Positions 1 through 64,000 of a stretch of DNA of 64,000 nucleotides are shown here, one piece after another (the stretch's first letter is position 1; each line of letters starts with the position of its first letter). Under the pieces are notes generated by a model. That model was not told the DNA's origin. It did no database searches and saw only the letters and a program-made list of their open reading frames with translations. The DNA is from Acidobacteriaceae bacterium (GTDB lineage Bacteria; Acidobacteriota; Terriglobia; Terriglobales; Acidobacteriaceae). The position numbers and the translations under genes were made by a program. The stretch lies in assembly GCA_030037545.1 (NCBI GenBank), contig JASHRF010000063.1:1-64000 (forward strand), in the 5' to 3' direction.

Positions 1-198
1 ATGCTCGGCCGCAGCCTCTTCGGCGGCCTCGCCGGTGTAGCCCTGATCGACATACGCCAACTCGACATGTTCTCCCGTGATCTGTTGTACCTGCTGGGCC
101 AGTTCGCCCACTTGGGCGCGGTCCTGCTCGTCGGCCGGGGTGACATGCAGAGCCAGCAAATGCTCCAGAGTATTGACCGCCGCATGCACCTTGGAGCA
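1..198 (-). pseudogene. IS5-type transposase fragment, runs off the left edge
   Basis: Read on the minus strand from 198 down, the frame encodes an internal piece of an IS5/DDE transposase: [20 protein letters not shown], then a [11 protein letters not shown] stretch, then [11 protein letters not shown]. These are recognisable as the conserved central region of IS5-group transposases. There is no start codon with homology. The similarity begins abruptly at about 200, immediately beside the stop codon of the neighbouring 72-residue gene, so the 5' part has been lost. The 3' part lies outside the window. It is called a remnant because the N-terminal half is absent. Family assignment is from motif memory, not a search. 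Confidence 0.7.
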
Positions 199-202
199 TC
201 TC

Positions 203-421
203 CTATTGTTTGTCCTTCTTCTGCTTCGCCCAGCGCTTCCGTTGGGCCTGGGCGATCCGTGCCCTGGCCTCGGCGCTGAGTGTGCGCTTCTTGTGCCCGG
301 CACTCTTCTTGTCGACAAGATTGCCGATCTGGAGTTTGCGTCTGTTGGACAAGAGCTTTCTGGCCTGCTCCAGCCTTTCTATTTCAGCATCAATCTCAGC
401 GATGATTTCTGCGATTGCCAT
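203..421 (-). CDS. Small basic conserved hypothetical protein (72 aa)
   Basis: The predicted 72-residue protein starts [20 protein letters not shown], which looks like an amphipathic coiled-coil helix. It ends in a basic segment with [20 protein letters not shown]. This helix plus lysine/arginine tail is a pattern I recognise from many acidobacterial small proteins of unknown function, which may bind nucleic acid. Its stop codon (205-203) lies directly at the breakpoint with the transposase remnant, so the last residues may have been altered by insertion. No function is assigned. Confidence 0.55.
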
Positions 422-487
422 TGGTTCTGTTCTCCCGAACCCATTCTATGGGACCTGCGCTTTGCGTAATCGGACCATTATCGGACC

Positions 488-892
488 ATGATCGAAAGTG
501 CTCTGGAGCCATTGAACATGGAACCAGTGCTTCAATCCATTCTCGAATCTCTTCCACCAAAATCTCCACGCTCGAAACTCGAGCCGCACCGCGAACTGAT
601 CCGGGAACTGCGCCGCAAGGGGCGGACGTACCGGGAAGTCGCGCAGCTCTTTCATGAACGGCTCGGGCTGTACGTCGCGCCCAGCACGCTTCATTCGTTC
701 GTGAAAGTGCGCGCTAAACATCGTAAGCGCACACAGTTCGAACTGCCACCGCTTGACTCGGTCGATGCACAATCGGCAGGGTTCGCCTCCATCGCTGCTC
801 TCAAGACAAAGCCCATTCTTCAGAAGCCGAAATCGGCGCGCTTCGTCTTTCGGGAAAATGAGCCACTGACTTTGACCGCCGCTGGGGGGTGA
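488..892 (+). CDS. Putative DNA-binding protein next to a ParA-like gene (TraK/StbC-like)
   Basis: A 134-residue protein whose centre contains LEPHRELIRELRRKGRTYRE, followed by VAQLFHERLGLYVAPSTLHSFV. This is a helix-turn-helix-like layout often seen in small proteins encoded beside ParA/StbB ATPases on mobile elements. The gene ends 3 bases before the next start codon, so the two are probably cotranscribed. Start choice is uncertain: ATG at 488 or ATG at 518 are in frame and neither has a strong Shine-Dalgarno. The role (partition or plasmid-stability accessory) is inferred from position only. Confidence 0.5.
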   Translation: MIESALEPLNMEPVLQSILESLPPKSPRSKLEPHRELIRELRRKGRTYREVAQLFHERLGLYVAPSTLHSFVKVRAKHRKRTQFELPPLDSVDAQSAGFASIAALKTKPILQKPKSARFVFRENEPLTLTAAGG

Positions 893-895
893 GCA

Positions 896-1513
896 ATGAC
901 GGAGTTCTCAAAGCGCGTCGTCTTTACTATGGGCGGCAAAGGTGGCGTCGGCAAGACCGGCGTCGCGGTTGCCCTCGCTGAATGGTTTCAGGTCAACGAG
1001 ATTCCTGTCACCCTTCTCGATCTCGATACCGAGAACAAGGCGCGTGGATCTCTGAAGCACTTTTTCAACGGGACCGTAACCAAAGTCGATGTTCATACGC
1101 CGGCGGGCCTGGATGCCTTCGTCGATCATCTCGATGGCGGCACTCCGATCATCCTTGCCGACATGGGAGCTGGCGCCGGCCAGGTCGCCGCGGGCTACGT
1201 CGCTTTGGAGATTCGGGCGACAACGACGTTGCAGAAACTTCTCACACATCTTTACGTGCTGATCCCAGTTCTCGACAACGAGAAGCACTATTGGGTGGGT
1301 GAGGACGAAATCGAGAAGCTGCTGAAGCGGGGAGAAGGATGGCTTGGGGCACATCCGGAGAAGGAACTGATCGTTGCGCGTTATCTCAAGCGTCAGCGCA
1401 CCCTCAACCGATGCCCCGGGCGTGCGCCGGGTCGGCATCTCTCGCCCGCCCTACGGTCAGCGCCGCCCTGTTCGGGCGGCAAATACCATCTGCCGCAAGT
1501 GAAAGCCTGCTGA
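896..1513 (+). CDS. ParA/StbB-like P-loop ATPase, probably 3'-truncated
   Basis: The N-terminus carries a deviant Walker A of the ParA/MinD type: VVFTMGGKGGVGKTGVAVAL. It is followed by the LLDLDTENKA motif and an IILADMGAGAG Walker-B-like segment. This places it in the SIMIBI ATPases that position plasmids or cargo. After about residue 165 the protein-like character stops. The tail is arginine, proline and serine rich and is read through two GC-rich inverted repeats (1410-1439, 1462-1480), so the authentic C-terminus seems to have been replaced at a breakpoint near 1400. Family members are usually longer. It is probably a non-functional remnant of a mobile element. Confidence 0.6.
   Translation: MTEFSKRVVFTMGGKGGVGKTGVAVALAEWFQVNEIPVTLLDLDTENKARGSLKHFFNGTVTKVDVHTPAGLDAFVDHLDGGTPIILADMGAGAGQVAAGYVALEIRATTTLQKLLTHLYVLIPVLDNEKHYWVGEDEIEKLLKRGEGWLGAHPEKELIVARYLKRQRTLNRCPGRAPGRHLSPALRSAPPCSGGKYHLPQVKAC
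1410..1480. repeat. Two inverted repeats at the ParA-like gene breakpoint
   Basis: GATGCC at 1410-1415 pairs with GGCATC at 1434-1439. GCCGCCC at 1462-1468 pairs with GGGCGGC at 1474-1480 across a 5-base loop. They lie between the recognisable part of the ParA-like gene and the convergent subtilase gene. They could act as a terminator for the latter, but no T-run follows on either strand. They may instead mark an old element end. Confidence 0.45.
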
Positions 1514-1515
1514 AT

Positions 1516-3888
1516 TTAGACTAGAGTTCGCAGGACCACGGGAGTTCGAGCAACCACGGGCGGAACGCTCAAACGCGTCATTGATTTCGAGATAGGCAGC
1601 GCCTGCAAAGCTCTCTGCGGGCTCACTGCGGCGCTCCCCTCGTCGTAGAGTTCGGCAACGAATGCAACTCTCTGCTGTGGAGGAAACACCATTGCGGGGT
1701 GGTATTCTCCAATCTGTTCGTAGGAAAGCTCGATCAACCACGTATCTTCACTATCATCCTCAGAAAAATCAGTAGGCATCTTCTTGAGATCGAAACGGCG
1801 CTCAAGTAATGGGTATGTTTCGGCGTGTTCCGCCCTGAGAGGGCGTTGAGCCGATGCTGAAGGTGCTCTTTTCAGGTGAGGAGCCACACGACGGGTTGCC
1901 CAGTAATCACGAACGGCTGCATTGACCAGGGGATCCCAAGCAACGACTAATCGAAGCCGCGGCTGGGAGGCTTCCTTCAACCATTCCCGCGGTATCGGCA
2001 CCATGACCTTGGCGATGTCCTTGTCGTCTTCGAGCACTCCTTGCCAGATCATCACACCAGTTTCAGCGATCGGTGCGTCAAGTCGAGTGGCACTTGCTTT
2101 CCCCCTGCCGAGAGTGCGCAATGCTAGCTCTGTTACCGGCGATGGCAGTTCCGACGGAACAGCCGTGAGGGCCAAAAATGCTTTGGCGGTGACCCCGAAT
2201 GGCTGGGCTCCCCGATCGCACACTTTTTGAAGGATATCGAGCGCAACCGCACATTGCCGAGCAAGCAGTGGAGAAGCGAAAGACGATCCTGATCTGTCTT
2301 CCCAGAGTGCGTTCGGAGAGAGCCCCCAAACTCCAAGCTGCGGCGCATATTGATACTCGGCTGTGACATTGCCTCCATTCGCGGAGAAGTCTGGTTTTGG
2401 ACTGTCACACAATCCAGGCCCAACACGACAGAATGGGCTGGGCCAGCCGATCTCAGTAGTAAGGCCACCGGGAGTCAAGCGAGCAACATACGACCCGCAG
2501 GTCAGGGAGTTAAAGCTCCTAGCCCAAGATCCCAGTGCCCACTGTGGATCGGCAAAATTACGAGGATAGTTCTCACTCGGTAGCACACCCGGGGGACTAT
2601 TTCCTGCCGCCACAACCACGAGGATGTCGTTCTGAAAGATGAAGTTGTCCAAATCCTGCACAAGGAGCAATGACTCATTTCTCTTTACCGCTGCCATCAG
2701 GTCCAAGGGTTCTGAGTCGAAACTCATGTTGAAGACCCTGACATCGGGTGCCGTTGAGACAACCGCCTGCAAGGCCCCGGCCACACTCTTTCCGTCTATT
2801 TCCTTTGGGTTCAAACCACCGATATTGATGTCATAGAAGCGCAGCTCACCGTCAGGGGTCCGGTTCGGTGGGCCCTCGCTATAATCGGGGTCGCCGAAGA
2901 CAATCCGCGATGAGACGAAGGTACCATGAGAGTCAGCCGCGGTGGGAGTCGAGTATGGTCCCACAAACGCACCACGACGGTATTGCCCCAAGATTGCGTG
3001 ATCGGCCGGCACGCCTGTATCGAGCACACCTACGACTGGTAGGCGAGTGAGGTCTATCGGTCCTGTTCGCGATACAGCCATTGGACCACCTGAAACTTGT
3101 GTTCCTGAAGCGAATGAAATAAGGGGTGGATGAAGCGATTGAATTGAGTAGAAATCATTTGCGATACGTTGGAGGGATTCCGGCGAGAGCTTGCTCCGGA
3201 GCCACTGTCGTCCACTGTAGTCGCTTCCGGTCCCGACCGGTCTTTCACCCGAGGTAGGTTTGAAGGTGGCGATTATGGCCCGGAAAATTGACTCGATCTC
3301 TGATCGCGTTAGAAGCGGTTGCAGTTCGATGATTCCTTCCTCAACTGTCGCCGGCTTCATCGAGTGGAGCCAATCCAAGTCGATCTTGGCCTGGATTGGC
3401 ACTAAGTCAAATCGGCTGATCGTGGCCCAGCGTGATTTTTCCCGTAAGCCGAGATTGTCAAGCGCTTCCGCAGTATTGGTGAGCTGTGTCAGCACTTCCG
3501 GCTTAAGATGTACGACTGCAGATCCCGAGTCCGTGACGCCAACGAGGTCCATTCCAAGTCTCTTGAAGACACGAGAATGCTTTTGCGCGAACGCCGTAGC
3601 CTCGTAGATTTTTCCGTCCTTTGCTTTCGTCTTGTCCTTGGAAGATTTTGCAAGCCTCTCTTCTGGCTGCGCCAACAGGAAATACCGACTACTCTTTAAC
3701 GGGTCATGAGACGCCTGAATCTTTGAGCTTGCACTTCGCAGAGAGTCGCTAATAGTAGTGCCCTTCACTCGCCAATCAACGTCCGTGTATTGCGGGACAC
3801 GCCCTCCGATTTCCTTTTCATCCCGCGAGAGCTCATGCTCTTCGTTGAGGTAGAAAGTTTTCGGCGATAGGCGCTCCTCGGCACTCAT
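1516..3888 (-). CDS. Subtilisin-family (S8) serine protease, IetS-like
   Basis: A 790-residue protein with an intact S8 catalytic set: Asp in PVVGVLDTGVP, His in ADSHGTFVSSRI, the oxyanion-hole Asn in VVVAAGNSP and Ser in SGSSFASPL. A long N-terminal extension of about 290 residues precedes the protease core, and no signal peptide is visible, so it should act in the cytoplasm. The ATG at 3888 overlaps the stop codon of the upstream AAA-ATPase gene (ATGA), which implies translational coupling; an in-frame upstream start at 3930 is less likely. A cytoplasmic subtilase coupled to an AAA-ATPase is the layout of ietAS, known as a plasmid-stability toxin-antitoxin locus of Agrobacterium and later reported as antiphage. 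Here the partner gene is broken. Confidence 0.8.
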   Translation of the reverse strand: MSAEERLSPKTFYLNEEHELSRDEKEIGGRVPQYTDVDWRVKGTTISDSLRSASSKIQASHDPLKSSRYFLLAQPEERLAKSSKDKTKAKDGKIYEATAFAQKHSRVFKRLGMDLVGVTDSGSAVVHLKPEVLTQLTNTAEALDNLGLREKSRWATISRFDLVPIQAKIDLDWLHSMKPATVEEGIIELQPLLTRSEIESIFRAIIATFKPTSGERPVGTGSDYSGRQWLRSKLSPESLQRIANDFYSIQSLHPPLISFASGTQVSGGPMAVSRTGPIDLTRLPVVGVLDTGVPADHAILGQYRRGAFVGPYSTPTAADSHGTFVSSRIVFGDPDYSEGPPNRTPDGELRFYDINIGGLNPKEIDGKSVAGALQAVVSTAPDVRVFNMSFDSEPLDLMAAVKRNESLLLVQDLDNFIFQNDILVVVAAGNSPPGVLPSENYPRNFADPQWALGSWARSFNSLTCGSYVARLTPGGLTTEIGWPSPFCRVGPGLCDSPKPDFSANGGNVTAEYQYAPQLGVWGLSPNALWEDRSGSSFASPLLARQCAVALDILQKVCDRGAQPFGVTAKAFLALTAVPSELPSPVTELALRTLGRGKASATRLDAPIAETGVMIWQGVLEDDKDIAKVMVPIPREWLKEASQPRLRLVVAWDPLVNAAVRDYWATRRVAPHLKRAPSASAQRPLRAEHAETYPLLERRFDLKKMPTDFSEDDSEDTWLIELSYEQIGEYHPAMVFPPQQRVAFVAELYDEGSAAVSPQRALQALPISKSMTRLSVPPVVARTPVVLRTLV

Positions 3889-4831
3889 TGCTTTATGACC
3901 CGCTCTAGTGCCAGTCGGCGTGCTTCGCACTCAACCATCCTTTCTGCGTCGGCGAAGGTCTTAGCGGTTGAAACCTCTCGGAGCAGGCTCGGCGACGGCT
4001 TGAGGCCAAACTTGGCAAGAATGCCAATTGAGTAACGCTTGACCTCGGATACGGTCGGCGATGGGAATTGGATCACTTCGTCAAACCGTCGCCAAAGGGC
4101 TCGGTCCAGGTTCTTCGGCAGATTCGATGTCGCAATAACAATCCCACTCGTCTCAAGAAACTCGAGTTCCTGCATGAGGGCGATGGCGATTCGATCGAGT
4201 TCACCGACATCGAGCGGGTTTCCTCGCTGTTTCCCCAGAGCGTCAATCTCGTCAAAAAGAAGGACGCAGGGATTCGTAACCGCAAACCTGAAGAGTTCAC
4301 GCAAATGGATGGCAGTCTGACCGAGGTAAGCCCCGATGACTGCATCAAAACGAACTACAAAAAGTTTCAGGTTAAGCTCGTTCGCAATAGCTCTCGCTGT
4401 GAAACTCTTCCCACACCCAGGTGGACCTACAAAGAGCAGCTTCGCGCGCCGCCGAATCCTCAGACTCGATAGCGCCGCCGAATCCTCAGACTCGATAGAT
4501 AGTCGCCATTCTTTGTCTCTGTAATAACCGTTTCAAGTGTTTTTCGCGCTTTGGGACGGAGCATTGCGTCCTTCAATCGCACATCGCCGGATGCGGTGGA
4601 AAGGGCGCTTTCGAGAAAGCTCCCGTTGGTCAGTATTCCGGTTATCGGCTCAGCAGGGCGGCCCTTCCTCATCCCGTTCGAGTGGAGCGCGCCTCTGAGC
4701 ATCTGGGCGGCGGAAGGATGCCCCTTCTTCGCTTCCAAGTCCGCAATTTCGGACGCGACGACAGATGCGGCCTCCAAGTTCTTCTCGGAGAGAGCCTTGA
4801 ACAATCGGGCGAGCTGGCGGACTGCAGGCAT
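3885..4831 (-). pseudogene. AAA+ ATPase, IetA-like, frameshifted by a tandem duplication
   Basis: Two adjacent frames make one gene. The upstream frame (4831-4460) gives an N-terminal helical domain ending RIRRRYRV-stop. The downstream frame, open from inside the duplication to 3885, gives Walker A LLFVGPPGCGKS, Walker B CVLLFDEIDALG, sensor-1 IVIATSNLP and an arginine-finger-like ALWRRFDE. A 26-bp tandem duplication (4446-4498) lies exactly between them. Removing one copy restores SLRIRRRAKLLFVGPPGCGK, and the total becomes 921 bases, that is 306 codons plus stop. The gene is followed with an ATGA overlap by the subtilase. It is either a real recent mutation or a sequencing/assembly duplication. 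Confidence 0.85.
4446..4498. repeat. 26-bp tandem duplication disrupting the AAA+ gene
   Basis: The unit GCGCCGCCGAATCCTCAGAC followed by TCGATA occurs at 4446-4471 and again from 4472, with one further shared base. The period of 26 is not a multiple of three and shifts the reading frame. The second frame immediately meets a TGA created inside the repeated unit. Confidence 0.95.
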
Positions 4832-4957
4832 CGTTTGCCAAGATTTTATCTTACGGCACGCAACACGAGACTACTCGGGCTCGCCGACGTGATTTCGGAA
4901 AAGCAGTGAACAGTCGATGAATGTTCTGTGCCGGAAGACGGAAAGGAATGAAATCCA

Positions 4958-5850
4958 CTAAACGAGCCGTGCCAAGAGTCGCGTGCTCTCAGTGTAGTCT
5001 CCGGCCGCGATGACTTCTGCGAGCGGTAGCGTCAATTGAACCGGTGAGTGATCCTCTTCGAGCTGCGCAAGGAAGCATCGGAAGTATTCGGCAACAAGCG
5101 GCGACGTGTTGCTGGTTAATGCGGCAAGGTGCGTCTCCAGGCGAATTTCCGGATCGTCGAGCGGTCTTGCCACAAGGCCCGAACGGGCAATGCGCTCAGC
5201 GCCAGTTGGGGTCAGCCATGCAAGCACCCTGTCGTCAGTGAGGAGCCGTGGGACGTGATCAAAATGGTTTACGCGATGCTGAATTCTCACTCCGTCACCA
5301 GCGGCCTCAGCTCGGCGCTGTATCAGGTCATGGAGCCACGGATGATCGCTCTTGTGAAAGAAGATCCAAGGATAGGACACGACCTCGGTCAAGCTCACCG
5401 ACTGGCGGCGGGCAAGCGCGTGCCCTTCTCGAAAAACGATCATGAAAGGACTCTTCGCCACACACCGGCTTGTCACCTTTCCATTTCGAGGCGGAGAGAT
5501 CACGAGCGCAACGTCAAGATCGTGTCTCTGGAGCGCCAATAGCAATTGCTCGGTGTTAGCCAAGTCGAGTTGCGGTTTGACGTTGCGATAGAGGCGCATT
5601 TCAACGGACTCCAGGAGCCGATGCCAGTGCTCGGGGAGAAACGAGGATACTCCGATTCGCAGAATGTGCTGCCCGCCATGTCGCGCCTCCTGGGCATCGT
5701 GCATTCCGCGATGGTATGCCTGGACGATGTCCGCCGCGGCGGGAAGCAGGGCAAGGGCCTCGGCAGTAAGCTTGTCGCCCCCGTGATTCGATTCGTGCAG
5801 CCGCATCTTCATGCGGCGCTGGATCGACTTGAACTGATGACTTGCGGCTC
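4958..5850 (-). pseudogene. LysR-family transcriptional regulator lacking most of its HTH
   Basis: From AASHQFKSIQRRMKMRLHES onward the protein matches the end of a LysR winged helix, in which family members read close to SRQIKSLEERLGVRLFER. A linker helix follows and then a full effector-binding domain (LRIGVSSFLPEHWHRLLESV ... DLDVALVISPP ... DDRVLAWLTPTGAERIARSG). The first 30 or so residues, including most of the recognition helix, are missing. The reading frame has only a TTG at 5854, and the upstream sequence belongs to an excisionase-like gene on the opposite strand. It should not bind DNA normally and is called a truncated remnant. Confidence 0.75.
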
Positions 5851-6101
5851 CCAAAACCCTTCAGAAGTATGCGCGGCACGGGATGGTCCGCGGCGTCCAT
5901 GTCGGCAAGTTCTGGAGATTCCGCGCCTCTGTGATCGATGAATGGATTTCCCGAGAGTTCGAAAACGGGTTGTCAACTGAAGAGAATGGCTGGCAGCGCC
6001 GGCCCGCGTCCACTACTCTGAATGCAGGCCAATCGTGCTCGCCAAAGAAGGGAGTAGAACATGAGGCGAGTACGGCATCAACGAGGAAGTCTGCAGCGTG
6101 A
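5841..6101 (+). pseudogene. Excisionase-like HTH protein, N-terminally truncated
   Basis: The open frame after a TGA at 5838-5840 reads APKTLQKYARHGMVRGVHVG then KFWRFRASVIDEWI. This is the classic helix-turn-helix pattern of MerR/HTH_17 excisionases, which normally begin with a helix such as VEEAAxLLxVHPKT. That first helix is absent. The gene overlaps the start of the integrase at 6061 in another frame, the usual xis-int layout. An ATG at 5883 could still initiate, but the protein would lack half of the domain. The missing part coincides with the junction to the truncated LysR gene. Confidence 0.6.
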
Positions 6102-7275
6102 AAAGCGCCAGAGAACCGGCGAAACCGTGTGGGTCTTCCGCTGGTATGAAATCCAGTTGGACGGAACCAAACGCTATCGCAAAGCTGTGATCGGCACGGT
6201 TGAGGAATTCAAGACCGAGGCCGAGGCACAGAAGGCGGCCGACGCGCTGCGGCTAGAGATTAACGAACAAACCCCGCGACAGAAACTGCAAGCCATCAGC
6301 TTCGAGACGTTGGTGGAGCATTACAGGCAGCACGAGCTTCCCGACATCGTGCATGGCACGAGACCGCCGGGCAGCGAGGCCGGAGACGACGAAATGCGAA
6401 AGTCGTATTCGACTCAGTTCACCTATCAGGGATACCTGACCAAGTGGATCTTGCCGCGCTGGCGCTCGTACCGACTCACCGAAATCAAACCGGTCCAGGT
6501 GGAGCAGTGGCTCAAGTCTCTGCCGCTGTCGAAAGGAACGAAAGCGAAGATCAGGAACATCATGAGTGCTCTGTACAGTCACGCGCAACGATGGGAATGG
6601 ACCACGCAGAATCCCATAAGGCACGTGCGCCAGAGCGCGAAGCGTTCCCGAATTCCGACGGTTCTCACTCCGCAGCAATTGAAGGAGCTATTGGACAAGC
6701 TGGTGGATCTTCCCAAGACTGCGGTTTTGGTTGCAGCATCTACGGGCCTTCGGGTCGGTGAGCTGCTAGGGCTGAAATGGGAAAATGTCGATTTTGAGAA
6801 CCTCGAACTGAGCGTAACCCGCGACGTGGTCAAGCAGCGGATCGAACACTGCAAGACCGAGGCATCGAGAAAGCCGGTTCCCATCGACGCCGCAGTCGCG
6901 GAAATCCTGTGGGCATGGCAGCTTCGCTGCGCCTACAACCAACCGAACGACTGGATCTTCGCGAGTCCCGCCATGAAAGGCAAACAACCCTACTGGCCGA
7001 GTTCCATCTATCGGGTCTACCTCAAGCCGGTTTTAGAGGACGACCTGAAGATCAAGGAACCGGTCGGCTGGCATACGCTGCGGCACAGCCTGGGCACTCT
7101 GATGAAGGCGAACGGAGAGGACGTGAAGACGATTCAGGAAACGCTCCGTCACGCCAACTTCAAGGTGACGATGGACGTGTATACGCAGGGTACGGCGGAA
7201 GTCAGGCGGACCGCCCACAGCAGGGTGGTGCGGCAGATCATGGACGTTGCGGAGGACGAGGGAAATGAAGAGTAG
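6061..7275 (+). CDS. Tyrosine recombinase/integrase 1 (404 aa)
   Basis: Full-length phage-type integrase. It has an N-terminal arm-type segment, a SAM-like core-binding domain (about residues 100-190, RLTEIKPVQVEQWLKSLPL), and a catalytic domain with Arg in STGLRVGELLGLKWE, the HTLRHS His-x-x-Arg box, a His in LRHANF and the nucleophile Tyr in TMDVYTQG. A good Shine-Dalgarno (GAAGGGAG) precedes ATG 6061. The gene ends 86 bases before the left tRNA-Glu repeat (7362-7408), which suggests this integrase also served an element that used the same tRNA gene. The excisionase-like remnant sits just upstream. Confidence 0.9.
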   Translation: MRRVRHQRGSLQREKRQRTGETVWVFRWYEIQLDGTKRYRKAVIGTVEEFKTEAEAQKAADALRLEINEQTPRQKLQAISFETLVEHYRQHELPDIVHGTRPPGSEAGDDEMRKSYSTQFTYQGYLTKWILPRWRSYRLTEIKPVQVEQWLKSLPLSKGTKAKIRNIMSALYSHAQRWEWTTQNPIRHVRQSAKRSRIPTVLTPQQLKELLDKLVDLPKTAVLVAASTGLRVGELLGLKWENVDFENLELSVTRDVVKQRIEHCKTEASRKPVPIDAAVAEILWAWQLRCAYNQPNDWIFASPAMKGKQPYWPSSIYRVYLKPVLEDDLKIKEPVGWHTLRHSLGTLMKANGEDVKTIQETLRHANFKVTMDVYTQGTAEVRRTAHSRVVRQIMDVAEDEGNEE

Positions 7276-7361
7276 AGCTGGCTTTCCACAAGTGGAAATC
7301 CTTATCGAACCTTTTCAAACCCACGTTTTTTCGGGCCGAATCGCGCAAGTTGTTTGTTTTG

Positions 7362-7408
7362 TTGGCGTCCCCGACGGGATTTGAACCCGTGTTATCGCCG
7401 TGAAAGGG
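7362..7408. repeat. attachment-site repeat, left copy (tRNA-Glu 3' fragment)
   Basis: Exact copy of 17082-17128, starting TTGGCGTCCCCGACGGGATT and ending TGAAAGGG. On the minus strand it spells the CCA end, 3' acceptor strand, T-arm, variable region and anticodon part of tRNA-Glu, with no 5' half. Weaker similarity continues for about 14 bases further left (AAGTTGTT...TTTT). Confidence 0.95.
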
Positions 7409-7542
7409 GCATACAGGCCAATTTCCAGCAACATTCTTTGAATAGAAACTTCAATCAAAGATACAGTCAAATCCATTATTTATAGGCATTTCCGTAAGAT
7501 TTCCAATTTCTTGACCGGCCCGCATTGGACCCTCAAAAATAC

Positions 7543-7579
7543 TTTCACTTCTGTTTCACTTTCACTTATACTTTCACTT
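7543..7579. promoter_or_regulatory. Four TTTCACTT motifs, candidate integrase arm sites (left)
   Basis: TTTCACTT begins at 7543, 7560 and 7572, and TTTCACT at 7554, all within 37 bp between the left attachment repeat and integrase 2. The same motif and its complement recur near the right attachment repeat. Repeated octamers flanking attachment sites are typical of arm-type sites bound by the N-terminal domain of tyrosine recombinases. Being just ahead of the integrase gene, they could also autoregulate it. Confidence 0.6.
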
Positions 7580-7616
7580 GAACAGGGGTGAACTTGCAGC
7601 GGAAAGAGGAAAACAA

Positions 7617-8891
7617 ATGCCCGGACTTGCCCACAATATACGCAATCGCAAACAACGTAAGCTGATGCCAGTCTCAACAAATCCCGTCTACATGGGCTTG
7701 GAACAACGCGGCCTGTCGTTGGGATACCGCAAGAACGCCAGTGACGGCACATGGTCATTCCGGCGCTACGCGAATGGCCGCTATGAGTACCACGTTCCCG
7801 ATGGTGTTGCAGACGATGAAAGGGAAGCCAACGGCGAAACCGTTCTCAACTACCAACAGGCGGTAGCAGCCGCCGTTGAATGGGACAAGCAACAACAGAC
7901 CGTTGACAGTGGCGAAGTCGCCAGCACTACACGCACGGTCAAGGACGCTGTTGAAAAATACCTTGAAGACAAGGAACGGGAAAAGCGCAAGCCACTGTAC
8001 CGTGACGGCGTGACTGCAAAGGCTCACATCTACCCGGCGCTAGGCGCAATCCAGCTACGAAAGCTGACGCATACAAGGCTCACAGCATGGCGTGACGCGC
8101 TGGCGAGTGCGAAACCCCGCAAGCGGACTCAGAAAGGCAAGGAACAGGCATTCCGGGGCGGTGCGGGGCATTCTGCTGAGGACGCCATGCGCCGCAGACA
8201 GGCAACGACAAACCGTGTGCTCACGCTTCTAAAAGCCAGCCTCAACCACGCAAAGAAAGAGCTACGCTGGATTGCCACTGATGCCGCATGGAAGGATGCT
8301 CACCCATTCAAGGCTGTTGATGTGGGCAAAACGGATTATCTGAGCAAGGATGAAGTGAAGACGTTCATTGCAGGGTGTGAGAGCGAAGCATTTGCCAAGC
8401 TGGTAAAAGGCGCTCTGTACACAGGCGCAAGGTACGGAGAACTAGCAAAGATTCGCGTTGAGCACTTCAACGAAACCGATACCAACGTCTTCATTGACAA
8501 GTCAAAGAACGGGAAGGCAAGGCACGTCTACTTGAACGCTGATGCTGTTGCATTCTTCAAGGGTCTGACTAAGGGCCGCAATTCAACGGACTACATCTTT
8601 GTCAAAGCAGATGGCAAACGTTGGCAACAGAGCGAACAGAAACGCTACATGGACGCAGCATGTAAATCGGCGAAGATGCGCAGTGTAACGTTCCACACTT
8701 TGCGACACAGCTACGCATCAAATGCTCGAATGGCCGGTATGCCGTTGGACGTGTTGAAGGATCAACTAGGGCATAAGGATTTGAGAATGACAATGCGGTA
8801 TGCCCACATTGGAGCAAGTCACCAACAGGAGCAAGTGAAGCTGTACGCGCCAACGTTTGAATTTGCACCTAGAGAGAGTGCAGCCGCCTGA
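7617..8891 (+). CDS. Tyrosine recombinase/integrase 2 of the element (424 aa)
   Basis: Site-specific recombinase that should integrate and excise the element at tRNA-Glu. It has an N-terminal DNA-binding region, a core-binding domain around TVKDAVEKYLEDKEREKR, and a catalytic domain with Arg in YTGARYGELAKIR, box HTLRHSYAS, His in LGHKDLRMTM and Tyr in RYAHIG. The catalytic set is complete. ATG 7617 is chosen over a TTG at 7578 because GGAAAGAGGA sits at proper spacing before it. It lies 208 bases from the left attachment repeat. It shares little with integrase 1, so the two elements are distinct. Confidence 0.92.
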   Translation: MPGLAHNIRNRKQRKLMPVSTNPVYMGLEQRGLSLGYRKNASDGTWSFRRYANGRYEYHVPDGVADDEREANGETVLNYQQAVAAAVEWDKQQQTVDSGEVASTTRTVKDAVEKYLEDKEREKRKPLYRDGVTAKAHIYPALGAIQLRKLTHTRLTAWRDALASAKPRKRTQKGKEQAFRGGAGHSAEDAMRRRQATTNRVLTLLKASLNHAKKELRWIATDAAWKDAHPFKAVDVGKTDYLSKDEVKTFIAGCESEAFAKLVKGALYTGARYGELAKIRVEHFNETDTNVFIDKSKNGKARHVYLNADAVAFFKGLTKGRNSTDYIFVKADGKRWQQSEQKRYMDAACKSAKMRSVTFHTLRHSYASNARMAGMPLDVLKDQLGHKDLRMTMRYAHIGASHQQEQVKLYAPTFEFAPRESAAA

Positions 8892-8934
8892 TTACGGCGA
8901 TAATCCAGATTGATACTGTAGGTTTTAGCGTTAG

Positions 8935-8956
8935 AAGTGAAACAGCGGAGTGAAAG
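8935..8956. promoter_or_regulatory. AAGTGAAA/AGTGAAAG pair downstream of integrase 2
   Basis: AAGTGAAA at 8935-8942 and AGTGAAAG at 8949-8956 are the complement of the octamer repeated before the integrase gene. They may be further recombinase or regulator binding sites. Confidence 0.35.
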
Positions 8957-9098
8957 TAGCGGCTGAAATGGGCCAGCGTTGCAGTCTTGGACGCTGGCCT
9001 TTCCTTTGCCCCGTAGAGCGCCTACAGACGCGCCGAACAGCCCTTTCCCTCACCTGATGGTCAGCGATGTGCCAGCGGCCCGCGCAGCGCGATCTGTG

Positions 9099-9470
9099 CT
9101 ACCCCCAAGTGCTAGTCCAGCAGTCAAGTTCAGCGGGCCATGTCCTAGTCCAGCCAACAGTCACCTTGCGGCTGCGAGATTGGGCTTCTCTGCGCACTCT
9201 CACTAAAGCAAACGCAGCGGCAATTGTGGTGCGAGTGTTCAACCCCTCTAACGAATGATTAAGAACGTAGTTTGTCGCTGCATCGCTTGCACTTGTGTTT
9301 TTGAGAATGACACGCAACACAAATTCATCGTCAGCGGATAGATTCACACTGGCACAATCCACCGCACTAGCTAACTCCATCTCTGTAGCCATAACTGCTC
9401 TTTCTGTTTCAATGCGCTGTTGTATGTCGCAAATTGCGCGGCATGTTGTAGTATCTGTTGCTACCCACAT
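9099..9470 (-). CDS. Hypothetical protein (123 aa), uncertain
   Basis: A 123-residue open frame with a protein-like middle (MATEMELASAVDCASVNLSA, then DDEFVLRVILKN) but a tail that looks translated from non-coding sequence. No clear Shine-Dalgarno precedes the ATG at 9470. I recognise no family. It lies in the gap between integrase 2 and the DUF3987 gene and, if real, would be in the same leftward direction as the latter. Confidence 0.3.
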   Translation of the reverse strand: MWVATDTTTCRAICDIQQRIETERAVMATEMELASAVDCASVNLSADDEFVLRVILKNTSASDAATNYVLNHSLEGLNTRTTIAAAFALVRVRREAQSRSRKVTVGWTRTWPAELDCWTSTWG

Positions 9471-9538
9471 TGTTTTGACTTAGCTGACTTTGGGTGCCGT
9501 TTTCTATCGCCTCTGCTCGGCATCCTGTGATGGTTCCT

Positions 9539-9682
9539 GATGGTTCTCTGTTGGTTAATCTGTTGGTTATCTAAGTTGTGTAATATCAGTCTGTTGGTTG
9601 TGTTGGTCACGTGTGAGCTAAACCGCCTTGTGCGTATAGAGACGGGGTATATATCCTAGTGAACAGGCCAACAGACCAACAG
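9539..9682. repeat. CTGTTGGTT iteron-like cluster
   Basis: CTGTTGGTTA occurs at 9548-9557 and 9560-9569, CTGTTGGTTG at 9591-9600 and TGTTGGTC at 9601-9608. The related TGATGGTTC occurs around 9528-9545. The reverse motif CCAACAG occurs at 9668-9674 and 9676-9682. The cluster is A/T-richer than its surroundings and lies just past the 3' end of the DUF3987 gene. It could be a replication origin or a regulator-binding array. Confidence 0.6.
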
Positions 9683-9714
9683 ACTGCAAACAAAGGAGAT
9701 AACCTACCAACGCG

Positions 9715-11220
9715 CTAACCAACGTTGGCTTTGTCGAGAATTGTTGAGTTAATCCACCACATATCACCTGTACGAGTCTTGCGAATCTCGGCAATAGTGG
9801 GATCATACACACCTAAATGTGTGTTGCCGTTTGCAAGCGGGATTAGGTCGCCAGCCTTGACAAATTCTCCAATGGCGTTCTTGAGTGCAAGGGACGGGCC
9901 ATTATGCGCGTTCTTGAATGCAGCGCGTTTATGCAACAGCGGCAATATGTATCTGTAGGTAACAATCGGGATGCCGCTCTTGCACATATCCGGCAGTAGA
10001 CCATACTTCTTTTCAAAGTCTGGAGTCCACGGCGTGTCTGCCACATCCATAACATATTTCGTCAGTAGATCCTTGAGCAGCTTATATTGCTCAAGGTCGT
10101 AGTTGGTTTCTCCTGTTCTACCGGAGCGGAAACGCGCCATGAGTGCGTCATGTCCATGCCTTACGAATCTCTCCGCCCACAAATACTCGACAGGCGTAAT
10201 GACAGGGCTAACCGGATTGACGCCAACTGCCAGTAGCGCCGCTGTGCGCATCGTCTTTTCCCGAAAGCGTGTCCACAGTTCGCTTAAATAAGGTTCAGTG
10301 CTTTTGTTGAACTTGTCTATGTTATAAGACGCAACCTGCTCTATCTCATCGTTCAGCTTTTGCGCCTCTTCATCAAATGGAACGTTCGTCCAGTCATATT
10401 GTTTAGTTGAATCGGCTGTATCTTCGCTTGTATGGACGTGCTGTACAAGCCATGATAACCGTTCAATGAGTGAGGAATGCGGCAACACTGTTGATAGGTC
10501 GTCGCATTCGTTCTTGTCTGGTTTGTTGCCTGTGTATTCAATCAGAGAAAGTCTGGTTAGGAATCCATCTGCGATGCTTTCCTCAGTGATAGCCTCATAG
10601 AACACAGACGGTGTTGAATCCCCAATGAATGACCATGCCGGTGCAACCAACTCCCTAACATTGTCTTCTGCATTTGAATATGCGAGATCACCCAAAGACT
10701 TGTTGCCTCCAGACGATGTATAGAGATTGAGAATGAGTTTCCGAATACCACGGTCATTGACGTTGGCTTTGGGGTCGCAAATTCGTTTTAGATCGTACCC
10801 AATCTCACCAAACACCGATAGACAGCACATTCGGGCCGGTGTCTTGGTATTGCCAGCGAGTGCTTTATGTAATCCCGGCGCTGATGCGGGGAACCCCGGA
10901 CCTTTGCGAATTGTAGCTGTGCGAAACAGATACCATTGAACGGCTGAATTCAGTTTGTCGATTCCGGTTCGCGCCGCATCCTTGCCCGTACCCGTGGGCG
11001 CAATCAAAAGAATGTAGTGATTCAGCCCCATGCCATTGACGTTGTAGGCTCTGCCTACAATACCGGCAAAATAGGCAATAGCACCGGCTACAGCAGATTC
11101 AATGAATGGGTACGGTGCCTGATTGTATATGAACTCTGCAATTTCTCCGATGATTCCGGGCGGGCGCTTCCAAGACGTAATAGGAATGTGCGTGTAGGAG
11201 TTCTGTAACTGACTTTCCAC
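9715..11220 (-). CDS. DUF3987-type ATPase, probable element replication protein (501 aa)
   Basis: Contains Walker A APTGTGKD near residue 76 after the segment PYPFIESAVAGAIAYFAGIV, and a downstream FGEIGYDLKRI/LYTSSGGNKSL region. Together these match DUF3987 proteins, which are helicase-like or primase-associated ATPases of phages, plasmids and integrative elements. The GTG at 11220 is preferred because GGAAAGG lies six bases upstream. A longer frame with TTG at 11295 would run through two strong hairpins. Direction is opposite to the late gene run. The likely role, replication of the excised element, is inferred from family and context. Confidence 0.7.
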   Translation of the reverse strand: MESQLQNSYTHIPITSWKRPPGIIGEIAEFIYNQAPYPFIESAVAGAIAYFAGIVGRAYNVNGMGLNHYILLIAPTGTGKDAARTGIDKLNSAVQWYLFRTATIRKGPGFPASAPGLHKALAGNTKTPARMCCLSVFGEIGYDLKRICDPKANVNDRGIRKLILNLYTSSGGNKSLGDLAYSNAEDNVRELVAPAWSFIGDSTPSVFYEAITEESIADGFLTRLSLIEYTGNKPDKNECDDLSTVLPHSSLIERLSWLVQHVHTSEDTADSTKQYDWTNVPFDEEAQKLNDEIEQVASYNIDKFNKSTEPYLSELWTRFREKTMRTAALLAVGVNPVSPVITPVEYLWAERFVRHGHDALMARFRSGRTGETNYDLEQYKLLKDLLTKYVMDVADTPWTPDFEKKYGLLPDMCKSGIPIVTYRYILPLLHKRAAFKNAHNGPSLALKNAIGEFVKAGDLIPLANGNTHLGVYDPTIAEIRKTRTGDMWWINSTILDKANVG

Positions 11221-11231
11221 TGCGTACCTTT

Positions 11232-11303
11232 CCGAGTAGGCGGCGAAGGGCTGCTCGGAACAACCCTTCGCGCTTCTCTTACTCGGAGGGGTCAATCTCC
11301 GAG
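11232..11303 (-). promoter_or_regulatory. Mutually exclusive hairpins upstream of the DUF3987 gene
   Basis: In the leader of the leftward gene, GCGAAGGG (11243-11250) pairs with CCCTTCGC (11264-11271), nested inside CCGAGTA (11232-11238) pairing with TACTCGG (11280-11286). A competing stem CTCGGAG (11282-11288) with CTCCGAG (11297-11303) uses the same bases as the outer stem. The nested hairpin ends two bases before the GGAAAGG ribosome site. This arrangement could switch translation or transcription of the replication gene. Confidence 0.55.
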
Positions 11304-11547
11304 CGGGTCACCGGCAGGGCAGGACCAGTGCCGCAAGTGACTTGGGCGAACCTAGCAGATTGAGTAAACCTGTCAAGACTTAGGTCTGCTATCTACCCCG
11401 GCTGTGAAGCGCCCGCAAATCGGGGTTGACAGTAAGTGCCATTTATATAAACTCGTCTCTGCGTGTGTCCCTGCTCAGACCCGCGCGGCGGGCGGCTGGC
11501 GTGGCCTTAACCTTTCACCACGGCCAGCCGCAACGAAAGGACGCAAC

Positions 11548-11907
11548 ATGACGAATATAGCGAATCCGCAATTTGGACTTGAAAAGGAACTATCAGCTAT
11601 GACAGACATTGACTTGGTTAAGACGACTGTCTTCGCTGAAAGATGCGTTAAGGAGATGCGCCCTAATGCCAAGCTGCTATTCAGCACTGACAGGCGCGGC
11701 ATAGTGACTCATGTAGGCGTCTACGATCTTCCGTTGTTGCTGAACGACAGGCACAGCTTTGACCCAATCCGGCAGTATCCGCCTCAGCTTATCGGGACTC
11801 GCTTTCCTTTTCAGGAGAGCTATCAAGAGAGAAGCAAGCTACGGCTGTTCTTTGATGCGTGGACCGCTGCATACGTTCAATTGGTAGCCCTAAACGGTAT
11901 CAAGTAA
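11548..11907 (+). CDS. Hypothetical protein, first gene of the element's rightward operon (119 aa)
   Basis: ATG 11548 follows GAAAGGA at good spacing; a longer in-frame extension to 11404 lacks support. The protein starts MTNIANPQFGLEKELSAMTD and has a mixed alpha/beta composition with no membrane segment and no motif I can name (RRGIVTHVGVYDLPLLL in the middle). It is the first of seven same-strand genes with short gaps (11548-15389), which are probably expressed together as a late or morphogenesis-type module. Confidence 0.6.
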   Translation: MTNIANPQFGLEKELSAMTDIDLVKTTVFAERCVKEMRPNAKLLFSTDRRGIVTHVGVYDLPLLLNDRHSFDPIRQYPPQLIGTRFPFQESYQERSKLRLFFDAWTAAYVQLVALNGIK

Positions 11908-11920
11908 CACTGGGGGAGTT

Positions 11921-12418
11921 ATGACCACAAGAAATAGCGACATCTCCGAATTGAAAAAGATTGTTCGGGGCGCGGCTGGCAAAATTGCGATGGATTCTGC
12001 GAACCGCGCTGGCGTCAGTTTGACCCGCACAGAAATGCAGAGTCTCAAATACAAACAAGCGCCTACAGCCCTGGATGCTGCAAAGCCGGGTACAGCGCAG
12101 AGGGGCGATAAACGGCTTCAATCCGGCCCTGTCAGTGGGTTCTATCGCCACCCCGGCCAATCCGCGAATGACAGCAACGAATTAGAAAATCGTGATCTGT
12201 TCGGCGTCGAGTGTGACGTTAACGACCCCGAAGAAGTGGAAGCGGCTTACGGCAATGACGATGCCCTCAGCAGCGATGAACTTGAAGAGTTGACCGCATC
12301 GCTTACAGCGTTTGAAAGTACCACTCGCAATACAGCGGGAACACGCGAAACCGGACTTGAACGGGTCAACCGCGAATACGCGCGGCGCAAAGGTGTACAG
12401 CCTACGCGAGTGAGCTAA
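11921..12418 (+). CDS. Hypothetical acidic protein (165 aa)
   Basis: Starts 13 bases after the preceding stop with GGGGGAG just before the ATG. The sequence has a basic N-terminal helix (SELKKIVRGAAGKIAMDSAN) and an acidic, probably disordered C-terminal half (DPEEVEAAYGNDDALSSDEL). No family is recognised. Length and composition would fit a scaffold, adaptor or regulatory protein of a phage-derived operon, but this is speculation. Confidence 0.6.
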   Translation: MTTRNSDISELKKIVRGAAGKIAMDSANRAGVSLTRTEMQSLKYKQAPTALDAAKPGTAQRGDKRLQSGPVSGFYRHPGQSANDSNELENRDLFGVECDVNDPEEVEAAYGNDDALSSDELEELTASLTAFESTTRNTAGTRETGLERVNREYARRKGVQPTRVS

Positions 12419-12466
12419 CGAATCAAACTGTGGGCAACCATCAACAGCAGTAGGAAAGGATAAGCC

Positions 12467-12733
12467 ATGCAGATTATTTTGAAAAGTCGTACTCAGTTCT
12501 TTCAGCGCCAGACCATCAGTGACAAGGACGGCAACGAATCATCGAAGGTTCTCAACACCGTTACCCTTGCCCCAAGCGCATTGCCACAGAACGCGCCGGA
12601 CTGGATTACCAGTGACCCTTTGTTTGCGCTGATGCTGAGAGACGGCAGTTTGGTTCAGGTCGCAGAGCAGCCCGCCGCACAGTCTGACCCGCCCGCCGCT
12701 GGCAAGCCCACAGTGGCGAGAGACGCAGACTAA
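12467..12733 (+). CDS. Hypothetical small protein (88 aa)
   Basis: Preceded by GGAAAGGA at good spacing. The N-terminus MQIILKSRTQFFQRQTISDK is beta-strand-like, and an APDWITSDPLFALMLRDGSL segment follows. The tail is alanine/proline rich. Phage genomes often carry small proteins of this layout between packaging and head genes, but I cannot name a family. A GCCCACAGT repeat sits near its 3' end (12706-12714). Confidence 0.55.
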   Translation: MQIILKSRTQFFQRQTISDKDGNESSKVLNTVTLAPSALPQNAPDWITSDPLFALMLRDGSLVQVAEQPAAQSDPPAAGKPTVARDAD

Positions 12734-12808
12734 CCCCACCAGAGCGCCGATAAGGGCAGTAAGGGCCGCTATAGGCTCGGCAACAGACAAATAAATCGAG
12801 AGACGGTT

Positions 12809-13450
12809 ATGGTTGAAACGATGCAGATTGAACCGCAACGCGAACGCACTTTCTGGAGAGAATTCGTTCGGTTTCACACTGGCAGCACGATTCACAGTGG
12901 AATTCCATTTCCTCCGGCTGTTGCTCCTGTTAAGTCTCAGACTGTCGATAGCGGTTGGACGACTGACACATCGAAATTCGAGTTTCCTGATGAAGATGAG
13001 AATGACGATGAAAAGCCGGATGAAGACGCACCCAAAGAAGGGAAAAAGCGCCTGTATCTCAAGGCAATCTTTGCCTTGTTAAATAACAACACGAATGCCG
13101 CCGCTGCTCGTGAAGTAGGAATAAGTTGCAGACAGCTTATGCGGTGGAAAAAGAACGACGAATTCAAGACACTCTACGAGCAGACAAAAAAGGAGCTTTA
13201 CGCGGTAGCGGTGTCGGGGATGAAATCGGTTTTGGTAGCTGCGGGAATCGCTGGTGCTAAGACTCTCCAGAGGATTGCTGAGGACAAGCAAGCTGCTGAC
13301 ACCGCCCAAGTGCAAGCGGCAAAAGCATTGACTCAGCTTGCACTTCAAATCGAAGACATAGAGAGCATTCAAGCACGATTGCGGGAACTGGAACTTGAAA
13401 GGGCCGTTGATGCGGATTCAGGAACTTTCTCAAAGACTCAAAAGGATTGA
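12809..13450 (+). CDS. Phage terminase-small-subunit-like HTH protein (213 aa)
   Basis: After an acidic linker, residues about 85-130 read IFALLNNNTNAAAAREVGIS followed by CRQLMRWKKNDEF, a helix-turn-helix close to those of phage terminase small subunits. The C-terminal part carries VQAAKALTQLALQIEDIESI then QARLREL, a coiled-coil region typical of phage-associated HTH proteins of this kind. In complete phages the large terminase follows; none is present here. A satellite with only a small terminase could redirect a helper's packaging, the strategy known from PICI elements. The assignment is by pattern, not search. Confidence 0.5.
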   Translation: MVETMQIEPQRERTFWREFVRFHTGSTIHSGIPFPPAVAPVKSQTVDSGWTTDTSKFEFPDEDENDDEKPDEDAPKEGKKRLYLKAIFALLNNNTNAAAAREVGISCRQLMRWKKNDEFKTLYEQTKKELYAVAVSGMKSVLVAAGIAGAKTLQRIAEDKQAADTAQVQAAKALTQLALQIEDIESIQARLRELELERAVDADSGTFSKTQKD

Positions 13451-13682
13451 GAGTAAGAGAGACACCGGCGCTATCAAGGTAGAGCTATCTGACGGTGTGG
13501 TTGAAATCAAACACTCGCAGATAACGGCCTTTGGAGCAAATGCGCTGTTCCTTCCCCACAGTGAAGAGCGCAGCATAGTTCTCAACAGCGTGTCGCATAC
13601 AGAGGATCAGGGGCGCATGTTTGAGTTGCTTCAAATGGTGCTGACAAACGAAAGTGTTTTGCCCACAGGAGATAGTAATTAA
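13410..13682 (+). CDS. Hypothetical small protein overlapping the terminase-like gene (90 aa)
   Basis: ATG 13410 lies 41 bases before the end of the preceding gene and has GAAAGGG six bases upstream. The predicted protein is MRIQELSQRLKRIESKRDTG followed by a beta-rich region (AIKVELSDGVVEIKHSQITA). The overlap implies coupled translation with the HTH protein. No family recognised. Confidence 0.6.
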   Translation: MRIQELSQRLKRIESKRDTGAIKVELSDGVVEIKHSQITAFGANALFLPHSEERSIVLNSVSHTEDQGRMFELLQMVLTNESVLPTGDSN

Positions 13683-13731
13683 CTGTGGGCGCAAGTAGAG
13701 CGAGTAACAAACAGGAAAGGGACAAAGCATC

Positions 13732-14346
13732 ATGGAACAAGCTGCTGAATATGGCGTTGTGGTAATCGACGCAAAAAGTATTTTTCAAGCCGCCCACAAA
13801 GAGACGGACTTAAACGGCCCTTATCATGCTCTCATCGGACGTGTGTTCTCTCTTCAAGCTACTGTTGAGGCTGTCACAAAGGAAATCAACGCCAATAGCA
13901 TCGAAGGTGTGACTACCGAACATGAAGCTGCCCGCGTTGCTGCTCGTACCGCAAAGGCTGAATACGATAAAGCCAAACTGCAAGAGCTACGCTATCGCAA
14001 CGCAGAATTGCAAGCGGAGAACGAACACAGTAAAGCTATTCGCACTTACTCCAATCTGAAAAACAATCCGCCTCATCCCAGTTCATACCCAAGCTCGGAT
14101 GAAATTGCAATATGGGAAAAGGCTGTTGCAGATGCCAAGACGAATGCGGACGCTGCGCATGAAAAGGTTATGGAAGCTGGTAGAGATTCAACGCTCTACT
14201 ATGGCGGCTTGCGTCAATTGGCTGAAACGTTCAATGCAGCGGCGAAAAAAGAAGGCGAGTTACGAAAGAAACTCAACACTCTCAAAGGTATCGCTGAAAG
14301 CGGTCAGAGTGAACGCCACAGCGAATTTGGTTTTGTAGGCGCGTAG
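13732..14346 (+). CDS. Coiled-coil hypothetical protein (204 aa)
   Basis: AGGAAAGGGA precedes ATG 13732. The protein is strongly helical with alanine/glutamate/lysine heptads (AARVAARTAKAEYDKAKLQE; later AAAKKEGELRKKLNTLKGIA) and a proline-rich break in the middle. It resembles phage scaffolding or tape-measure-like helical proteins in composition only. It precedes the baseplate-hub-like gene, separated by a hairpin at 14364-14391. Confidence 0.6.
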   Translation: MEQAAEYGVVVIDAKSIFQAAHKETDLNGPYHALIGRVFSLQATVEAVTKEINANSIEGVTTEHEAARVAARTAKAEYDKAKLQELRYRNAELQAENEHSKAIRTYSNLKNNPPHPSSYPSSDEIAIWEKAVADAKTNADAAHEKVMEAGRDSTLYYGGLRQLAETFNAAAKKEGELRKKLNTLKGIAESGQSERHSEFGFVGA

Positions 14347-14417
14347 CGGGGTAACTGTACTGTGGGCTGGCCGCTGATAGATGGTCAGCCCATTTGTTGT
14401 TTAAGGGAAGGAACATC

Positions 14418-15389
14418 ATGGCTGGTAATGTACCTGTCAATCCGCTGTTCGGTATTGCATGGGAGCTAATCATAAACACTGCCCCCGATGCTCAAGGTAA
14501 TTCTACGCAGGTTACAGCGTACAGCAAGGACTACACCTTTGAGGGGCTAGAGATTCAGTTTGAAGTAAGTCAGTCCGTTGGTTCCTACAATAACGGGTTC
14601 TGGTTTGCTGACATTGCCATATTTGGATTGAATGGTCCTACAACTAATTTGGTTATCACGCAAGGAATGACTGTTAGGCTTGACGCGGGTTGGCAGAATG
14701 GACAGCCTTACGGAACCATCTTTGAAGGTACGTTGTATCAACCTCTATGGGAGCGCGTTGACGGAATCAATTACAAGCTGACGCTGCATTGCATAGTAGG
14801 GCTGCTAGAGCAAGTCAACAATTTCTGTGCGTTTAGCATCGCTGGCGGCGCTACACAGAGGGACATTGTAGCTCGTATGGCGTCAACCGCTCTTAATCCT
14901 CTTGATGCGTCTAACGTCAACATCCCGGCTGCGAACCTAACTGCTAGTTCTCGTGGTGAGGTTATCTTTGGTCAGCCTAGTTTGTATCTTGAGCAAATCG
15001 GAAAAGAAACGCAGACTAGCTTTTGGTTCTCAAATATGGCTATCAACATTCAATCATTGTTGACGGCGCAAACCAACGTTCCCACAATCAGCTATAACGC
15101 GAACACCGGCCTTGTTGGTACTCCACAACAGACACAAGACGGCGTGTTAATACGGGTTCTGTTAGACCCTAGATTACAGCTTGCCGGTCAAATCAACCTT
15201 GACCCTAGCGTGACGATTGCCCAACTGCCAAGGATGCAAAATACTTTTCCAACCGTCTTGGACAAAGACGGCAACTACGGAATTATGGGTTTGACTCACA
15301 GAGGCGATTCAAGGGGCAACGTGTGGCAGACTGAGGCTATCGGCGTGACATACATTGGGTCCAAGCTGGCGTTGCTGAACCCCTCGTAG
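14418..15389 (+). CDS. Phage baseplate-hub-like protein (323 aa)
   Basis: ATG 14418 is chosen because AAGGGAAGGA lies just upstream. The protein shows the layout I associate with phage baseplate hub proteins: an N-terminal beta domain (YTFEGLEIQFEVSQSVGSYN), a VRLDAGWQNGQPYGTIFEGT segment, LTLHCIVGLLEQ, and a C-terminal VLLDPRLQLAGQINLDPSVT with THRGDSRGNVWQTEA. It is the last gene of the operon and is followed by a strong hairpin. A hub without any other tail gene is unusual. The element may keep it as a module for parasitising a helper's particle or as a relic. Confidence 0.55.
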   Translation: MAGNVPVNPLFGIAWELIINTAPDAQGNSTQVTAYSKDYTFEGLEIQFEVSQSVGSYNNGFWFADIAIFGLNGPTTNLVITQGMTVRLDAGWQNGQPYGTIFEGTLYQPLWERVDGINYKLTLHCIVGLLEQVNNFCAFSIAGGATQRDIVARMASTALNPLDASNVNIPAANLTASSRGEVIFGQPSLYLEQIGKETQTSFWFSNMAINIQSLLTAQTNVPTISYNANTGLVGTPQQTQDGVLIRVLLDPRLQLAGQINLDPSVTIAQLPRMQNTFPTVLDKDGNYGIMGLTHRGDSRGNVWQTEAIGVTYIGSKLALLNPS

Positions 15390-15395
15390 ACAGCA

Positions 15396-15425
15396 AACAG
15401 GGGCAGCATGTTCACTGCCCCTGTT
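15396..15425. terminator. Strong hairpin closing the element's rightward operon
   Basis: AACAGGGGCAG (15396-15406) and CTGCCCCTGTT (15415-15425) form a perfect 11-bp stem with an 8-base loop, directly after the hub gene stop and before the convergent gene at 15829-15455. There is no long T-run, so termination may be weak or bidirectional. Confidence 0.6.
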
Positions 15426-15454
15426 CAATTGCAGCAGATGTTGAGTGCGAACGT

Positions 15455-15829
15455 CTAAGCCGCGTGTTCAAGCCGCGTAGGGAATCTTGCCTCGTCTTCT
15501 AAATGGCTCGCTTGGTTGTAGGACAGTTTGGTGAAGTCTCCCAACACGCATTGATAACGCTTGCCACTGCCGTGACTCCCCGGCCACCTTGCTACCCACA
15601 GTTTGCGACCATCCGGCAATATATCCACGTACAGAAAGCCGTAATCGTCAATGTGAAACTGTCGGCGCGTTGCTGGCGTTGGTTGCCGTTTCACTAATGC
15701 GATTCGCTGTTTCGGGTATTCAGGTATCGAGTCGAATTCGTGTAGCCGTTGAATCAACTCTTCCCTTATCTGTTCATTACTTGCCTGTGCGCGGGCCAAC
15801 ACTTCGTTTTGCTGTGCCTCAGTGAACAT
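15455..15829 (-). CDS. Stand-alone integrase-arm-like (DUF4102-type) domain protein (124 aa)
   Basis: After a helical N-terminus (MFTEAQQNEVLARAQASNEQ), the protein reads RRQFHIDDYGFLYVDILPDG, then RKLWVARW ... GKRYQCVLGDFTKLSYNQAS. This matches the arm-type DNA-binding domain at the start of many integrases (pattern GLYLRVLPSGRKxWxxRYR...GxYPxLSLxxAR). No catalytic domain follows. It could be a recombination directionality or regulatory protein competing for the TTTCACTT arm sites, or the stub of a lost integrase. ATG 15829 is chosen because AAAGGA precedes it. A longer frame to 15919 has a cysteine-rich start with no homology. Confidence 0.5.
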   Translation of the reverse strand: MFTEAQQNEVLARAQASNEQIREELIQRLHEFDSIPEYPKQRIALVKRQPTPATRRQFHIDDYGFLYVDILPDGRKLWVARWPGSHGSGKRYQCVLGDFTKLSYNQASHLEDEARFPTRLEHAA

Positions 15830-16061
15830 CGTTCGTTCCATCCTTTCAAGTTGAAGCTGACAACATGGCAACCATAGCAAGGGGAATGAAAACGCGGTAG
15901 GGACACAAAACGGACACAAATTTCAGGCTGTAGTTCTGACGCTGCGATGGTTCGCGCAGTTGAGAACCTGAGCACCAATGCTGCAACGGCAGATTGCTCA
16001 CAAATAAAGTTGTGGAAATCTGTTGTAGCTGACGATACGGGCTGCAATTGAATTGTAAGAG

Positions 16062-16613
16062 TCAGTCTTTCCAGAACATTAAACGCTGTAATGTAGTCTT
16101 TGGCACTGAACGATTCGCTGCTGCAACAATTCTGTCCTTGATTCGCTCGTATTCTTTGTCAAAGTCCTCGTTAGGTTTGGCTTTCAAGCTGATGTCCCAT
16201 CCATCTGTTGTGTATGTGTATTTGTTCATGGCTTCACGCCATGAGTCTGCCAGTTCAACTAGCGGCAAGTCATTTGTGATAAATATGCGGTCGCTGAATA
16301 TGCGTATTGAATCATTTTGTTTCATGCCAATGCTGTCATACGGCGTTCGGTCCTCTTTGTTGCCAAAACCCGCACTGACGGTTGCGGTGCTCATATACGA
16401 ATCAGACAGGGCATCCAACAATTCCCGATATTCCTGTTTCTTGGAATCGAGAATCCACTTCTCACGTTCGCGTGATTGAGTGAGCAAGTGAACACCAAAA
16501 GCGCCGATGAAGCCCGCAACAATTGGACTCCACCAGACAGCGGTGTTTCGCGCAACGGTCCAGAAGTCAAGGTTAAGCATATTCAGTAATGAGAATGCTA
16601 CCGGCATGTTCAT
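16062..16613 (-). CDS. Membrane-anchored hypothetical protein (183 aa)
   Basis: One hydrophobic helix near residues 25-45 (VWWSPIVAGFIGAFGVHLLT) is followed by a charged, helical cytoplasmic domain (REREKWILDSKKQEYRELLD). The topology resembles small single-pass proteins found among phage and defence cargo genes, but no family is recognised. It sits near the right end of the element, facing inward, and is a cargo candidate. Confidence 0.55.
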   Translation of the reverse strand: MNMPVAFSLLNMLNLDFWTVARNTAVWWSPIVAGFIGAFGVHLLTQSREREKWILDSKKQEYRELLDALSDSYMSTATVSAGFGNKEDRTPYDSIGMKQNDSIRIFSDRIFITNDLPLVELADSWREAMNKYTYTTDGWDISLKAKPNEDFDKEYERIKDRIVAAANRSVPKTTLQRLMFWKD

Positions 16614-16667
16614 TGAACACCGTTCTTGGTGTCAATCACCGCCTTGGCTGCTACCATTCAAGCGAGC

Positions 16668-16931
16668 ATGGACACCTACACACTCACATCAAAATCACGA
16701 CCAAGGCTTCAAGATGGGCAGGAAACACGTCTCTACGATGTGATGGAAGAGTTGGGCGGCGGCCCGCTGACGTTGGAGCAGATTGTGAAGCAATGCGAGT
16801 ACCGCCGTTATGGTTCACTGCTCAAGACTGAGCCATCTGTCACCAATTCCGTTGCGTGGCATCTTCGCAGATGGTTGAAGCGCGGCATTGTGGCGCAAGC
16901 GCCCGGTTCGGCCAACACCACCGGCAAGTGA
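16668..16931 (+). CDS. Winged-helix-like hypothetical protein (87 aa)
   Basis: The sequence ETRLYDVMEELGGGPLTLEQ, then IVKQCEYRRYGSLL ... SVTNSVAWHLRRWLKRGIVA, has the helix, turn, helix and wing spacing of small winged-helix regulators. ATG 16668 is chosen; an in-frame TTG at 16626 would add 14 residues. The gene ends within the right-hand AAGTGAAA cluster, next to the attachment site, a usual place for an excisionase or immunity-type regulator. Confidence 0.45.
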   Translation: MDTYTLTSKSRPRLQDGQETRLYDVMEELGGGPLTLEQIVKQCEYRRYGSLLKTEPSVTNSVAWHLRRWLKRGIVAQAPGSANTTGK

Positions 16932-17045
16932 AAGTCCGAAGTGAAACCCCACGACGGGTGCAGTCCAGCCATGCCGCTTCCCACAAATGCGCAGAATGGC
17001 GTCTAGGGGTGCTACAGGCTACTCCAGTTTCACTTTACTTTCACT
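16926..17045. promoter_or_regulatory. AAGTGAAA/TTTCACTT motifs, candidate integrase arm sites (right)
   Basis: AAGTGAAA occurs at 16926-16933 and 16939-16946, and TTTCACT(T) at 17028-17035 and 17039-17045. All lie in the last 200 bases before the right attachment repeat. They are the same octamer as the left cluster at 7543-7579, giving a symmetrical arm-site layout. Confidence 0.6.
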
Positions 17046-17081
17046 GAAACCGGCTGCTGTTTTGCTAAGTTGTTGATTTTA

Positions 17082-17128
17082 TTGGCGTCCCCGACGGGAT
17101 TTGAACCCGTGTTATCGCCGTGAAAGGG
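17082..17128. repeat. attachment-site repeat, right copy (within tRNA-Glu)
   Basis: Identical over 47 bases to 7362-7408. It covers the tRNA CCA, 3' acceptor strand, T-arm and anticodon arm up to the anticodon loop, consistent with crossover in the anticodon region. Confidence 0.95.
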
Positions 17129-17160
17129 CGGTGTCCTAGGCCGGGCTAGACGACGGGGAC
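17083..17160 (-). tRNA. tRNA-Glu (anticodon UUC)
   Basis: On the minus strand a complete cloverleaf is visible. Acceptor GTCCCCG pairs with CGGGGAC, followed by discriminator G and an encoded CCA. The anticodon loop is CTTTCAC with anticodon TTC. The T-arm is ACGGG-TTCAAAT-CCCGT. The sequence closely follows bacterial tRNA-Glu. The base pair 27-43 reads C-A instead of C-G. The gene remains intact because the element carries the 3' half. Confidence 0.95.
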
Positions 17161-17664
17161 GCATCGGAAGCTTGATGGGCGGCCGAAACCGCCGCGTGCG
17201 TGGGAGCCGGGAATACGCCTTCATTGAGGCTAACAACTCGCGCAAACCATGTCAAAATAATAGATTTGCCCATGAGGATCGAGCCAACCCCTCAGCGCGC
17301 GAGATTGCTGAGCGCTTCAGTTGCGACGGCCCTGCGCCGCTTTTGTTTTCGACGGGCAGATGAAGGGCCTGTTGCGTCTGAGTGAATTGCCGCCGGAGGG
17401 AACCGCAAAGGGCGCGTACCCGTAGAACCGGAGTGGGTTATTCTCGATGCAGGCTCTGGCAATGAATCCAGCCTCCGCTTCGCGTGAAACCGGCGGCTGC
17501 ACCCGACCAGGCGCCATCGGGATTGACAGGATCTCCGGCCGTGCCAGAGCAATCTCCGGCTGGAACGGAGCAATTTTCCGCGAGGCAAGAGCAAATTCCG
17601 GTGAGAACGGAGCGGCCTCTCCATCCGGGAGCAACGGGCTGCGGGCCGGCACAAAGGACGAAGA
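17161..17664. other. Intergenic region with a 21-bp minisatellite
   Basis: No convincing gene. Between about 17553 and 17616 a degenerate 21-bp unit is repeated three times (AGCAATCTCCGGCTGGAACG; AGCAATTTTCCGCGAGGCAA; AGCAAATTCCGGTGAGAACG, each followed by one further base), with a partial fourth. Because 21 is a multiple of three, the open frames across it on both strands are likely artefacts of the repeat. It separates the tRNA-Glu gene from the efflux operon. Confidence 0.6.
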
Positions 17665-18762
17665 GTGACGAAGAACGTACTCCATCGAACACCGATTTTT
17701 GGGGCCATGCTTCTGATGGCGCTGGCCAGCGGCTGCCACAGCAAACCGGCCGCGCCGGCGGGACCGGCCATGCAGGCCATGCCAGTGCAGACGATTGCCG
17801 TCAAGCTGGCGTCCGTGGCACAGAGCAACGACTACGTAGCTACCATCAAGTCGCGGCGCTCGGCCACCATCCAGCCGCGGGTAAGCGGCAATTTAACCGA
17901 AATCGCCGTGCATTCCGGCGATCACGTGCAGGCGGGTCAGGTGCTGATGAAGATCGATCCCAGCCAGCAGGAAGCCATGGTGGCTTCGCAACTGGCCACC
18001 GAGCAGCAGAAAAAAGCCCTCTACGATTACAACCAGATCGAGGTGGAGCGCCAGCAGAAGCTGTTTGAGGCCGGCATCACCAGCCGCGAAGCCTTTCAGC
18101 AGGAGCAACAGGCCTTTCAAAACGCCAAGGCGGATTACGAGTCAGCGCTGGAATCGCGCAAGGCGCAGCAGCAGTTGCTGGACTACTATACGATTCGCGC
18201 GCCATTTGACGGCATTGTCGGCGACATCCCGGTGCACGTGGGCGATTATGTGACCACATCGACGATACTGACTACGGTAGACGAGAATCAGGACCTGGAA
18301 GCCTACATCTACATTCCCACCGAGCGCGCCAGCGAGGTGCGCCCCGGACTGGCCGTCGACCTGCTCGATAACTCCGGCAAGCTGCTTGAGTCCACCTGGA
18401 TCGATTTTGTCTCGCCGCAGGTGGACAGCACCTTGCAGGCGATTCTGGCCAAGGCGCCGGTACACTCCAGTCCCGAGGTTTTGCGCAACGCACAGATGGT
18501 GACGGCGCGGGTCATCTGGAACACCCGGCCGATGCCCGTGGTACCGGTGCTGGCAGTTACGCGCGTAGGCAGCCAGAGTTTCGTCTTCGTGGCGCAGTCG
18601 CAGAGCGGACATTTCTTTGCCCGCGAAATGCCGGTCACGCTGGGCGAGACGGTGGGCAACACGTACGCTGTTTCGTCGGGTCTGAGCGCAGGCGACCGCG
18701 TTATCGTATCCGGAACGCAATTCCTTGTGAACAATATGCCGGTGATGCCGCTGGGCGGGTGA
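17665..18762 (+). CDS. RND efflux periplasmic adaptor lipoprotein (AcrA/MexA family, 365 aa)
   Basis: Membrane fusion protein linking an inner-membrane RND pump to an outer-membrane channel. The lipobox LASGC (about residues 20-24) predicts a lipoprotein. Then come the barrel-sandwich start (SRRSATIQPRVSGNLTEIAV), a helical hairpin (residues about 100-165, AFQQEQQAFQNAKADYESAL), the second lipoyl half (YTIRAPFDGIVGDIPVHVGD), and beta-barrel and membrane-proximal domains ending with GDRVIVSGTQFL. GTG 17665 follows AAGGACGAAGA. The pump gene starts about 240 bases downstream on the same strand, so they are probably one operon. No outer-membrane factor gene is adjacent. Confidence 0.9.
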   Translation: MTKNVLHRTPIFGAMLLMALASGCHSKPAAPAGPAMQAMPVQTIAVKLASVAQSNDYVATIKSRRSATIQPRVSGNLTEIAVHSGDHVQAGQVLMKIDPSQQEAMVASQLATEQQKKALYDYNQIEVERQQKLFEAGITSREAFQQEQQAFQNAKADYESALESRKAQQQLLDYYTIRAPFDGIVGDIPVHVGDYVTTSTILTTVDENQDLEAYIYIPTERASEVRPGLAVDLLDNSGKLLESTWIDFVSPQVDSTLQAILAKAPVHSSPEVLRNAQMVTARVIWNTRPMPVVPVLAVTRVGSQSFVFVAQSQSGHFFAREMPVTLGETVGNTYAVSSGLSAGDRVIVSGTQFLVNNMPVMPLGG

Positions 18763-18798
18763 GAGGGGACCGCTCCGGTGAAGGAGTGCGCCAGGTTT

Positions 18799-18912
18799 TG
18801 AAAGGGCACGGCTTAAGCCGCGCCGCACAAGTGTCAAGATTGCAAGCGGCTTTAGCCGCTAAAGGATTGAAGATGGCATAAAACCCGCTGCCCTCAGGGG
18901 CTAAAGCCCGCA
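18799..18912. repeat. GGCTTTAGCC-type palindromes between adaptor and pump genes
   Basis: Three palindromes share the core GGCTNNAGCC: GGCTTAAGCC near 18810, AGCGGCTTTAGCCGCT at 18845-18860 and GGGGCTAAAGCCCG at 18897-18910. They belong to the family seen at 24229, 25615 and 52263-52409. Confidence 0.75.
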
Positions 18913-18998
18913 CGGAAATTGTTTGCGTTTCGGCACGACTGAAGTTGTGCTCTTTCAAACGACTCCGGTTCTGCTTCATCCGGGAGAGAGGCTTTTAC

Positions 18999-21900
18999 TT
19001 GTTCGTTGATTTTTTCATTCGCCGGCCGGTGTTCGCTACGGTGTGTGCGCTGCTCATCATTCTGGCAGGAGCGGTGTGCATTCCCAATCTGCCCGTAGAA
19101 ATGTATCCCTCGCTGGCGCCGCCCACGGTGACTGTTTCGAGCCAATATGTAGGCGCGGACGCGCAGACGGTAGAGCAAGCCGTCACCATTCCGCTCGAAG
19201 AGGCGATCAATGGCGTGGAAGGCATGCGCTACATCAACTCGCAGAGCACCAACAGCGGCACCAGCCAGATTACGATCACGTTCAACACCGGCTACAACCT
19301 GGATATTGCCGCCGTGGACGTGCAGAACCGCGTGGCCAGTGTGCAGGGCCGGTTGCCCGGCGAAGTGAACTCCACCGGCATCACCGTCACCAAGACCAAC
19401 ATGAACTTTGTCTTCGGCGCCGGCTTCTTCACCCGCGACGGACGCTACTCCAGCGAGTTCATCTCCAACTATCTCGATGTCTACGTGAAGGACGCGCTCA
19501 AGCGCGTTCCCGGTGTAGGCGATGTGACGATCTTCGGCGAGCGCAAGTTCGCCATGCGCATCTGGCTCGACCCGGTGCGCCTGGCCGCGCACGGCCTTAC
19601 GGCAAGCGACGTGGTGAGCGCGCTCCAGGAGCAGAACCTGGAGATTCCGGCCGGCCAACTGGGCCAACCACCCTCCGATCCAAAACAGGCCTTTGAGATT
19701 CCAGTGCGCGTGGTGGGGCGGCTGACCAGCCCCGAGCAGTTCGACAATATTGTGGTGAAGAACTCGCCCAACGGGCTGGTGCTGCTTAAGGACGTGGGCC
19801 ACGCGGACCTGGGCGCCGAAGACTATAGCTCGGTGCTCAAATACTCCGGCCACGAAGCGCAGGGCATCGGCGTGCAGCAGCTTTCGAATGCCAACTCGCT
19901 GGACGTGGATCGCCGCGCCAAAGCCGCGCTCGCGCAGCTCTCCAAGAGCTTTCCGCCCGGTCTTGAATACGCCATCGCCTTTGACTCCACTACCGCTGTC
20001 GGCGACTCGATCCGCGAGGTGCTGCGCACGCTGGCTGAGGCCATCGTCATCGTTATCGCCGTTATTTTCCTGTTCCTCCTCGACTGGCGCGCCACCATCA
20101 TTCCGGCGGTAACCATTCCGGTTTCGCTGATCGGCACCTTCGCGTTCGTCAAGGCCTTCGGCTTCTCAGTCAACTCGCTCACCCTGTTCGGCATCACGCT
20201 GGCTACGGGCTTGGTGGTGGACGACGCCATCGTGGTCATTGAAAATGTGCAGCGGCACATGCACATGGAGCACTCCGATCCGCACCTGGCCACGTCGCGC
20301 GCCATGCGCGAGGTGACCAGCGCCGTGATCGCCACGTCTCTGGTGCTGGTCGCCGTGTTTGTGCCCGTTTCGTTTTTCCCAGGAACTACCGGCATCCTCT
20401 ATCGCCAGTTCTCGCTGACCATTGCGTTTTCAATTGCCATCTCGGCCTTCAACGCGCTCACGCTTTCGCCGGCGCTTTCGGCGCTGTTCCTGCGTGGCGA
20501 AGAAGCGCGGCCGCACCAGCTCGATTTTCTGCACATCCGGCCGGTGTCGCGCGCCTTTTCCGGATTCATCCACGGCGCCGACGCCTTTGTGACCTGGATG
20601 GGCAAGACCTACGCGCGCGTCATTCACGGCGCGCTCGAATTGCGCTACGTGCTGCTGATTGTCTTTTTCGCGGGTCTGGCGGCGACGATGTGGATCTACG
20701 GCCGCGTACCCACCGGCTTCATTCCTCAGGAAGATCAGGGCTACCTGATGGTAATCGTGCAGGCGCCGCCGGGCTCTTCGCTCACCTACACCAGCAATCT
20801 CGCCGATCGCGCGTCGGCCATCATTGGCAGTAATCCCGATGTCTCTGGATTGTTTTCGATCATCGGCATGAGCTTTGGGGGCAACGCGTCGAACGCGGGC
20901 ATGATGTTTGTGAGCACAACATCGTCTAGCGTGCGCCGCGGCAAGGGCCACTCGGCTGCGGACATCGTCGCCGATCTTGAGCCCAAGCTGCAGCGCCTGA
21001 TGCTGGCGCCCAATGGAGGACTGGTGGCCATCATCCAGCCGCCGGCGGTGCAGGGCGTAGGCAGCTTCGGCGGATTCCAGTTCATGCTTCAGGATCAGGG
21101 CGGCAATTCCCTCACTGATCTGGACCGCGTGGCGCACGGGATTGTGAACGCCAGCCGCGCGCGCAAGGACCTGACCGGGCTGATCACCACCTTCTCGGCC
21201 AACGATCCTCAGGAACTGGTGACCATCGATCGCGACAAGGCCAAGGCGCTGGACGTTGAAATCTCGCAGATCGCCTCTACGCTCAATGTTCTCATGGGCT
21301 CGGAGTACGTGAACGATTTCGATTACAACAACCGCACCTACCGCGTCTTTGTGCAGGGCGACGAGCCCTTCCGCATGAGGGCCAGCGATCTGCACAGCTA
21401 CTACGTGCGCTCTGATGCGGGGGAGATGATCCCGCTCGACAATTTGGTAACAGTGGCTGAGAACGCCGGCCCACCCGTGATCACACACTACAATCTTTTC
21501 CGCGCGGTTGAAATCGATGGCTCGGCCGCCCCCGGCTACAGCTCTGGCCAGGCGCTGGCCGCGATGGAGAAGCTTGCCAAAGCGCACATGATGCCGGGCA
21601 TGGCCTTCCAATGGACCGGTCTCACGCTCGACGAACTCGAATCAACGGGCAAGGCGCTCACCATTTTTGCGCTCGGCATTGTCGTGGTATATCTCACGCT
21701 CTCGGCGCAATACGAAAGCTTCGCGCTGCCGTTCATTATTTTGCTGGCCGTGCCCATGGCGGTGCTGGGTGCGTTGGGACTGGTTTGGTGGCGCGGACTT
21801 TCGAATGACGTGTATTGCCAGATCGGCCTGGTGATGCTGATCGGCCTGGCGGCGAAAAACTCCATCCTCATTGTCGAGTTTGCGGAGCAGTTGCGGCGCA

Positions 21901-22187
21901 AGGGCCGCTCCATTCCCGAAGCCGCGATTGAAGCCGCGGAGCTGCGCCTGCGGCCGATTCTGATGACCTCGTTCGCATTTATTCTCGGCGTGCTACCGCT
22001 GGTCTTCGCCTCCGGCGCGGGTGCGTTGGGACGCCAGTCCGTCGGTACCACCATCGTCGGCGGTATGTTGCTCTCGACGGTGCTTAACCTGATCTTCATT
22101 CCCGTGCTGTACGTGCTTCTCAGCCGGCTGCTCAAACGCCATGTAACGGAATCAGAAGAGCCGGTGGAAGCGCATGCGCATTACTGA
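18999..22187 (+). CDS. RND multidrug efflux pump, inner-membrane subunit (AcrB/MexB, HAE1 family)
   Basis: Proton-driven exporter, 1062 residues from TTG 18999, which follows GGGAGAGAGG. The longer frame from 18945 is rejected because family members start with FVDFFIRRPVFA. Features in order: first membrane helix, porter domain, membrane block with GLVVDDAIVVIENVQRHM (the conserved TM4 Asp-Asp pair), periplasmic funnel, and a second half with QWTGLTLDE and TM10-12 (GLAAKNSILIVEFAEQ, conserved Lys). Length is normal for HAE1 pumps. It works with the adaptor upstream. Substrates cannot be told from sequence. Confidence 0.93.
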   Translation: MFVDFFIRRPVFATVCALLIILAGAVCIPNLPVEMYPSLAPPTVTVSSQYVGADAQTVEQAVTIPLEEAINGVEGMRYINSQSTNSGTSQITITFNTGYNLDIAAVDVQNRVASVQGRLPGEVNSTGITVTKTNMNFVFGAGFFTRDGRYSSEFISNYLDVYVKDALKRVPGVGDVTIFGERKFAMRIWLDPVRLAAHGLTASDVVSALQEQNLEIPAGQLGQPPSDPKQAFEIPVRVVGRLTSPEQFDNIVVKNSPNGLVLLKDVGHADLGAEDYSSVLKYSGHEAQGIGVQQLSNANSLDVDRRAKAALAQLSKSFPPGLEYAIAFDSTTAVGDSIREVLRTLAEAIVIVIAVIFLFLLDWRATIIPAVTIPVSLIGTFAFVKAFGFSVNSLTLFGITLATGLVVDDAIVVIENVQRHMHMEHSDPHLATSRAMREVTSAVIATSLVLVAVFVPVSFFPGTTGILYRQFSLTIAFSIAISAFNALTLSPALSALFLRGEEARPHQLDFLHIRPVSRAFSGFIHGADAFVTWMGKTYARVIHGALELRYVLLIVFFAGLAATMWIYGRVPTGFIPQEDQGYLMVIVQAPPGSSLTYTSNLADRASAIIGSNPDVSGLFSIIGMSFGGNASNAGMMFVSTTSSSVRRGKGHSAADIVADLEPKLQRLMLAPNGGLVAIIQPPAVQGVGSFGGFQFMLQDQGGNSLTDLDRVAHGIVNASRARKDLTGLITTFSANDPQELVTIDRDKAKALDVEISQIASTLNVLMGSEYVNDFDYNNRTYRVFVQGDEPFRMRASDLHSYYVRSDAGEMIPLDNLVTVAENAGPPVITHYNLFRAVEIDGSAAPGYSSGQALAAMEKLAKAHMMPGMAFQWTGLTLDELESTGKALTIFALGIVVVYLTLSAQYESFALPFIILLAVPMAVLGALGLVWWRGLSNDVYCQIGLVMLIGLAAKNSILIVEFAEQLRRKGRSIPEAAIEAAELRLRPILMTSFAFILGVLPLVFASGAGALGRQSVGTTIVGGMLLSTVLNLIFIPVLYVLLSRLLKRHVTESEEPVEAHAHY

Positions 22188-22282
22188 GGAGGCGAGAGCA
22201 CTCCTCTGTCGCGCATTTGTGGTCTCCCATCCTTTCGCAAAAGGCGCGCGAGGCGGGGCCCGCCACAATCCTTTGTAGCTCC

Positions 22283-22609
22283 TCATTGCTTCTCGCGGTG
22301 GGCGATGATGAAGTCCTTGATGCGGTCGTAGACAGCGCTGGTGACAATGCCGCGATCGACGAGGTCCTGCTTGGTGCGATAGGGCCTGAAGCGCACAATC
22401 CGCTCCGCCCACGGGCGCGCCATTCCGGGCGCTCTCATCAGCTCGCCGACGCTGGCGTGATTGATGTCGATGCGCGCCTCCGGCGGCGGAGCATGAGCAG
22501 ATGTTTTGGGGGCGCCGCTCGAATCCCGATCCGAGTACTGCGCCGCTCCGGCCAGGCACAGGACGAGCATGGCAACCGGCAGGGCCGCAAATCGAATTCC
22601 GGCTCGCAT
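22283..22609 (-). CDS. ComEA-like helix-hairpin-helix secreted protein (108 aa)
   Basis: Hydrophobic signal segment (RFAALPVAMLVLCLAGAAQY), then a linker, then a helix-hairpin-helix pair: ARIDINHASVGELMRAPGMA and a second helix set ending RTKQDLVDRGIVTSAVYDRI. INxAs.GEL..lpGi is the signature of ComEA-type DNA-binding repeats, which in competent bacteria bind incoming DNA in the periplasm. A start at 22621 (four residues longer) is also possible. The frame stays open to 23287 on this strand but only as the shadow of hisI. It is divergent from the his operon. Confidence 0.75.
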   Translation of the reverse strand: MRAGIRFAALPVAMLVLCLAGAAQYSDRDSSGAPKTSAHAPPPEARIDINHASVGELMRAPGMARPWAERIVRFRPYRTKQDLVDRGIVTSAVYDRIKDFIIAHREKQ

Positions 22610-22674
22610 AATTTTCCAGTGCATCCATTGTCTGCCGGTCCGATCGCCGGCGCAACTCCGATCCAAAAAATCGT

Positions 22675-22703
22675 TTGACAGCACGCGGTATTTCCCGTAG
22701 CTT
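22675..22703 (+). promoter_or_regulatory. Candidate sigma-70 promoter of the his operon
   Basis: TTGACA (22675-22680) is followed after 17 bases by TAGCTT (22698-22703). It lies nine bases before the His leader peptide start. The -10 is imperfect, and the leader start is close to the expected transcription start, so the leader mRNA would have a short 5' end. Confidence 0.45.
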
Positions 22704-22711
22704 GAGAAGAG

Positions 22712-22789
22712 ATGCAAATCCTCCGCCATAACGGTCATCACCATCATCATGGGACCTCCATGCCGGCGGACTGCGATGGCCTGAGCTAA
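22712..22789 (+). CDS. hisL: Histidine operon leader peptide (25 aa, six His codons)
   Basis: ATG 22712 opens a 25-codon peptide, MQILRHNGHHHHHGTSMPAD then CDGLS, with one His codon followed by a run of five. A terminator hairpin follows 28 bases downstream, before hisI. This is the standard layout of histidine attenuation: stalling at the His codons when charged tRNA-His is scarce prevents the terminator from forming. AGAAGAG upstream can serve as a ribosome site. It is unusual to see the tRNA-His gene itself in the same operon. Confidence 0.9.
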   Translation: MQILRHNGHHHHHGTSMPADCDGLS

Positions 22790-22817
22790 TCGGCCAGAGA
22801 GATCGAAAAGAATCATC

Positions 22818-22850
22818 AGCCCGCCGGCGACCATGCCAGCGGGCTTTTTT
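22818..22850 (+). terminator. Attenuator terminator of the his operon
   Basis: AGCCCGC (22818-22824) pairs with GCGGGCT (22839-22845) across a 14-base loop, followed by TTTTTT. The proximal loop sequence can compete for pairing with the region after the His codons. Confidence 0.88.
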
Positions 22851-22882
22851 ATGCTGGAAAATCTAAACCAAGGAATGAAATC

Positions 22883-23242
22883 GTGGAACGCATCGACTTC
22901 GACAAAATGGATGGACTCGTGCCGGGCATCGTGCAGGATGCGCGCAGCGGCGAGGTTCTGATGCTCGGCTTTCTCAACCCAACGAGCTATTCGAAAACTC
23001 TCGAAACCGGCTTTGTCACTTTCTGGAGCCGCACCCGCCAGAAGCTGTGGATGAAAGGCGAAACCAGCGGCAATCGTCTGCGCATCGTCTCTGCTTCGAC
23101 CGATTGCGACCACGACACATTGCTCTTCCGCGTGGAGGTGGAGGGCGACGGCCTGGTCTGCCACGAGGGCACCGTGAGCTGCTTTACGCTTCCTGTCACG
23201 CTGGAACCAAAGCCCGAAGCAGGGGAGGTGCCTCGTGGCTAA
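22883..23242 (+). CDS. hisI: Phosphoribosyl-AMP cyclohydrolase
   Basis: Third step of histidine synthesis: opens the adenine ring of phosphoribosyl-AMP. The 119-residue protein has the family core [20 protein letters not shown], the metal-binding [14 protein letters not shown] (often DCDGDTLL) and the zinc cysteines in [11 protein letters not shown]. There is no HisE domain, so the preceding pyrophosphohydrolase step must be encoded elsewhere. GTG 22883 follows AAGGAAT. The gene overlaps hisG by eight bases. It is the first structural gene after the attenuator. Confidence 0.95.
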
Positions 23243-24107
23243 GCTTCGTCTCGGAATTCCCAAGGGCAGCCTGCAGGACGCAACCATCGCGCTTTTCCGC
23301 CGGGCTGGCTGGAATATCTACGCCGACGGCCGCTCTTATTTCCCATCCATCGACGACGTGGAGATCGAGTGCATGTTGATTCGCGCTCAGGAGATGGCGC
23401 GCTACGTCGATCACGGCGTGCTCGATGCGGGCCTCACCGGCATTGACTGGGTAGTGGAGAGCGGCTTGGACGTTGCCAGCGTCACCACCCTCACTTACGC
23501 CAAGCAGAGCCGCCGCAAAGTGCGCTGGGTGCTGGCCGTTCCTGAATTGAGTGGATTTGAGAAGGCCGAGGATCTCGAAGGTAAAATCATCGCCACGGAA
23601 CTGGTGGAGGTGAGCAAGCGATATTTCGCAGCGAAGGGCGTAAACGTGAAGGTCGAGTTCAGCTGGGGCGCAACGGAAGTGAAGCCGCCCATGCTGGCCG
23701 ACGCCATCGTGGAAGTGACCGAGACCGGCAGCTCGCTCAAGGCCAACCACCTGAAAATCATCGACACGGTGATGGAGAGCGAAACGCATCTCATCGCATC
23801 GAAGGCCGCGCTTGCCGATCCGTGGAGGAAGCAGAAGATCGATCAGATTGCGACCATGCTGCGCGGCGCCATCGATGCGCAGGCGCAGGTGGGCCTGATG
23901 CTCAACGTGCGCCGCTCCGATCTTGAGGCCGTGCTCGCCGTGTTGCCAGCGCTCAACTCGCCGACCATTTCGCAATTGAGCGATTCGGAGTGGGTGGCCG
24001 TGAACACCATTCTGGAAGAGCGCGTGGCGCGCGATGTGATTCCGCGGCTGAAGGCGGCGAAGGCTGCAGGCATTGTGGAGTATCCGCTCAACAAGGTTGT
24101 GCTGTGA
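23235..24107 (+). CDS. hisG: ATP phosphoribosyltransferase, long form
   Basis: First committed step of histidine synthesis. At 290 residues it is the long HisG with its own C-terminal regulatory domain (ACT-like, about residues 215-290, [20 protein letters not shown]), so no HisZ is needed. The start [20 protein letters not shown] and the PRPP loop region [20 protein letters not shown] are diagnostic. GTG 23235 follows GGGGAGG and overlaps hisI. Feedback inhibition by histidine is expected from the family. A tRNA-His gene lies directly downstream. Confidence 0.95.
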
Positions 24108-24130
24108 TTCGTCTTGCAGATCAAATTTGC

Positions 24131-24206
24131 GGAGTCTGTGGCCGAATGGTTTAGGCACAAGGTTGTGGCCCTTGCTATCCGAGTTCAATTCTCGGCAGAC
24201 TCCCCA
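24131..24206 (+). tRNA. tRNA-His (anticodon GUG) inside the his operon
   Basis: Cloverleaf: G-1 plus acceptor GAGTCTG pairs with CAGACTC and C73, followed by encoded CCA (24204-24206). The anticodon stem CAAGG/CCTTG encloses loop TTGTGGC with anticodon GTG. The T-arm is CCGAG-TTCAATT-CTCGG. The extra 5' G opposite C73 is the tRNA-His identity mark. It is on the same strand as, and between, hisG (ends 24107) and hisD (starts 24311), so the his transcript probably contains it. Confidence 0.93.
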
Positions 24207-24228
24207 AAGGAATTGTTTGGTGTGAAGG

Positions 24229-24282
24229 GTACGGGCTTTAGCCCGTACATCCAGCAGCCAGAACAAAGGGGCTTTAGTCCCT
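24229..24282. repeat. Palindromic repeat pair between tRNA-His and hisD
   Basis: GTACGGGCTTTAGCCCGTAC at 24229-24248 is a perfect 20-bp palindrome. AGGGGCTTTAGTCCCT follows at 24267-24282. The same pair, with the first palindrome identical, lies in the start of hisC at 25615-25672. Such units may limit polarity or act as RNA-processing hairpins releasing the tRNA. Confidence 0.88.
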
Positions 24283-24310
24283 GAGAGAATGCGCACCAGG
24301 GGAAGATTCG

Positions 24311-25588
24311 ATGAAGCTCATCCGTACCCAAGGACGAAGCGCAGCACCAACCGCAGCCACAATCGCCGCGCTCGAGCAGCGTGACAGTTCGGTGCTCGAA
24401 GCCGTTCTGCCCGCCGTGCGCCGCATTGTGGCCAATGTGCGCCGCGGCAGCGATCGCGCGCTGCTCCGCTACGCCGCGCAATTTGACGGGCTGGCAGGAC
24501 CGGAGCGGTTGCGCGTCACGCAGGAAGAAATGGCTGCTGCGTGGGACGCGCTCGATCCGCAGTTGCGTGCGGCCCTCAGCACTGCAGCGGCGCAGATTCG
24601 CGCCTTCGCGCGCCGCCAGCTTCCGAAACCGTGGAGCGCATCACCCATCTCCGGCCTCACCACGGGGCAACTCGTGCGCCCGCTTAATGCTGTCGGCTGC
24701 TACGTGCCCAGCGGCCGTCATCCGCTCCCTTCTACGCTGCTGATGACCGCGATCCCCGCGCGGGTGGCTGGTGTTTCGCGCATCGTGGCGGTTTCGCCCC
24801 GTCCAGCGCCTGCAATTCTTGCCGCTGCGCACCTGCTCGGCATTACGGAGTTCTATCGCCTGGGCGGTGCGCACGCCATCGCCGCGCTGGCCTACGGCAC
24901 GCCAGCCATTGCGCGCGTGGATAAAATCGCCGGCCCCGGCAATCTCTACGTCACCGCGGCCAAGCGCCTGGTTGCCTTTGACTGCGCCATCGATATGCTG
25001 GCCGGTCCAACCGAGATCATTGTCACCAGCGAGCGCGGCAATGCGGGCGAAATCGCCTCCGATCTTGTTGCGCAGGCCGAGCACGATCCCGAGGTGCTGG
25101 CCACCTTCATCACTACGCGCACCGATCTGGCGAAAGAAGTGCTCACCGAGACGAAGAAGCGCAGCCGTAGCAATCCCATCGCGCGCGAATCGCTGCGCCG
25201 CAATGGGCTCGTGATTCTCGCATCCAGCCGCGATGAGGTTCGCGCAATTACAAATCGCCTGGCGCCTGAACACCTCACTGTCGATTCCGCCGCCGATCTC
25301 GCTTGGGTGACCAACGCCGGCTCGGTGTTTATCGGCCGCTGGTCCGCGCAGCCCATGGGCGATTATATTTCCGGGCCTAATCACACGCTGCCCACCGGCG
25401 GCATGGCGCGCGTGCGCGGCGGCTTGAGCGTGAACGATTTCGTGAAGCTCATCACCGTGCAGGAATACACGCAGCAGGGTTTGCATGCGCTCGGCCCCAA
25501 GGCCGCGTTGCTGGCCGAGGTGGAAGGTCTCACCGGACATGCCGATGCGATCCGCACGCGTCTCAAGCCAAGGAGGCCCCGTGGCTGA
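24311..25588 (+). CDS. hisD: Histidinol dehydrogenase
   Basis: Catalyses the last two oxidations, L-histidinol to L-histidine, with zinc and NAD+. The 425-residue length is typical. Visible signatures: GCYVPSGRHPLPSTLLMTAI (NAD-binding region), the DKIAGPGNLYVTAAKR segment, AGPTEIIVTSE, QAEHDPEV, and the catalytic/zinc region SGPNHTLPTGGMARVRGGLS. ATG 24311 follows AGGGGAAG. It overlaps the start of hisC by eight bases. Confidence 0.95.
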   Translation: MKLIRTQGRSAAPTAATIAALEQRDSSVLEAVLPAVRRIVANVRRGSDRALLRYAAQFDGLAGPERLRVTQEEMAAAWDALDPQLRAALSTAAAQIRAFARRQLPKPWSASPISGLTTGQLVRPLNAVGCYVPSGRHPLPSTLLMTAIPARVAGVSRIVAVSPRPAPAILAAAHLLGITEFYRLGGAHAIAALAYGTPAIARVDKIAGPGNLYVTAAKRLVAFDCAIDMLAGPTEIIVTSERGNAGEIASDLVAQAEHDPEVLATFITTRTDLAKEVLTETKKRSRSNPIARESLRRNGLVILASSRDEVRAITNRLAPEHLTVDSAADLAWVTNAGSVFIGRWSAQPMGDYISGPNHTLPTGGMARVRGGLSVNDFVKLITVQEYTQQGLHALGPKAALLAEVEGLTGHADAIRTRLKPRRPRG

Positions 25589-26765
25589 AAAAGGTGCAGC
25601 AATTCCAGCGATGGGTACGGGCTTTAGCCCGTACGACAGGGATCGCCAGAACTCCGGGGCTTCAGCCCCTGGGGGGAATTCCGCGAGCGGGTTTGGATCG
25701 CCCACTCCCCGCGCTCGCGTACAGGCGATGAAGGAATACCACCCGCCACTCGGCAGCCGCAACGCCCTGCGCCTGGACTTCAACGAAAACACGCTGGCCT
25801 GCTCGCCGAAGGTGCGCGAGGTGCTGGGCCGAATCTCCGCCGGCTCGCTCACCCGCTATCCCGAGCGCGAGCCGGTGGAAGCGATGGTTGCCGCGCATCT
25901 CGGCCTCAAGCCTGAGCAGGTAGCGCTCACCAACGGCGTCGACGAAGCGATTCACGTGCTTTTCGAAACCTTTCTCGAGACCGGCGACGAAGTGCTGCTG
26001 CCGGTGCCGACGTACACGATGTACGAGGTCTACGCATCGGCCACCGACGCGCGCGTGGTCACGGTGCTTGCCGGTGACGATCTGCAGTTTCCATTCGAGC
26101 GCCTGCTCGCCGCGGTCACGTCCCAGACGAAGATCATTGCCATCACCAATCCCAACAGCCCTTCCGGCGCCGCAGCCGCGCGGGAACAATTGCTCCAGCT
26201 CGCGCGCCACGCGCCGCAAGCCGTGCTGCTGGTAGATGAAGCTTACTTCCACTTTCATGGCGAAACCGTGATGGATTTTGTCGGTACGGTGCCAAACCTC
26301 GTGGTGGCGCGCACGTTTTCGAAAGCATATGGGCTTGCCGGTTTGCGCCTCGGATTGCTGGCCGGGCCCGCTGACCTGATGCGCTGGGTTCGTCGCGTGC
26401 TTTCGCCCTACAGCGTGAACTCGCTGGCGCTGGCCTGCCTGCCGCTGGCGCTTGAAGATAGGGCCTATCTCGACTGGTATGTGAGTGAAGTTCTCCGGGC
26501 GCGCGCTGATTTCGAGGCCGCTGTCGATGCGGTTGAGATTCGCCGCTGGCCCAGCCGCGCCAACTTTATCCTCGTCGATATTGGCGCGCGGCACACGGAG
26601 TTTGTGTGCCGGATGCGGGCCGCGGACGTGCTGGTGCGCGACCGCTCCAGCGATCCGGGATGCGACGGGCGCGTGCGCATCACCATTGGCACGCGTGAAC
26701 AGATGTTCAGCGCCATCACCGCCTTGAACAAAACCATGGCCGCGCTGCGTCTGGGAACGATGTAG
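25581..26765 (+). CDS. hisC: Histidinol-phosphate aminotransferase with a repeat-derived N-terminus
   Basis: PLP enzyme converting imidazole-acetol phosphate to histidinol phosphate. GTG 25581 has AAGGAGG five bases upstream and overlaps the hisD stop, so it is the likely start. Residues about 10-45 are read through the palindromic repeat and look non-native (GTGFSPYDRDRQNSG). The true fold begins near YHPPLGSRNALRLDFNENTL. Later come ITNPNSPSGA, LVDEAYFHF and the PLP lysine in ARTFSKAYGLAGLRLG. An alternative ATG at 25731 (MKEYHPP) would skip the repeat-derived leader. The aminotransferase core is complete. Confidence 0.93.
   Translation: MAEKGAAIPAMGTGFSPYDRDRQNSGASAPGGNSASGFGSPTPRARVQAMKEYHPPLGSRNALRLDFNENTLACSPKVREVLGRISAGSLTRYPEREPVEAMVAAHLGLKPEQVALTNGVDEAIHVLFETFLETGDEVLLPVPTYTMYEVYASATDARVVTVLAGDDLQFPFERLLAAVTSQTKIIAITNPNSPSGAAAAREQLLQLARHAPQAVLLVDEAYFHFHGETVMDFVGTVPNLVVARTFSKAYGLAGLRLGLLAGPADLMRWVRRVLSPYSVNSLALACLPLALEDRAYLDWYVSEVLRARADFEAAVDAVEIRRWPSRANFILVDIGARHTEFVCRMRAADVLVRDRSSDPGCDGRVRITIGTREQMFSAITALNKTMAALRLGTM
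25615..25672. repeat. Palindromic repeat pair inside the 5' end of hisC
   Basis: GTACGGGCTTTAGCCCGTAC at 25615-25634 is identical to 24229-24248. CCGGGGCTTCAGCCCCTGGG follows at about 25654-25673. Both are in frame within hisC if translation begins at the GTG with the good ribosome site. Confidence 0.9.
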
Positions 26766-26766
26766 C

Positions 26767-26808
26767 GCCGATCTCCAGATCGGCTGTAGTGCGGGCCTCC
26801 GGATCCGC
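26767..26808. repeat. Two inverted repeats between hisC and hisB
   Basis: GCCGATCTCCAGATCGGC (from 26768) and the adjacent GTGCGG...CCGCAC (26788-26809) form two tandem hairpins in the 75-base gap. They differ in sequence from the GGCTTTAGCC family but have a similar paired layout. Confidence 0.7.
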
Positions 26809-26840
26809 ACGAAAGACTTACCTCATGAGGATCGAATTCA

Positions 26841-27473
26841 ATGCCCGCGCAATCTAAATCATGCATCGGAAACGCCGGCGTCAAGTTCCGCACTGCATCC
26901 TTCGAGCGCAACACGACCGAGACGCAGATCGCTATCCGGCTCACCATCGAAGGCAAGGGCCGGTACAAAATCTCTACCGGCATCCGCTTCTTCGATCACA
27001 TGCTGGAGCTGTTCGCGCGCCACGGCGCCTTCGATCTCGAACTCACGTGCAAAGGCGATCTCGATGTCGACCAGCACCACACCGTGGAGGACGTCGGCAT
27101 CGCACTGGGCGAGGCATTCGACCGCGCCCTGGGAGACAAGCGCGGCATTCTGCGCGCCGGATATTTCCTGATGCCCATGGACGAGACACTCGCCATTGCG
27201 GCCATCGATCTGAGCGGACGAGCGGCTTTTGCGGTCGATGCCAAGGTTCGCACGCGATTGGTTGGAGATTTACAGACGGAGCTGGTGACGGATTTTTTTG
27301 AAGGCTTTGCGCGTGGCGCCCGCGCCAACGTGCACGTGAAGACCATGTACGGCCGCTCGAATCACCACAAGATCGAGGCCATCTTCAAGGCCTTTGCGCG
27401 CGCGCTGCGCGTGGCCTGCTCGCGCGACAAACAACTCGGCGACATGCTGCCGTCGACCAAGGGATTGCTCTGA
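26841..27473 (+). CDS. hisB: Imidazoleglycerol-phosphate dehydratase
   Basis: Mn-dependent dehydration of imidazoleglycerol phosphate. Monofunctional 210-residue form without the phosphatase domain. Metal-binding motifs are both present: [18 protein letters not shown] and [20 protein letters not shown], as is the [13 protein letters not shown] motif. The stop codon overlaps the hisH start (TGATG), which implies coupled translation. Histidinol phosphatase must therefore be encoded elsewhere; none is seen in this window. Confidence 0.96.
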
Positions 27474-28081
27474 TGCGCGTGACGGTGATCGACTACAAAG
27501 CCGGCAATCTCACCTCGGTGGTCAAGACACTGCGGCATCTGGGCGCGGAGACGGTTGTCACCGACGGCGATCTCGCACTGGTCGAATCCGCCGAGCGCAT
27601 CGTGCTCCCCGGCGTTGGCCACTTCGCGGCAACGGAGCGGCTCGACCAGACCGGGCTCAGCGGCGCGATTCGCACGGCGATTGCGCGCGGGGTTCCATTT
27701 CTTGGCATCTGCGTGGGCATGCAGTGGCTCTATGCGGGATCGACGGAGGCTCCGCAACAACCCGGCCTCGGCGAATTTCCTGAGATGTGCACGCGCTTCC
27801 CCGAAGGTCAGGAGAAAGTCCCGCATGTGGGGTGGAATTCCCTCGAAGTCCGCCCCGGCTCACGCCTGCTCGCCAACATTGAGCCGGGCGAATTCGTTTA
27901 CTTCACGCACTCCTATAAGGGTCCGGTCACTGCCGATACTGCAGCGGTCACGCAGTACATCGAGCCCTTCGCTGCCGCCGTCGAGCGCCTCAATGTGATG
28001 GGCGTACAATTCCATCCGGAGAAATCCGGCGAGACCGGCGTCAAAGTGCTGCAGAATTTTCTGGGGTTCAAACTATGTTGA
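27473..28081 (+). CDS. hisH: Imidazole glycerol phosphate synthase, glutamine amidotransferase subunit
   Basis: Supplies ammonia from glutamine to HisF. Class-I amidotransferase triad: Cys in [12 protein letters not shown], and His/Glu in [13 protein letters not shown]. The beginning [20 protein letters not shown] is typical. The gene overlaps hisB by one base and hisF by seven, fitting a stoichiometric HisH-HisF complex. Confidence 0.96.
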
Positions 28082-28854
28082 CCAAGCGCATCATCGCCTG
28101 CCTCGACGTGCATGCCGGCCGCGTGGTGAAGGGCGTGCAGTTCGTCGATCTCATCGACGCCGGCGATCCGGCCACGCAGGCCGCGCGCCATGCCCGCGAA
28201 GGCGCCGACGAAATCGTGCTGCTCGACATCACGGCCACGCACGAAGGGCGAAAGACGCTGCTCGACACGGTGCGGCGGACAGCGCGCGAACTATTTGTAC
28301 CGTTTTGCGTTGGCGGCGGCATCCGCACGGCGCGCGATGCGGAACAGGTGTTCGAGGCGGGCGCAGACAAGGTGAGCATCAATTCCGCAGCGCTCGCCGA
28401 TCCAGCGCTCATCGGCGCCATCGGCGCCAGCTTCGGCGTGCAGGCCGTGGTGGTTGCCATCGACGCGCGCCGCGATCGCGCGGCCGCCGATCCGGTGCGC
28501 GACGCGCAGGTTTTTGTCAACGGAGGCCGCAAACTCACGGGCCGCCGCGTGGTGGAGTGGGCACGTGAGGCTGAGCAGCGTGGTGCCGGAGAAATTCTGC
28601 TCACCAGCATGGACGCGGACGGTACCCGTGCCGGGTTCGACTGCGAGCTCACCGCTGCGGTCAGCGAGGCTGTCAGCATTCCGGTCATCGCCTCCGGCGG
28701 CGCGGGCACGGTGGCGCACTTTGCCGACGTCTTCGCGCGTGGCAAGGCAGACGCGGCACTGGCTGCCAGCATCTTTCATTTTGGGGTCTCCAGCGCGCGA
28801 TCTCTCAAGCAGGAACTGGCGCAGGTGGGGATTCCCGTGAGGCTCCCATGCTGA
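28075..28854 (+). CDS. hisF: Imidazole glycerol phosphate synthase, cyclase subunit
   Basis: TIM barrel that closes the imidazole ring and releases AICAR. The conserved start [20 protein letters not shown] contains the catalytic Asp11 equivalent. [10 protein letters not shown] holds the second catalytic Asp. The phosphate loops [10 protein letters not shown] and [12 protein letters not shown] are present. At 259 residues it is normal length. It overlaps hisH and hisA. Confidence 0.96.
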
Positions 28855-29525
28855 TCCCCTCTATCGATTTGATGGGCGGGCGTATCGTCCAGCTCGTGCA
28901 GGGCGAAAAGCTGCGCCTGGCCTTCGACGATTTCGAATACTGGATCGAAAGATTCTCGCGCTTTCCCATGGTGCAGTTGATCGATCTGGACGCGGCCATG
29001 CGCCAGGGTGACAACTCCGTGCTGGTGGAGCAGGTTACGAAACGCCTGCCCTGCCAGGTGGGCGGCGGCATCGACACTTCGGAGCGCGTGCGGCAAGTGC
29101 TCGACCGCGGCGCGCGGCGCGTGATTGTGGGATCGAAGCTCTTTACCGCCGATGGATTTGTGAACACCCAGTTTGCCGCTTCGCTCGCCGATGCCGTCGG
29201 GCTGGAGCAGATTGTTGCCGGCGTGGATACCAAAAACGGCCACATCGCGGTGAAGGGATGGAAGGAGCAGGTGGAGCTGACGCCCGATGACGCGATTCCG
29301 GTATTGGAGAAATATGTGGGCGCGTTTCTTTACACGCACGTGGACGGCGAGGGCTTGATGCAGGGCTTTCCCATGGACGTAGCCGCGCGGCTGCGCAAGC
29401 TCACCAATCGCCAGCTCATCGTGGCCGGCGGCATTCGCAGCCAGCAGGAAATCGATGATCTCGACGCCATGCGAGTGGATGCCGTGGCCGGGATGGCGGT
29501 GTATACGAAGCTGCTCGAAGTTTAG
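28848..29525 (+). CDS. hisA: ProFAR isomerase (phosphoribosylformimino-AICAR-P isomerase)
   Basis: Amadori isomerase of the fourth step, a TIM barrel homologous to His[21 protein letters not shown] contains the catalytic Asp8, and the phosphate loops [13 protein letters not shown] and [12 protein letters not shown] are visible. HVDGEG takes the place of the usual second Asp region THVDxDG. At 225 residues it is slightly shorter than most HisA. It is the last his gene; no terminator with a T-run is seen right after it. Confidence 0.92.
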
Positions 29526-29808
29526 ACTCGCGCCTTCCCCGGTCCCAGAATCGGGAGCTGGGGCAGCCTGGGGCCTAGAGTTGCGGCCTTCCACTTGCCA
29601 GAACAAAGGCGAACGGATGGGGCACAGAAGATCGTTTGTGTACATGGTTGGATCGACGGTAGTTACAGGGGAAGACGGCGCCCTGGAAGGCCGGCCGCTA
29701 GGGAGAGGCTTGACAAGATTCTGAGGCCGGGCACTGGCTCCAGTGGAGTGATTCAAATCACATCCCCAGCCGGCATCCGTCTTACACTAAAAGAGTCAGG
29801 ATTCCCCG

Positions 29809-30513
29809 ATGAAAAGAGCTTTAATCGGTTTTTATGCGCTGGTTACGGTTGCGCTGATGATGTGGGGCTATTACCAGGCGATTTACGTTGCGCCCGACGA
29901 GCAGACCATGCATGAGGTGCAGCGGATTTTCTACTACCACGTGCCTTCGGCCATGGTTGCGTTCCTGTTTTTTGCCATTTCGCTGGCAGGGTCGATCGCC
30001 TTTCTGGCTTTGCGGCGCAATCGCCCGGACCGGGCGCAGATTGCCGACGCCTGGGCACTGGCCGGCGCCGAAGTGGGGGTGGTTTTCTGTACCATCGTGC
30101 TGGTCACGGGGCCGCTGTGGGGGCGGCGCGCGTGGGGCATGTGGTGGACGTGGGACGCGCGGCTGACCACCACGCTGGTTTTGTGGCTGATCTACGTGAG
30201 TTACCTGTTGCTGCGGCGGTTTGCCGCCGGGCCGCAGATGCAGACGCTGGCCGCGGTACTGGGGATTTTTGGGGCGCTGGATGTGCCCATCGTCTATATG
30301 TCGAACCGCTGGTGGCGCACCCAGCATCCGGCGCCGGTGTTTGGAGGCGGGCCGGATTCGGGCATCAAGGATCCCAAGATGCTGGCTGCCTTCGGCTGGA
30401 ACGTATTGGCTTGGCTGGCGTGGGGCTTTCTGATTCTCGGGCTGCGCTATTTTATCGAGCGGCAGAGCCAGAAGGTGGCCGAGCGCGAAGCGCAGGAAGC
30501 GCTGCGCGCGTGA
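29809..30513 (+). CDS. ccmC: CcmC/CcsA-type heme handling protein for cytochrome c maturation
   Basis: Six-helix membrane protein of 234 residues. The WWD-type heme-binding motif is clear: RAWGMWWTWDARLTTTLVLW. Histidines flank it in YYHVPSAMVAF and QHPAP. CcmC delivers heme to CcmE in the periplasm. The short length matches CcmC rather than CcmF or CcsA. The next gene is CcmD-like. No other ccm genes are in this window, but a short 31-residue membrane peptide lies downstream. Confidence 0.88.
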   Translation: MKRALIGFYALVTVALMMWGYYQAIYVAPDEQTMHEVQRIFYYHVPSAMVAFLFFAISLAGSIAFLALRRNRPDRAQIADAWALAGAEVGVVFCTIVLVTGPLWGRRAWGMWWTWDARLTTTLVLWLIYVSYLLLRRFAAGPQMQTLAAVLGIFGALDVPIVYMSNRWWRTQHPAPVFGGGPDSGIKDPKMLAAFGWNVLAWLAWGFLILGLRYFIERQSQKVAEREAQEALRA

Positions 30514-30544
30514 TCCGGGCGGTCCGCTTCGCAGGAGGTTATCG

Positions 30545-30808
30545 ATGAAAAAGCTCTTATTCCGTTTGCTGGCGGCCGTGGCCCTCGGTTTGTTTGCATG
30601 GGCGGCGTACTTGGTATTGTCGTCTCCGCCGGAACCGGCCTTCTCGGCGGCCAATCACGATGCCGTGGTGGCGCGGCTGAATCACCTGTTCACGATGGCG
30701 GCCTACGCGCTGACCTGGGCCATCCAGCTGGGGTATGTGGCGTGGGTGGGGCTCAAATGGCAGACGCAAAATCAGGACGCGGCGCGCGCAGGTCGCGGTA
30801 TTCGATAG
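30545..30808 (+). CDS. ccmD: CcmD-like small membrane protein (87 aa)
   Basis: Two hydrophobic segments, FRLLAAVALGLFAWAAYLVL and FTMAAYALTWAIQLGYVAWV. The second matches the AAYxVTWxIxLGYLxWL pattern of CcmD, which holds CcmC to the CcmAB transporter. CcmD usually has one helix, so the N-terminal helix is an extension. AGGAGG precedes the ATG and the spacing to ccmC is 31 bases. Confidence 0.65.
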   Translation: MKKLLFRLLAAVALGLFAWAAYLVLSSPPEPAFSAANHDAVVARLNHLFTMAAYALTWAIQLGYVAWVGLKWQTQNQDAARAGRGIR

Positions 30809-31070
30809 AGGCCTGATCGTATTTATCTCCAGGTTCCTTCCGTTACTTGCGGCGAGAATTCGCCATGCACTTCGGCAACGGCCATCCTCTTCGGTTAACC
30901 GACGCGCTGGAGATGTGCCGCCGGTGATCGACTGCGGGTTACCTTCGGGTGACCGGCGCATAGCACCCGTATCTTCCGCGCGCGGTCTTTGTGGGATTTA
31001 TGTTTTCTCCCGTCTCGCCGATGATTCAGTAGTGGAAGGGCTGCAACCCGAACCACAGGGAGAGAAAACC

Positions 31071-31166
31071 ATGCATGACATTCTTATTGCTCTCGCTTTC
31101 ATCGGAATGGTAATTGCCCCTGCAATTGTGGCCGCTAACGCCGACGTCGCCGAAAAAGGCAAATAA
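31071..31166 (+). CDS. Short membrane peptide (31 aa)
   Basis: ATG 31071 follows GGGAGAG. The peptide MHDILIALAFIGMVIAPAIV then AANADVAEKGK is one hydrophobic helix with a short charged tail. A good ribosome site and compact helix suggest a real small protein of the inner membrane. No function is known to me. The 260 bases before it contain no other gene. Confidence 0.5.
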   Translation: MHDILIALAFIGMVIAPAIVAANADVAEKGK

Positions 31167-31479
31167 CGAGCGATAGCCGTTGCGGCCGGGTCTCCGGATT
31201 TGCGTTTTCCCCGGGTCTGCGTTGTTAAAATCGATCGCGCGAGCGGACCATGATCGCCCCGCACCGCCTTCTTAATCTCCTGGCTTCGGACCTGCGGCAT
31301 TGTGCCGGATGCGTCCGGGGCCAGTTCCCATTTATAGCTTCAAAGTTGAACTCGCTCGCAGGCGAGTGCGAGCGAATTTCGGCCTTGTCGCACGGCTTGG
31401 GCTGCGAAGTCTCAAAGGCAACTCAATGGTTGCTTTTTATCCGGAGCAGCTCTAATATGCAACCTGGAGGTTGCGTATC
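31167..31479 (+). promoter_or_regulatory. Paired GCAAC-N6-GTTGC operator-like palindromes before the SRPBCC/ArsR genes
   Basis: GCAAC-TCAATG-GTTGC at 31418-31433 and GCAAC-CTGGAG-GTTGC at 31459-31474 have identical half-sites and centres 41 bp apart, about four helical turns. The second ends six bases before the ATG and covers the Shine-Dalgarno GGAGG. The first is followed by TTTTT and could also be a terminator. A third stem (GGTTGC 31428 with GCAACC 31459) is possible. The rest of this 313-base gap shows no gene. Confidence 0.65.
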
Positions 31480-31932
31480 ATGGAGATCAAAATCGAAAAA
31501 CGCATCGAGATCAAGGCCCCGCCAGGGCGGGTGTGGCGCGCGCTCACAGATCACCGCGAATTTGGCGAGTGGTTCCGCGTGTCGCTGGAAGGGCCGTTCG
31601 TTCCAGGACAAACAGCGCGCGGCCATATCCTCCATCCCGGGTACGAGCACGTGGTATGGGAGGCCGTGGTCCAGAGGATCGAGCCGGAGCGGCTGTTTTC
31701 GTTTACCTGGCATCCGTATGCCGTCGATCCGGGAACGGACTACTCGAAAGAGCAGCCCACGCTGGTCGAGTTTCGCCTGGAGAAGACCGCGGCGGGCACG
31801 CTGGTCACACTCGCGGAATCGGGTTTTGAGAATATTCCTGCGCACCGCCGCGACGAGGCTCTGCGGATGAATGAGGGCGGCTGGACGCAGCAGATGAAGA
31901 ACATCGAGCGCCATGTCACGGCAAATCCATAA
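31480..31932 (+). CDS. SRPBCC/AHSA1-domain protein (150 aa)
   Basis: Activator-of-Hsp90-ATPase-like START/Bet v1 fold: MEIKIEKRIEIKAPPGRVWR, then LTDHREFGEWFRV and the closing pattern GTLVTLAESGFENIP ... NEGGWTQQMKNIERHV. Such proteins bind hydrophobic ligands and are frequently encoded with an ArsR-type repressor, as here, where the next gene overlaps by 20 bases. ATG 31480 is chosen over 31471 because of the ribosome site GGAGG. Ligand unknown. Confidence 0.88.
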   Translation: MEIKIEKRIEIKAPPGRVWRALTDHREFGEWFRVSLEGPFVPGQTARGHILHPGYEHVVWEAVVQRIEPERLFSFTWHPYAVDPGTDYSKEQPTLVEFRLEKTAAGTLVTLAESGFENIPAHRRDEALRMNEGGWTQQMKNIERHVTANP

Positions 31933-32260
31933 GAGCCTGGCTGCGCACGAACCACCTTACGCGGTGGCGTTTGCCGCGCTGGGCGATGAGACGCGCCTGG
32001 CGCTGGTGCAGCGCCTTTCCGCCGGCCGGCCGGTTTCTATTTCGGAATTGACCGCGGGCGCGCGCATCACCCGCCAGGCCGTCACCAAGCACTTGCGGGT
32101 GCTGGAGCGTGCGGGGATCGTTCGCAGCCAGCGCTGGGGGCGCGAGACGCGCTTCGCGCTCGACCGCCGGCCACTTCACGATCTCCAGGTCTATCTGGAG
32201 CGAGTGGGCCGCCAGTGGGATGAGACGCTGGGGCGGTTGAAGGTATTCGTGGAGGAGTGA
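31913..32260 (+). CDS. ArsR-family transcriptional repressor (115 aa)
   Basis: Winged-helix protein with FAALGDETRLALVQRLSAGR, the recognition helix in ARITRQAVTKHLRVLERAGI and wing VRSQRWGRETRFALD. It lacks the metal-site cysteines of arsenic sensors and groups with regulators encoded beside SRPBCC proteins. It overlaps that gene and probably represses the pair through the two GCAAC-N6-GTTGC sites upstream. Confidence 0.9.
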   Translation: MSRQIHKSLAAHEPPYAVAFAALGDETRLALVQRLSAGRPVSISELTAGARITRQAVTKHLRVLERAGIVRSQRWGRETRFALDRRPLHDLQVYLERVGRQWDETLGRLKVFVEE

Positions 32261-32269
32261 CAGCGCTCC

Positions 32270-33136
32270 TCACACGCTCAGTTTGCGCATGTACTCGGCG
32301 TCAATGCGCAGCGCCTGCATGGGATCCATGTCGAACTCCTCTTGCTCGATGAAGTAGTAGCGGAGGCCGGTGGCGGCGCGCGTAATAGGCGCGAAATCGA
32401 TGACACCGCGGCCCAGCTCGGTTGAATGCATCTCGCCGTTCGCGCCCTTCACCATGTCTTTCACGTGCATGAGGCGAAAGCGCTGCGGCTCTTTGCGAAG
32501 GTAGGTCAGTGGGTCGTGGCCGGAAGCGACTACCCAGCCCGCGTCCATTTCGAAAACGACGTATTTGGGGTCAGTCAGCCGCAGCAGTTCATCGTAGACG
32601 AGCGTGCCATTGATGGTGGCGAGCTCCGGCGTGTGGTTATGGACGCCGAAGGTCAAACCTGCGGCTTTTATCTTTTCGCCAACGCGGTTGAACTGGCCGG
32701 CGATCCAGCGCCAGTCGTCGAGCGTGGGCGTGCCTTTGGCGTTGGGGTCGCGGTGCATTCCGCCTGAGGACGAGCAAACCATGTACTCGAGGCCCAGCGC
32801 GTGGGCATAGTCGAGGAGCGAGTCGAGCTGCGTTTCGAGTTGGCTGAGCGTATGGTGCGTGCTCACGCAGCGAAGACCGGCCTGATCCATGGAATGGCGA
32901 AATTCCTGCGCCGTGCGATTGTAGTACCCGGCTGCCTCGACCACCGTGTAACCCGCGGCGCGCACCTGGGCGAGTGTTCCGTCGAAGTCCCTGGGCAGCA
33001 GGTTGCGCACGCTGTAGAGTTGCAGGCCGATGGGCAGATGCAGCGGCTTTGCTTCGATGCGCACGGCGGCCGTGGTGGCGATGGCGCCGGCACTCAGGCG
33101 AGCGAATTCGCGCCTTGTGATAGCCAAAGTTTTCAT
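32270..33136 (-). CDS. Exported sugar-phosphate isomerase/epimerase-like TIM barrel
   Basis: AP-endonuclease-2/xylose-isomerase-like fold. The N-terminus TRREFARLSAGAIATTAA is a twin-arginine-type signal, so the protein is probably exported folded. The barrel shows LPIGLQLYSVRNLLPRDFDG, GVHNHTPE (metal His/Glu), VVFEMDAGWVVASGHDP and RLMHVKDMV. Many acidobacteria encode several such proteins of unknown substrate. The start at 33136 (MKTLAITRREF) is preferred over 33160. It is convergent with the ArsR gene and divergent from the methyltransferase. Confidence 0.85.
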   Translation of the reverse strand: MKTLAITRREFARLSAGAIATTAAVRIEAKPLHLPIGLQLYSVRNLLPRDFDGTLAQVRAAGYTVVEAAGYYNRTAQEFRHSMDQAGLRCVSTHHTLSQLETQLDSLLDYAHALGLEYMVCSSSGGMHRDPNAKGTPTLDDWRWIAGQFNRVGEKIKAAGLTFGVHNHTPELATINGTLVYDELLRLTDPKYVVFEMDAGWVVASGHDPLTYLRKEPQRFRLMHVKDMVKGANGEMHSTELGRGVIDFAPITRAATGLRYYFIEQEEFDMDPMQALRIDAEYMRKLSV

Positions 33137-33206
33137 GGTTGCCTTTCGAGCACTGATCATTTTCTCGCCTGGTGCGGCGGATTGTCTACGGCGCTACGAT
33201 GAATGT

Positions 33207-34133
33207 GTGATCGTGAAGCTGGAACCCGTTGGATCCGTCCTGCGCGGCCTGCGCGTGCTCGACGGCGCCATGGCGACGGAGCTGGAATCGCGCGGCGCGT
33301 CGATTAATGGGCCGCTCTGGTCGGCGCACGTGCTGGAGGAGGCGCCCGAGCAGATAGCCGCGGTGCATCGAGCCTACATCGAGGCGGGCGCGGAGTGTAT
33401 TGAGACCGCGAGTTACCAGGTTTCGCGCAGGGGCTACGCGGAGTGCGGCTTTGCGCCGCGGCGCGCCGATGCGGCTCTATTGCGCGCGGTGGAGCTGGCG
33501 CGCGCTGCGGCGGCGGAATTTCCGCAACGGCGCGTGCTGGTTGCGGCTTCGCTGGGCCCGTATGGCGCAGCACTGCACAACGGCGCCGAGTACACGGGCG
33601 ATTACGATTGCTCCTTCGCCGATCTGGTTGCATTTCATTGCGGCCGCATCGCCGTGCTGGCGTCGGCACAGGGCGCGCAGTCTCCCGATCTGCTGGCATT
33701 TGAAACCCTGCCTTCGCTCGAAGAGGCGCACGCGATCGGCTCGGCGCTCAAAAATTGGCCATGCTTGCCCGCGTGGTTCTCGTTCACCTGCCGCGATGCG
33801 GAGCGGGTTGCGCACGGAGAGTTGCTTGGCGATTGCGCCACAGTCGTCGCGCGCCTGCCCCAGACCGTCGCTGTGGGCGTAAATTGCACCCATCCATCGT
33901 TGATCTCCAGGCTCATTGTGGAATTGCGCGCCGCATCCGATAAGCCGGTGATCGTCTATCCGAATTCCGGCGAGGGGTGGGATGCGCAGCGCCGCTGCTG
34001 GACGGGAACCAGCGACGCGCGGGGGTTTGGAGCGATGGCCAAGGAATGGTTTCAGGCGGGAGCGCAGATAGTGGGCGGCTGTTGCCGCACGCGGCCGGCG
34101 CATATCCGTGAAGTGGCCGCGCTCCGGATCTAA
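33207..34133 (+). CDS. mmuM: Homocysteine S-methyltransferase
   Basis: Zinc enzyme that methylates homocysteine, usually from S-methylmethionine. Begins LRVLDGAMATELESRGASIN. Zinc cysteines are present in VGVNCTHPSL and at the end in QIVGGCCRTRPAHIREV. SRRGYAECGF and VLVAASLGPYGAALHNGAEY are family signatures. GTG 33207 is the likely start; the open frame extends upstream without homology. At 308 residues it is normal for MmuM. Confidence 0.88.
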   Translation: MIVKLEPVGSVLRGLRVLDGAMATELESRGASINGPLWSAHVLEEAPEQIAAVHRAYIEAGAECIETASYQVSRRGYAECGFAPRRADAALLRAVELARAAAAEFPQRRVLVAASLGPYGAALHNGAEYTGDYDCSFADLVAFHCGRIAVLASAQGAQSPDLLAFETLPSLEEAHAIGSALKNWPCLPAWFSFTCRDAERVAHGELLGDCATVVARLPQTVAVGVNCTHPSLISRLIVELRAASDKPVIVYPNSGEGWDAQRRCWTGTSDARGFGAMAKEWFQAGAQIVGGCCRTRPAHIREVAALRI

Positions 34134-34231
34134 CCGAAGCTGGTAGCGGTTGGTATCGAAGGTGGGATTTCAGGACCAATCCTGGGCAGGCTAAAATGCC
34201 ACACGTCCCCAAAAGGGACCGTGGATTTCCG

Positions 34232-34498
34232 ATGCTCGACTACTACGAGTTTCTCCAAATCAGCTCCAATGCCGAGGTGGACACCATCCACCGCGTCTAT
34301 AAATTCCTGGCGGCGCGATTTCATCCTGACAACCAGAGCTCCGGCAATCCCGAACAGTTTCGTTTGCTGAAAACTGCCTACGATGAGCGAAGTTGTTCGC
34401 GACCGGCGATCCAACCGGCGGGAGCGCCGCGTCGGTTTGGGCGACTTTCGCAGGATCAAAGCGGAACGGCGCGTGAGCGCGCGCGAGCGGTGAGCTAA
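34232..34498 (+). CDS. J-domain protein, truncated after the domain (88 aa)
   Basis: MLDYYEFLQISSNAEVDTIH, then RVYKFLAARFHPDNQSSGNP, is a DnaJ J-domain with the HPD motif that stimulates DnaK. Just after LLKTAYDE the sequence becomes arginine/proline rich and ends. In longer relatives the domain continues with a VLSDP helix and a C-terminal region. A frameshift or end deletion near 34385 is likely. An overlapping ATG (34384-34494) opens an arginine-rich 36-residue frame (MSEVVRDRRSNRRERRVGLG) that could be the displaced continuation. Confidence 0.6.
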   Translation: MLDYYEFLQISSNAEVDTIHRVYKFLAARFHPDNQSSGNPEQFRLLKTAYDERSCSRPAIQPAGAPRRFGRLSQDQSGTARERARAVS

Positions 34499-34544
34499 CT
34501 CCAAGGCTGGCGCGCGATGATTTGACCCATGTGTCCCGCGTAAG

Positions 34545-35888
34545 CTACTCGCGCACGCTGATGTCCAGCGCCTTCATCTTGCGGTAGAGATGGCTGCGCT
34601 CCAGGCCCAGCAATTCGGCGGCGTAGCTGATGTTGTTGCGGGCTTCTTCAATCTTTTTGAGGATGTATTCGCGCTCGTAGGCGTCGCGCGCCTGTTGCAG
34701 ACTGGCGAATTCGCCCGCCTGCCGGGCGCCGGATTTCTGGGTGAGCGGCGGCAGGTGCTTACGCTCGATGCGCAGCACGCGCGGGTTGAGGATGAGCACG
34801 CGCTCGATCACGTTTTTGAGCTCGCGTACGTTTCCCGGCCAGTGGTAGGCGGCCAGGGCTGCGAGCGCTTCTTCGCCGATCTCGATGCGCGGGCGTCCGT
34901 ACTGGCGGCCGAACTCGGCCAGAAATTCGCGCACCAATGGCGGAATATCCTGCTTGCGCTCGCGCAGCGGAGGCACGAAAAACGGCACCACATTGAGGCG
35001 GTAGAAAAGGTCTTCGCGGAAATTGCCTTTGGCGATCTCCTCTTCGAGATCCTTGTTAGTGGAAGCGATCAGGCGCACGTCTACGCGCAACGGTTGCGCG
35101 CCTCCCAGTGGCGTAAACATCTGGTCGTCGAGCGCGCTCAGCACTTTGGCCTGCGTTTTCAGGCTCATGTCGCCGACCTCGTCGAGGAAAAGCGTGCCGC
35201 CATCGGATCGTTCGAGCGTTCCGCGCTGGTCGGGTTGCGAGCCGCGGCGCGAGCCGAAGAGCTCTGCCTCAATGTGCGCTTCAGGAATGGCCGCGCAGTT
35301 CAGCTCCAGGAAGACGCGGTCGCGGCGCAGGCTCTCGGCGTGAATGGCGCGCGCAATCAGCTCCTTGCCGGTGCCCGATTCGCCGTAGATGAGGACGCGC
35401 CCATTGGTGGGCGCCATGAGACGAATCTGCTGGCGCAGGGCTTTCACGGGCACGCTTTCGCCGGTCAGGACCGCGTTGACGCTGAACTGGCGCTTGAATT
35501 CCTCGTTCTCGGTGCGCAGGCGGCGCGCCTCCACGGCGTTCTTGATCACGATCAGCGTGCGATCGAGCGAGAGCGGCTTTTCGAGGAAGTCGTAGGCGCC
35601 CAGCTTGGTGGCTTTGACGGCGGTCTCGATGCTGCCGTGGCCACTGATGATGATCACCTCAGGCCGCGTCTCCGAGGCCGTCTGCCGGATGTCGGAGAGC
35701 ATGTCGAGCCCGTCGCGATCGGGCAGCCAGATATCGAGCAGCACGACATCGTAAGGCGCATCCTGAAGCGTGACAGCGGCCTCGCCCGCGGTAGCGGCGC
35801 AGGCTACGCCGTATCCCTCTTCGCGCAGGATTTCTTCGAGCGAGTTGCGAATCTCCTCTTCGTCGTCGACCACCAGGACGTGGTTCAT
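34545..35888 (-). CDS. ntrX: NtrX-type response regulator lacking the GAFTGA loop
   Basis: Receiver domain with phospho-Asp in VVLLDIWLPDRDGLD and Lys in FLEKPLS. AAA+ domain with Walker A YGESGTGKE, Walker B GGTLFLDEVGDM and arginine-finger region FREDLFYRLNVVPF. Fis-type HTH at the end (NNISYAAELLGLERSHLYRK). Where sigma-54 activators have GAFTGA, this protein reads ELFGSRRGSQPDQRGTLERS, so it may not contact sigma-54 and could act as a sigma-70-type regulator. Encoded downstream of the NtrY-like kinase with a 37-base gap. Confidence 0.9.
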   Translation of the reverse strand: MNHVLVVDDEEEIRNSLEEILREEGYGVACAATAGEAAVTLQDAPYDVVLLDIWLPDRDGLDMLSDIRQTASETRPEVIIISGHGSIETAVKATKLGAYDFLEKPLSLDRTLIVIKNAVEARRLRTENEEFKRQFSVNAVLTGESVPVKALRQQIRLMAPTNGRVLIYGESGTGKELIARAIHAESLRRDRVFLELNCAAIPEAHIEAELFGSRRGSQPDQRGTLERSDGGTLFLDEVGDMSLKTQAKVLSALDDQMFTPLGGAQPLRVDVRLIASTNKDLEEEIAKGNFREDLFYRLNVVPFFVPPLRERKQDIPPLVREFLAEFGRQYGRPRIEIGEEALAALAAYHWPGNVRELKNVIERVLILNPRVLRIERKHLPPLTQKSGARQAGEFASLQQARDAYEREYILKKIEEARNNISYAAELLGLERSHLYRKMKALDISVRE

Positions 35889-35925
35889 GGATCGAGCCCC
35901 TGATCCCTAGTCCCTGACCCCTGCC

Positions 35926-38226
35926 TCATGAGGGGACCCCGGTGAGCGGATGCGCAACGCCTGCGTCCTGCTCCGGCTGTGCGGAATGTCCGTTCGACTC
36001 CATCAGCGGCAGACGCAGGACAAAGCGCGCGCCCTTGGGGCTGTTCGACTCCGCGCGGATGGAGCCGCCGTGTTCCTGCACGATTTTGGCAGCAATGGCC
36101 AGGCCCAGCCCGGTCCCGCGATGCTTGGTGGAGTAAAAGGGCAAAAAAAGCCGCTCGCGAATCTGATCGGTGAGCCCATGACCGGTGTCGGACACAACCA
36201 CCTCGACGGCCGCGCCATCTTCGCTTACCGATGTGTCAATTCCCAGCATGCGCAGCAGGCTGCCCTGCATGGCCTCAGCGGCGTTGTCAATGAGGTTGGC
36301 GAGGGCGCGGCGAACGGCTTCAGGATCGGCCATGACCACGGGAAGATCGCGCTCCAGATGGCGCTGGATGGTAATGCCCTCAAGCCGTCCGACAAAGAGC
36401 GCCAATGCCTCCTCGGCCACCTGGTTGATGCAGCAGGGGCGCGGCTGCGAAGCCGGAAACTGCGCCAGCGCCGAGAACTGATCGACCAGCGTGCGCAGCG
36501 TGCCCACGCAGCCCAGGATCACTTCGCTGCACTTGCGGATCACGCCCGGCGAGTCGGCCTGGCCGCGATCGAGATGGCGGCCGATGCGCTCGGCGCTGAG
36601 CGCGATAGGCGTGAGCGGATTCTTGATCTCGTGAGCCACGCGCTGCGCCACTTCTTTCCATGCCAACTGCCGTTGCGCGCGCAGCAACTCCGACGTATCC
36701 TCGACGACCAGGACCGTTCCGGCGCGCCCGTGCGAAAGCTCCAGCCGGGCGCTGGTCACGGCCAGGTGAAGGATGCGCCCGCGGGCCGGAAACTCAATCT
36801 CCGTCGACGCCGCGCCCATGCGCTGGCCGCGCCGGATCACGCTGGCGATGTCGTCGGCGCACTCGGCGGGAAAGATCTCATCAATCTTCTCTCCGGCCAG
36901 CGCTTCCTCTTCGCGCCGGCCGATCAGTTCCGCAAAGGCGCGGTTCGATTGCACCACCACGCCTGCACTGTCGAGTGTGACCAGGCCGCTGGGGATGGTC
37001 TCAACAATCGTCTCCAACTCGCGACGCCGCTCTTCAATGGCCTGATTGGCTGCGGTCAACTGCGCCTGCGACGTCTCCGCCAGTTGACGGCTGGTATCAA
37101 GGTCGGCGGCCATGTGATTGAAGGAGCTAACCAGCTCCGCCATCTCTCCGGTGGCCACTGCCTCCACGCGATGGCTGTACTTGCCGGCGGCGATCTCGTC
37201 CATGGCGTCGGCCAGCGCCTCCACGGGCCGCGTGATTTGCTTCGACAGGAATACCGCGAGCCAGACGCTCGAAAAGAAAACCAGCACCGTGATCAGCAAC
37301 AGCATGAGGGAGAGCATGGTGCGGATGCTCCTGCGGGAGCGGAAGAGCTGCCGGTATTCGTCCGCGCCGGCGCGGATACGCGCGGCCGTGCCGTTGAGTC
37401 CCTGCGGCATGGGCAGGGCTGCCACAATGATCCTGCCCGAAGGCGCGGCGGCCAGGCCCAGCGCGTACTGGTCGCCGCCCACCTGGAGCGTGGGCACATC
37501 ACTGCGCTGCGCCGCTGAAAGCAGAGCCGCCGAGAGCGGGCCGCGCATGGCAACGGCTTTCCGCTGGTCGTCCATCCAGGTGCGCACGCTTACCGGGCTC
37601 GACTCGGGCGGCGCCTGAAAGCTGGTCAGAACGTGGCGGTCTTTGTCGTAGACCAACACGAATCCGCCATCGAGCGTGATGCGATGCGATCCCAGCGCCT
37701 GCTGGAGCTGCGGCAACGGCTTGTCGAGGGCGCCCGAGGCCGCAATCGACTCGGCCTCGCCGCGCGCATTGCTGGCCACGTACTCGGCCAGCTCGCGGAC
37801 CACGGTGATGGAGTCGTCGCGAAGCTGCGAGGCGGAAGGCGAAAACCAGCGCTCCAGCGATCGGTTCATCAGATAGTAGCTGAAGAGGTACATGAGAGCC
37901 GCGGGCGTGAGGGTGATGATGACGGCGCCCAGCACCATGCGCGATCGCAGCCGTGTGGCCAGGCCGCTGGAGACTGGGTTGGAACCCTGGCCCACGTAAA
38001 CCTTGAGAATGGTGCGGAAAAACAGCACCAGCAGCAGGAGCAGGAGCAGGAACAACAGCCCTTCGAGCGCGGTGAGGAAGATGGTCTGGCCGTACGTCTC
38101 GGGATCGAGGAAGTCAACTTTGGAGGTGTTAAACCACTGCAGCGTGCCCAGCAATACAAAGACCAGCAGCACCCCGCCGCCAAGCAGGATGGTCGCGCGC
38201 CGCCGTGAATCGCCGGGAGACGGCAT
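35926..38226 (-). CDS. ntrY: NtrY-type membrane sensor histidine kinase (766 aa)
   Basis: Order of parts: an N-terminal membrane cluster (ATILLGGGVLLVFVLLGTLQ, a leucine-rich second helix, a third near LGAVIITLTPAALMYLFSYY), a periplasmic sensor region, a helix before HAMP (QITRPVEALADAMDEIAAGK), PAS (LVTLDSAGVVVQSNRAFAEL), the phospho-His box RVAHEIKNPLTPIALSAERI, and ATPase boxes NLIDNAAEAMQ, VSDTGHGLTDQI and HRGTGLGLAIAAKI. The catalytic set is complete. ATG 38226 is used because the frame upstream has no homology. Signal unknown. Confidence 0.92.
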   Translation of the reverse strand: MPSPGDSRRRATILLGGGVLLVFVLLGTLQWFNTSKVDFLDPETYGQTIFLTALEGLLFLLLLLLLVLFFRTILKVYVGQGSNPVSSGLATRLRSRMVLGAVIITLTPAALMYLFSYYLMNRSLERWFSPSASQLRDDSITVVRELAEYVASNARGEAESIAASGALDKPLPQLQQALGSHRITLDGGFVLVYDKDRHVLTSFQAPPESSPVSVRTWMDDQRKAVAMRGPLSAALLSAAQRSDVPTLQVGGDQYALGLAAAPSGRIIVAALPMPQGLNGTAARIRAGADEYRQLFRSRRSIRTMLSLMLLLITVLVFFSSVWLAVFLSKQITRPVEALADAMDEIAAGKYSHRVEAVATGEMAELVSSFNHMAADLDTSRQLAETSQAQLTAANQAIEERRRELETIVETIPSGLVTLDSAGVVVQSNRAFAELIGRREEEALAGEKIDEIFPAECADDIASVIRRGQRMGAASTEIEFPARGRILHLAVTSARLELSHGRAGTVLVVEDTSELLRAQRQLAWKEVAQRVAHEIKNPLTPIALSAERIGRHLDRGQADSPGVIRKCSEVILGCVGTLRTLVDQFSALAQFPASQPRPCCINQVAEEALALFVGRLEGITIQRHLERDLPVVMADPEAVRRALANLIDNAAEAMQGSLLRMLGIDTSVSEDGAAVEVVVSDTGHGLTDQIRERLFLPFYSTKHRGTGLGLAIAAKIVQEHGGSIRAESNSPKGARFVLRLPLMESNGHSAQPEQDAGVAHPLTGVPS

Positions 38227-38603
38227 GTGGCGATTATAGAAGGCAGAGAACGAGGGACCAAGGAAATGAGGGAACAAGGCAGGGCGATCGCACTTCAAAA
38301 AACCGGCAATCCTGTTGCTGTTGAAGGAGTCCTCTTCTTCGCTTTGCAGATGTCAAGCCCTTGTGAAAGCCACATCGCCCGCATCGCGCACATTCGGCGG
38401 GAAATATATTTTCGCCCTTCGTTGCGGGTTAATTTCGCCCTTCCGCTATGCTGTGAAGAAACGTTCCCCAGGCACTCGTGGCCGCTCAAGAATCCGGGAG
38501 CCGGCAGGCGCAAAAGAGCGCAAGAAAGGTAAGTTTTCTTGCCCAAATCCGCATGTTAATCGCACCCGAAAACGCACCCAACCATCAGAAAACAAGGAGC
38601 TTC
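38227..38603. other. Intergenic region upstream of ntrY
   Basis: No gene that I can support. It contains one GGGACCAAGG/GGGAACAAGG repeat patch (38252-38283), part of a short repeat family seen elsewhere in the window, and otherwise only out-of-frame open reading frames. Confidence 0.5.
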
Positions 38604-38873
38604 ATGGCAAAATCTCATGTACCCCCCCCGGGGGGGGTACGTATGAACCCGAAATCAATCCTGCCGGCGTACCATTCCAAGTGCGACTGCCCTGGGGAAC
38701 AAGGTGCGAGGGATCGAGGGCGGAAAATTTCGGGCATTGGCGACCTTAAGAGCGCGTTTCCTCAGGGGCCGAATTCCCGCTCGATCTTGCAGGCTTCTGT
38801 GGCACACAACCCGCTGCGGCGGGTTCTCCTCGTGCCCTTTCAAAGCTGTGCCTGTAAACGCAGTTTTATGTGA
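38604..38873 (+). CDS. Possible small protein spanning the C8G8 palindrome (89 aa), doubtful
   Basis: ATG 38604 has AAGGAG at ideal spacing, and the frame stays open for 89 codons ([20 protein letters not shown] ...). The first codons are formed by the C8G8 palindrome, and the remainder looks like translated non-coding DNA. It overlaps the end of the convergent alanine dehydrogenase gene by a few bases. It may be a short leader or nothing. Confidence 0.25.
38619..38640. repeat. 22-bp perfect palindrome GTA-C8-G8-TAC
   Basis: Eight C directly followed by eight G, flanked by GTA/TAC, giving perfect two-fold symmetry. It lies in the gap between ntrY and the ald gene, 15 bases after a strong ribosome-site-like AAGGAG. 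Confidence 0.95.
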
Positions 38874-39981
38874 CTGCTTTTGCGGGTGCGGTCCAGGCAC
38901 GTTGCTGGCTCTCGGCCACGCCCTGGTGGGTGAGCGTGCCCAGCCATGTGTTCAGGCCTTCGGCGAGGCCGGGATCTTGGCGCAACGCCTCGCGCGCACC
39001 GAGGTTGGCCAGGCGCAGCACGTAGGGAAAGGTCGAATTAGTGAGCGCCAGCGTGGAGGTGTGCGGTACCGCACCGGGCATGTTGGTGACGCAGTAGTGA
39101 ACCACGCCGTCGACCGTGTAGCTGGGGTTGGAGTGCGAGGTGGGCCGCGCTGTTTCCACGCAGCCGCCCTGGTCGATGGCCACATCCACGATGACCGCGC
39201 CCTTTTTCATCTGCGCGACCATTGCCCGGGTGAGCAGCTTGGGGGCTGTCGCACCGGGAATGAGCACGCCGCCGATGGCGAGATCGGCTTCGCGCGAGGC
39301 CTGCGCGATGTTGTAGCTGTTCGACGCCAGTGTATAGAGCCGCCCGCCGAACAGATCGTCGAGCTCGCGCAGGCGGTTCATATTTACGTCGATGAGTGTG
39401 ACCTTGGCGCCGAAGCCGAGCGCAATTCGCGCCGCGTTCGTGCCCACGATGCCGCCCCCCAGGATGGCGACGTGCGCCGGCGGAACTCCCGGAACTCCAC
39501 CCAGCAGGATGCCGCGTCCGCCGCGCTCTTTTTCGAGATAGCTGGCGCCCACTTGCACGCTCATGCGGCCGGCCACTTCGCTCATGGGCATGAGTAGCGG
39601 CAACGTCCCGCGGTAGTCGCGCACCGTCTCATAGGCAATGCCGACCACCTTCGCTTCGAGCAGTTTGTTGGTCAGCGCGGGCACCGGCGCCAGGTGCAGA
39701 TAGGTGAACAGAACCAGCCCTTCGCGGAAAAAGACGTACTCCTTCTCAATGGGCTCCTTGACCTTGACCACCATGTCGGATTTGCCCCACACGTGGCCCG
39801 GCTCGCCCACGATCTCCGCGCCGGCATTCTGGTACTCCTGGTCGGGGAAACCTGAACCTGCGCCGGCCTGGGTTTCGACCAGCACGGTGTGGCCGGCCTC
39901 GCATAGCGCCTTGGCTGCGGCTGGGGTCACGCCCACGCGGGCTTCGTTATCTTTGATCTCTTTGGGAACGCCGACGATCAT
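38866..39981 (-). CDS. ald: Alanine dehydrogenase
   Basis: NAD-dependent interconversion of alanine and pyruvate plus ammonia. 371 residues, the standard length. [20 protein letters not shown] is the classic N-terminus. Also visible are the catalytic Lys/His region ([22 protein letters not shown]) and the Rossmann motif [23 protein letters not shown] 39981 is 172 bases from, and divergent to, an Lrp-type regulator that probably controls it. The inverted repeat AACCCGC...GCGGGTT (38812-38826) past the stop may terminate it. Confidence 0.95.
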
Positions 39982-40153
39982 GGTCTATCTCCGTGCTGCA
40001 GAATTTCGATTCGCCTGCCGAAGAAAATCCCGGCGCCGATTGGGTCCTCAGTGGTGGGCTCTTGGAGCGCCGGGAATTACTCCGGTTGCAATGGAAGGAT
40101 GGTACGGCGGATTTTGGGAGCGATGTGTGCAAATTTTGTGACAAAATGCTTAT

Positions 40154-40690
40154 ATGGGAACGAAACGTGCTAATAATAGCCAGATAGAGCAAGAATCTGC
40201 CGAGGCATCCGCGGACAACGCTCCTCGATTGTCATCCGCTGAGCTGGATGAGCTGGATGCGTCGATTCTGCGCTACCTGGAGCGTCACGGCCGGGCTACC
40301 AATTACGAGGTAGGCGACGCCGTGGGTCTGTCGGCGTCGGCTGCATCGCGGCGCATCTTGGCTCTCGAATCGTGCGGGGCGATTCGCGGATATCGGACAG
40401 TAATCGACGACCGGATGCTGGGTAAGTCAATGACCGTATACATCCGCGTGACGCTGGAGCGGCAATCGGCGACGGTGCTGACAGCGTTCGAGGCTGCGGT
40501 GCGCCATTGCCATGACATTGTGAGCTGCCATCTGCTGGCCGGACAGTACGACTACATCCTGGTGGCGCGCGTAGCGGGGATGGACGATTATGGGCGCCTG
40601 CACCAGAACGAGCTGTCGCGGCTGCCCGGCGTAACACGGCTGGAGACCAGCTTTGCGCTCCGAGATGTGCTGGAAGGGAAGAGTCGTTGA
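40154..40690 (+). CDS. Lrp/AsnC-family transcriptional regulator (178 aa)
   Basis: N-terminal helix-turn-helix (DASILRYLERHGRATNYEVG then DAVGLSASAASRRILALESC) and C-terminal RAM ligand domain (VYIRVTLERQSATVLTAFEA; CHLLAGQYDYILVARVAGMD). Lrp-type regulators divergent from ald commonly sense amino acids and activate alanine catabolism. The 172-base shared intergenic region is the expected site. Confidence 0.92.
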   Translation: MGTKRANNSQIEQESAEASADNAPRLSSAELDELDASILRYLERHGRATNYEVGDAVGLSASAASRRILALESCGAIRGYRTVIDDRMLGKSMTVYIRVTLERQSATVLTAFEAAVRHCHDIVSCHLLAGQYDYILVARVAGMDDYGRLHQNELSRLPGVTRLETSFALRDVLEGKSR

Positions 40691-40990
40691 TTGGCCGGGA
40701 AGCTGAAATAAGCTTTAGATATTAGATATATGTCCCAGCTTAGCCGTGATGAAGACGCGGCGAAGGTGGGCCACGCCGCGCTCGGAGCCTGGGAATTCCC
40801 CGTGCGCCACGATAGATACGTGAGAGGTATCAAGGGCAGCAACACCAAAAGGGGGATGGTGACTGCCGGTTTCGTGGTATAGGTTTGTCACCACGCCATG
40901 TGATATTTCTTTCCGCTGATCGCGCTGTATCTTTGCGCGGAGTCGTTCACCGGGCAATGTCGTTTCAGCTTGGGGAGGAGCGCTATTGCT
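40691..40990. other. Intergenic region before the single-helix hypothetical gene
   Basis: No gene or clear hairpin is recognised. An A/T-rich stretch (AAGCTTTAGATATTAGATAT) near 40710-40728 could include a promoter. Confidence 0.4.
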
Positions 40991-42073
40991 TTGACTGATA
41001 CCGATGGTGAGGCCGGGAAAGAACTGGAAACCGGAACAGATGCGAAATCTTCCGCTGAAACCGCTGCCGGTTTTGGGATGCCGGAGTCTGGCCAATCCAC
41101 TGAATGGGCTGGAAGAGGCCTGGAAACCGGAACAGTTGCGACAGCTTCCTCTGAAGCTACTGCCAGCGTTGGTGGGCAGCAGGTTTATACTAATCAATCC
41201 GCCCCAACGAAATCGAAAAAAAACCTGCTCTCTCCCCGCTTGTTCCTCTTGATTCTCGGGACTCTGGCTGTGGCTGGTTTTATCCTTGTGTCCGTTAGTC
41301 GAAGATCTTCGGCGCCCCCTCCCGATTTTCAGGATCTTGGTGCAGGCATCTCCAACGCTACGGGGCTGAAGGGCAATCTCAAGACGCGATGGGTGAGTAA
41401 GGCAGTCCAGTACAAGCTGGAGCTCGAGCCACTCGACCCACTGCAGAGCGCAGGGTTCTCCTACGTGGCTGCCAATCCTCCGGCGCCACTCTCAATCCAT
41501 GTGAAACTGCTGGATCGCACTGGTTTTGCGGTGTGCGGCAAGGACATTCTGTTTCCTTTCGATCCAGCGAACCCTGGCGAAGGGAATCGCGAGCGCGGGC
41601 AGGACATTTTTCAAACTTCGCTTGGCGATGACGGCAAGGTCACCGCGGTGACCGCGCAGGGAACTTTGCCGTGTACACGCGCGCAGTATGGGCAAGTCGA
41701 CTACTGGGACTTCTCCACCAACTTCCCAACCCAAACCCAGCAGGACGAACTGCTTCAGCAGTCGGAGCAGCCCAAGGCGCCGCAGGAAGCTCAAAAACGG
41801 GCAGCGCTGCGGCGGCAAAAAACACGGCAAAAAACGCAGTGGTCCGCCTTCTACGTGGAGGGCGACGACCAGGTTACCGGGTACGATGCCTCGCGTGGCG
41901 AACTCGAGACGGAGATGGGGAACTTTCTTGTGACCGGGGCGGCGGCACAGTCGACCGCAACCGCGTGGGCAGCCGACGGCGCCCTGTTCCACTACAAGTG
42001 CGATCAACGCTCCCGCTGCGTGCTCACAGGCGCAGGTGGAAGGGAGTCGTTGTCGGTCTCCGAGCTTCAATAG
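40991..42073 (+). CDS. Single-pass membrane hypothetical protein (360 aa)
   Basis: A serine/threonine/alanine-rich N-terminus holds two copies of an ELETGT...AETA-like segment. It is followed by one membrane helix (PRLFLLILGTLAVAGFILVS, about residues 84-103) and an extracytoplasmic domain (LKTRWVSKAVQYKLELEPLD ... VKLLDRTGFAVCGKDILFPF) with four cysteines. I know similar acidobacterial proteins but no function. TTG 40991 after GGGGAGGAG is the best available start; the frame continues upstream to 40970. Another frame over the repeats (41004-41252) reads WKPEQMRNLPLKPLP twice and is noted separately. Confidence 0.65.
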   Translation: MTDTDGEAGKELETGTDAKSSAETAAGFGMPESGQSTEWAGRGLETGTVATASSEATASVGGQQVYTNQSAPTKSKKNLLSPRLFLLILGTLAVAGFILVSVSRRSSAPPPDFQDLGAGISNATGLKGNLKTRWVSKAVQYKLELEPLDPLQSAGFSYVAANPPAPLSIHVKLLDRTGFAVCGKDILFPFDPANPGEGNRERGQDIFQTSLGDDGKVTAVTAQGTLPCTRAQYGQVDYWDFSTNFPTQTQQDELLQQSEQPKAPQEAQKRAALRRQKTRQKTQWSAFYVEGDDQVTGYDASRGELETEMGNFLVTGAAAQSTATAWAADGALFHYKCDQRSRCVLTGAGGRESLSVSELQ

Positions 42074-42138
42074 AGGCGGTAGACGTCCTCTAGCGAAGTG
42101 CGGCCATTTGCGTCTCGCGCTTGATCCGTTTGAATCAT

Positions 42139-43197
42139 TTAATTCATGTATTCGCGCGCGCCCTTCCACAGATCGACGCCGCCCTCCTGCGCATAGCGGT
42201 CGATTTCCTTGAGCTCGGCGTCGACGAATTCCAGCTTCTTGACGGCGTCGAGTGAGTCGTCGAGCTGCTCCACGTTGCGCGCGCCGATCAGAGCGGAGGT
42301 GACGCGGCTGTCGCGCAGCACCCAGGCGATGGCCATCTGCGCGAGCGTCTGGCCGCGGCCTTCGGCGATGGCGTTGAGGGCGCGCACGCGCTCGATGTTG
42401 GCGGGATCGAGGAACTGGCGGAGCATGGATGAGTTGGCATAGGTGGCGCGCGAGTTTTCCGGCACGCCGTTGAGGTATTTCTTCGTCAGCAGGCCCTGCG
42501 CCAGCGGCGAAAACGCGATGCATCCGGCGCCAATCTCGGCAAGCACGTCGAGTAGCCCCTTTTCGACCCAGCGATTCAGCATGGAGTAGGAGGGCTGATG
42601 AATGAGCAGCGGCAGGCCCATGGATTTGAGAATCTGCGCGGCTTCGCGCGTCTGCTGCGGCCCGTACGACGAGATGCCTGCGTAAAGCGCCTTGCCTTGG
42701 TGGACGGCGGTGACCAGCGCGCCCATGGTTTCTTCGAGCGGGCAGTTGGCCCAGGGGCGATGAGAGTAGAAGATGTCGACGTATTCGAGGCCCATGCGGC
42801 GGAGGCTGTCATCGAGCGAGCTGAGCAGGTACTTGCGCGAGGCGCCGATGCCATAGGGGCCGGGCCACATGTCCCAGCCGGCCTTGGTGGAGATGACCAG
42901 CTCGTTGCGCAAGCCGCTGGCGTGCTTGCGCACGCCGAAGTCCTGGCGCAGGATGCAGCCGAAGTTCTCCTCGGCTGAGCCGTAGGGAGGGCCGTAGTTG
43001 TTGGCCAGATCGAAGTGGGTGACGCCGCGGTCGAAGGCGCGGCGAATGACGGCGCGGCCAGTCTCAAAGACGTCGGCGCCGCCGAAGTTCTGCCACAGGC
43101 CGAGGGAGATGGGCGGCAGCACGAGGCCAAAACGGCCAACGCGGCGGAAGGTGACGTTGTCATAGCGATCAGGAGCGGGAACGTACTGTTTTTCCAT
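42139..43197 (-). CDS. Aldo-keto reductase (YghZ/Kv-beta-like)
   Basis: NADPH-dependent reductase of 352 residues. Catalytic tetrad: Asp in HFDLANNYGPPYGSAE, Tyr in the same segment, Lys in ISTKAGWDMWPGPYG, His in IFYSHRPWANCPLEE. The insert WPGPYGIGASRKYLLSSLDD and the closing RDSRVTSALIGARNVEQL match the L-glyceraldehyde-3-phosphate/methylglyoxal reductase group (AKR14). Cytoplasmic, with no signal. The downstream (right) flank is a long non-coding gap. Confidence 0.92.
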   Translation of the reverse strand: MEKQYVPAPDRYDNVTFRRVGRFGLVLPPISLGLWQNFGGADVFETGRAVIRRAFDRGVTHFDLANNYGPPYGSAEENFGCILRQDFGVRKHASGLRNELVISTKAGWDMWPGPYGIGASRKYLLSSLDDSLRRMGLEYVDIFYSHRPWANCPLEETMGALVTAVHQGKALYAGISSYGPQQTREAAQILKSMGLPLLIHQPSYSMLNRWVEKGLLDVLAEIGAGCIAFSPLAQGLLTKKYLNGVPENSRATYANSSMLRQFLDPANIERVRALNAIAEGRGQTLAQMAIAWVLRDSRVTSALIGARNVEQLDDSLDAVKKLEFVDAELKEIDRYAQEGGVDLWKGAREYMN

Positions 43198-43969
43198 GGC
43201 TCTCCCATGTTACTGCGTCAATCTATTGAGCCCGCCCCGGAGGGAGCAACGGGTGATCTCCGTCGGAGAGGCCGTCTCCTTGCCCAATTCCTTCGCCGCA
43301 ACAATGGGCTTTGACTGGCGGGCGAGGCGCTCTTGCGGGCCTGGCTGGTACGACGGCCATGGAAGTAACGGAATGCAGTGGCCCACAGGAGCTGTGCATA
43401 GCCGGGGGGAGGGGGTGTCTGCACAGATCGATGCTAAGCTGCCGATAATCATGGGCTTCGACCCGAAATAACATGGCTGCAGAATGGCGCTGAGAGCCGG
43501 TTTTGTGGCATTATCGGCGCGATGGTCGATGTTCCCGGCGGGCTTCAGCGGTATCCAGGCGCCGCGCAAAACAGGCGCGAAAGATGGGCGCGCGGCAACG
43601 GTAGCGTTGGATTTGGCCATGTGAGCCTTCCCTCTGATCACAACCTGATTGTGCGCTAAACGGGATAATTCACCGCAGTGTGACGTGAGAATATTTCTGG
43701 AAGCAGATGAGCATTGGTTTCAAGCAGATAGAACTCGCGAAGGTGTGTACGCGAGAGCGCGCCGCGCTTGACAAGCGCTGAGGCGAGCCCATGTGGTTTG
43801 GGCAGCCGAGCACATTCGTCAACCCGCACGGTCTTCACCGGTCCACAATCGTGCGCAGGCCCGAAGCAAGGTCTTCGAGCGAACAGCTTGGCGCCGTGCC
43901 GGACTTGATCTCTGCCACGCGGCGGGCGCTCTCCTCGTCCCAGGCCGCGGAGAGCGTGCTGAAATCGAG
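43198..43969. other. Long gap with only weak open frames
   Basis: Apart from the doubtful 43210-43620 frame I see no gene, RNA or clear hairpin in these 770 bases. A further minus-strand frame (43838-43656) opens with GTG and ends NAHLLPEIFSRH but has no ribosome site. The region may be degraded coding sequence. Confidence 0.4.
43210..43620 (-). CDS. Possible hypothetical protein (136 aa), doubtful
   Basis: The only support is a strong Shine-Dalgarno (GAGGGAAGG, five bases before ATG 43620) and a plausible start MAKSNATVAARPSFAPVLRG. The rest is proline/alanine rich without secondary-structure pattern, and it ends close to the start of the aldo-keto reductase gene. Possibly a decayed gene. 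Confidence 0.25.
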   Translation of the reverse strand: MAKSNATVAARPSFAPVLRGAWIPLKPAGNIDHRADNATKPALSAILQPCYFGSKPMIIGSLASICADTPSPRLCTAPVGHCIPLLPWPSYQPGPQERLARQSKPIVAAKELGKETASPTEITRCSLRGGLNRLTQ

Positions 43970-45460
43970 CTACTCCGCGTTGTCGATCTGGGCACGCTGG
44001 AGCTTGTCGGAGTAGTCGACGTAGACGGCTTTCCAGGTGGTGAAGAAGTCGATGGCGCCGAGACCTTCGCGGTGGCCGTTGCCGGTTTGCTTTACGCCGC
44101 CGAAGGGCAGGTGGACTTCGGCGCCGATAGTGGGCGCGTTGATGTAGGTGATGCCGGCTTCGAGATCGCGCATGGCGGCGAAGGCGCGGTTGACGTTCTT
44201 TGTGTAGATGGAAGTGGAAAGGCCGTAGTCGATGGAGTTGGCGATCTCGACGGCCTGCTCGAACGCGTCGAACTCGAGCAAAGCGACGACGGGGCCGAAG
44301 ACTTCTTCGCGGGCGATGCGCATTGCGGGTTTGACGCCCGCAAAGACGGTCGGCTCGAAGAAGGTGCCGTTGGCGCAGGCGCCGTCGGTGAGCGTGTGGC
44401 CTCCGCAGAGAAGCTCGGCACCTTCGTTCTTTGCGATTTCGACGTATTTACGCGATGTCTCAATCTGGCTGGCGTTCACTTGCGGGCCAACTTCGACGGA
44501 TTCATCGAGGCCGTTGCCGATTTTGAGTCTCTTGGCGCGGGCTACGAATCTTTCAGTAAATGCGCCGGCTATGCCGCGCTGGAGCAGGATGCGGCTGGTG
44601 GCCGTGCAGCGCTGGCCGGTGGTGCCGAACGCGCCCCATAATGCGCCGTCGAGAGCCAGATCGAGGTTGGTGTCTTGCATGACGATCATGGCATTTTTGC
44701 CGCCCATCTCGAGCGAGACCTGCTTGAAGGTGGCCGCGGCGCGCTGGCCTACGTGCGAGCCCACGGCGCTCGACCCGGTAAAGCTGATGGCGCGCACGTC
44801 AGGATGCTCGACCAGCGCTTGCCCCGCGTCCGAGCCGCCTCCCGACACGATGTTGATGACGCCTTCCGGAATGCCCGCGTCGGCCAGGGTTTGGACAAGA
44901 TTGTAGGTGGAGAGCGGCGTATCGGTGGCCGGCTTGATGACGCAGGTGTTGCCGGCGACGAGGGCGGGAAAGAGCTTCCAACTGGGGATGGCCATGGGGA
45001 AGTTCCAGGGCGTGATGAGGCCGACGACGCCTACGGGCATGCGCACGGACATGGCGAATTTATTTTGGAGCTCGGATGGGGTGGTGACGCCGAAGAGGCG
45101 GCGGCCTTCGCCGGCTACGTAAAAGGCTTCGTCGATGGCCTCCTGCACATCGCCGCGGGTCTCGGCCAGCACCTTGCCCATTTCGCGGGTCATTTGGCGG
45201 GCGAATTCTTCTTTGCGCTCCTGCAGGAGGATACCGGTGCGCAGCAAAATCTCAGCACGCTTGGGCGCGGGAACGAGGCGCCAGATGCGGAAAGCTGCTT
45301 TCGCGGCTTCCACGGCGCGGTTCACGTCTTCAGCGCCTGAGGATGGGAATTCGCCCACGATGTCAGCGTGGTCGGCGGGGTTGACGTTGAGGCTGGTTTT
45401 GCCACTCGCAGCCGGAAGCCATTGGCCGGCAATCAGATTATGGTATTTGAGATGGGACAT
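43970..45460 (-). CDS. NAD(P)-dependent aldehyde dehydrogenase (496 aa)
   Basis: ALDH superfamily with a complete active site: [20 protein letters not shown] with catalytic Asn, Glu in [13 protein letters not shown], Cys in [13 protein letters not shown], and the cofactor loop [14 protein letters not shown]. The C-terminal pattern [20 protein letters not shown] then [11 protein letters not shown] is seen in dehydrogenases for semialdehydes such as alpha-ketoglutarate or aminoadipate semialdehyde. The substrate is not certain. ATG 45460 follows CGAGG; upstream codons lack homology. Confidence 0.9.
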
Positions 45461-46844
<1,384 letters not shown>

Positions 46845-46847
46845 AGG

Positions 46848-46998
46848 CAGTGATCAGTTGTCAGTTGTCAGTGATCAGTCAGGTCGTGCGCCGGGCCGGA
46901 GTTTCGCCTTTCGCGAAAGTCCTTGAGTTATAGCGGAACACAAACGCGCTCACCGCTGCTTCCGCTCGCTGACAACTGAAAACTGCCAACCGACAACT
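46848..46998. repeat. CAGTTGTCAG-type inverted repeat between mreB and mreC
   Basis: AGTGATCAGTTGTCAGTTGT then CAGTGATCAG lies at about 46850-46880. GCTGACAACTGAAAACTGCC then AACCGACAAC occurs at about 46967-46996 in the opposite orientation, so the two arms can pair across a 90-base loop. It resembles a small mobile palindromic repeat. Confidence 0.7.
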
Positions 46999-47006
46999 CG
47001 CATTTT

Positions 47007-48350
47007 ATGGAATCGTTTTTCGTTCGCTATCGGAATTTTGTAGTGTTGCTGGCCGTGCTGGTAGCGCAGATCGCCGGATTGGCTGTGCAGGTGCGCAGGA
47101 ACGCTGGCGGACACAACAGCCTCAACGCTCAGGATGGCTCGGGCGTGCGGCTGATCCGCTACTGGGCCGAATCGCTGGTGGCTCCGCCCGAGCGGCTGAT
47201 TCACGACGCCCGGCTGGGCATTGTGGGTCTCTGGACGGGCTACATCGACCTGCGCCATCTGAGGCAGCAGAATCGGGACCTGGAACAGACCGTCGACCGG
47301 CTGCGCCTGGAGCAGGCCGAACTGCTTGAAGATGCACAGCAAGGCGAGCGGTTGCAGGCAATGCTGGGATTCCAGGAGCATTACATCTATTCGACCGCGC
47401 CGGCACAGGTCTTCGGTTCCAGCGGCAGCGTGCAGGCGAAGGTTTTCTATATCGACAAGGGCGCGGACAACGGGTTGAAGCGAGACATGCCGGTGATTTC
47501 TCCGGACGGCATTGTGGGCAAGGTGCGCGACGTATTTCCGCACACCGCGCAAGTGCTGGCCATTAACGACCAGACCAGCGGTGCGGGCGTGATCCTGGAG
47601 ACGACACGTGTTCGCGGGGTGCTCAAGGGCAATGAGGCCGGGCAGTTGGAGATCGTTGGCCTGTTGTCCGATGAGCGCATCAAGCCGGGCGAGAAGGTGC
47701 TCACCGCCGGCGGCGACCTGATTTTTCCGCGCGGGCTGCCGGTGGGCACGGTGAAAAAAGTGGTTCCCGATCCCGATCGCGATTCGTTTATCGACGTCAT
47801 GGTGACGCCTGCGGCGCATCTGGACCAGCTCGACGAGGTGCTGGTGATTACGTCGACCGAGCCGCGCTTTCCCGCGCAGGACCGTAAGGACATAGCCACC
47901 AGCGAGGAGCTGAAAGGCGCGCAGGCCGCCGCGATTGAGCAACAGGTTCAGGCGCAGATGAAGGCATCGGAGATCAGGGCCGAGCGGCTGCCGGGGCTGA
48001 CCGATGCGAACGCGCCGGTGGGCGCGCCGCTGCCGATCGCGGCCGGCCAGAATGGCGCAGCCAGCCCACCCGCCGCGCCGCCCCCGCCCAAGCTGTTGCC
48101 CACGCTGCACCCTGACCGATTTTCGCCCAGCATTGCCGATGCGGATTCAGGCGTGACTCCAGTGGCATCCGAGACGGCCTCCAAGCCAAAGAACGCGCCG
48201 GCGGTCAATGCGCCCGGCGGTAAACCGGCCGCGCCGAAGCCGGCCCATGCGCCGGCCGCTCATCCCGCGGCCTCGCAGCCGAGCCAACCGCCCCATCCCA
48301 CCGCAGGTCACGCGGCAAATTCCGTGTCGGGGCCGGGGAGGAATCCTTAG
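47007..48350 (+). CDS. mreC: Rod shape-determining protein MreC with proline/alanine-rich tail
   Basis: One N-terminal membrane helix (NFVVLLAVLVAQIAGLAVQV), a coiled coil (LRHLRQQNRDLEQTVDRLRL) and the beta-barrel pair (VFYIDKGADNGLKRDMPVIS; ILETTRVRGVLKGNEAGQLE; GEKVLTAGGDLIFPRGLPVG). This periplasmic scaffold binds PBP2 and RodA. The last 150 residues are a low-complexity Ala/Pro tail (APAAHPAASQPSQPPHPTAG), longer than in most MreC. It is followed by mreD after two bases. Confidence 0.95.
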   Translation: MESFFVRYRNFVVLLAVLVAQIAGLAVQVRRNAGGHNSLNAQDGSGVRLIRYWAESLVAPPERLIHDARLGIVGLWTGYIDLRHLRQQNRDLEQTVDRLRLEQAELLEDAQQGERLQAMLGFQEHYIYSTAPAQVFGSSGSVQAKVFYIDKGADNGLKRDMPVISPDGIVGKVRDVFPHTAQVLAINDQTSGAGVILETTRVRGVLKGNEAGQLEIVGLLSDERIKPGEKVLTAGGDLIFPRGLPVGTVKKVVPDPDRDSFIDVMVTPAAHLDQLDEVLVITSTEPRFPAQDRKDIATSEELKGAQAAAIEQQVQAQMKASEIRAERLPGLTDANAPVGAPLPIAAGQNGAASPPAAPPPPKLLPTLHPDRFSPSIADADSGVTPVASETASKPKNAPAVNAPGGKPAAPKPAHAPAAHPAASQPSQPPHPTAGHAANSVSGPGRNP

Positions 48351-48352
48351 CC

Positions 48353-48874
48353 ATGGCCTTGCTCGGCGCGGATTTTCGCCGCGACCTGGAAATTCATCGC
48401 TATCCGCTGATCGTTTATGCGCTGGTTCCCCTCAGCGCGCTGGTTCTGCAGTCGTGGCTGCCCAGGGTGATGGGGCCGTATGCGCTGTTCGACCTGCCGC
48501 TGGTCATCACCATCTACTTTGCGCTGGGCCGGCGCAGCCCCATTCAGGGAACCCTCATGGGCGCCGCGCTGGGATTGTTTGAAGACGCGCTCTCCCAGCA
48601 CGCTATCGGGCTGAACGGCATTGCCAAAGCGGTGGTCGGGTATCTGGCCGCGTCGGTGGGCGTGCGCGTCGATGTCGAAAACATTGCGATCCGCGTGATG
48701 CTGAACTTTGTGCTTTCGCTGGTTTCGAGCGCTATTTATTTGTTCGTGGCGCGCTTCCTGCTGGGGCTGGAGTTCGAGTGGCGCTGGGTGATGGAGATCG
48801 TTATGGCCGTGGATAATGCGGCTATCGCCTTAGTGCTGTTTCCGGCGCTGGATAGGCTGCAAGTGCGGGAATAG
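48353..48874 (+). CDS. mreD: Rod shape-determining protein MreD
   Basis: Small membrane protein of 173 residues with about five helices (VYALVPLSALVLQSWL; YALFDLPLVITIYFALGRRS; MGAALGLFEDALSQHAIGLN; IALVLFPALDRL at the end). GAALGLFEDALS...GLNGIAKAVVGYLAA matches the MreD core. It completes the mreBCD unit and starts two bases after mreC. Confidence 0.93.
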   Translation: MALLGADFRRDLEIHRYPLIVYALVPLSALVLQSWLPRVMGPYALFDLPLVITIYFALGRRSPIQGTLMGAALGLFEDALSQHAIGLNGIAKAVVGYLAASVGVRVDVENIAIRVMLNFVLSLVSSAIYLFVARFLLGLEFEWRWVMEIVMAVDNAAIALVLFPALDRLQVRE

Positions 48875-48882
48875 GCGGCTCG

Positions 48883-49890
48883 CTATTGGGGCGCGGTTTC
48901 CATTGCGCCCTCGATGACCGGGGCGAGCATGGCCCGCGTGCGTTGGACGGCGAGGGCGATGAGCGCGACTGCAGCAATGAGAAGAACGATATGGCCGGCA
49001 AGGATTGTGGCGGGACTGCCTCCTTTCGCGATTGGCGGTTGGAAGAAGGCGTGTACGCCGTAAGCCAAGGCACCCGCGGCCCCGATGCTGAATGTGTGGA
49101 GGGCCGTCCACTGAGCGCGGCGGGAGAGCAGGCCGGCTGAGACAAGGAAAATTGCGTCGATGAGAAGCATGAAGGCGACCGCGCCCCAGTTCCATCGCGG
49201 AGGTGTTTTGAGGACAGCCATGCCCAGCAAAAATGCGGTCAATCCGGTGAGCCACGGGGTGGGAACGGAGCCGGCGCGATTGCGAATCCCCGGAAACGGC
49301 AATAGGAACGCAGCCAGGATGAAGAGGATGCAGAACACGCCGGTGAGGGCAAACTGCGCGTGCGAGGCAAAGAAATGGTCGCGATGGATGGTGTAGGCGG
49401 CGTTCATGACGATGCCGGCGGCGAAGACCACGGCTACGATTGAAGTGCCGATTTTGCCAAGCCAGGGCGTCTTGGCGTGGGAGGGGAAAAGGGCTTCGGC
49501 GAGAGCGATGGATACGCCCATGCTCCAAAAGATGTGAAGGTTGAACATGAAGAGGGTCCACCATGCGCCAATGCCAAGAGCCGGAATCCAGGCGGGGGCG
49601 AGCAGATGCAAGTGCAATCCCATCGCGTCGGGATTGAAGAGGGTCTGGCCGGTGAAGCCTTCTTCAACGAGGGTGTAGGCCGCGCCCAGCAGCAGCATGG
49701 TGGGCCAGCCGCGGCCGGCGCGGCGCGCGAGCTCGCGGATGAGCAGTGCGCCGCCACCATAGAGCGGGGCCATCATCAAGAGCGCCGCCAGCAGCGTGAG
49801 CGGCAGGTCGCCAAGAAGATACTCGGCGACCAGCGGCGCGACAAAGAACAGCGTGATTGCTGCAGCAAAACTTCTCTGAGTGCTCATCAT
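48883..49890 (-). CDS. Polytopic membrane protein of unknown function (335 aa)
   Basis: About nine hydrophobic helices. Conserved-looking features are a basic loop LLIRELARRAGRGWPTMLLL and an acidic EEGFTGQTLFNPDAMGLH, a RELxRRxGRGxPxxLLLxxAYxxxEEG layout I have seen in uncharacterised membrane proteins and which is loosely like CPBP-type EExxxR proteases. The catalytic pattern is not convincing. It is convergent with mreD and interrupts the shape cluster. Start ATG 49890 (MMS) has AGGAGTGAG upstream. Confidence 0.75.
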   Translation of the reverse strand: MMSTQRSFAAAITLFFVAPLVAEYLLGDLPLTLLAALLMMAPLYGGGALLIRELARRAGRGWPTMLLLGAAYTLVEEGFTGQTLFNPDAMGLHLHLLAPAWIPALGIGAWWTLFMFNLHIFWSMGVSIALAEALFPSHAKTPWLGKIGTSIVAVVFAAGIVMNAAYTIHRDHFFASHAQFALTGVFCILFILAAFLLPFPGIRNRAGSVPTPWLTGLTAFLLGMAVLKTPPRWNWGAVAFMLLIDAIFLVSAGLLSRRAQWTALHTFSIGAAGALAYGVHAFFQPPIAKGGSPATILAGHIVLLIAAVALIALAVQRTRAMLAPVIEGAMETAPQ

Positions 49891-50194
49891 GCCTCACTCC
49901 TGTTACAGCCCGTAAAGAGCTCGCCAATTGGATCGGATTCGATGGCTGATGGCCCGGCCTATGAAGTTCGTTACTCGATCGACCCGCTGCATGGATGCGG
50001 TTCTGTCGCTGGATTCGAGGCCGTAAGCGCTCAAGAGCCCATCTTGGTGAACCAACGGCCAGTTTTCGCGATCTTACCATGCCTTCATTGCCGTACTCCC
50101 ACGGCCCCTTGTTCTCCTGAACACTTCCCGAAGTTGCGCGTCTATTGATTGAGCCGCCGAATCTCGATTGGCTGTATCCTAGAAAAACAAGCGG
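49891..50194. other. Intergenic region upstream of mrdA
   Basis: Divergent gap of 304 bases. Nothing beyond an expected promoter for mrdA; no hairpin or repeat stands out. Confidence 0.4.
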
Positions 50195-52516
50195 ATGTAT
50201 TCGAGCAACGGCAGTAATCGGGGCGAAAAACTGCCCACCTTCAAGCTGACGGTGGTGCAGTACGGCATCTTGTTCATGATGCTGGCGCTGGTCTGCGGCT
50301 TGTGGCGGCTTCAGGTGCTGGGTGCCAGCAACTTCAAGCAGCTTGCCGAGGCGAACCGCATCCGCAAGGTGCCCATCCTGGCCGCGCGCGGCAAGCTCTT
50401 CGACCGCTACGGCCGGCTGCTGGTCGACAACTACCCCTCCACATCCTGCTTTCTGGTCCGCGAGCAGAACCACAATATCGAGGCTGACCTGCCGCTGATT
50501 GCCGAGGGATTGCACCTCGATCTCGACCAGTTGCGCCAGACCCTCCGCCACTATCGCGGCCTGCCCGGTTACCAGCCGATTCCCATCAAGGAAGACATAT
50601 CGGCCGACGAAGTGGCATTTATTGCCGCGCATAAGAACGAGCTGCCGGAGCTGGAAACCATTGAAGAGGCGCGGCGGCTTTATCCGCGGGATGGGTTTGC
50701 GGCGCACCTGATCGGCTACGTGGGCGAGGTGAGCGAGGAGGACCTGAACAATCCGCGCTATGCGGCCGACGAGCCGGGCGACGTGGTCGGCAAGGATGGG
50801 GTCGAAGAGACTTACGACGAACTGCTGAGGGGTACGGACGGTTCACGCGATGTGATTGTGGACAGCCACGGCCGCGAGGTAGGTTTCTTCGGCATTCAGC
50901 ATGCCATTCCCGGCCAGGACCTGAAACTGACTATCGACAACGACATCCAGCGCGCGGCGGAAATCGCGCTTGGCGACCGCGATGGGGCGGTGGTGGTGAT
51001 GGACCCGCGTAACGGCGAAATCCTGGCCCTGGTTTCGCATCCCAGCTACGATCCCAACGATTTCTCCGTCAAGGTCAGCCGCGCTGAATGGAGCAAGCTG
51101 ATCACCGATCCCGATCACCCAATGATGGATCGCGCCTTACAGGCGCAGCTTCCGCCGGGCTCGACGTTCAAGATTCTCATGTCGGTGGCCGGACTGCAGG
51201 AGGGCGTGGCGCAGGACATGAAGGTGATGTGCAACGGCGGCGCCACGTTCTATGGCCACTTCTATGCCTGCGATAAGCACCACGGCATGGTCGATATCGA
51301 ACACGCAATTCCGTGGTCCTGCGATACGTTTTTCTATACCCTGGCCAACCGGCTGGGCATTGATACGATTGCCCGCTACGCCCATAGCGTGGGCCTGGGC
51401 GAGCCCACCGGCATCGACCTGCCCAACGAGGCCAGCGGCAACGTGCCCAGCTCGGAATGGAAGCTGCGGACCTTCCATGAGAAGTGGTTTGCCGGTGAGA
51501 CCATCTCGGTGGGCATCGGGCAGGGCGCGGTTACGGTTACACCCATCCAGTTAGCGCGGATGATTTCCGGCATTGCCTCGGACGGACACTTCGTGCGGCC
51601 GCATGTGGTTGATCCGGCACAGCTTCCGGCTGAGTTCCGGCAGGAATTGCTGCAATCGTTCCCCGGCTCGGGCGTGGCATCCATTCCGTTGACCGATGCG
51701 AATTGGGACATCATTACCAACGGCATGGCGCAAGCGACCTCGCCGGGCGAGTTCGACACGGCTTTTGCGTCGCATCTTGACGGCGTGGATTTTGCAGGTA
51801 AAACCGGAACTGCCCAGATTGCCAGTCACGCGGCTCTCGCCAAAATGGGTAAAGGCGTGGACACCCGTCCCGATGGCTGGTTTGTGGGCGTGATTCCGCG
51901 GCGCAATCCCGAGTTCGTGGTTGCGGTGCTGTGGGAGCACGGGGACTGGGGATCGAATGCGGCGCGGCTGGCCGCCCAGGTGGCTACTGTCTACGTGAAC
52001 AAGCAGCGCGAGATGGAGCACAACATTCTGCAGCAGGCCTCGGCGTCAAAGCCAGTGGAAATGGGCGCGGTGTGGACGGAGACGGCGCCGGCCGAGGGAC
52101 CAAGGGACCAAGCCGCCCCAGCAAGCACAAATCGCTTGCCGGGGATCCCGTCTGGGACAAAGGGACAAAGGGACAAGAGCGGTGATTCCATCGCGGCGGA
52201 GAGGACCGTTCTTCTCGGCGGTCATTTCCTTATCCAGCCTGGCAATACCGGTCTCGTGCCAGGGCATGACTTCAGTCATGCCGCAAACACGCCCCAACAC
52301 GGCGCTGGGACTTCAGGTCCCCGGAAGACGCTCTCCCAGGAACTGCCCCCTAACGGGCTAAAGCCCGGCCACTCTTCTACTGCCGATACGGCGCGGCTGA
52401 AGCCGTGCCCTGACACAAAGCCCTGCCAGAAGATACAGCCGAGGGCTACGGCTTTCATTACCGCCGGTCAATTGCCTCCTGTGCCACCGCTGCGCGTCAA
52501 GGAAGATACTCACTGA
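50195..52516 (+). CDS. mrdA: Penicillin-binding protein 2 with a repeat-derived C-terminal tail
   Basis: Peptidoglycan transpeptidase of the elongation machinery. One membrane helix (YGILFMMLALVCGLWRLQVL), dimerisation/pedestal domain (RGKLFDRYGRLLVDNYPSTS), then the transpeptidase with SxxK in PPGSTFKILMS, the SxD-type motif in PWSCDTFFYTL and KTG in FAGKTGTAQIA. The enzyme normally ends about residue 625 (HGDWGSNAARLAAQVATVYV then a short end). Here some 130 extra residues follow, read through GGGACAAAGGGAC repeats and GGCTTCAGCC palindromes (for example NGLKPGHSSTADTARLKPCP). It overlaps rodA by one base (TGATG). Confidence 0.93.
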   Translation: MYSSNGSNRGEKLPTFKLTVVQYGILFMMLALVCGLWRLQVLGASNFKQLAEANRIRKVPILAARGKLFDRYGRLLVDNYPSTSCFLVREQNHNIEADLPLIAEGLHLDLDQLRQTLRHYRGLPGYQPIPIKEDISADEVAFIAAHKNELPELETIEEARRLYPRDGFAAHLIGYVGEVSEEDLNNPRYAADEPGDVVGKDGVEETYDELLRGTDGSRDVIVDSHGREVGFFGIQHAIPGQDLKLTIDNDIQRAAEIALGDRDGAVVVMDPRNGEILALVSHPSYDPNDFSVKVSRAEWSKLITDPDHPMMDRALQAQLPPGSTFKILMSVAGLQEGVAQDMKVMCNGGATFYGHFYACDKHHGMVDIEHAIPWSCDTFFYTLANRLGIDTIARYAHSVGLGEPTGIDLPNEASGNVPSSEWKLRTFHEKWFAGETISVGIGQGAVTVTPIQLARMISGIASDGHFVRPHVVDPAQLPAEFRQELLQSFPGSGVASIPLTDANWDIITNGMAQATSPGEFDTAFASHLDGVDFAGKTGTAQIASHAALAKMGKGVDTRPDGWFVGVIPRRNPEFVVAVLWEHGDWGSNAARLAAQVATVYVNKQREMEHNILQQASASKPVEMGAVWTETAPAEGPRDQAAPASTNRLPGIPSGTKGQRDKSGDSIAAERTVLLGGHFLIQPGNTGLVPGHDFSHAANTPQHGAGTSGPRKTLSQELPPNGLKPGHSSTADTARLKPCPDTKPCQKIQPRATAFITAGQLPPVPPLRVKEDTH
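52098..52450. repeat. Repeat cluster translated as the PBP2 tail
   Basis: GGGACCAAGGGACC (near 52098) and GGGACAAAGGGACAAAGGGA (52155-52174) are G-rich repeats. GGCATGACTTCAGTCATGCC (52263-52282), CGGGCTAAAGCCCG (52354-52367) and GGCGCGGCTGAAGCCGTGCC (52390-52409) are palindromes of the family seen at 18.8, 24.2 and 25.6 kb. All stay in the mrdA frame. Confidence 0.88.
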
Positions 52517-53613
52517 TGCGCCGCTTCCTGAGTTTTCGCGACTTTGACTGGTCCCTGCTGGGCATGGTGCTGCTGTTGTGCGTGCTTTCGGTACTGGAGG
52601 TGCACTCGGCCACGCTGCACACCCGTTTCGCCAGCTTCGAGGGCAAGCAGGTGATGTGGATCGCGGCCGGAATGGTGGGCATGTTCGTGCTTTCCAAGAT
52701 TGATTACCATCACCTGCTCGATTGGGCTCCCTGGGCCTACGTCTTTTTCCTGTTCATGCTGGTTGCTGTCAGGCTGGTGGGGCGCAAGGTGATGGGCGGG
52801 CGGCGCTGGATCGCCATCGGCCCCATTCAGTTTCAGCCTTCGGAGTGGGTCAAGCTGGTACTGGTGCTTGCGGTGGCGCGCTATTTTGCAAATCTGGGCG
52901 GGCGCAACCTTACCTGGCGCGAAATCTTCAAGGCCTTTGCCATGGTGGGCGTTCCCATGCTTCTGGTGGTGATTCAACCGGACTTGGGAACCACCCTTAC
53001 GTATGCGCCCATTCTAGTTGCCGGGCTATTTTTGGGCGGCATCAGCTTCAAACAGGCGAGCATCCTGATGCTGTGCGCGTTGAGCCTGATGGTGGGTGTA
53101 TGGTCAAGCGGGAAGGTCCTTAAACCTTATCAAAAAGCGAGGCTTACCAGCTTCATCAATCCTGATAACGATCCCCGCGGCTCGGGCTACCAGATTCGCC
53201 AGTCGCTGATCGCGGTGGGCTCGGGCGGGATCTGGGGCAAAGGCACCGAGAAAGGGAGCCAGACGCAGGGCTATTTCCTGCCCATCCCCTATACCGATTT
53301 CATCTTCGCGGCCTTCAGTGAGGAACACGGGTTCGTGGGCGCGATTTTCATCCTGCTGCTATACTTCGGTATATTGATGCGTTTGATTCAAAACGCTCAG
53401 ACCGCCGCCGACCTGCCCGGCTCCCTGATTATCATGGGGCTGGTGGCGGTATTGACCTTTCAAATTGCGGTCAATGTTGGCATGGTCATCGGGTTTATGC
53501 CCGTCACCGGAATTCCTTTACCGCTCATGAGTTACGGAGGGTCTTCGGTGTTGTTCACATTTTTGGCGCTGGGTGTGACGATGAATGTCCGCATGCGCCG
53601 GTTCGTGAACTAA
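52516..53613 (+). CDS. rodA: Peptidoglycan glycosyltransferase RodA
   Basis: SEDS-family polymerase, 365 residues with about ten helices. VMGGRRWIAIGPIQFQPSEW contains the conserved pre-helix motif and FAAFSEEHGFVGAIFILLLY the late SEDS motif. MPVTGIPLPLMSYGGSSVLF is diagnostic. It begins at the overlapping ATG 52516 right after PBP2, its functional partner, so the two are translationally coupled. Confidence 0.97.
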   Translation: MRRFLSFRDFDWSLLGMVLLLCVLSVLEVHSATLHTRFASFEGKQVMWIAAGMVGMFVLSKIDYHHLLDWAPWAYVFFLFMLVAVRLVGRKVMGGRRWIAIGPIQFQPSEWVKLVLVLAVARYFANLGGRNLTWREIFKAFAMVGVPMLLVVIQPDLGTTLTYAPILVAGLFLGGISFKQASILMLCALSLMVGVWSSGKVLKPYQKARLTSFINPDNDPRGSGYQIRQSLIAVGSGGIWGKGTEKGSQTQGYFLPIPYTDFIFAAFSEEHGFVGAIFILLLYFGILMRLIQNAQTAADLPGSLIIMGLVAVLTFQIAVNVGMVIGFMPVTGIPLPLMSYGGSSVLFTFLALGVTMNVRMRRFVN

Positions 53614-54118
53614 GGCGCGAGTCAATCTTGGCCGCCAGCAAGCTGAGGCTTGCCGCGAGCCGGATGGACGGGACGCAAGGAAAGTTTGAACTCCTGTGCG
53701 GCTTGGGAATGCTCCGGCCGCCAGGTGAGAGATAAGAAAGTATTCGCCGGCCAGGTCCCGATGGACCGCGCGCCCGGCAGGATTGGGTTCATGAGCTCGC
53801 AAAGAGTGGGCCGCAGGCAGCCTCAACTGTACACAGAATGCGCGCCAGCAGTGGCGCAGGACTTCCCCGTGCAGGCCTGCGGCAGAACGGTTCCCATGGG
53901 ACCGCGCACAAAGTCTTTGCAATCGGATCACCGTGTTTTCCGGCTGTTTGCACCAGGGAACAATCGCCGCGGATCGCCAGGCCTTTGGCCGGCAGCCGCT
54001 GGAGCAGCCTCTTCCACGCCGTCCCTTACGCCCATCCAACCCCCTCCCGGCCGCACGTGTTTCCATCCCACCTTGCCGCTGTTGCCGGTTGCTTTAAGCA
54101 GCCGGACGGAAAGGTACG
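53614..54118 (+). other. Long structured-looking leader before the RNase E/G gene
   Basis: A 505-base gap without a convincing protein. Hairpin GCAAGC...GCTTGC at about 53639-53654, and several GC-rich stems. The segment around 53680-53735 (GGAAAGTTTGAACTCC; GATAAGAAAGTATTCGCC) is reminiscent of conserved RNase P RNA segments, but the diagnostic 3' motif is not found. In other bacteria RNase E controls its own mRNA through a long 5' leader; a similar role here is inference. Confidence 0.35.
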
Positions 54119-57106
54119 ATGGCAAAGGAAATTTGCATCTCCAGCACGCCGCATGAGACGCGGCTTGCGATTTTAGAAGACGATCAACTCGCGGAAATCT
54201 ATTACGAACGCGAAAACGAGTACACCCTGGCGGGGTCGATTTATAACGGCCGCGTCACACGCGTATTGCCCGGCATGCAGTCGGCATTTGTAGACCTGGG
54301 CCTAGAGCGCGACGCCTTCCTCTACGTAACCGATTTCATCGAGCTCGAAGATCAGGAAGAAACCGACGAGCTGGAACATGCCGCAGCCGGCGGCCAGCTT
54401 CCCCGTGAGATTCGGCATGGAAACGAGCGGCAGCAGGAGGCGCACGGCCAACGGGGTCGACCACCGGGCGAGCAGGTACCAGGCGAGCATGGGCAGGGCG
54501 AGCCGCGCATTGAGCGCCAGCGTAAAGGCCCGCAACAGCCCCAGGAAGAAATAGCAAACGAAGGCTCGCAAGCGGCTGCGCCGGCAGGCGAAGCGCCCGC
54601 ATCTGACGGGCAGGCGGAAAGCGGTGAGACCGGCGGACGGCGTTGGCGCGGACGCAGGCATCGCCGCGGACGTGGCGGTGCGGGGCAGGAAGGGCGAACT
54701 GAAGCTGTTTCGGGGGAAGACCGGATGCCCGAAGCCGCGGATGCGGTGGAAGAGTTCCAAAGCGCGGCGGCGGTGCCGGCTGGAGTTTCAACCGCGAATG
54801 CCACATCGGAAGAACCCGCAGTTCCTCAGGTTCCGGCGCGCCCGCCGGCCCAGGCTCCAAAGCCGTTCGTTCTTCCCGGCGAGTCGCTGTCAAAGTACGG
54901 CGGTGCGCCGGCAGCCGAGACCCCGAGGCCGGCAGCTGCAGCACCGGCCCCGCCGGCCTCGACACACAAGCCGTCGACGATGGTCGAGGCGCCGCTGGCA
55001 TGGGATCCGAACAGCGGCCTGCTTCCCGGCGAATCGCTGGCAAGCCGTCGCGTACGGCAACCCGAGCCGCCGGCTGAAGAGATTTCCACTGCAGACGCCG
55101 CTGTTCCAGACGCATCGCCGGACGAGATCGAGGAAGAAGAGTTCAAGGTGGAAACTGGAGAATCGCTGCCGCCTTCGCTGCGCGAGATCGAGTTTCCGCA
55201 TGAGAGTTCGGTGCCAGCGGTGATCGAGCCGCTTTCCGAGGAGGACGAATTCGAAGAAGAAGCCACGGAAGCGGATCACCAGGGCCATGTGCCGCAAGCG
55301 GGGAGCGAATTCTCCAAGCCGGATGACGAGTTCTCGGAGCATGAGAGCAATGCCGCTGCTTCGCATCGGGTCGATCCATCTTCGCCTTCCGGGTTCCGGC
55401 TCTTCGGCCTGGGCGGGAAAAAGAAGACGGGAGCCGAAGCGCCGGCCGAGGGGGAGAAATCGACCGCCGCAGCCCCACCGCGGTCTTCGAGTTATGCGCC
55501 GGGCGTGGGTCATATTGAGGAAGAGGTCATTGAGGGCGAGGAGCTGGATTCGTTGCACGCGCGCCGTCACAAGTCCGGCGAGCACGATCTCGACGACTAC
55601 GAGGAACAGACTCTGCCGGCGCAGGCGCGCAGCGGCGACCTGGGCGAAATGCTGCAGGAAGCGCATCTCGATGCCCGCATCCAGATGCGGCTTGGCCAGA
55701 CCGGCGCCGAAGACGAGGACGAGGCCTACGACATCGTCGACGAGGAAGAAGAACCGGCCGCGGATACGCAAGCCGGGGCACCTTCCGTGCCCGGCCAGCT
55801 GCGCCGCTACACCCGAGACCGCGGACGCCGCGGGCGTGGCCCGCAGGGCCAGGGCGGGCAGCGCCGCGCTCCGTCGCGCCGGTCCATGCAGACAAGCGAT
55901 CTGCCTATCATCTCCGACCTGTTGAAGCCGGGACAGGAGATCCTGGTGCAGATTGCCAAGGAACCCATCGCCAAAAAGGGCGCGCGCATCACCAGCCACA
56001 TCGCGTTGCCGGGCCGGTTCCTGGTGTTCATGCCCACTGTGAGTCACGTGGGCGTGAGCCGGAAGATCGCTTCCGAAGAGGAACGCCACCGGCTGAAGCG
56101 GATTCTGACCCACGAGCGCGGCGATGCTTCGGGTGGATTCATTGTGCGCACCGCGGCCGAGGGCACGTCAGAGGAAGAGCTGCGCGCCGACCTGCGCTTC
56201 CTCATGAACCTGTGGAACGATATCAAGCAGCGTTCCGAACAGTCGAAGTCGCCGGCGCTGATCTACCACGATCTTTCTCTCATCGAGCGCATTCTGCGCG
56301 ACCAGGTGAGCGCCAATTTCTCGAACATCTGGGTCGATTCGGAGGCCGATTACGAGCGCATCGTACGCTTTTTGAATCGCTTTTCGCCCTCGCTGGTGCG
56401 GCGCGTCAAGCTCTATACCAAGGAGACGCCCCTCTTTGAGCACTTCGGCATTCAGGATGAGATTTCCAAAGCCCTGCGATCGAAAGTGTGGCTCAAAAGC
56501 GGAGGGTCGATCGTCATCAACCAGACCGAAGCGCTGGTGGCCATCGACATCAATACGGGGAAATACGTAGGCAAGTCGGCACGACTTGAGGACACCATCG
56601 TGAAGACGAATCTGGACGCGGTGCCGGAAATCGTGCGCCAGATCCGGCTGCGCGACCTGGGCGGCATCATCGTGATCGACTTCATCGACATGGATGAGCG
56701 CAAGAACCGCTTCAGGGTTTTAGCCGCGCTGGAAGAGGCGCTCAAGGCGGACCGCGCGCCCACCAAGGTGCTGCAGTTTAACGATTTCGGCCTGGTGGCG
56801 ATCACCCGCAAGCGGGTCAAGCAGTCGTTGGAGCGGACGCTCAGCGTGCCCTGCCCCATCTGCCAGGCCACCGGCATGGTGAAGAGTCCCACCACCGTGT
56901 GCAACGAGATTTACATCGAGATGCGCAAGATGCGGAAGCACTTTGAGAACTCCGATGTGCTGCTACGCGTCCACCCGGAAACGGCCAAGGTGCTCAAGAG
57001 CAACAACGCGCGCTGGCTGGCGGAGTTCGAGGAGCTGGTACGCAAGAACGTGCTCATCAAGACCGACGCCACGCTGCACCCGGAGCAGTTCGATATACAA
57101 GGGTAG
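54119..57106 (+). CDS. rng: RNase E/G-family endoribonuclease with a 500-residue insert in the S1 domain
   Basis: Start MAKEICISSTPHETRLAILE with S1-domain beginning GSIYNGRVTRVLPGMQSAFV then DLGLERDAFLYVTDFIEL (to about residue 76). The S1 fold resumes only near residue 590 (LLKPGQEILVQIAKEPIAKK). Between lies a low-complexity insert that is acidic and proline/alanine rich, with two arginine-rich blocks (GGRRWRGRRHRRGRGG; RRYTRDRGRRGRGPQG). The catalytic half is complete: VAIDINTGKYVG, GGIIVIDFIDMDERKNR (Mg site) and zinc-link CPICQATGMV. The protein ends right after the core, without the usual C-terminal scaffold. Confidence 0.93.
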   Translation: MAKEICISSTPHETRLAILEDDQLAEIYYERENEYTLAGSIYNGRVTRVLPGMQSAFVDLGLERDAFLYVTDFIELEDQEETDELEHAAAGGQLPREIRHGNERQQEAHGQRGRPPGEQVPGEHGQGEPRIERQRKGPQQPQEEIANEGSQAAAPAGEAPASDGQAESGETGGRRWRGRRHRRGRGGAGQEGRTEAVSGEDRMPEAADAVEEFQSAAAVPAGVSTANATSEEPAVPQVPARPPAQAPKPFVLPGESLSKYGGAPAAETPRPAAAAPAPPASTHKPSTMVEAPLAWDPNSGLLPGESLASRRVRQPEPPAEEISTADAAVPDASPDEIEEEEFKVETGESLPPSLREIEFPHESSVPAVIEPLSEEDEFEEEATEADHQGHVPQAGSEFSKPDDEFSEHESNAAASHRVDPSSPSGFRLFGLGGKKKTGAEAPAEGEKSTAAAPPRSSSYAPGVGHIEEEVIEGEELDSLHARRHKSGEHDLDDYEEQTLPAQARSGDLGEMLQEAHLDARIQMRLGQTGAEDEDEAYDIVDEEEEPAADTQAGAPSVPGQLRRYTRDRGRRGRGPQGQGGQRRAPSRRSMQTSDLPIISDLLKPGQEILVQIAKEPIAKKGARITSHIALPGRFLVFMPTVSHVGVSRKIASEEERHRLKRILTHERGDASGGFIVRTAAEGTSEEELRADLRFLMNLWNDIKQRSEQSKSPALIYHDLSLIERILRDQVSANFSNIWVDSEADYERIVRFLNRFSPSLVRRVKLYTKETPLFEHFGIQDEISKALRSKVWLKSGGSIVINQTEALVAIDINTGKYVGKSARLEDTIVKTNLDAVPEIVRQIRLRDLGGIIVIDFIDMDERKNRFRVLAALEEALKADRAPTKVLQFNDFGLVAITRKRVKQSLERTLSVPCPICQATGMVKSPTTVCNEIYIEMRKMRKHFENSDVLLRVHPETAKVLKSNNARWLAEFEELVRKNVLIKTDATLHPEQFDIQG

Positions 57107-57366
57107 CGGAGTTTGCGGCGTTAGCGGTGCTAGCGGAGTTATCGCGAGGCCGGAGCTTTGGCTCCGGCTTTTGCTATTTGGACCGCACCTTCGGAATTCC
57201 CGGTATGTGGGAGCTTGGCCGCTGCAAGTGAAAGAAATCAGAAGGCCTGAAGGAAATTTCCCGTACTCAAGGTGCAACTTCGCGCGGGGTTTGGTGTCTA
57301 ACTGTGGGAAGGGGAGAAGATGTCCCAGGGTCCTATTAAACTCAATCCAATTCTTGAGGTTCCAGC

Positions 57367-58305
57367 ATGTCCCTCGCTTGTCGGATTCTCTGGATGAAGC
57401 ATGTGTGCCTTCTCGGATGCGCGGCCCTCTTTGCAGCCGCATTGGCCAATGCGCAATCCGCCGCGAATCAATCCCCCAACTCCACCTCCAACTCGGGCTG
57501 GTCTTCCAGCCAGGCCGGCGCCCAGCAGCTTGCGGAAGACTCTGCTCCGGCCAATCCGGCGGGGCCTGCCGCCGGCGCCTCGGCCCTCCCTGCTGCGCCG
57601 GCGGCCCGGCAGGACCAGAACAGCGACAACTATTCCGGCTGGCACGGCCATGATCTAGTGCACCGGCTGACATGGGAGGCCGGAGGCGGCTTCAATGCGC
57701 CGATTGGTAACGACACGGGAAACGGACCGGGGTTTCCCGTTATCACCTGGGGCGGCAATTTTACGCTGGGCGCGGGCTTGCGGTTCTCCAAGAGGGTTTC
57801 CGCGCTGTTTGAATATCAATTCATGGACGACAAGCTGCCGGGGGCGTTCATCGCATCGGTGAACAGCGGCAACACGAGCGGGACCCCCATTACGGCCGGC
57901 GACGCCCACATCAACTCATTCACGGGGTCTCCGTTCATCGACCTCACTCCGAAACGGTCAAACGGCGGCTACCTTGTTGGCGGCTGGGGCTTCTATCACA
58001 AGTCGACGAATTTTAATGGTTACGAGTGCTGCGAGTACTCGTATTACGGAGAGTACCCGGTATCGGTCACGTTGGCTTCGTTCACTTCCAATCAGTGGGG
58101 CGCTAACGCGGGCTTCGGCCTTTACCACCGCGTGGGAAGTATGTATGGCGAGAGCCACACCCTGATCTTTGCCGAGGCGCGTTACACATTTATTCACACT
58201 CCGCCGCTGGGCGTCTACAATTCGGCGGGCACTTTGGTCTCCGGCCAGGCCAACGGCCTGGGGACGACCGAGCTTATCCCGGTAACGATCGGCGTGCGTT
58301 TCTGA
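57367..58305 (+). CDS. Outer-membrane beta-barrel protein (312 aa)
   Basis: Signal peptide (KHVCLLGCAALFAAALANA, cut before QS), then a serine/alanine/proline-rich linker, then alternating strands such as FTLGAGLRFSKRVSALFEYQ, YLVGGWGFYHKSTNF and LIFAEARYTFIHTPP, ending in a terminal strand LIPVTIGVRF with C-terminal Phe, the barrel-assembly signal. It is an OmpA/OmpW-like porin-type barrel; substrate unknown. Start 57367 follows GAGG; a start at 57394 is also possible. Confidence 0.82.
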   Translation: MSLACRILWMKHVCLLGCAALFAAALANAQSAANQSPNSTSNSGWSSSQAGAQQLAEDSAPANPAGPAAGASALPAAPAARQDQNSDNYSGWHGHDLVHRLTWEAGGGFNAPIGNDTGNGPGFPVITWGGNFTLGAGLRFSKRVSALFEYQFMDDKLPGAFIASVNSGNTSGTPITAGDAHINSFTGSPFIDLTPKRSNGGYLVGGWGFYHKSTNFNGYECCEYSYYGEYPVSVTLASFTSNQWGANAGFGLYHRVGSMYGESHTLIFAEARYTFIHTPPLGVYNSAGTLVSGQANGLGTTELIPVTIGVRF

Positions 58306-58646
58306 TCTTGTCTCGCGATATGATCCCATTCTTCGGGTCGCACGGCGGTGGGGCGGGATGTGCGACGTGCAGACATCGTGCCTGGCTGGCGCACCTTTGG
58401 GGGCGTCGGAGCGACATGAGCGGCCGCACCATTCCCCTCGCCGGACCCGGTCCGCGCGGTAACTTGTTTTCCCGGCTACGGTCGCGAGACCGATTTTCAG
58501 TGTCACCCAGCAAGAGCGGTTGCAGAGCCAGATGTGCCCTTTGTAGCTGAGTGAAACGTGGCATCTTCTTGAGGGAAATGCCACTTTGCACCCCGGCTCC
58601 TGGGTACAGCAACTCTGGAACCTCTGTAGCCACAGGGATCCGGAAT
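58306..58646. other. Intergenic region with a GTGGCAT/ATGCCAC hairpin
   Basis: 341 bases without a supported gene. GTGGCAT (58558-58564) pairs with ATGCCAC (58578-58584) across a 13-base loop, about 60 bases before the lipoprotein start. It could be a terminator-less structural element in the leader. Confidence 0.45.
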
Positions 58647-60596
58647 ATGGTGCAGCGGCCCGGCATCTCCACGAGCTTCCCCCGGCTTGCAGCGCGCGGA
58701 GCGGTGTGGTTGTGCCTGCTGTTTTCTCTGGCCGGGTGCAGCGCCAGCATAAAGAGCATTCTCCCTGGGCCCGCACCTGTGCCTGCCATTCCTCCGCCGC
58801 CGTCGAACCCGGCGCCGGTAGCGACCCAGAGCGGATCAGTGACCATCACGCCACAGTACGTGGCGCTGGCGCCGGGCCAGAGCGTCCAGTTCACGGCAAC
58901 CGTCACCGGCGGTGGTGAGTTGGCGTGGTTCGTGAACAGCACCGAAGGCGGCAACTCGAGCAGCGGGACCATTGACAGCTCCGGCAAATACACGGCGCCG
59001 GCCAGCGTTTCGCAAAGCGAGAATGTGACGGTTGCGGTGGCGCTGGCGGGTTCGTCGCAGCAGAATTACGCTACCGCGATTGTGGCAATCATTGCGCCCG
59101 CCCAGATTACCTGCCCCAACGGAACCGGCAATCCTCTCGTAACCCTCTATTCCATTTATCTGCCGGATCCCGGAAATGCATACGTGCAGTTTGGAACGAC
59201 CACCGAATACGGGTTGAACACCTGGCAGGTACCGACGCCGTCACCGAACGGCGGGGGCGTGCAAATCTGGGTTTCCGGTATACCGGGCAATACGACCTTT
59301 CACATGCGTGGACAAATCACGCTGAACAATGGGGCCACATTCACGGGGCCCGACATGACCTGCACTACCGGTGTACCTCCCGTGACATCGCCGGTCCAGG
59401 TAACAAGCAATGGAACCCCACAAGCGGGGATCGAAATGTGGAACACCATAACCCCGTATGGCGACGCGCAGGCTTTTGCCACCGACCTAAGCGGCAATGT
59501 GATCTGGGCCTACAGCTACGCGCACACCAGCAGCGACTACGTGCAGGGCGTTCAGTTGCTTCCCAGCGGCAATCTGCTTATGGTGATCGCGTACCTGTCG
59601 TCTCAGACCTCGGAGCAGAATTCCAGCGTCTATAACGAAATCCGCGAGATCGATCTCGATGGCAACACGATGAGCAGCCTGACTATGACGGAGCTCAACC
59701 AGAAGCTGGCGGCGGGAAATTTTCGCGATGCGGAAGGGAATTTGTACCAACTCGGAAGCTTTCATCACGACGTGCTGCCGCTGCCCAACGGCCACATGGT
59801 GTTACTGGCAACTTACGTGAAGAGCTTCAACAATCTGGCCGGCTATCCGGGAACCACGGCCGTAATCGGCGATGCGCTGGTGGATGTGGACCAGAATCTG
59901 AATCCAGACTGGGTGTGGAACTCCTTCGACCATCTCGACGTGAATCGCCATCCGATGAACTTCCCCGACTGGACGCACTCCAACGGGTTGCTCTATTCAT
60001 CTGACGACCACAACCTGCTGCTCTCCATGCGGCACCAGAACTGGATCATCAAGATCAACTTCCTGGACGGGACCGGATCGGGCGACATCATGTGGCACCT
60101 GGGATATCAAGGCGACTTTCAGCTTGTGGACAGCATCGATACGACCGGCGGCGGCGATCCCGCCAACTGGTTTTACGCGCAGCACGGCATGAACTACTTC
60201 ACGCCGAATACGACCGGAGTTTTTCAGTTGGGACTGATGGACAACGGCAACGACCGGATTTTTCCCACTGGCCAGGTGCTATGCGCGCCTTATGCGGCCA
60301 CGACCGCACAGTGCTATTCGACCATGCCGCTGTTGCAAATCGACGAGAACAACATGACGGCAACCATGATCGATCACTACGTGCCGCCAGACACTTATTT
60401 CAGTTTCTTTGGAGGTAACGCCGAGCCTCTGGCCAACGGCGATATGGAAGTGGACTTCTGCGCGGCGTTGAGCGGGGCCATCGTGCAGGAGTTGAGCCGG
60501 CAAGGCAATCAGGTTGTCTGGCAGGGGCTGACAACGGGCGCCGACCAATTTCATGTCTACCGCCTGCCCAGCCTGTATCCCGGCGTGCAGTGGTGA
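58647..60596 (+). CDS. Arylsulfotransferase-like lipoprotein (649 aa)
   Basis: Signal segment with lipobox (AVWLCLLFSLAGC), a bacterial Ig-like domain (VTITPQYVALAPGQSVQFTA ... GTIDSSGKYTAPASV), then a beta-propeller typical of AssT (PF05935): SGNVIWAYSYAHTSSDYVQG, VLPLPNGHMVLLATYV, WTHSNGLLYSSDDHNLLLSM then RHQNWIIKI, and DIMWHLGYQGDFQL. AssT enzymes transfer sulfate between phenolic compounds in the periplasm using a catalytic His. HSN and RHQN histidines are present here. The ATG at 58647 is chosen for the signal peptide; the frame extends to 58551. Confidence 0.8.
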   Translation: MVQRPGISTSFPRLAARGAVWLCLLFSLAGCSASIKSILPGPAPVPAIPPPPSNPAPVATQSGSVTITPQYVALAPGQSVQFTATVTGGGELAWFVNSTEGGNSSSGTIDSSGKYTAPASVSQSENVTVAVALAGSSQQNYATAIVAIIAPAQITCPNGTGNPLVTLYSIYLPDPGNAYVQFGTTTEYGLNTWQVPTPSPNGGGVQIWVSGIPGNTTFHMRGQITLNNGATFTGPDMTCTTGVPPVTSPVQVTSNGTPQAGIEMWNTITPYGDAQAFATDLSGNVIWAYSYAHTSSDYVQGVQLLPSGNLLMVIAYLSSQTSEQNSSVYNEIREIDLDGNTMSSLTMTELNQKLAAGNFRDAEGNLYQLGSFHHDVLPLPNGHMVLLATYVKSFNNLAGYPGTTAVIGDALVDVDQNLNPDWVWNSFDHLDVNRHPMNFPDWTHSNGLLYSSDDHNLLLSMRHQNWIIKINFLDGTGSGDIMWHLGYQGDFQLVDSIDTTGGGDPANWFYAQHGMNYFTPNTTGVFQLGLMDNGNDRIFPTGQVLCAPYAATTAQCYSTMPLLQIDENNMTATMIDHYVPPDTYFSFFGGNAEPLANGDMEVDFCAALSGAIVQELSRQGNQVVWQGLTTGADQFHVYRLPSLYPGVQW

Positions 60597-60623
60597 TGGA
60601 TGAAGGCGCGACCGCGCCGATGT

Positions 60624-60989
60624 TTACGAGGGGCCTTGCGCTTCCTCGGCAGGCGCGCCCACTTCACCGCACTCAATCCGCTCCAGAAATGCGCGGGCCA
60701 GCTTGCGCTCGCCGGGATGGCTCTCGCCGTGCATCGAGCACAGATCGAGGAACTCGTCGCAGAGGGCGTTGCGCTCGCCCTGCTGTGAATACACGCCTTG
60801 AAGCGCGAGCGCCAACTGACGCAGCCGCGCCGCCTCTGGCCAACTCTCCTCTTCGTAATCGGAGACGAATTCCGAAAACAGCCCGCGACGGCCGCGCGCG
60901 CACTCATCCAGGCAGGCGAGAAGCTGCTCGCTGAAGGCGCGGCTCAACGTGTCGAGCTGCTCGGGGCCGATGGCATCGCGCGGGTCCAT
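60624..60989 (-). CDS. Hypothetical helical protein (121 aa)
   Basis: Starts MDPRDAIGPEQLDTLSRAFS and is almost entirely helical, with charged surfaces and paired cysteines (LLACLDECARGRRG; ALCDEFLDLCSMHG). No family recognised. The frame to 61097 is open but its extra N-terminus has no protein character. It is followed on the same strand, upstream, by the MpaB-type gene. Confidence 0.5.
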   Translation of the reverse strand: MDPRDAIGPEQLDTLSRAFSEQLLACLDECARGRRGLFSEFVSDYEEESWPEAARLRQLALALQGVYSQQGERNALCDEFLDLCSMHGESHPGERKLARAFLERIECGEVGAPAEEAQGPS

Positions 60990-61163
60990 GGTTCTATTGT
61001 GCGCGTGAGACGGCGGGAAATGCACCAGAAAACAAGGGAGCGAGGGACAAAGAACAGGGACAGAGGGGCGCGCGGCAGGCCAACGGCGCGGGTCCACGCT
61101 CTTCTTTCGCAGGGTCCCGCTGCCTCTTCCCGCGTACGTTCTCCTGCCTTTTTCGCACCTGCC

Positions 61164-62168
61164 TTACGGATTCCCGGAGTCGCCGGGCTTTCTCGTTCCC
61201 TGTTCTTCGAACGGCAGCAGTGTTTCGCCGATCCAAAATCGGTTGCTGAGGCGGGCGAGCAGGCCTACGCGCCGGCCGGCGAGGCGGGCCTGGGCCTGGT
61301 GCCATGGGCCCACGTAGCGGACCGATTCGGGAAGCCCGCGATACACGTCCGGAATCCTTCGGCCCGCGCGATTGGCTGCCCGGCGATCGGCGGCGGAATC
61401 GTTCAGCGCGAATTCTGCGCGAAAACGCTCCGGCATCCATTCGGCGGTGAGAGCGCGATACCAGCGGGGAATGGGAATCCACGAACCGGCGCCGGAGAGC
61501 AGGTTGTGCGCCATGGCGCGCGCGGTTGCAGTCACGCCCAGCTCGGCAGAAGCGTGCATCCTCCGGTTATAGGCGGCGAAAGCTTCCCAGTTTTCCGGCA
61601 GAGCCGATTCCGGCAAGCCGAACAACGCGGCCAAGGTCTTGCAGTCGACGTAATACTGCTCGCGCTCCGCGTCCGGCATGGTCCCTAGCGCGCAGGCATA
61701 GGCCAGCTCGGCGCTCTCCACCAGCGTGGCAAAGACCCAGCGCAGCGCGGCGATCTCGTTGGCTTCGTAATGCGCGCCCCGGGGCCATCCGGCGGCGGAT
61801 TCGGGCAATTCGCCGCGAATAGTGGTATGCAGCGCGTAGAGATGGCGCGCGGCGGCCAGCGCCTGAGGGAGCGAGCCGAAGATCATGGTGTACACGATGC
61901 GAAAGGTGTTGTGGAAGCGGGCGATGGGCCGTGACATGAGGTTCGAATGCTGCTGGAGCGCTGCGGCGACCCACGGGTGAGCAAGCTGCAGCAGCGCCGC
62001 GTGACCCGCGCCTAGAAATACCGCCGACTCGCGATTGATTTTCCAGCTCACCGATCCCGGGCCGAAGATGCCTTGCCGCACTCCGGCCGCCTGGCGGGCG
62101 ACCGCAGCCAGCAGCCGTTCGCTCTGGTCCGGTGAAACGAGTTGCGGAGGTTCGGCGGGCGAATACAT
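61164..62168 (-). CDS. MpaB-type oxygenase (DUF2236, 334 aa)
   Basis: Contains SWKINRESAVFLGAGHAALL and QLAHPWVAAALQQHSNLMSR, then the MIFGSLPQALAAARHLYALH motif typical of DUF2236. This group includes MpaB oxygenases and the latex-clearing protein, which use heme. The conserved His residues in LAHPWV and LHTTIRG are present. No signal peptide. Substrate unknown. An intergenic region with a candidate small RNA separates it from the TonB receptor gene. Confidence 0.85.
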   Translation of the reverse strand: MYSPAEPPQLVSPDQSERLLAAVARQAAGVRQGIFGPGSVSWKINRESAVFLGAGHAALLQLAHPWVAAALQQHSNLMSRPIARFHNTFRIVYTMIFGSLPQALAAARHLYALHTTIRGELPESAAGWPRGAHYEANEIAALRWVFATLVESAELAYACALGTMPDAEREQYYVDCKTLAALFGLPESALPENWEAFAAYNRRMHASAELGVTATARAMAHNLLSGAGSWIPIPRWYRALTAEWMPERFRAEFALNDSAADRRAANRAGRRIPDVYRGLPESVRYVGPWHQAQARLAGRRVGLLARLSNRFWIGETLLPFEEQGTRKPGDSGNP

Positions 62169-62238
62169 ACAGATTTATGGGATGCGTGAACGCTGTCTTA
62201 ATTTCGACGCATGTCTCTACTCAGCGGCGTCTCGCGTA

Positions 62239-62267
62239 TTGACTTGAGATTGGGACGATGATACGAT
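62239..62267 (+). promoter_or_regulatory. Candidate promoter of a small RNA
   Basis: TTGACT (62239-62244), 17-base spacer, TACGAT (62262-62267). Close to the sigma-70 consensus and placed just ahead of a structured, terminated region. Confidence 0.55.
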
Positions 62268-62273
62268 CCCATC

Positions 62274-62412
62274 CATGATGAGCATTTGTCTCACAAGGTT
62301 AGTGTGTATGGCGTGTTGTTTCACGTCACACCGGTCTTGTGGGTAAGTAAGCTCAAGCTCATTCATTCCCCACGAGACCGCGAATCAGCTCATGCTGTCG
62401 CGGTTTTTGTGT
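62274..62412 (+). ncRNA. Candidate small RNA of about 140 nt
   Basis: From the predicted start near 62274 there is no protein frame of note. GGTCTTGTGGG (62333-62343) pairs over 11 positions with CCCACGAGACC (62369-62379), one of them G-U. ACCGCGA (62377-62383) pairs with TCGCGGT (62398-62404), followed by a T-rich tail, forming an intrinsic terminator. Promoter, hairpin and terminator together suggest an independent transcript. It could instead be a leader of the TonB receptor, but that gene starts 280 bases later. Confidence 0.55.
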
Positions 62413-62690
62413 TTTTTGAGCATGTTTAGAGTTGCGGCGTCCGACCAGATTGAGGGGTTGGACGAGGATTTTCTTCGATGCGATTCGATTTTTGCCATTT
62501 TAGGATGTTTGTTCCTGCCGCCCGGCGGGACGGTTGTTGTTGTCGCTGTTGTTGCCGCTAATTCCCTTCATTCAGTCTGATTTTTCGAGCGCGCCGAGCA
62601 GATTCGCAGAATTTCCCGCTCTGCGCCACACTTCCCCCTCTGGCTGAACGCCGGCCTGAGGAGCGGGGAACATTCATAAGGAGAGCCAAA
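62413..62690. other. Intergenic region before the TonB receptor
   Basis: No gene supported. The Shine-Dalgarno AAGGAGA of the receptor lies at 62678-62684, six bases before its GTG. A small GC palindrome (CCGCCCGGCGGG) is near 62519. Confidence 0.5.
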
Positions 62691-64000
62691 GTGATTCGCT
62701 TAGGAAATTGGTATCGAGTGGTAATGGTTTTGATTTTGGTGGCGGCGGCGCCGATGGCATTTGCGCAGATTGTGGGCGCGACCATTAGCGGCGTGGTCCG
62801 CGACACGACGGGAGCTACGCTGAGCGACTCCATCGTGACGGTGCGCCAGCTTGAAACGGGAGCGAAGCGCACGCTGAAAACGGGCGCGGACGGGCGGTAT
62901 TCCGCGCCCAGCGTGCCGGTGGGCTATTACTCGGTAACGGCTTCGCACGATAAATTTGCGTCGGTGACCGTGAACAACGTTCAACTGACGATGGGCGAAA
63001 GCCTGCCGCTGGATTTCACGCTGGGCGTGGACACAGTGAAGCAGGACGTGGTGGTGAACGCCGCGGATACCACCGTCAACGTTACGACACAGCAGTCAAC
63101 GGGGCTGATCGATGAGCGGCAGGTGAAAGAGTTGCCGCTGAACGGGCGCAGCTACGACGAGTTGCTGACGCTGAACCCGGCGACAGTGAACTATACGGGG
63201 GAGCGCTCGGGCGGGATTGGAACGTCGAATTCGTCAGTCGGCAACATGTTTTCAGTGGAGGGCCGGCGGCCGCAGGACAATCTTTTTCTTCTGAACGGAA
63301 TTGAATACACCGGGGCGTCGCTGATCAACGTTACGCCGGGTGGAACCAGCGGCGAGCTGTTGGGCGTGGACGCGGTGCGCGAGTTCAACGTGGTCACCGA
63401 CACCTACGGAGCCAGCTACGGCAAACGCGACGGCGCCCAGATCAGTATCGTCACTTCGTCGGGAACGAACGATCTCCACGGCACCGCGTTCGAATTTCTG
63501 CGCAACAGCGCGCTCGATGCGCGCAATTACTTTGACCAGGCAACGATTCCCGAGTTTCAGCGCAACCAGTTCGGCGGAACATTGGGCGGGCCGATCAAGA
63601 AGGACAAGCTGTTTCTGTTTGGCAATTACGAGGGCTTCCGCCAGAACTGGGGACTGAGCGACGTGACGCTGGTTCCCGATGATGAGGCGCGGCAGGGATA
63701 TATTCCGAACTCCGCGGGTGTGGAGAATTATGTGGGGGTTAACTCCGCCGTCGTTCCACTGCTAAACCTGTGGCCGGTGCAGAATGGGCCGGAGCTTCTA
63801 TCGAATGGCAATCCCAGCGGCATCGCGGAAGCCTTCAGCCATCCCCCGCAGCACATTTACGAGGATTTCGGCACCACGCGCTTTGACGACAACCTGAGCG
63901 GCAAAGATCTGCTGTTCGCGGTCTATACGGCGGATTCGAGCTCCGCCAACACGCCCTCGGCCAATCCCCTGAGCCTGGTTAACGAAAGTCTGCGCGAACA
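62691..64000 (+). CDS. Oar-type TonB-dependent receptor, 5' part (runs off the right edge)
   Basis: GTG 62691 with AAGGAGA upstream opens a frame continuous to the window end (436 codons). Signal peptide (VLILVAAAPMAFAQ), carboxypeptidase-regulatory-like domain (GATISGVVRDTTGATLSDSI ... GADGRYSAPSVPVGYYSVTA), then plug domain (TGLIDERQVKELPLNGRSYD; NGIEYTG...VDAVREFNVVTDTYGASYGK) and the GTAFEFLRNSALDARNYFDQ segment. Very large families of this Oar-like receptor are characteristic of Acidobacteria, where they probably import plant-polymer-derived or other large substrates. Confidence 0.93.
   Translation, partial: MIRLGNWYRVVMVLILVAAAPMAFAQIVGATISGVVRDTTGATLSDSIVTVRQLETGAKRTLKTGADGRYSAPSVPVGYYSVTASHDKFASVTVNNVQLTMGESLPLDFTLGVDTVKQDVVVNAADTTVNVTTQQSTGLIDERQVKELPLNGRSYDELLTLNPATVNYTGERSGGIGTSNSSVGNMFSVEGRRPQDNLFLLNGIEYTGASLINVTPGGTSGELLGVDAVREFNVVTDTYGASYGKRDGAQISIVTSSGTNDLHGTAFEFLRNSALDARNYFDQATIPEFQRNQFGGTLGGPIKKDKLFLFGNYEGFRQNWGLSDVTLVPDDEARQGYIPNSAGVENYVGVNSAVVPLLNLWPVQNGPELLSNGNPSGIAEAFSHPPQHIYEDFGTTRFDDNLSGKDLLFAVYTADSSSANTPSANPLSLVNESLRE

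Follow-up and report, generated by a model that had tools for sequence, protein, structure and literature searches.

A solitary tRNA-His(GUG) gene of phage type lies inside the histidine operon of this soil acidobacterium, at positions 24131-24206 of the plus strand, between hisG and hisD (positions are those of the window, the whole stretch of 64,000 nt that was analysed). We consider it probable, with roughly two chances in three, that this gene was inserted into the operon, is made together with the his enzymes under the control of a histidine attenuator and occupies a site that is favoured for such insertions. The argument starts from what was observed, namely the position of the gene, its cloverleaf, the attenuator, the foreign nature of the tRNA and a second case in another species.

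The operon displays the order hisI-hisG-[tRNA]-hisD-hisC-hisB-hisH-hisF-hisA on the plus strand, as assigned with Pfam: hisI (phosphoribosyl-AMP cyclohydrolase, 22883-23242; PRA-CH, 4e-29), hisG (ATP phosphoribosyltransferase with its C-terminal domain, 23235-24107; HisG and HisG_C), hisD (histidinol dehydrogenase, 24311-25588; Histidinol_dh, 5e-139), hisC (25485-26765 for the ORF as listed; Aminotran_1_2) and hisB, hisH, hisF and hisA (26841-29525; IGPD, GATase and twice His_biosynth). By inspection, the real start of hisC is likely further downstream, near MKEYHPPLG. The tRNA gene begins 23 nt past the hisG stop codon and hisD starts 104 nt past the tRNA. ARAGORN calls a tRNA-His(gtg) at 24132-24206 on the plus strand and Rfam RF00005 matches 24132-24203 with 59.1 bits, while position 24131 provides the extra G(-1) typical of tRNA-His, opposite C73. 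All four stems are paired throughout (7+3+5+5 pairs), the variable loop has 4 nt and the CCA end is encoded; folding within the mRNA context returned the identical cloverleaf and covariation across the tRNA set is in line with an intact tRNA-His. With its GUG anticodon, G-1:C73 pair and CCA, the gene thus has the marks of a bacterial-type tRNA-His at the sequence level, and a cloverleaf with this signature is no chance match. An earlier note had placed a tRNA-His gene here, on the coding strand, with hisG ahead of it and hisD behind, and ARAGORN, Rfam, G-1, CCA and the Pfam neighbours all bear this out.

When compared to the relative L004, the junction carries an insert of 117 nt (24108-24224, plus strand), made of 23 nt, the tRNA and 18 nt, which extends from the hisG stop codon to an intergenic palindrome shared with L004. 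These two short flanks, 39% GC, are the only extra sequence around the solitary tRNA, and there is no surrounding tRNA array or mobile element. The palindromic repeat, made of GTACGGGCTTTAGCCCGTAC and a second short hairpin, lacks a U-run (24229-24283, plus strand). A second copy of the GTACGGGCTTTAGCCCGTAC palindrome is found between hisD and hisC (25615-25690), the hairpin after the palindrome reads GGGGCTT(T/C)AG(T/C)CCC in the two copies within the operon, and variants of the repeat occur at the hisG|hisD junction of several relatives, e.g. L004, L007, L034 and L056. The 11-mer ACAAGGTTGTG is shared by the end of hisG (24091-24101) and the anticodon arm of the tRNA (24157-24167). Insertion through this microhomology was considered and set aside, the 11-mer lying away from the insert borders and being absent from the tRNA of the second case, so that it is probably due to chance.

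In the genus of this bacterium, Occallatibacter/Terracidiphilus, the native tRNA-His gene is single, highly conserved and located outside the his operon, usually beside a divergent tRNA-Pro(UGG) gene with a small membrane-protein gene between them. The gene at 24131-24206 is 61-65% identical to the native tRNA-His of the genus and at most 65.8% identical to the sampled tRNA-His genes of the phylum. Its nearest relatives in the material examined are viral tRNA-His genes, with up to 79% identity in sets picked by patterns that tend to select for its type of D arm or variable loop, and these relatives mostly reside in arrays of 4 to 38 tRNAs. The gene and its viral relatives have in common a D arm of the form GGCCGA(A/G)TGGTTTAGGC (GGCCGA..GGTTTAGGC) and the 4-nt variable loop, while the anticodon loop differs from that of the native tRNA-His at one position only. 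Among the 28 tRNAs of the assembly, 27 find same-anticodon counterparts of 79-100% identity in three congeners; the tRNA-His, with 61%, is the sole outlier. A search of 79 congeners with this tRNA-His gave no match at E<=0.001, the 396 genomes searched across the phylum gave short partial matches only, and among phages, plasmids and viral contigs no near-identical donor was found, none exceeding 79%. Because the viral sets are biased by the patterns and cellular tRNA-His genes were sampled within the Acidobacteriota only, the claim is held to the class: judged by its sequence, and with Acidobacteriota as the cellular comparison, the gene is a foreign tRNA-His of phage/array type. It shares the sequence class, the 4-nt variable loop, the GGCCGA-type D arm and the missing close kinship with host tRNAs with the tRNAs of phages and of mobile tRNA array units (PMC10264068, PMC12803027), from which it differs in being solitary and embedded in a chromosomal metabolic operon. 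That it would be the cell's own tRNA-His, as previously supposed, does not agree with an identity of only 61-65% to the native gene, another locus and relatives of viral type. Relocation of the native gene into the operon was likewise ruled out, the sequence being unlike that of the native gene of the genus.

The operon is preceded by a histidine leader. A TTGACA box at 22675-22680, 37 nt before the leader start, is by position only a candidate -35 element of the his operon promoter, and a leader peptide ORF of 25 codons, MQILRHNGHHHHHGTSMPADCDGLS followed by its stop, spans 22712-22789. Attenuator segment 2 (22760-22773), which covers the Met-Pro-Ala-Asp codons, carries GCCGGCGG, and segments 3 and 4 form an intrinsic terminator, GCCCGCCGGCG...CAGCGGGC and a T run (22819-22851; GC-rich stem 22819-22844), all on the plus strand. 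GCCGGCGG could form a duplex with CCGCCGGC, which belongs to the 5' arm of the terminator, as an antiterminator, or alternatively with leader segment 1 (22718-22731) at the start of the leader. Sufficient sequence ahead of hisI is available for 78 loci; in 77 of them hisI is preceded by a leader that has no fewer than five His codons, the lone exception (L046) being at a contig end, and the terminator is found in 76; in most close relatives the leader peptide is near MQSHRHHGHHHHHGTSMPADCHGL. The RNAalifold consensus on the leaders was weak and the pairing of the segments was then tested directly, which revealed an antiterminator duplex of at least 7 bp in 66 of 74 loci, when shuffled arms average 5.3 bp. 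The leader ORF, the terminator and the competing antiterminator predicted from these pairings thus constitute a classical three-way attenuator. An Rfam scan of the leader/attenuator region returned no match; this his attenuator of acidobacteria (22675-22851; relatives L002-L081) is conserved without an Rfam counterpart. It resembles the enterobacterial hisL in the run of His codons, the 1:2 pairing, the 2:3 antiterminator and the 3:4 terminator ahead of the operon, but differs from it in the peptide sequence, in the lack of an Rfam match and in having hisI as first gene. We know of no tRNA gene inside the classical his operon. T-box systems link tRNA charging to amino-acid gene expression; the present arrangement would likewise couple tRNA charging to amino-acid genes, but here the sensor is a leader peptide and the operon itself would yield the tRNA.

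A consensus scan between hisG and hisD, which is crude and could miss a promoter within hisG, found neither a sigma-70-like promoter on the plus strand nor a terminator. A weak -10-like TCAAAT lies at 24121-24126, just upstream of the tRNA; transcription from it would start inside the mature tRNA. Since no promoter or terminator isolates the gene, attenuator-controlled co-expression with the operon is the best reading of the sequence. Two further points of the earlier note hold: that the operon has a His-codon leader attenuator, which proved conserved across loci and classical in form, and that the tRNA would not be set apart by a dedicated promoter and terminator, none being found by the consensus scan. 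Escherichia coli offers examples of tRNA genes in protein-coding operons, metY-nusA and thrU-tyrU-glyT-thrT-tufB. As would be the case here, those tRNAs are freed by processing from a mixed transcript; they are, however, native tRNAs, and none of them lies in an attenuated operon for making its own amino acid.

From these elements we infer co-transcription, processing, charging, regulation and benefit. A piece of about 117 bp with a solitary tRNA-His of phage/array type would have landed directly behind the hisG stop codon, and the tRNA, devoid of recognisable signals of its own, would be transcribed as part of the his mRNA. Its release would follow the usual processing, with RNase P acting at the 5' side and 3' processing at the encoded CCA, and would thereby leave hisIG and hisDCBHFA on separate pieces of mRNA. 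As the operon stands under a classical His-leader attenuator, output of the foreign tRNA should track the attenuator and occur mainly when ribosomes stall on the His codons, be it upon histidine shortage or because the native tRNA-His is lost or cleaved. The feedback loop proposed earlier, in which relief of attenuation raises tRNA-His itself, is possible, although specific to the lineage and conditional on co-transcription and charging. Since the native tRNA-His lies elsewhere in the genus, the tRNA raised by such a loop would be an additional one, and the inserted gene would be a conditional supplement and not the main supply.

The arrangement is not a general feature of the relatives. ARAGORN, BLAST and a covariance model able to detect remnants found no tRNA-His in the his loci of 80 named relatives, and 69 hisG|hisD gaps taken from whole genomes, for the most part those of the same relatives, show the same. 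The anticipated conservation of the hisG-tRNA-His-hisD order across Terriglobia thus did not materialise: the order is missing from about 80 relatives and recurs, with a different tRNA-His, in one congener. In this genome (G031) a tRNA-His at 3195-3270 of L140, minus strand, lies between hisG (4148-3285) and hisD (3122-1851), in sense orientation and 11 nt past the hisG stop codon. The his operon of G031 has its own His leader and terminator, and its native tRNA-His is retained on another contig (C18). The inserted tRNAs share 62% identity, their flanks are unlike, and their best viral relatives differ, at about 80% each. A HisI+HisG+HisD tree places G031 together with L036 and Terracidiphilus gabretensis, apart from the present genome (G000); the well-supported branches still require two changes. 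As the tree separates the carriers, two independent gains at hisG|hisD are likely, and by these comparisons the arrangement is not conserved by descent. An ancestral his-operon tRNA lost in most species is an unlikely origin, given the separate placement of the carriers, the 62% identity of their tRNAs and the lack of remnants.

The pattern with a 4-nt loop is matched in 17 of 398 genomes of the family, two of the matches not being tRNAs. Only two solitary phage-type tRNA-His genes were found in these 398 genomes, both at hisG|hisD; the other confirmed or checked ones of the family belong to arrays of 3-15 tRNAs away from the his genes, and the sole further confirmed tRNA-His that the pattern found in 386 genomes of the phylum also sits in an array. 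No tRNA-His gene within a his operon is described in the literature covered, which leaves out most subscription journals; the presence of phage-type tRNA-His genes, as classed by sequence, at the same his operon junction in two separate species is new, both cases coming from draft assemblies. Large arrays with divergent tRNAs were also seen in several genera of Acidobacteriaceae and one other acidobacterial family (L417-L437, L141, L438), and the recurrence of related tRNA-His types across them suggests mobile array units. As a separate observation, genomes G384, G250, G304, G116, G219, G447, G376, G470 and G153, of another acidobacterial family (f22), have, among the matches listed, a second tRNA-His-like match that ends in CACCCA; these second matches are unlike the main tRNA-His of those genomes.

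Since different phage-type tRNA-His genes appear to have been gained independently at the same junction, the site would be favoured: a spare tRNA-His controlled by a His sensor may be of use there, or else the junction may take up inserts easily. The latter leads to the main rival, to which we give about one chance in four in our reasoning: a random foreign tRNA landed and was kept as a neutral passenger where it did no harm, through a loose hisG|hisD junction and luck. The gap ranges in relatives from an overlap to 580 bp and holds palindromic repeats or a small ORF, and only 2 of about 80 congeners have a tRNA there. The small ORFs include a family of 113 aa (L052:5892-6233, L011:5972-6313, with a remnant in L039) that has no Pfam match and is GIY-YIG-like by eye only; as the junction takes repeats and this ORF too, placement of the tRNA may be permissive instead of selected. 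A second random landing at the same one among some thousands of junctions is, however, improbable, and both inserts encode a tRNA-His whose cloverleaf is intact despite the divergence in sequence, and occupy the same junction of the histidine operon in sense orientation, while no other tRNA type occurs at hisG|hisD in about 80 loci.

That the phage-type gene has replaced the native one as the sole tRNA-His, which would put the cell's main source of tRNA-His under the his attenuator as the earlier note pictured, seems doubtful. No further tRNA-His was found in this assembly, and the native locus of tRNA-Pro, small membrane protein and tRNA-His is missing from it. But the assembly is 88.7% complete and has no tRNA-Pro, Trp, Asp or Ile at all, although these too are essential, which makes it probable that the native locus lies in an assembly gap, and G031 keeps both a native and an inserted tRNA-His. 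Less likely still, the tRNA-like fold could be a non-translating regulatory or processing element that cuts or stabilises the his mRNA: its release between hisG and hisD would part the two messages, and hairpins lie 3' of the tRNA in both carriers, yet the GUG anticodon, G-1, C73 and CCA, needless for a mere cutting site, are kept in both unrelated copies, and relatives manage without such an element at this junction. An assembly artefact is very improbable, for although the tRNA is foreign in character and both genomes are drafts (128 contigs for G000, about 330 for G031), the his genes are continuous on both sides of it and the same architecture recurs, with another sequence, in a separately assembled genome.

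Returning to an inserted tRNA-His co-made under the attenuator, tRNAs encoded by phages are known to help in escaping defences that cleave tRNAs (PMC10264068, PMC11555353), and because a His leader would respond to tRNA-His lost by cutting, an inducible spare is an attractive idea. Starvation, a tRNA-cutting toxin or an anti-phage nuclease would deplete the native tRNA-His, the leader ribosome would stall and the operon would open, so that a divergent and perhaps nuclease-resistant tRNA-His is produced alongside the histidine enzymes. Repeated domestication of phage-type tRNA-His genes as such a spare, with the attenuator sensing tRNA damage, is a speculative extension, to which we give perhaps one chance in five.

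Altogether, these data document a conserved His attenuator across an acidobacterial genus and its neighbours, and indicate that tRNAs of viral type have settled singly, and twice, in the operon with which the host makes the matching amino acid, where the switch over the operon would sense whether that tRNA is charged. If co-expression is true, tRNA supply and amino-acid synthesis would be joined in a closed loop, a feature absent from the classical attenuation model, and amino-acid regulation would be connected, in a way that can be tested, to defences that target tRNAs.
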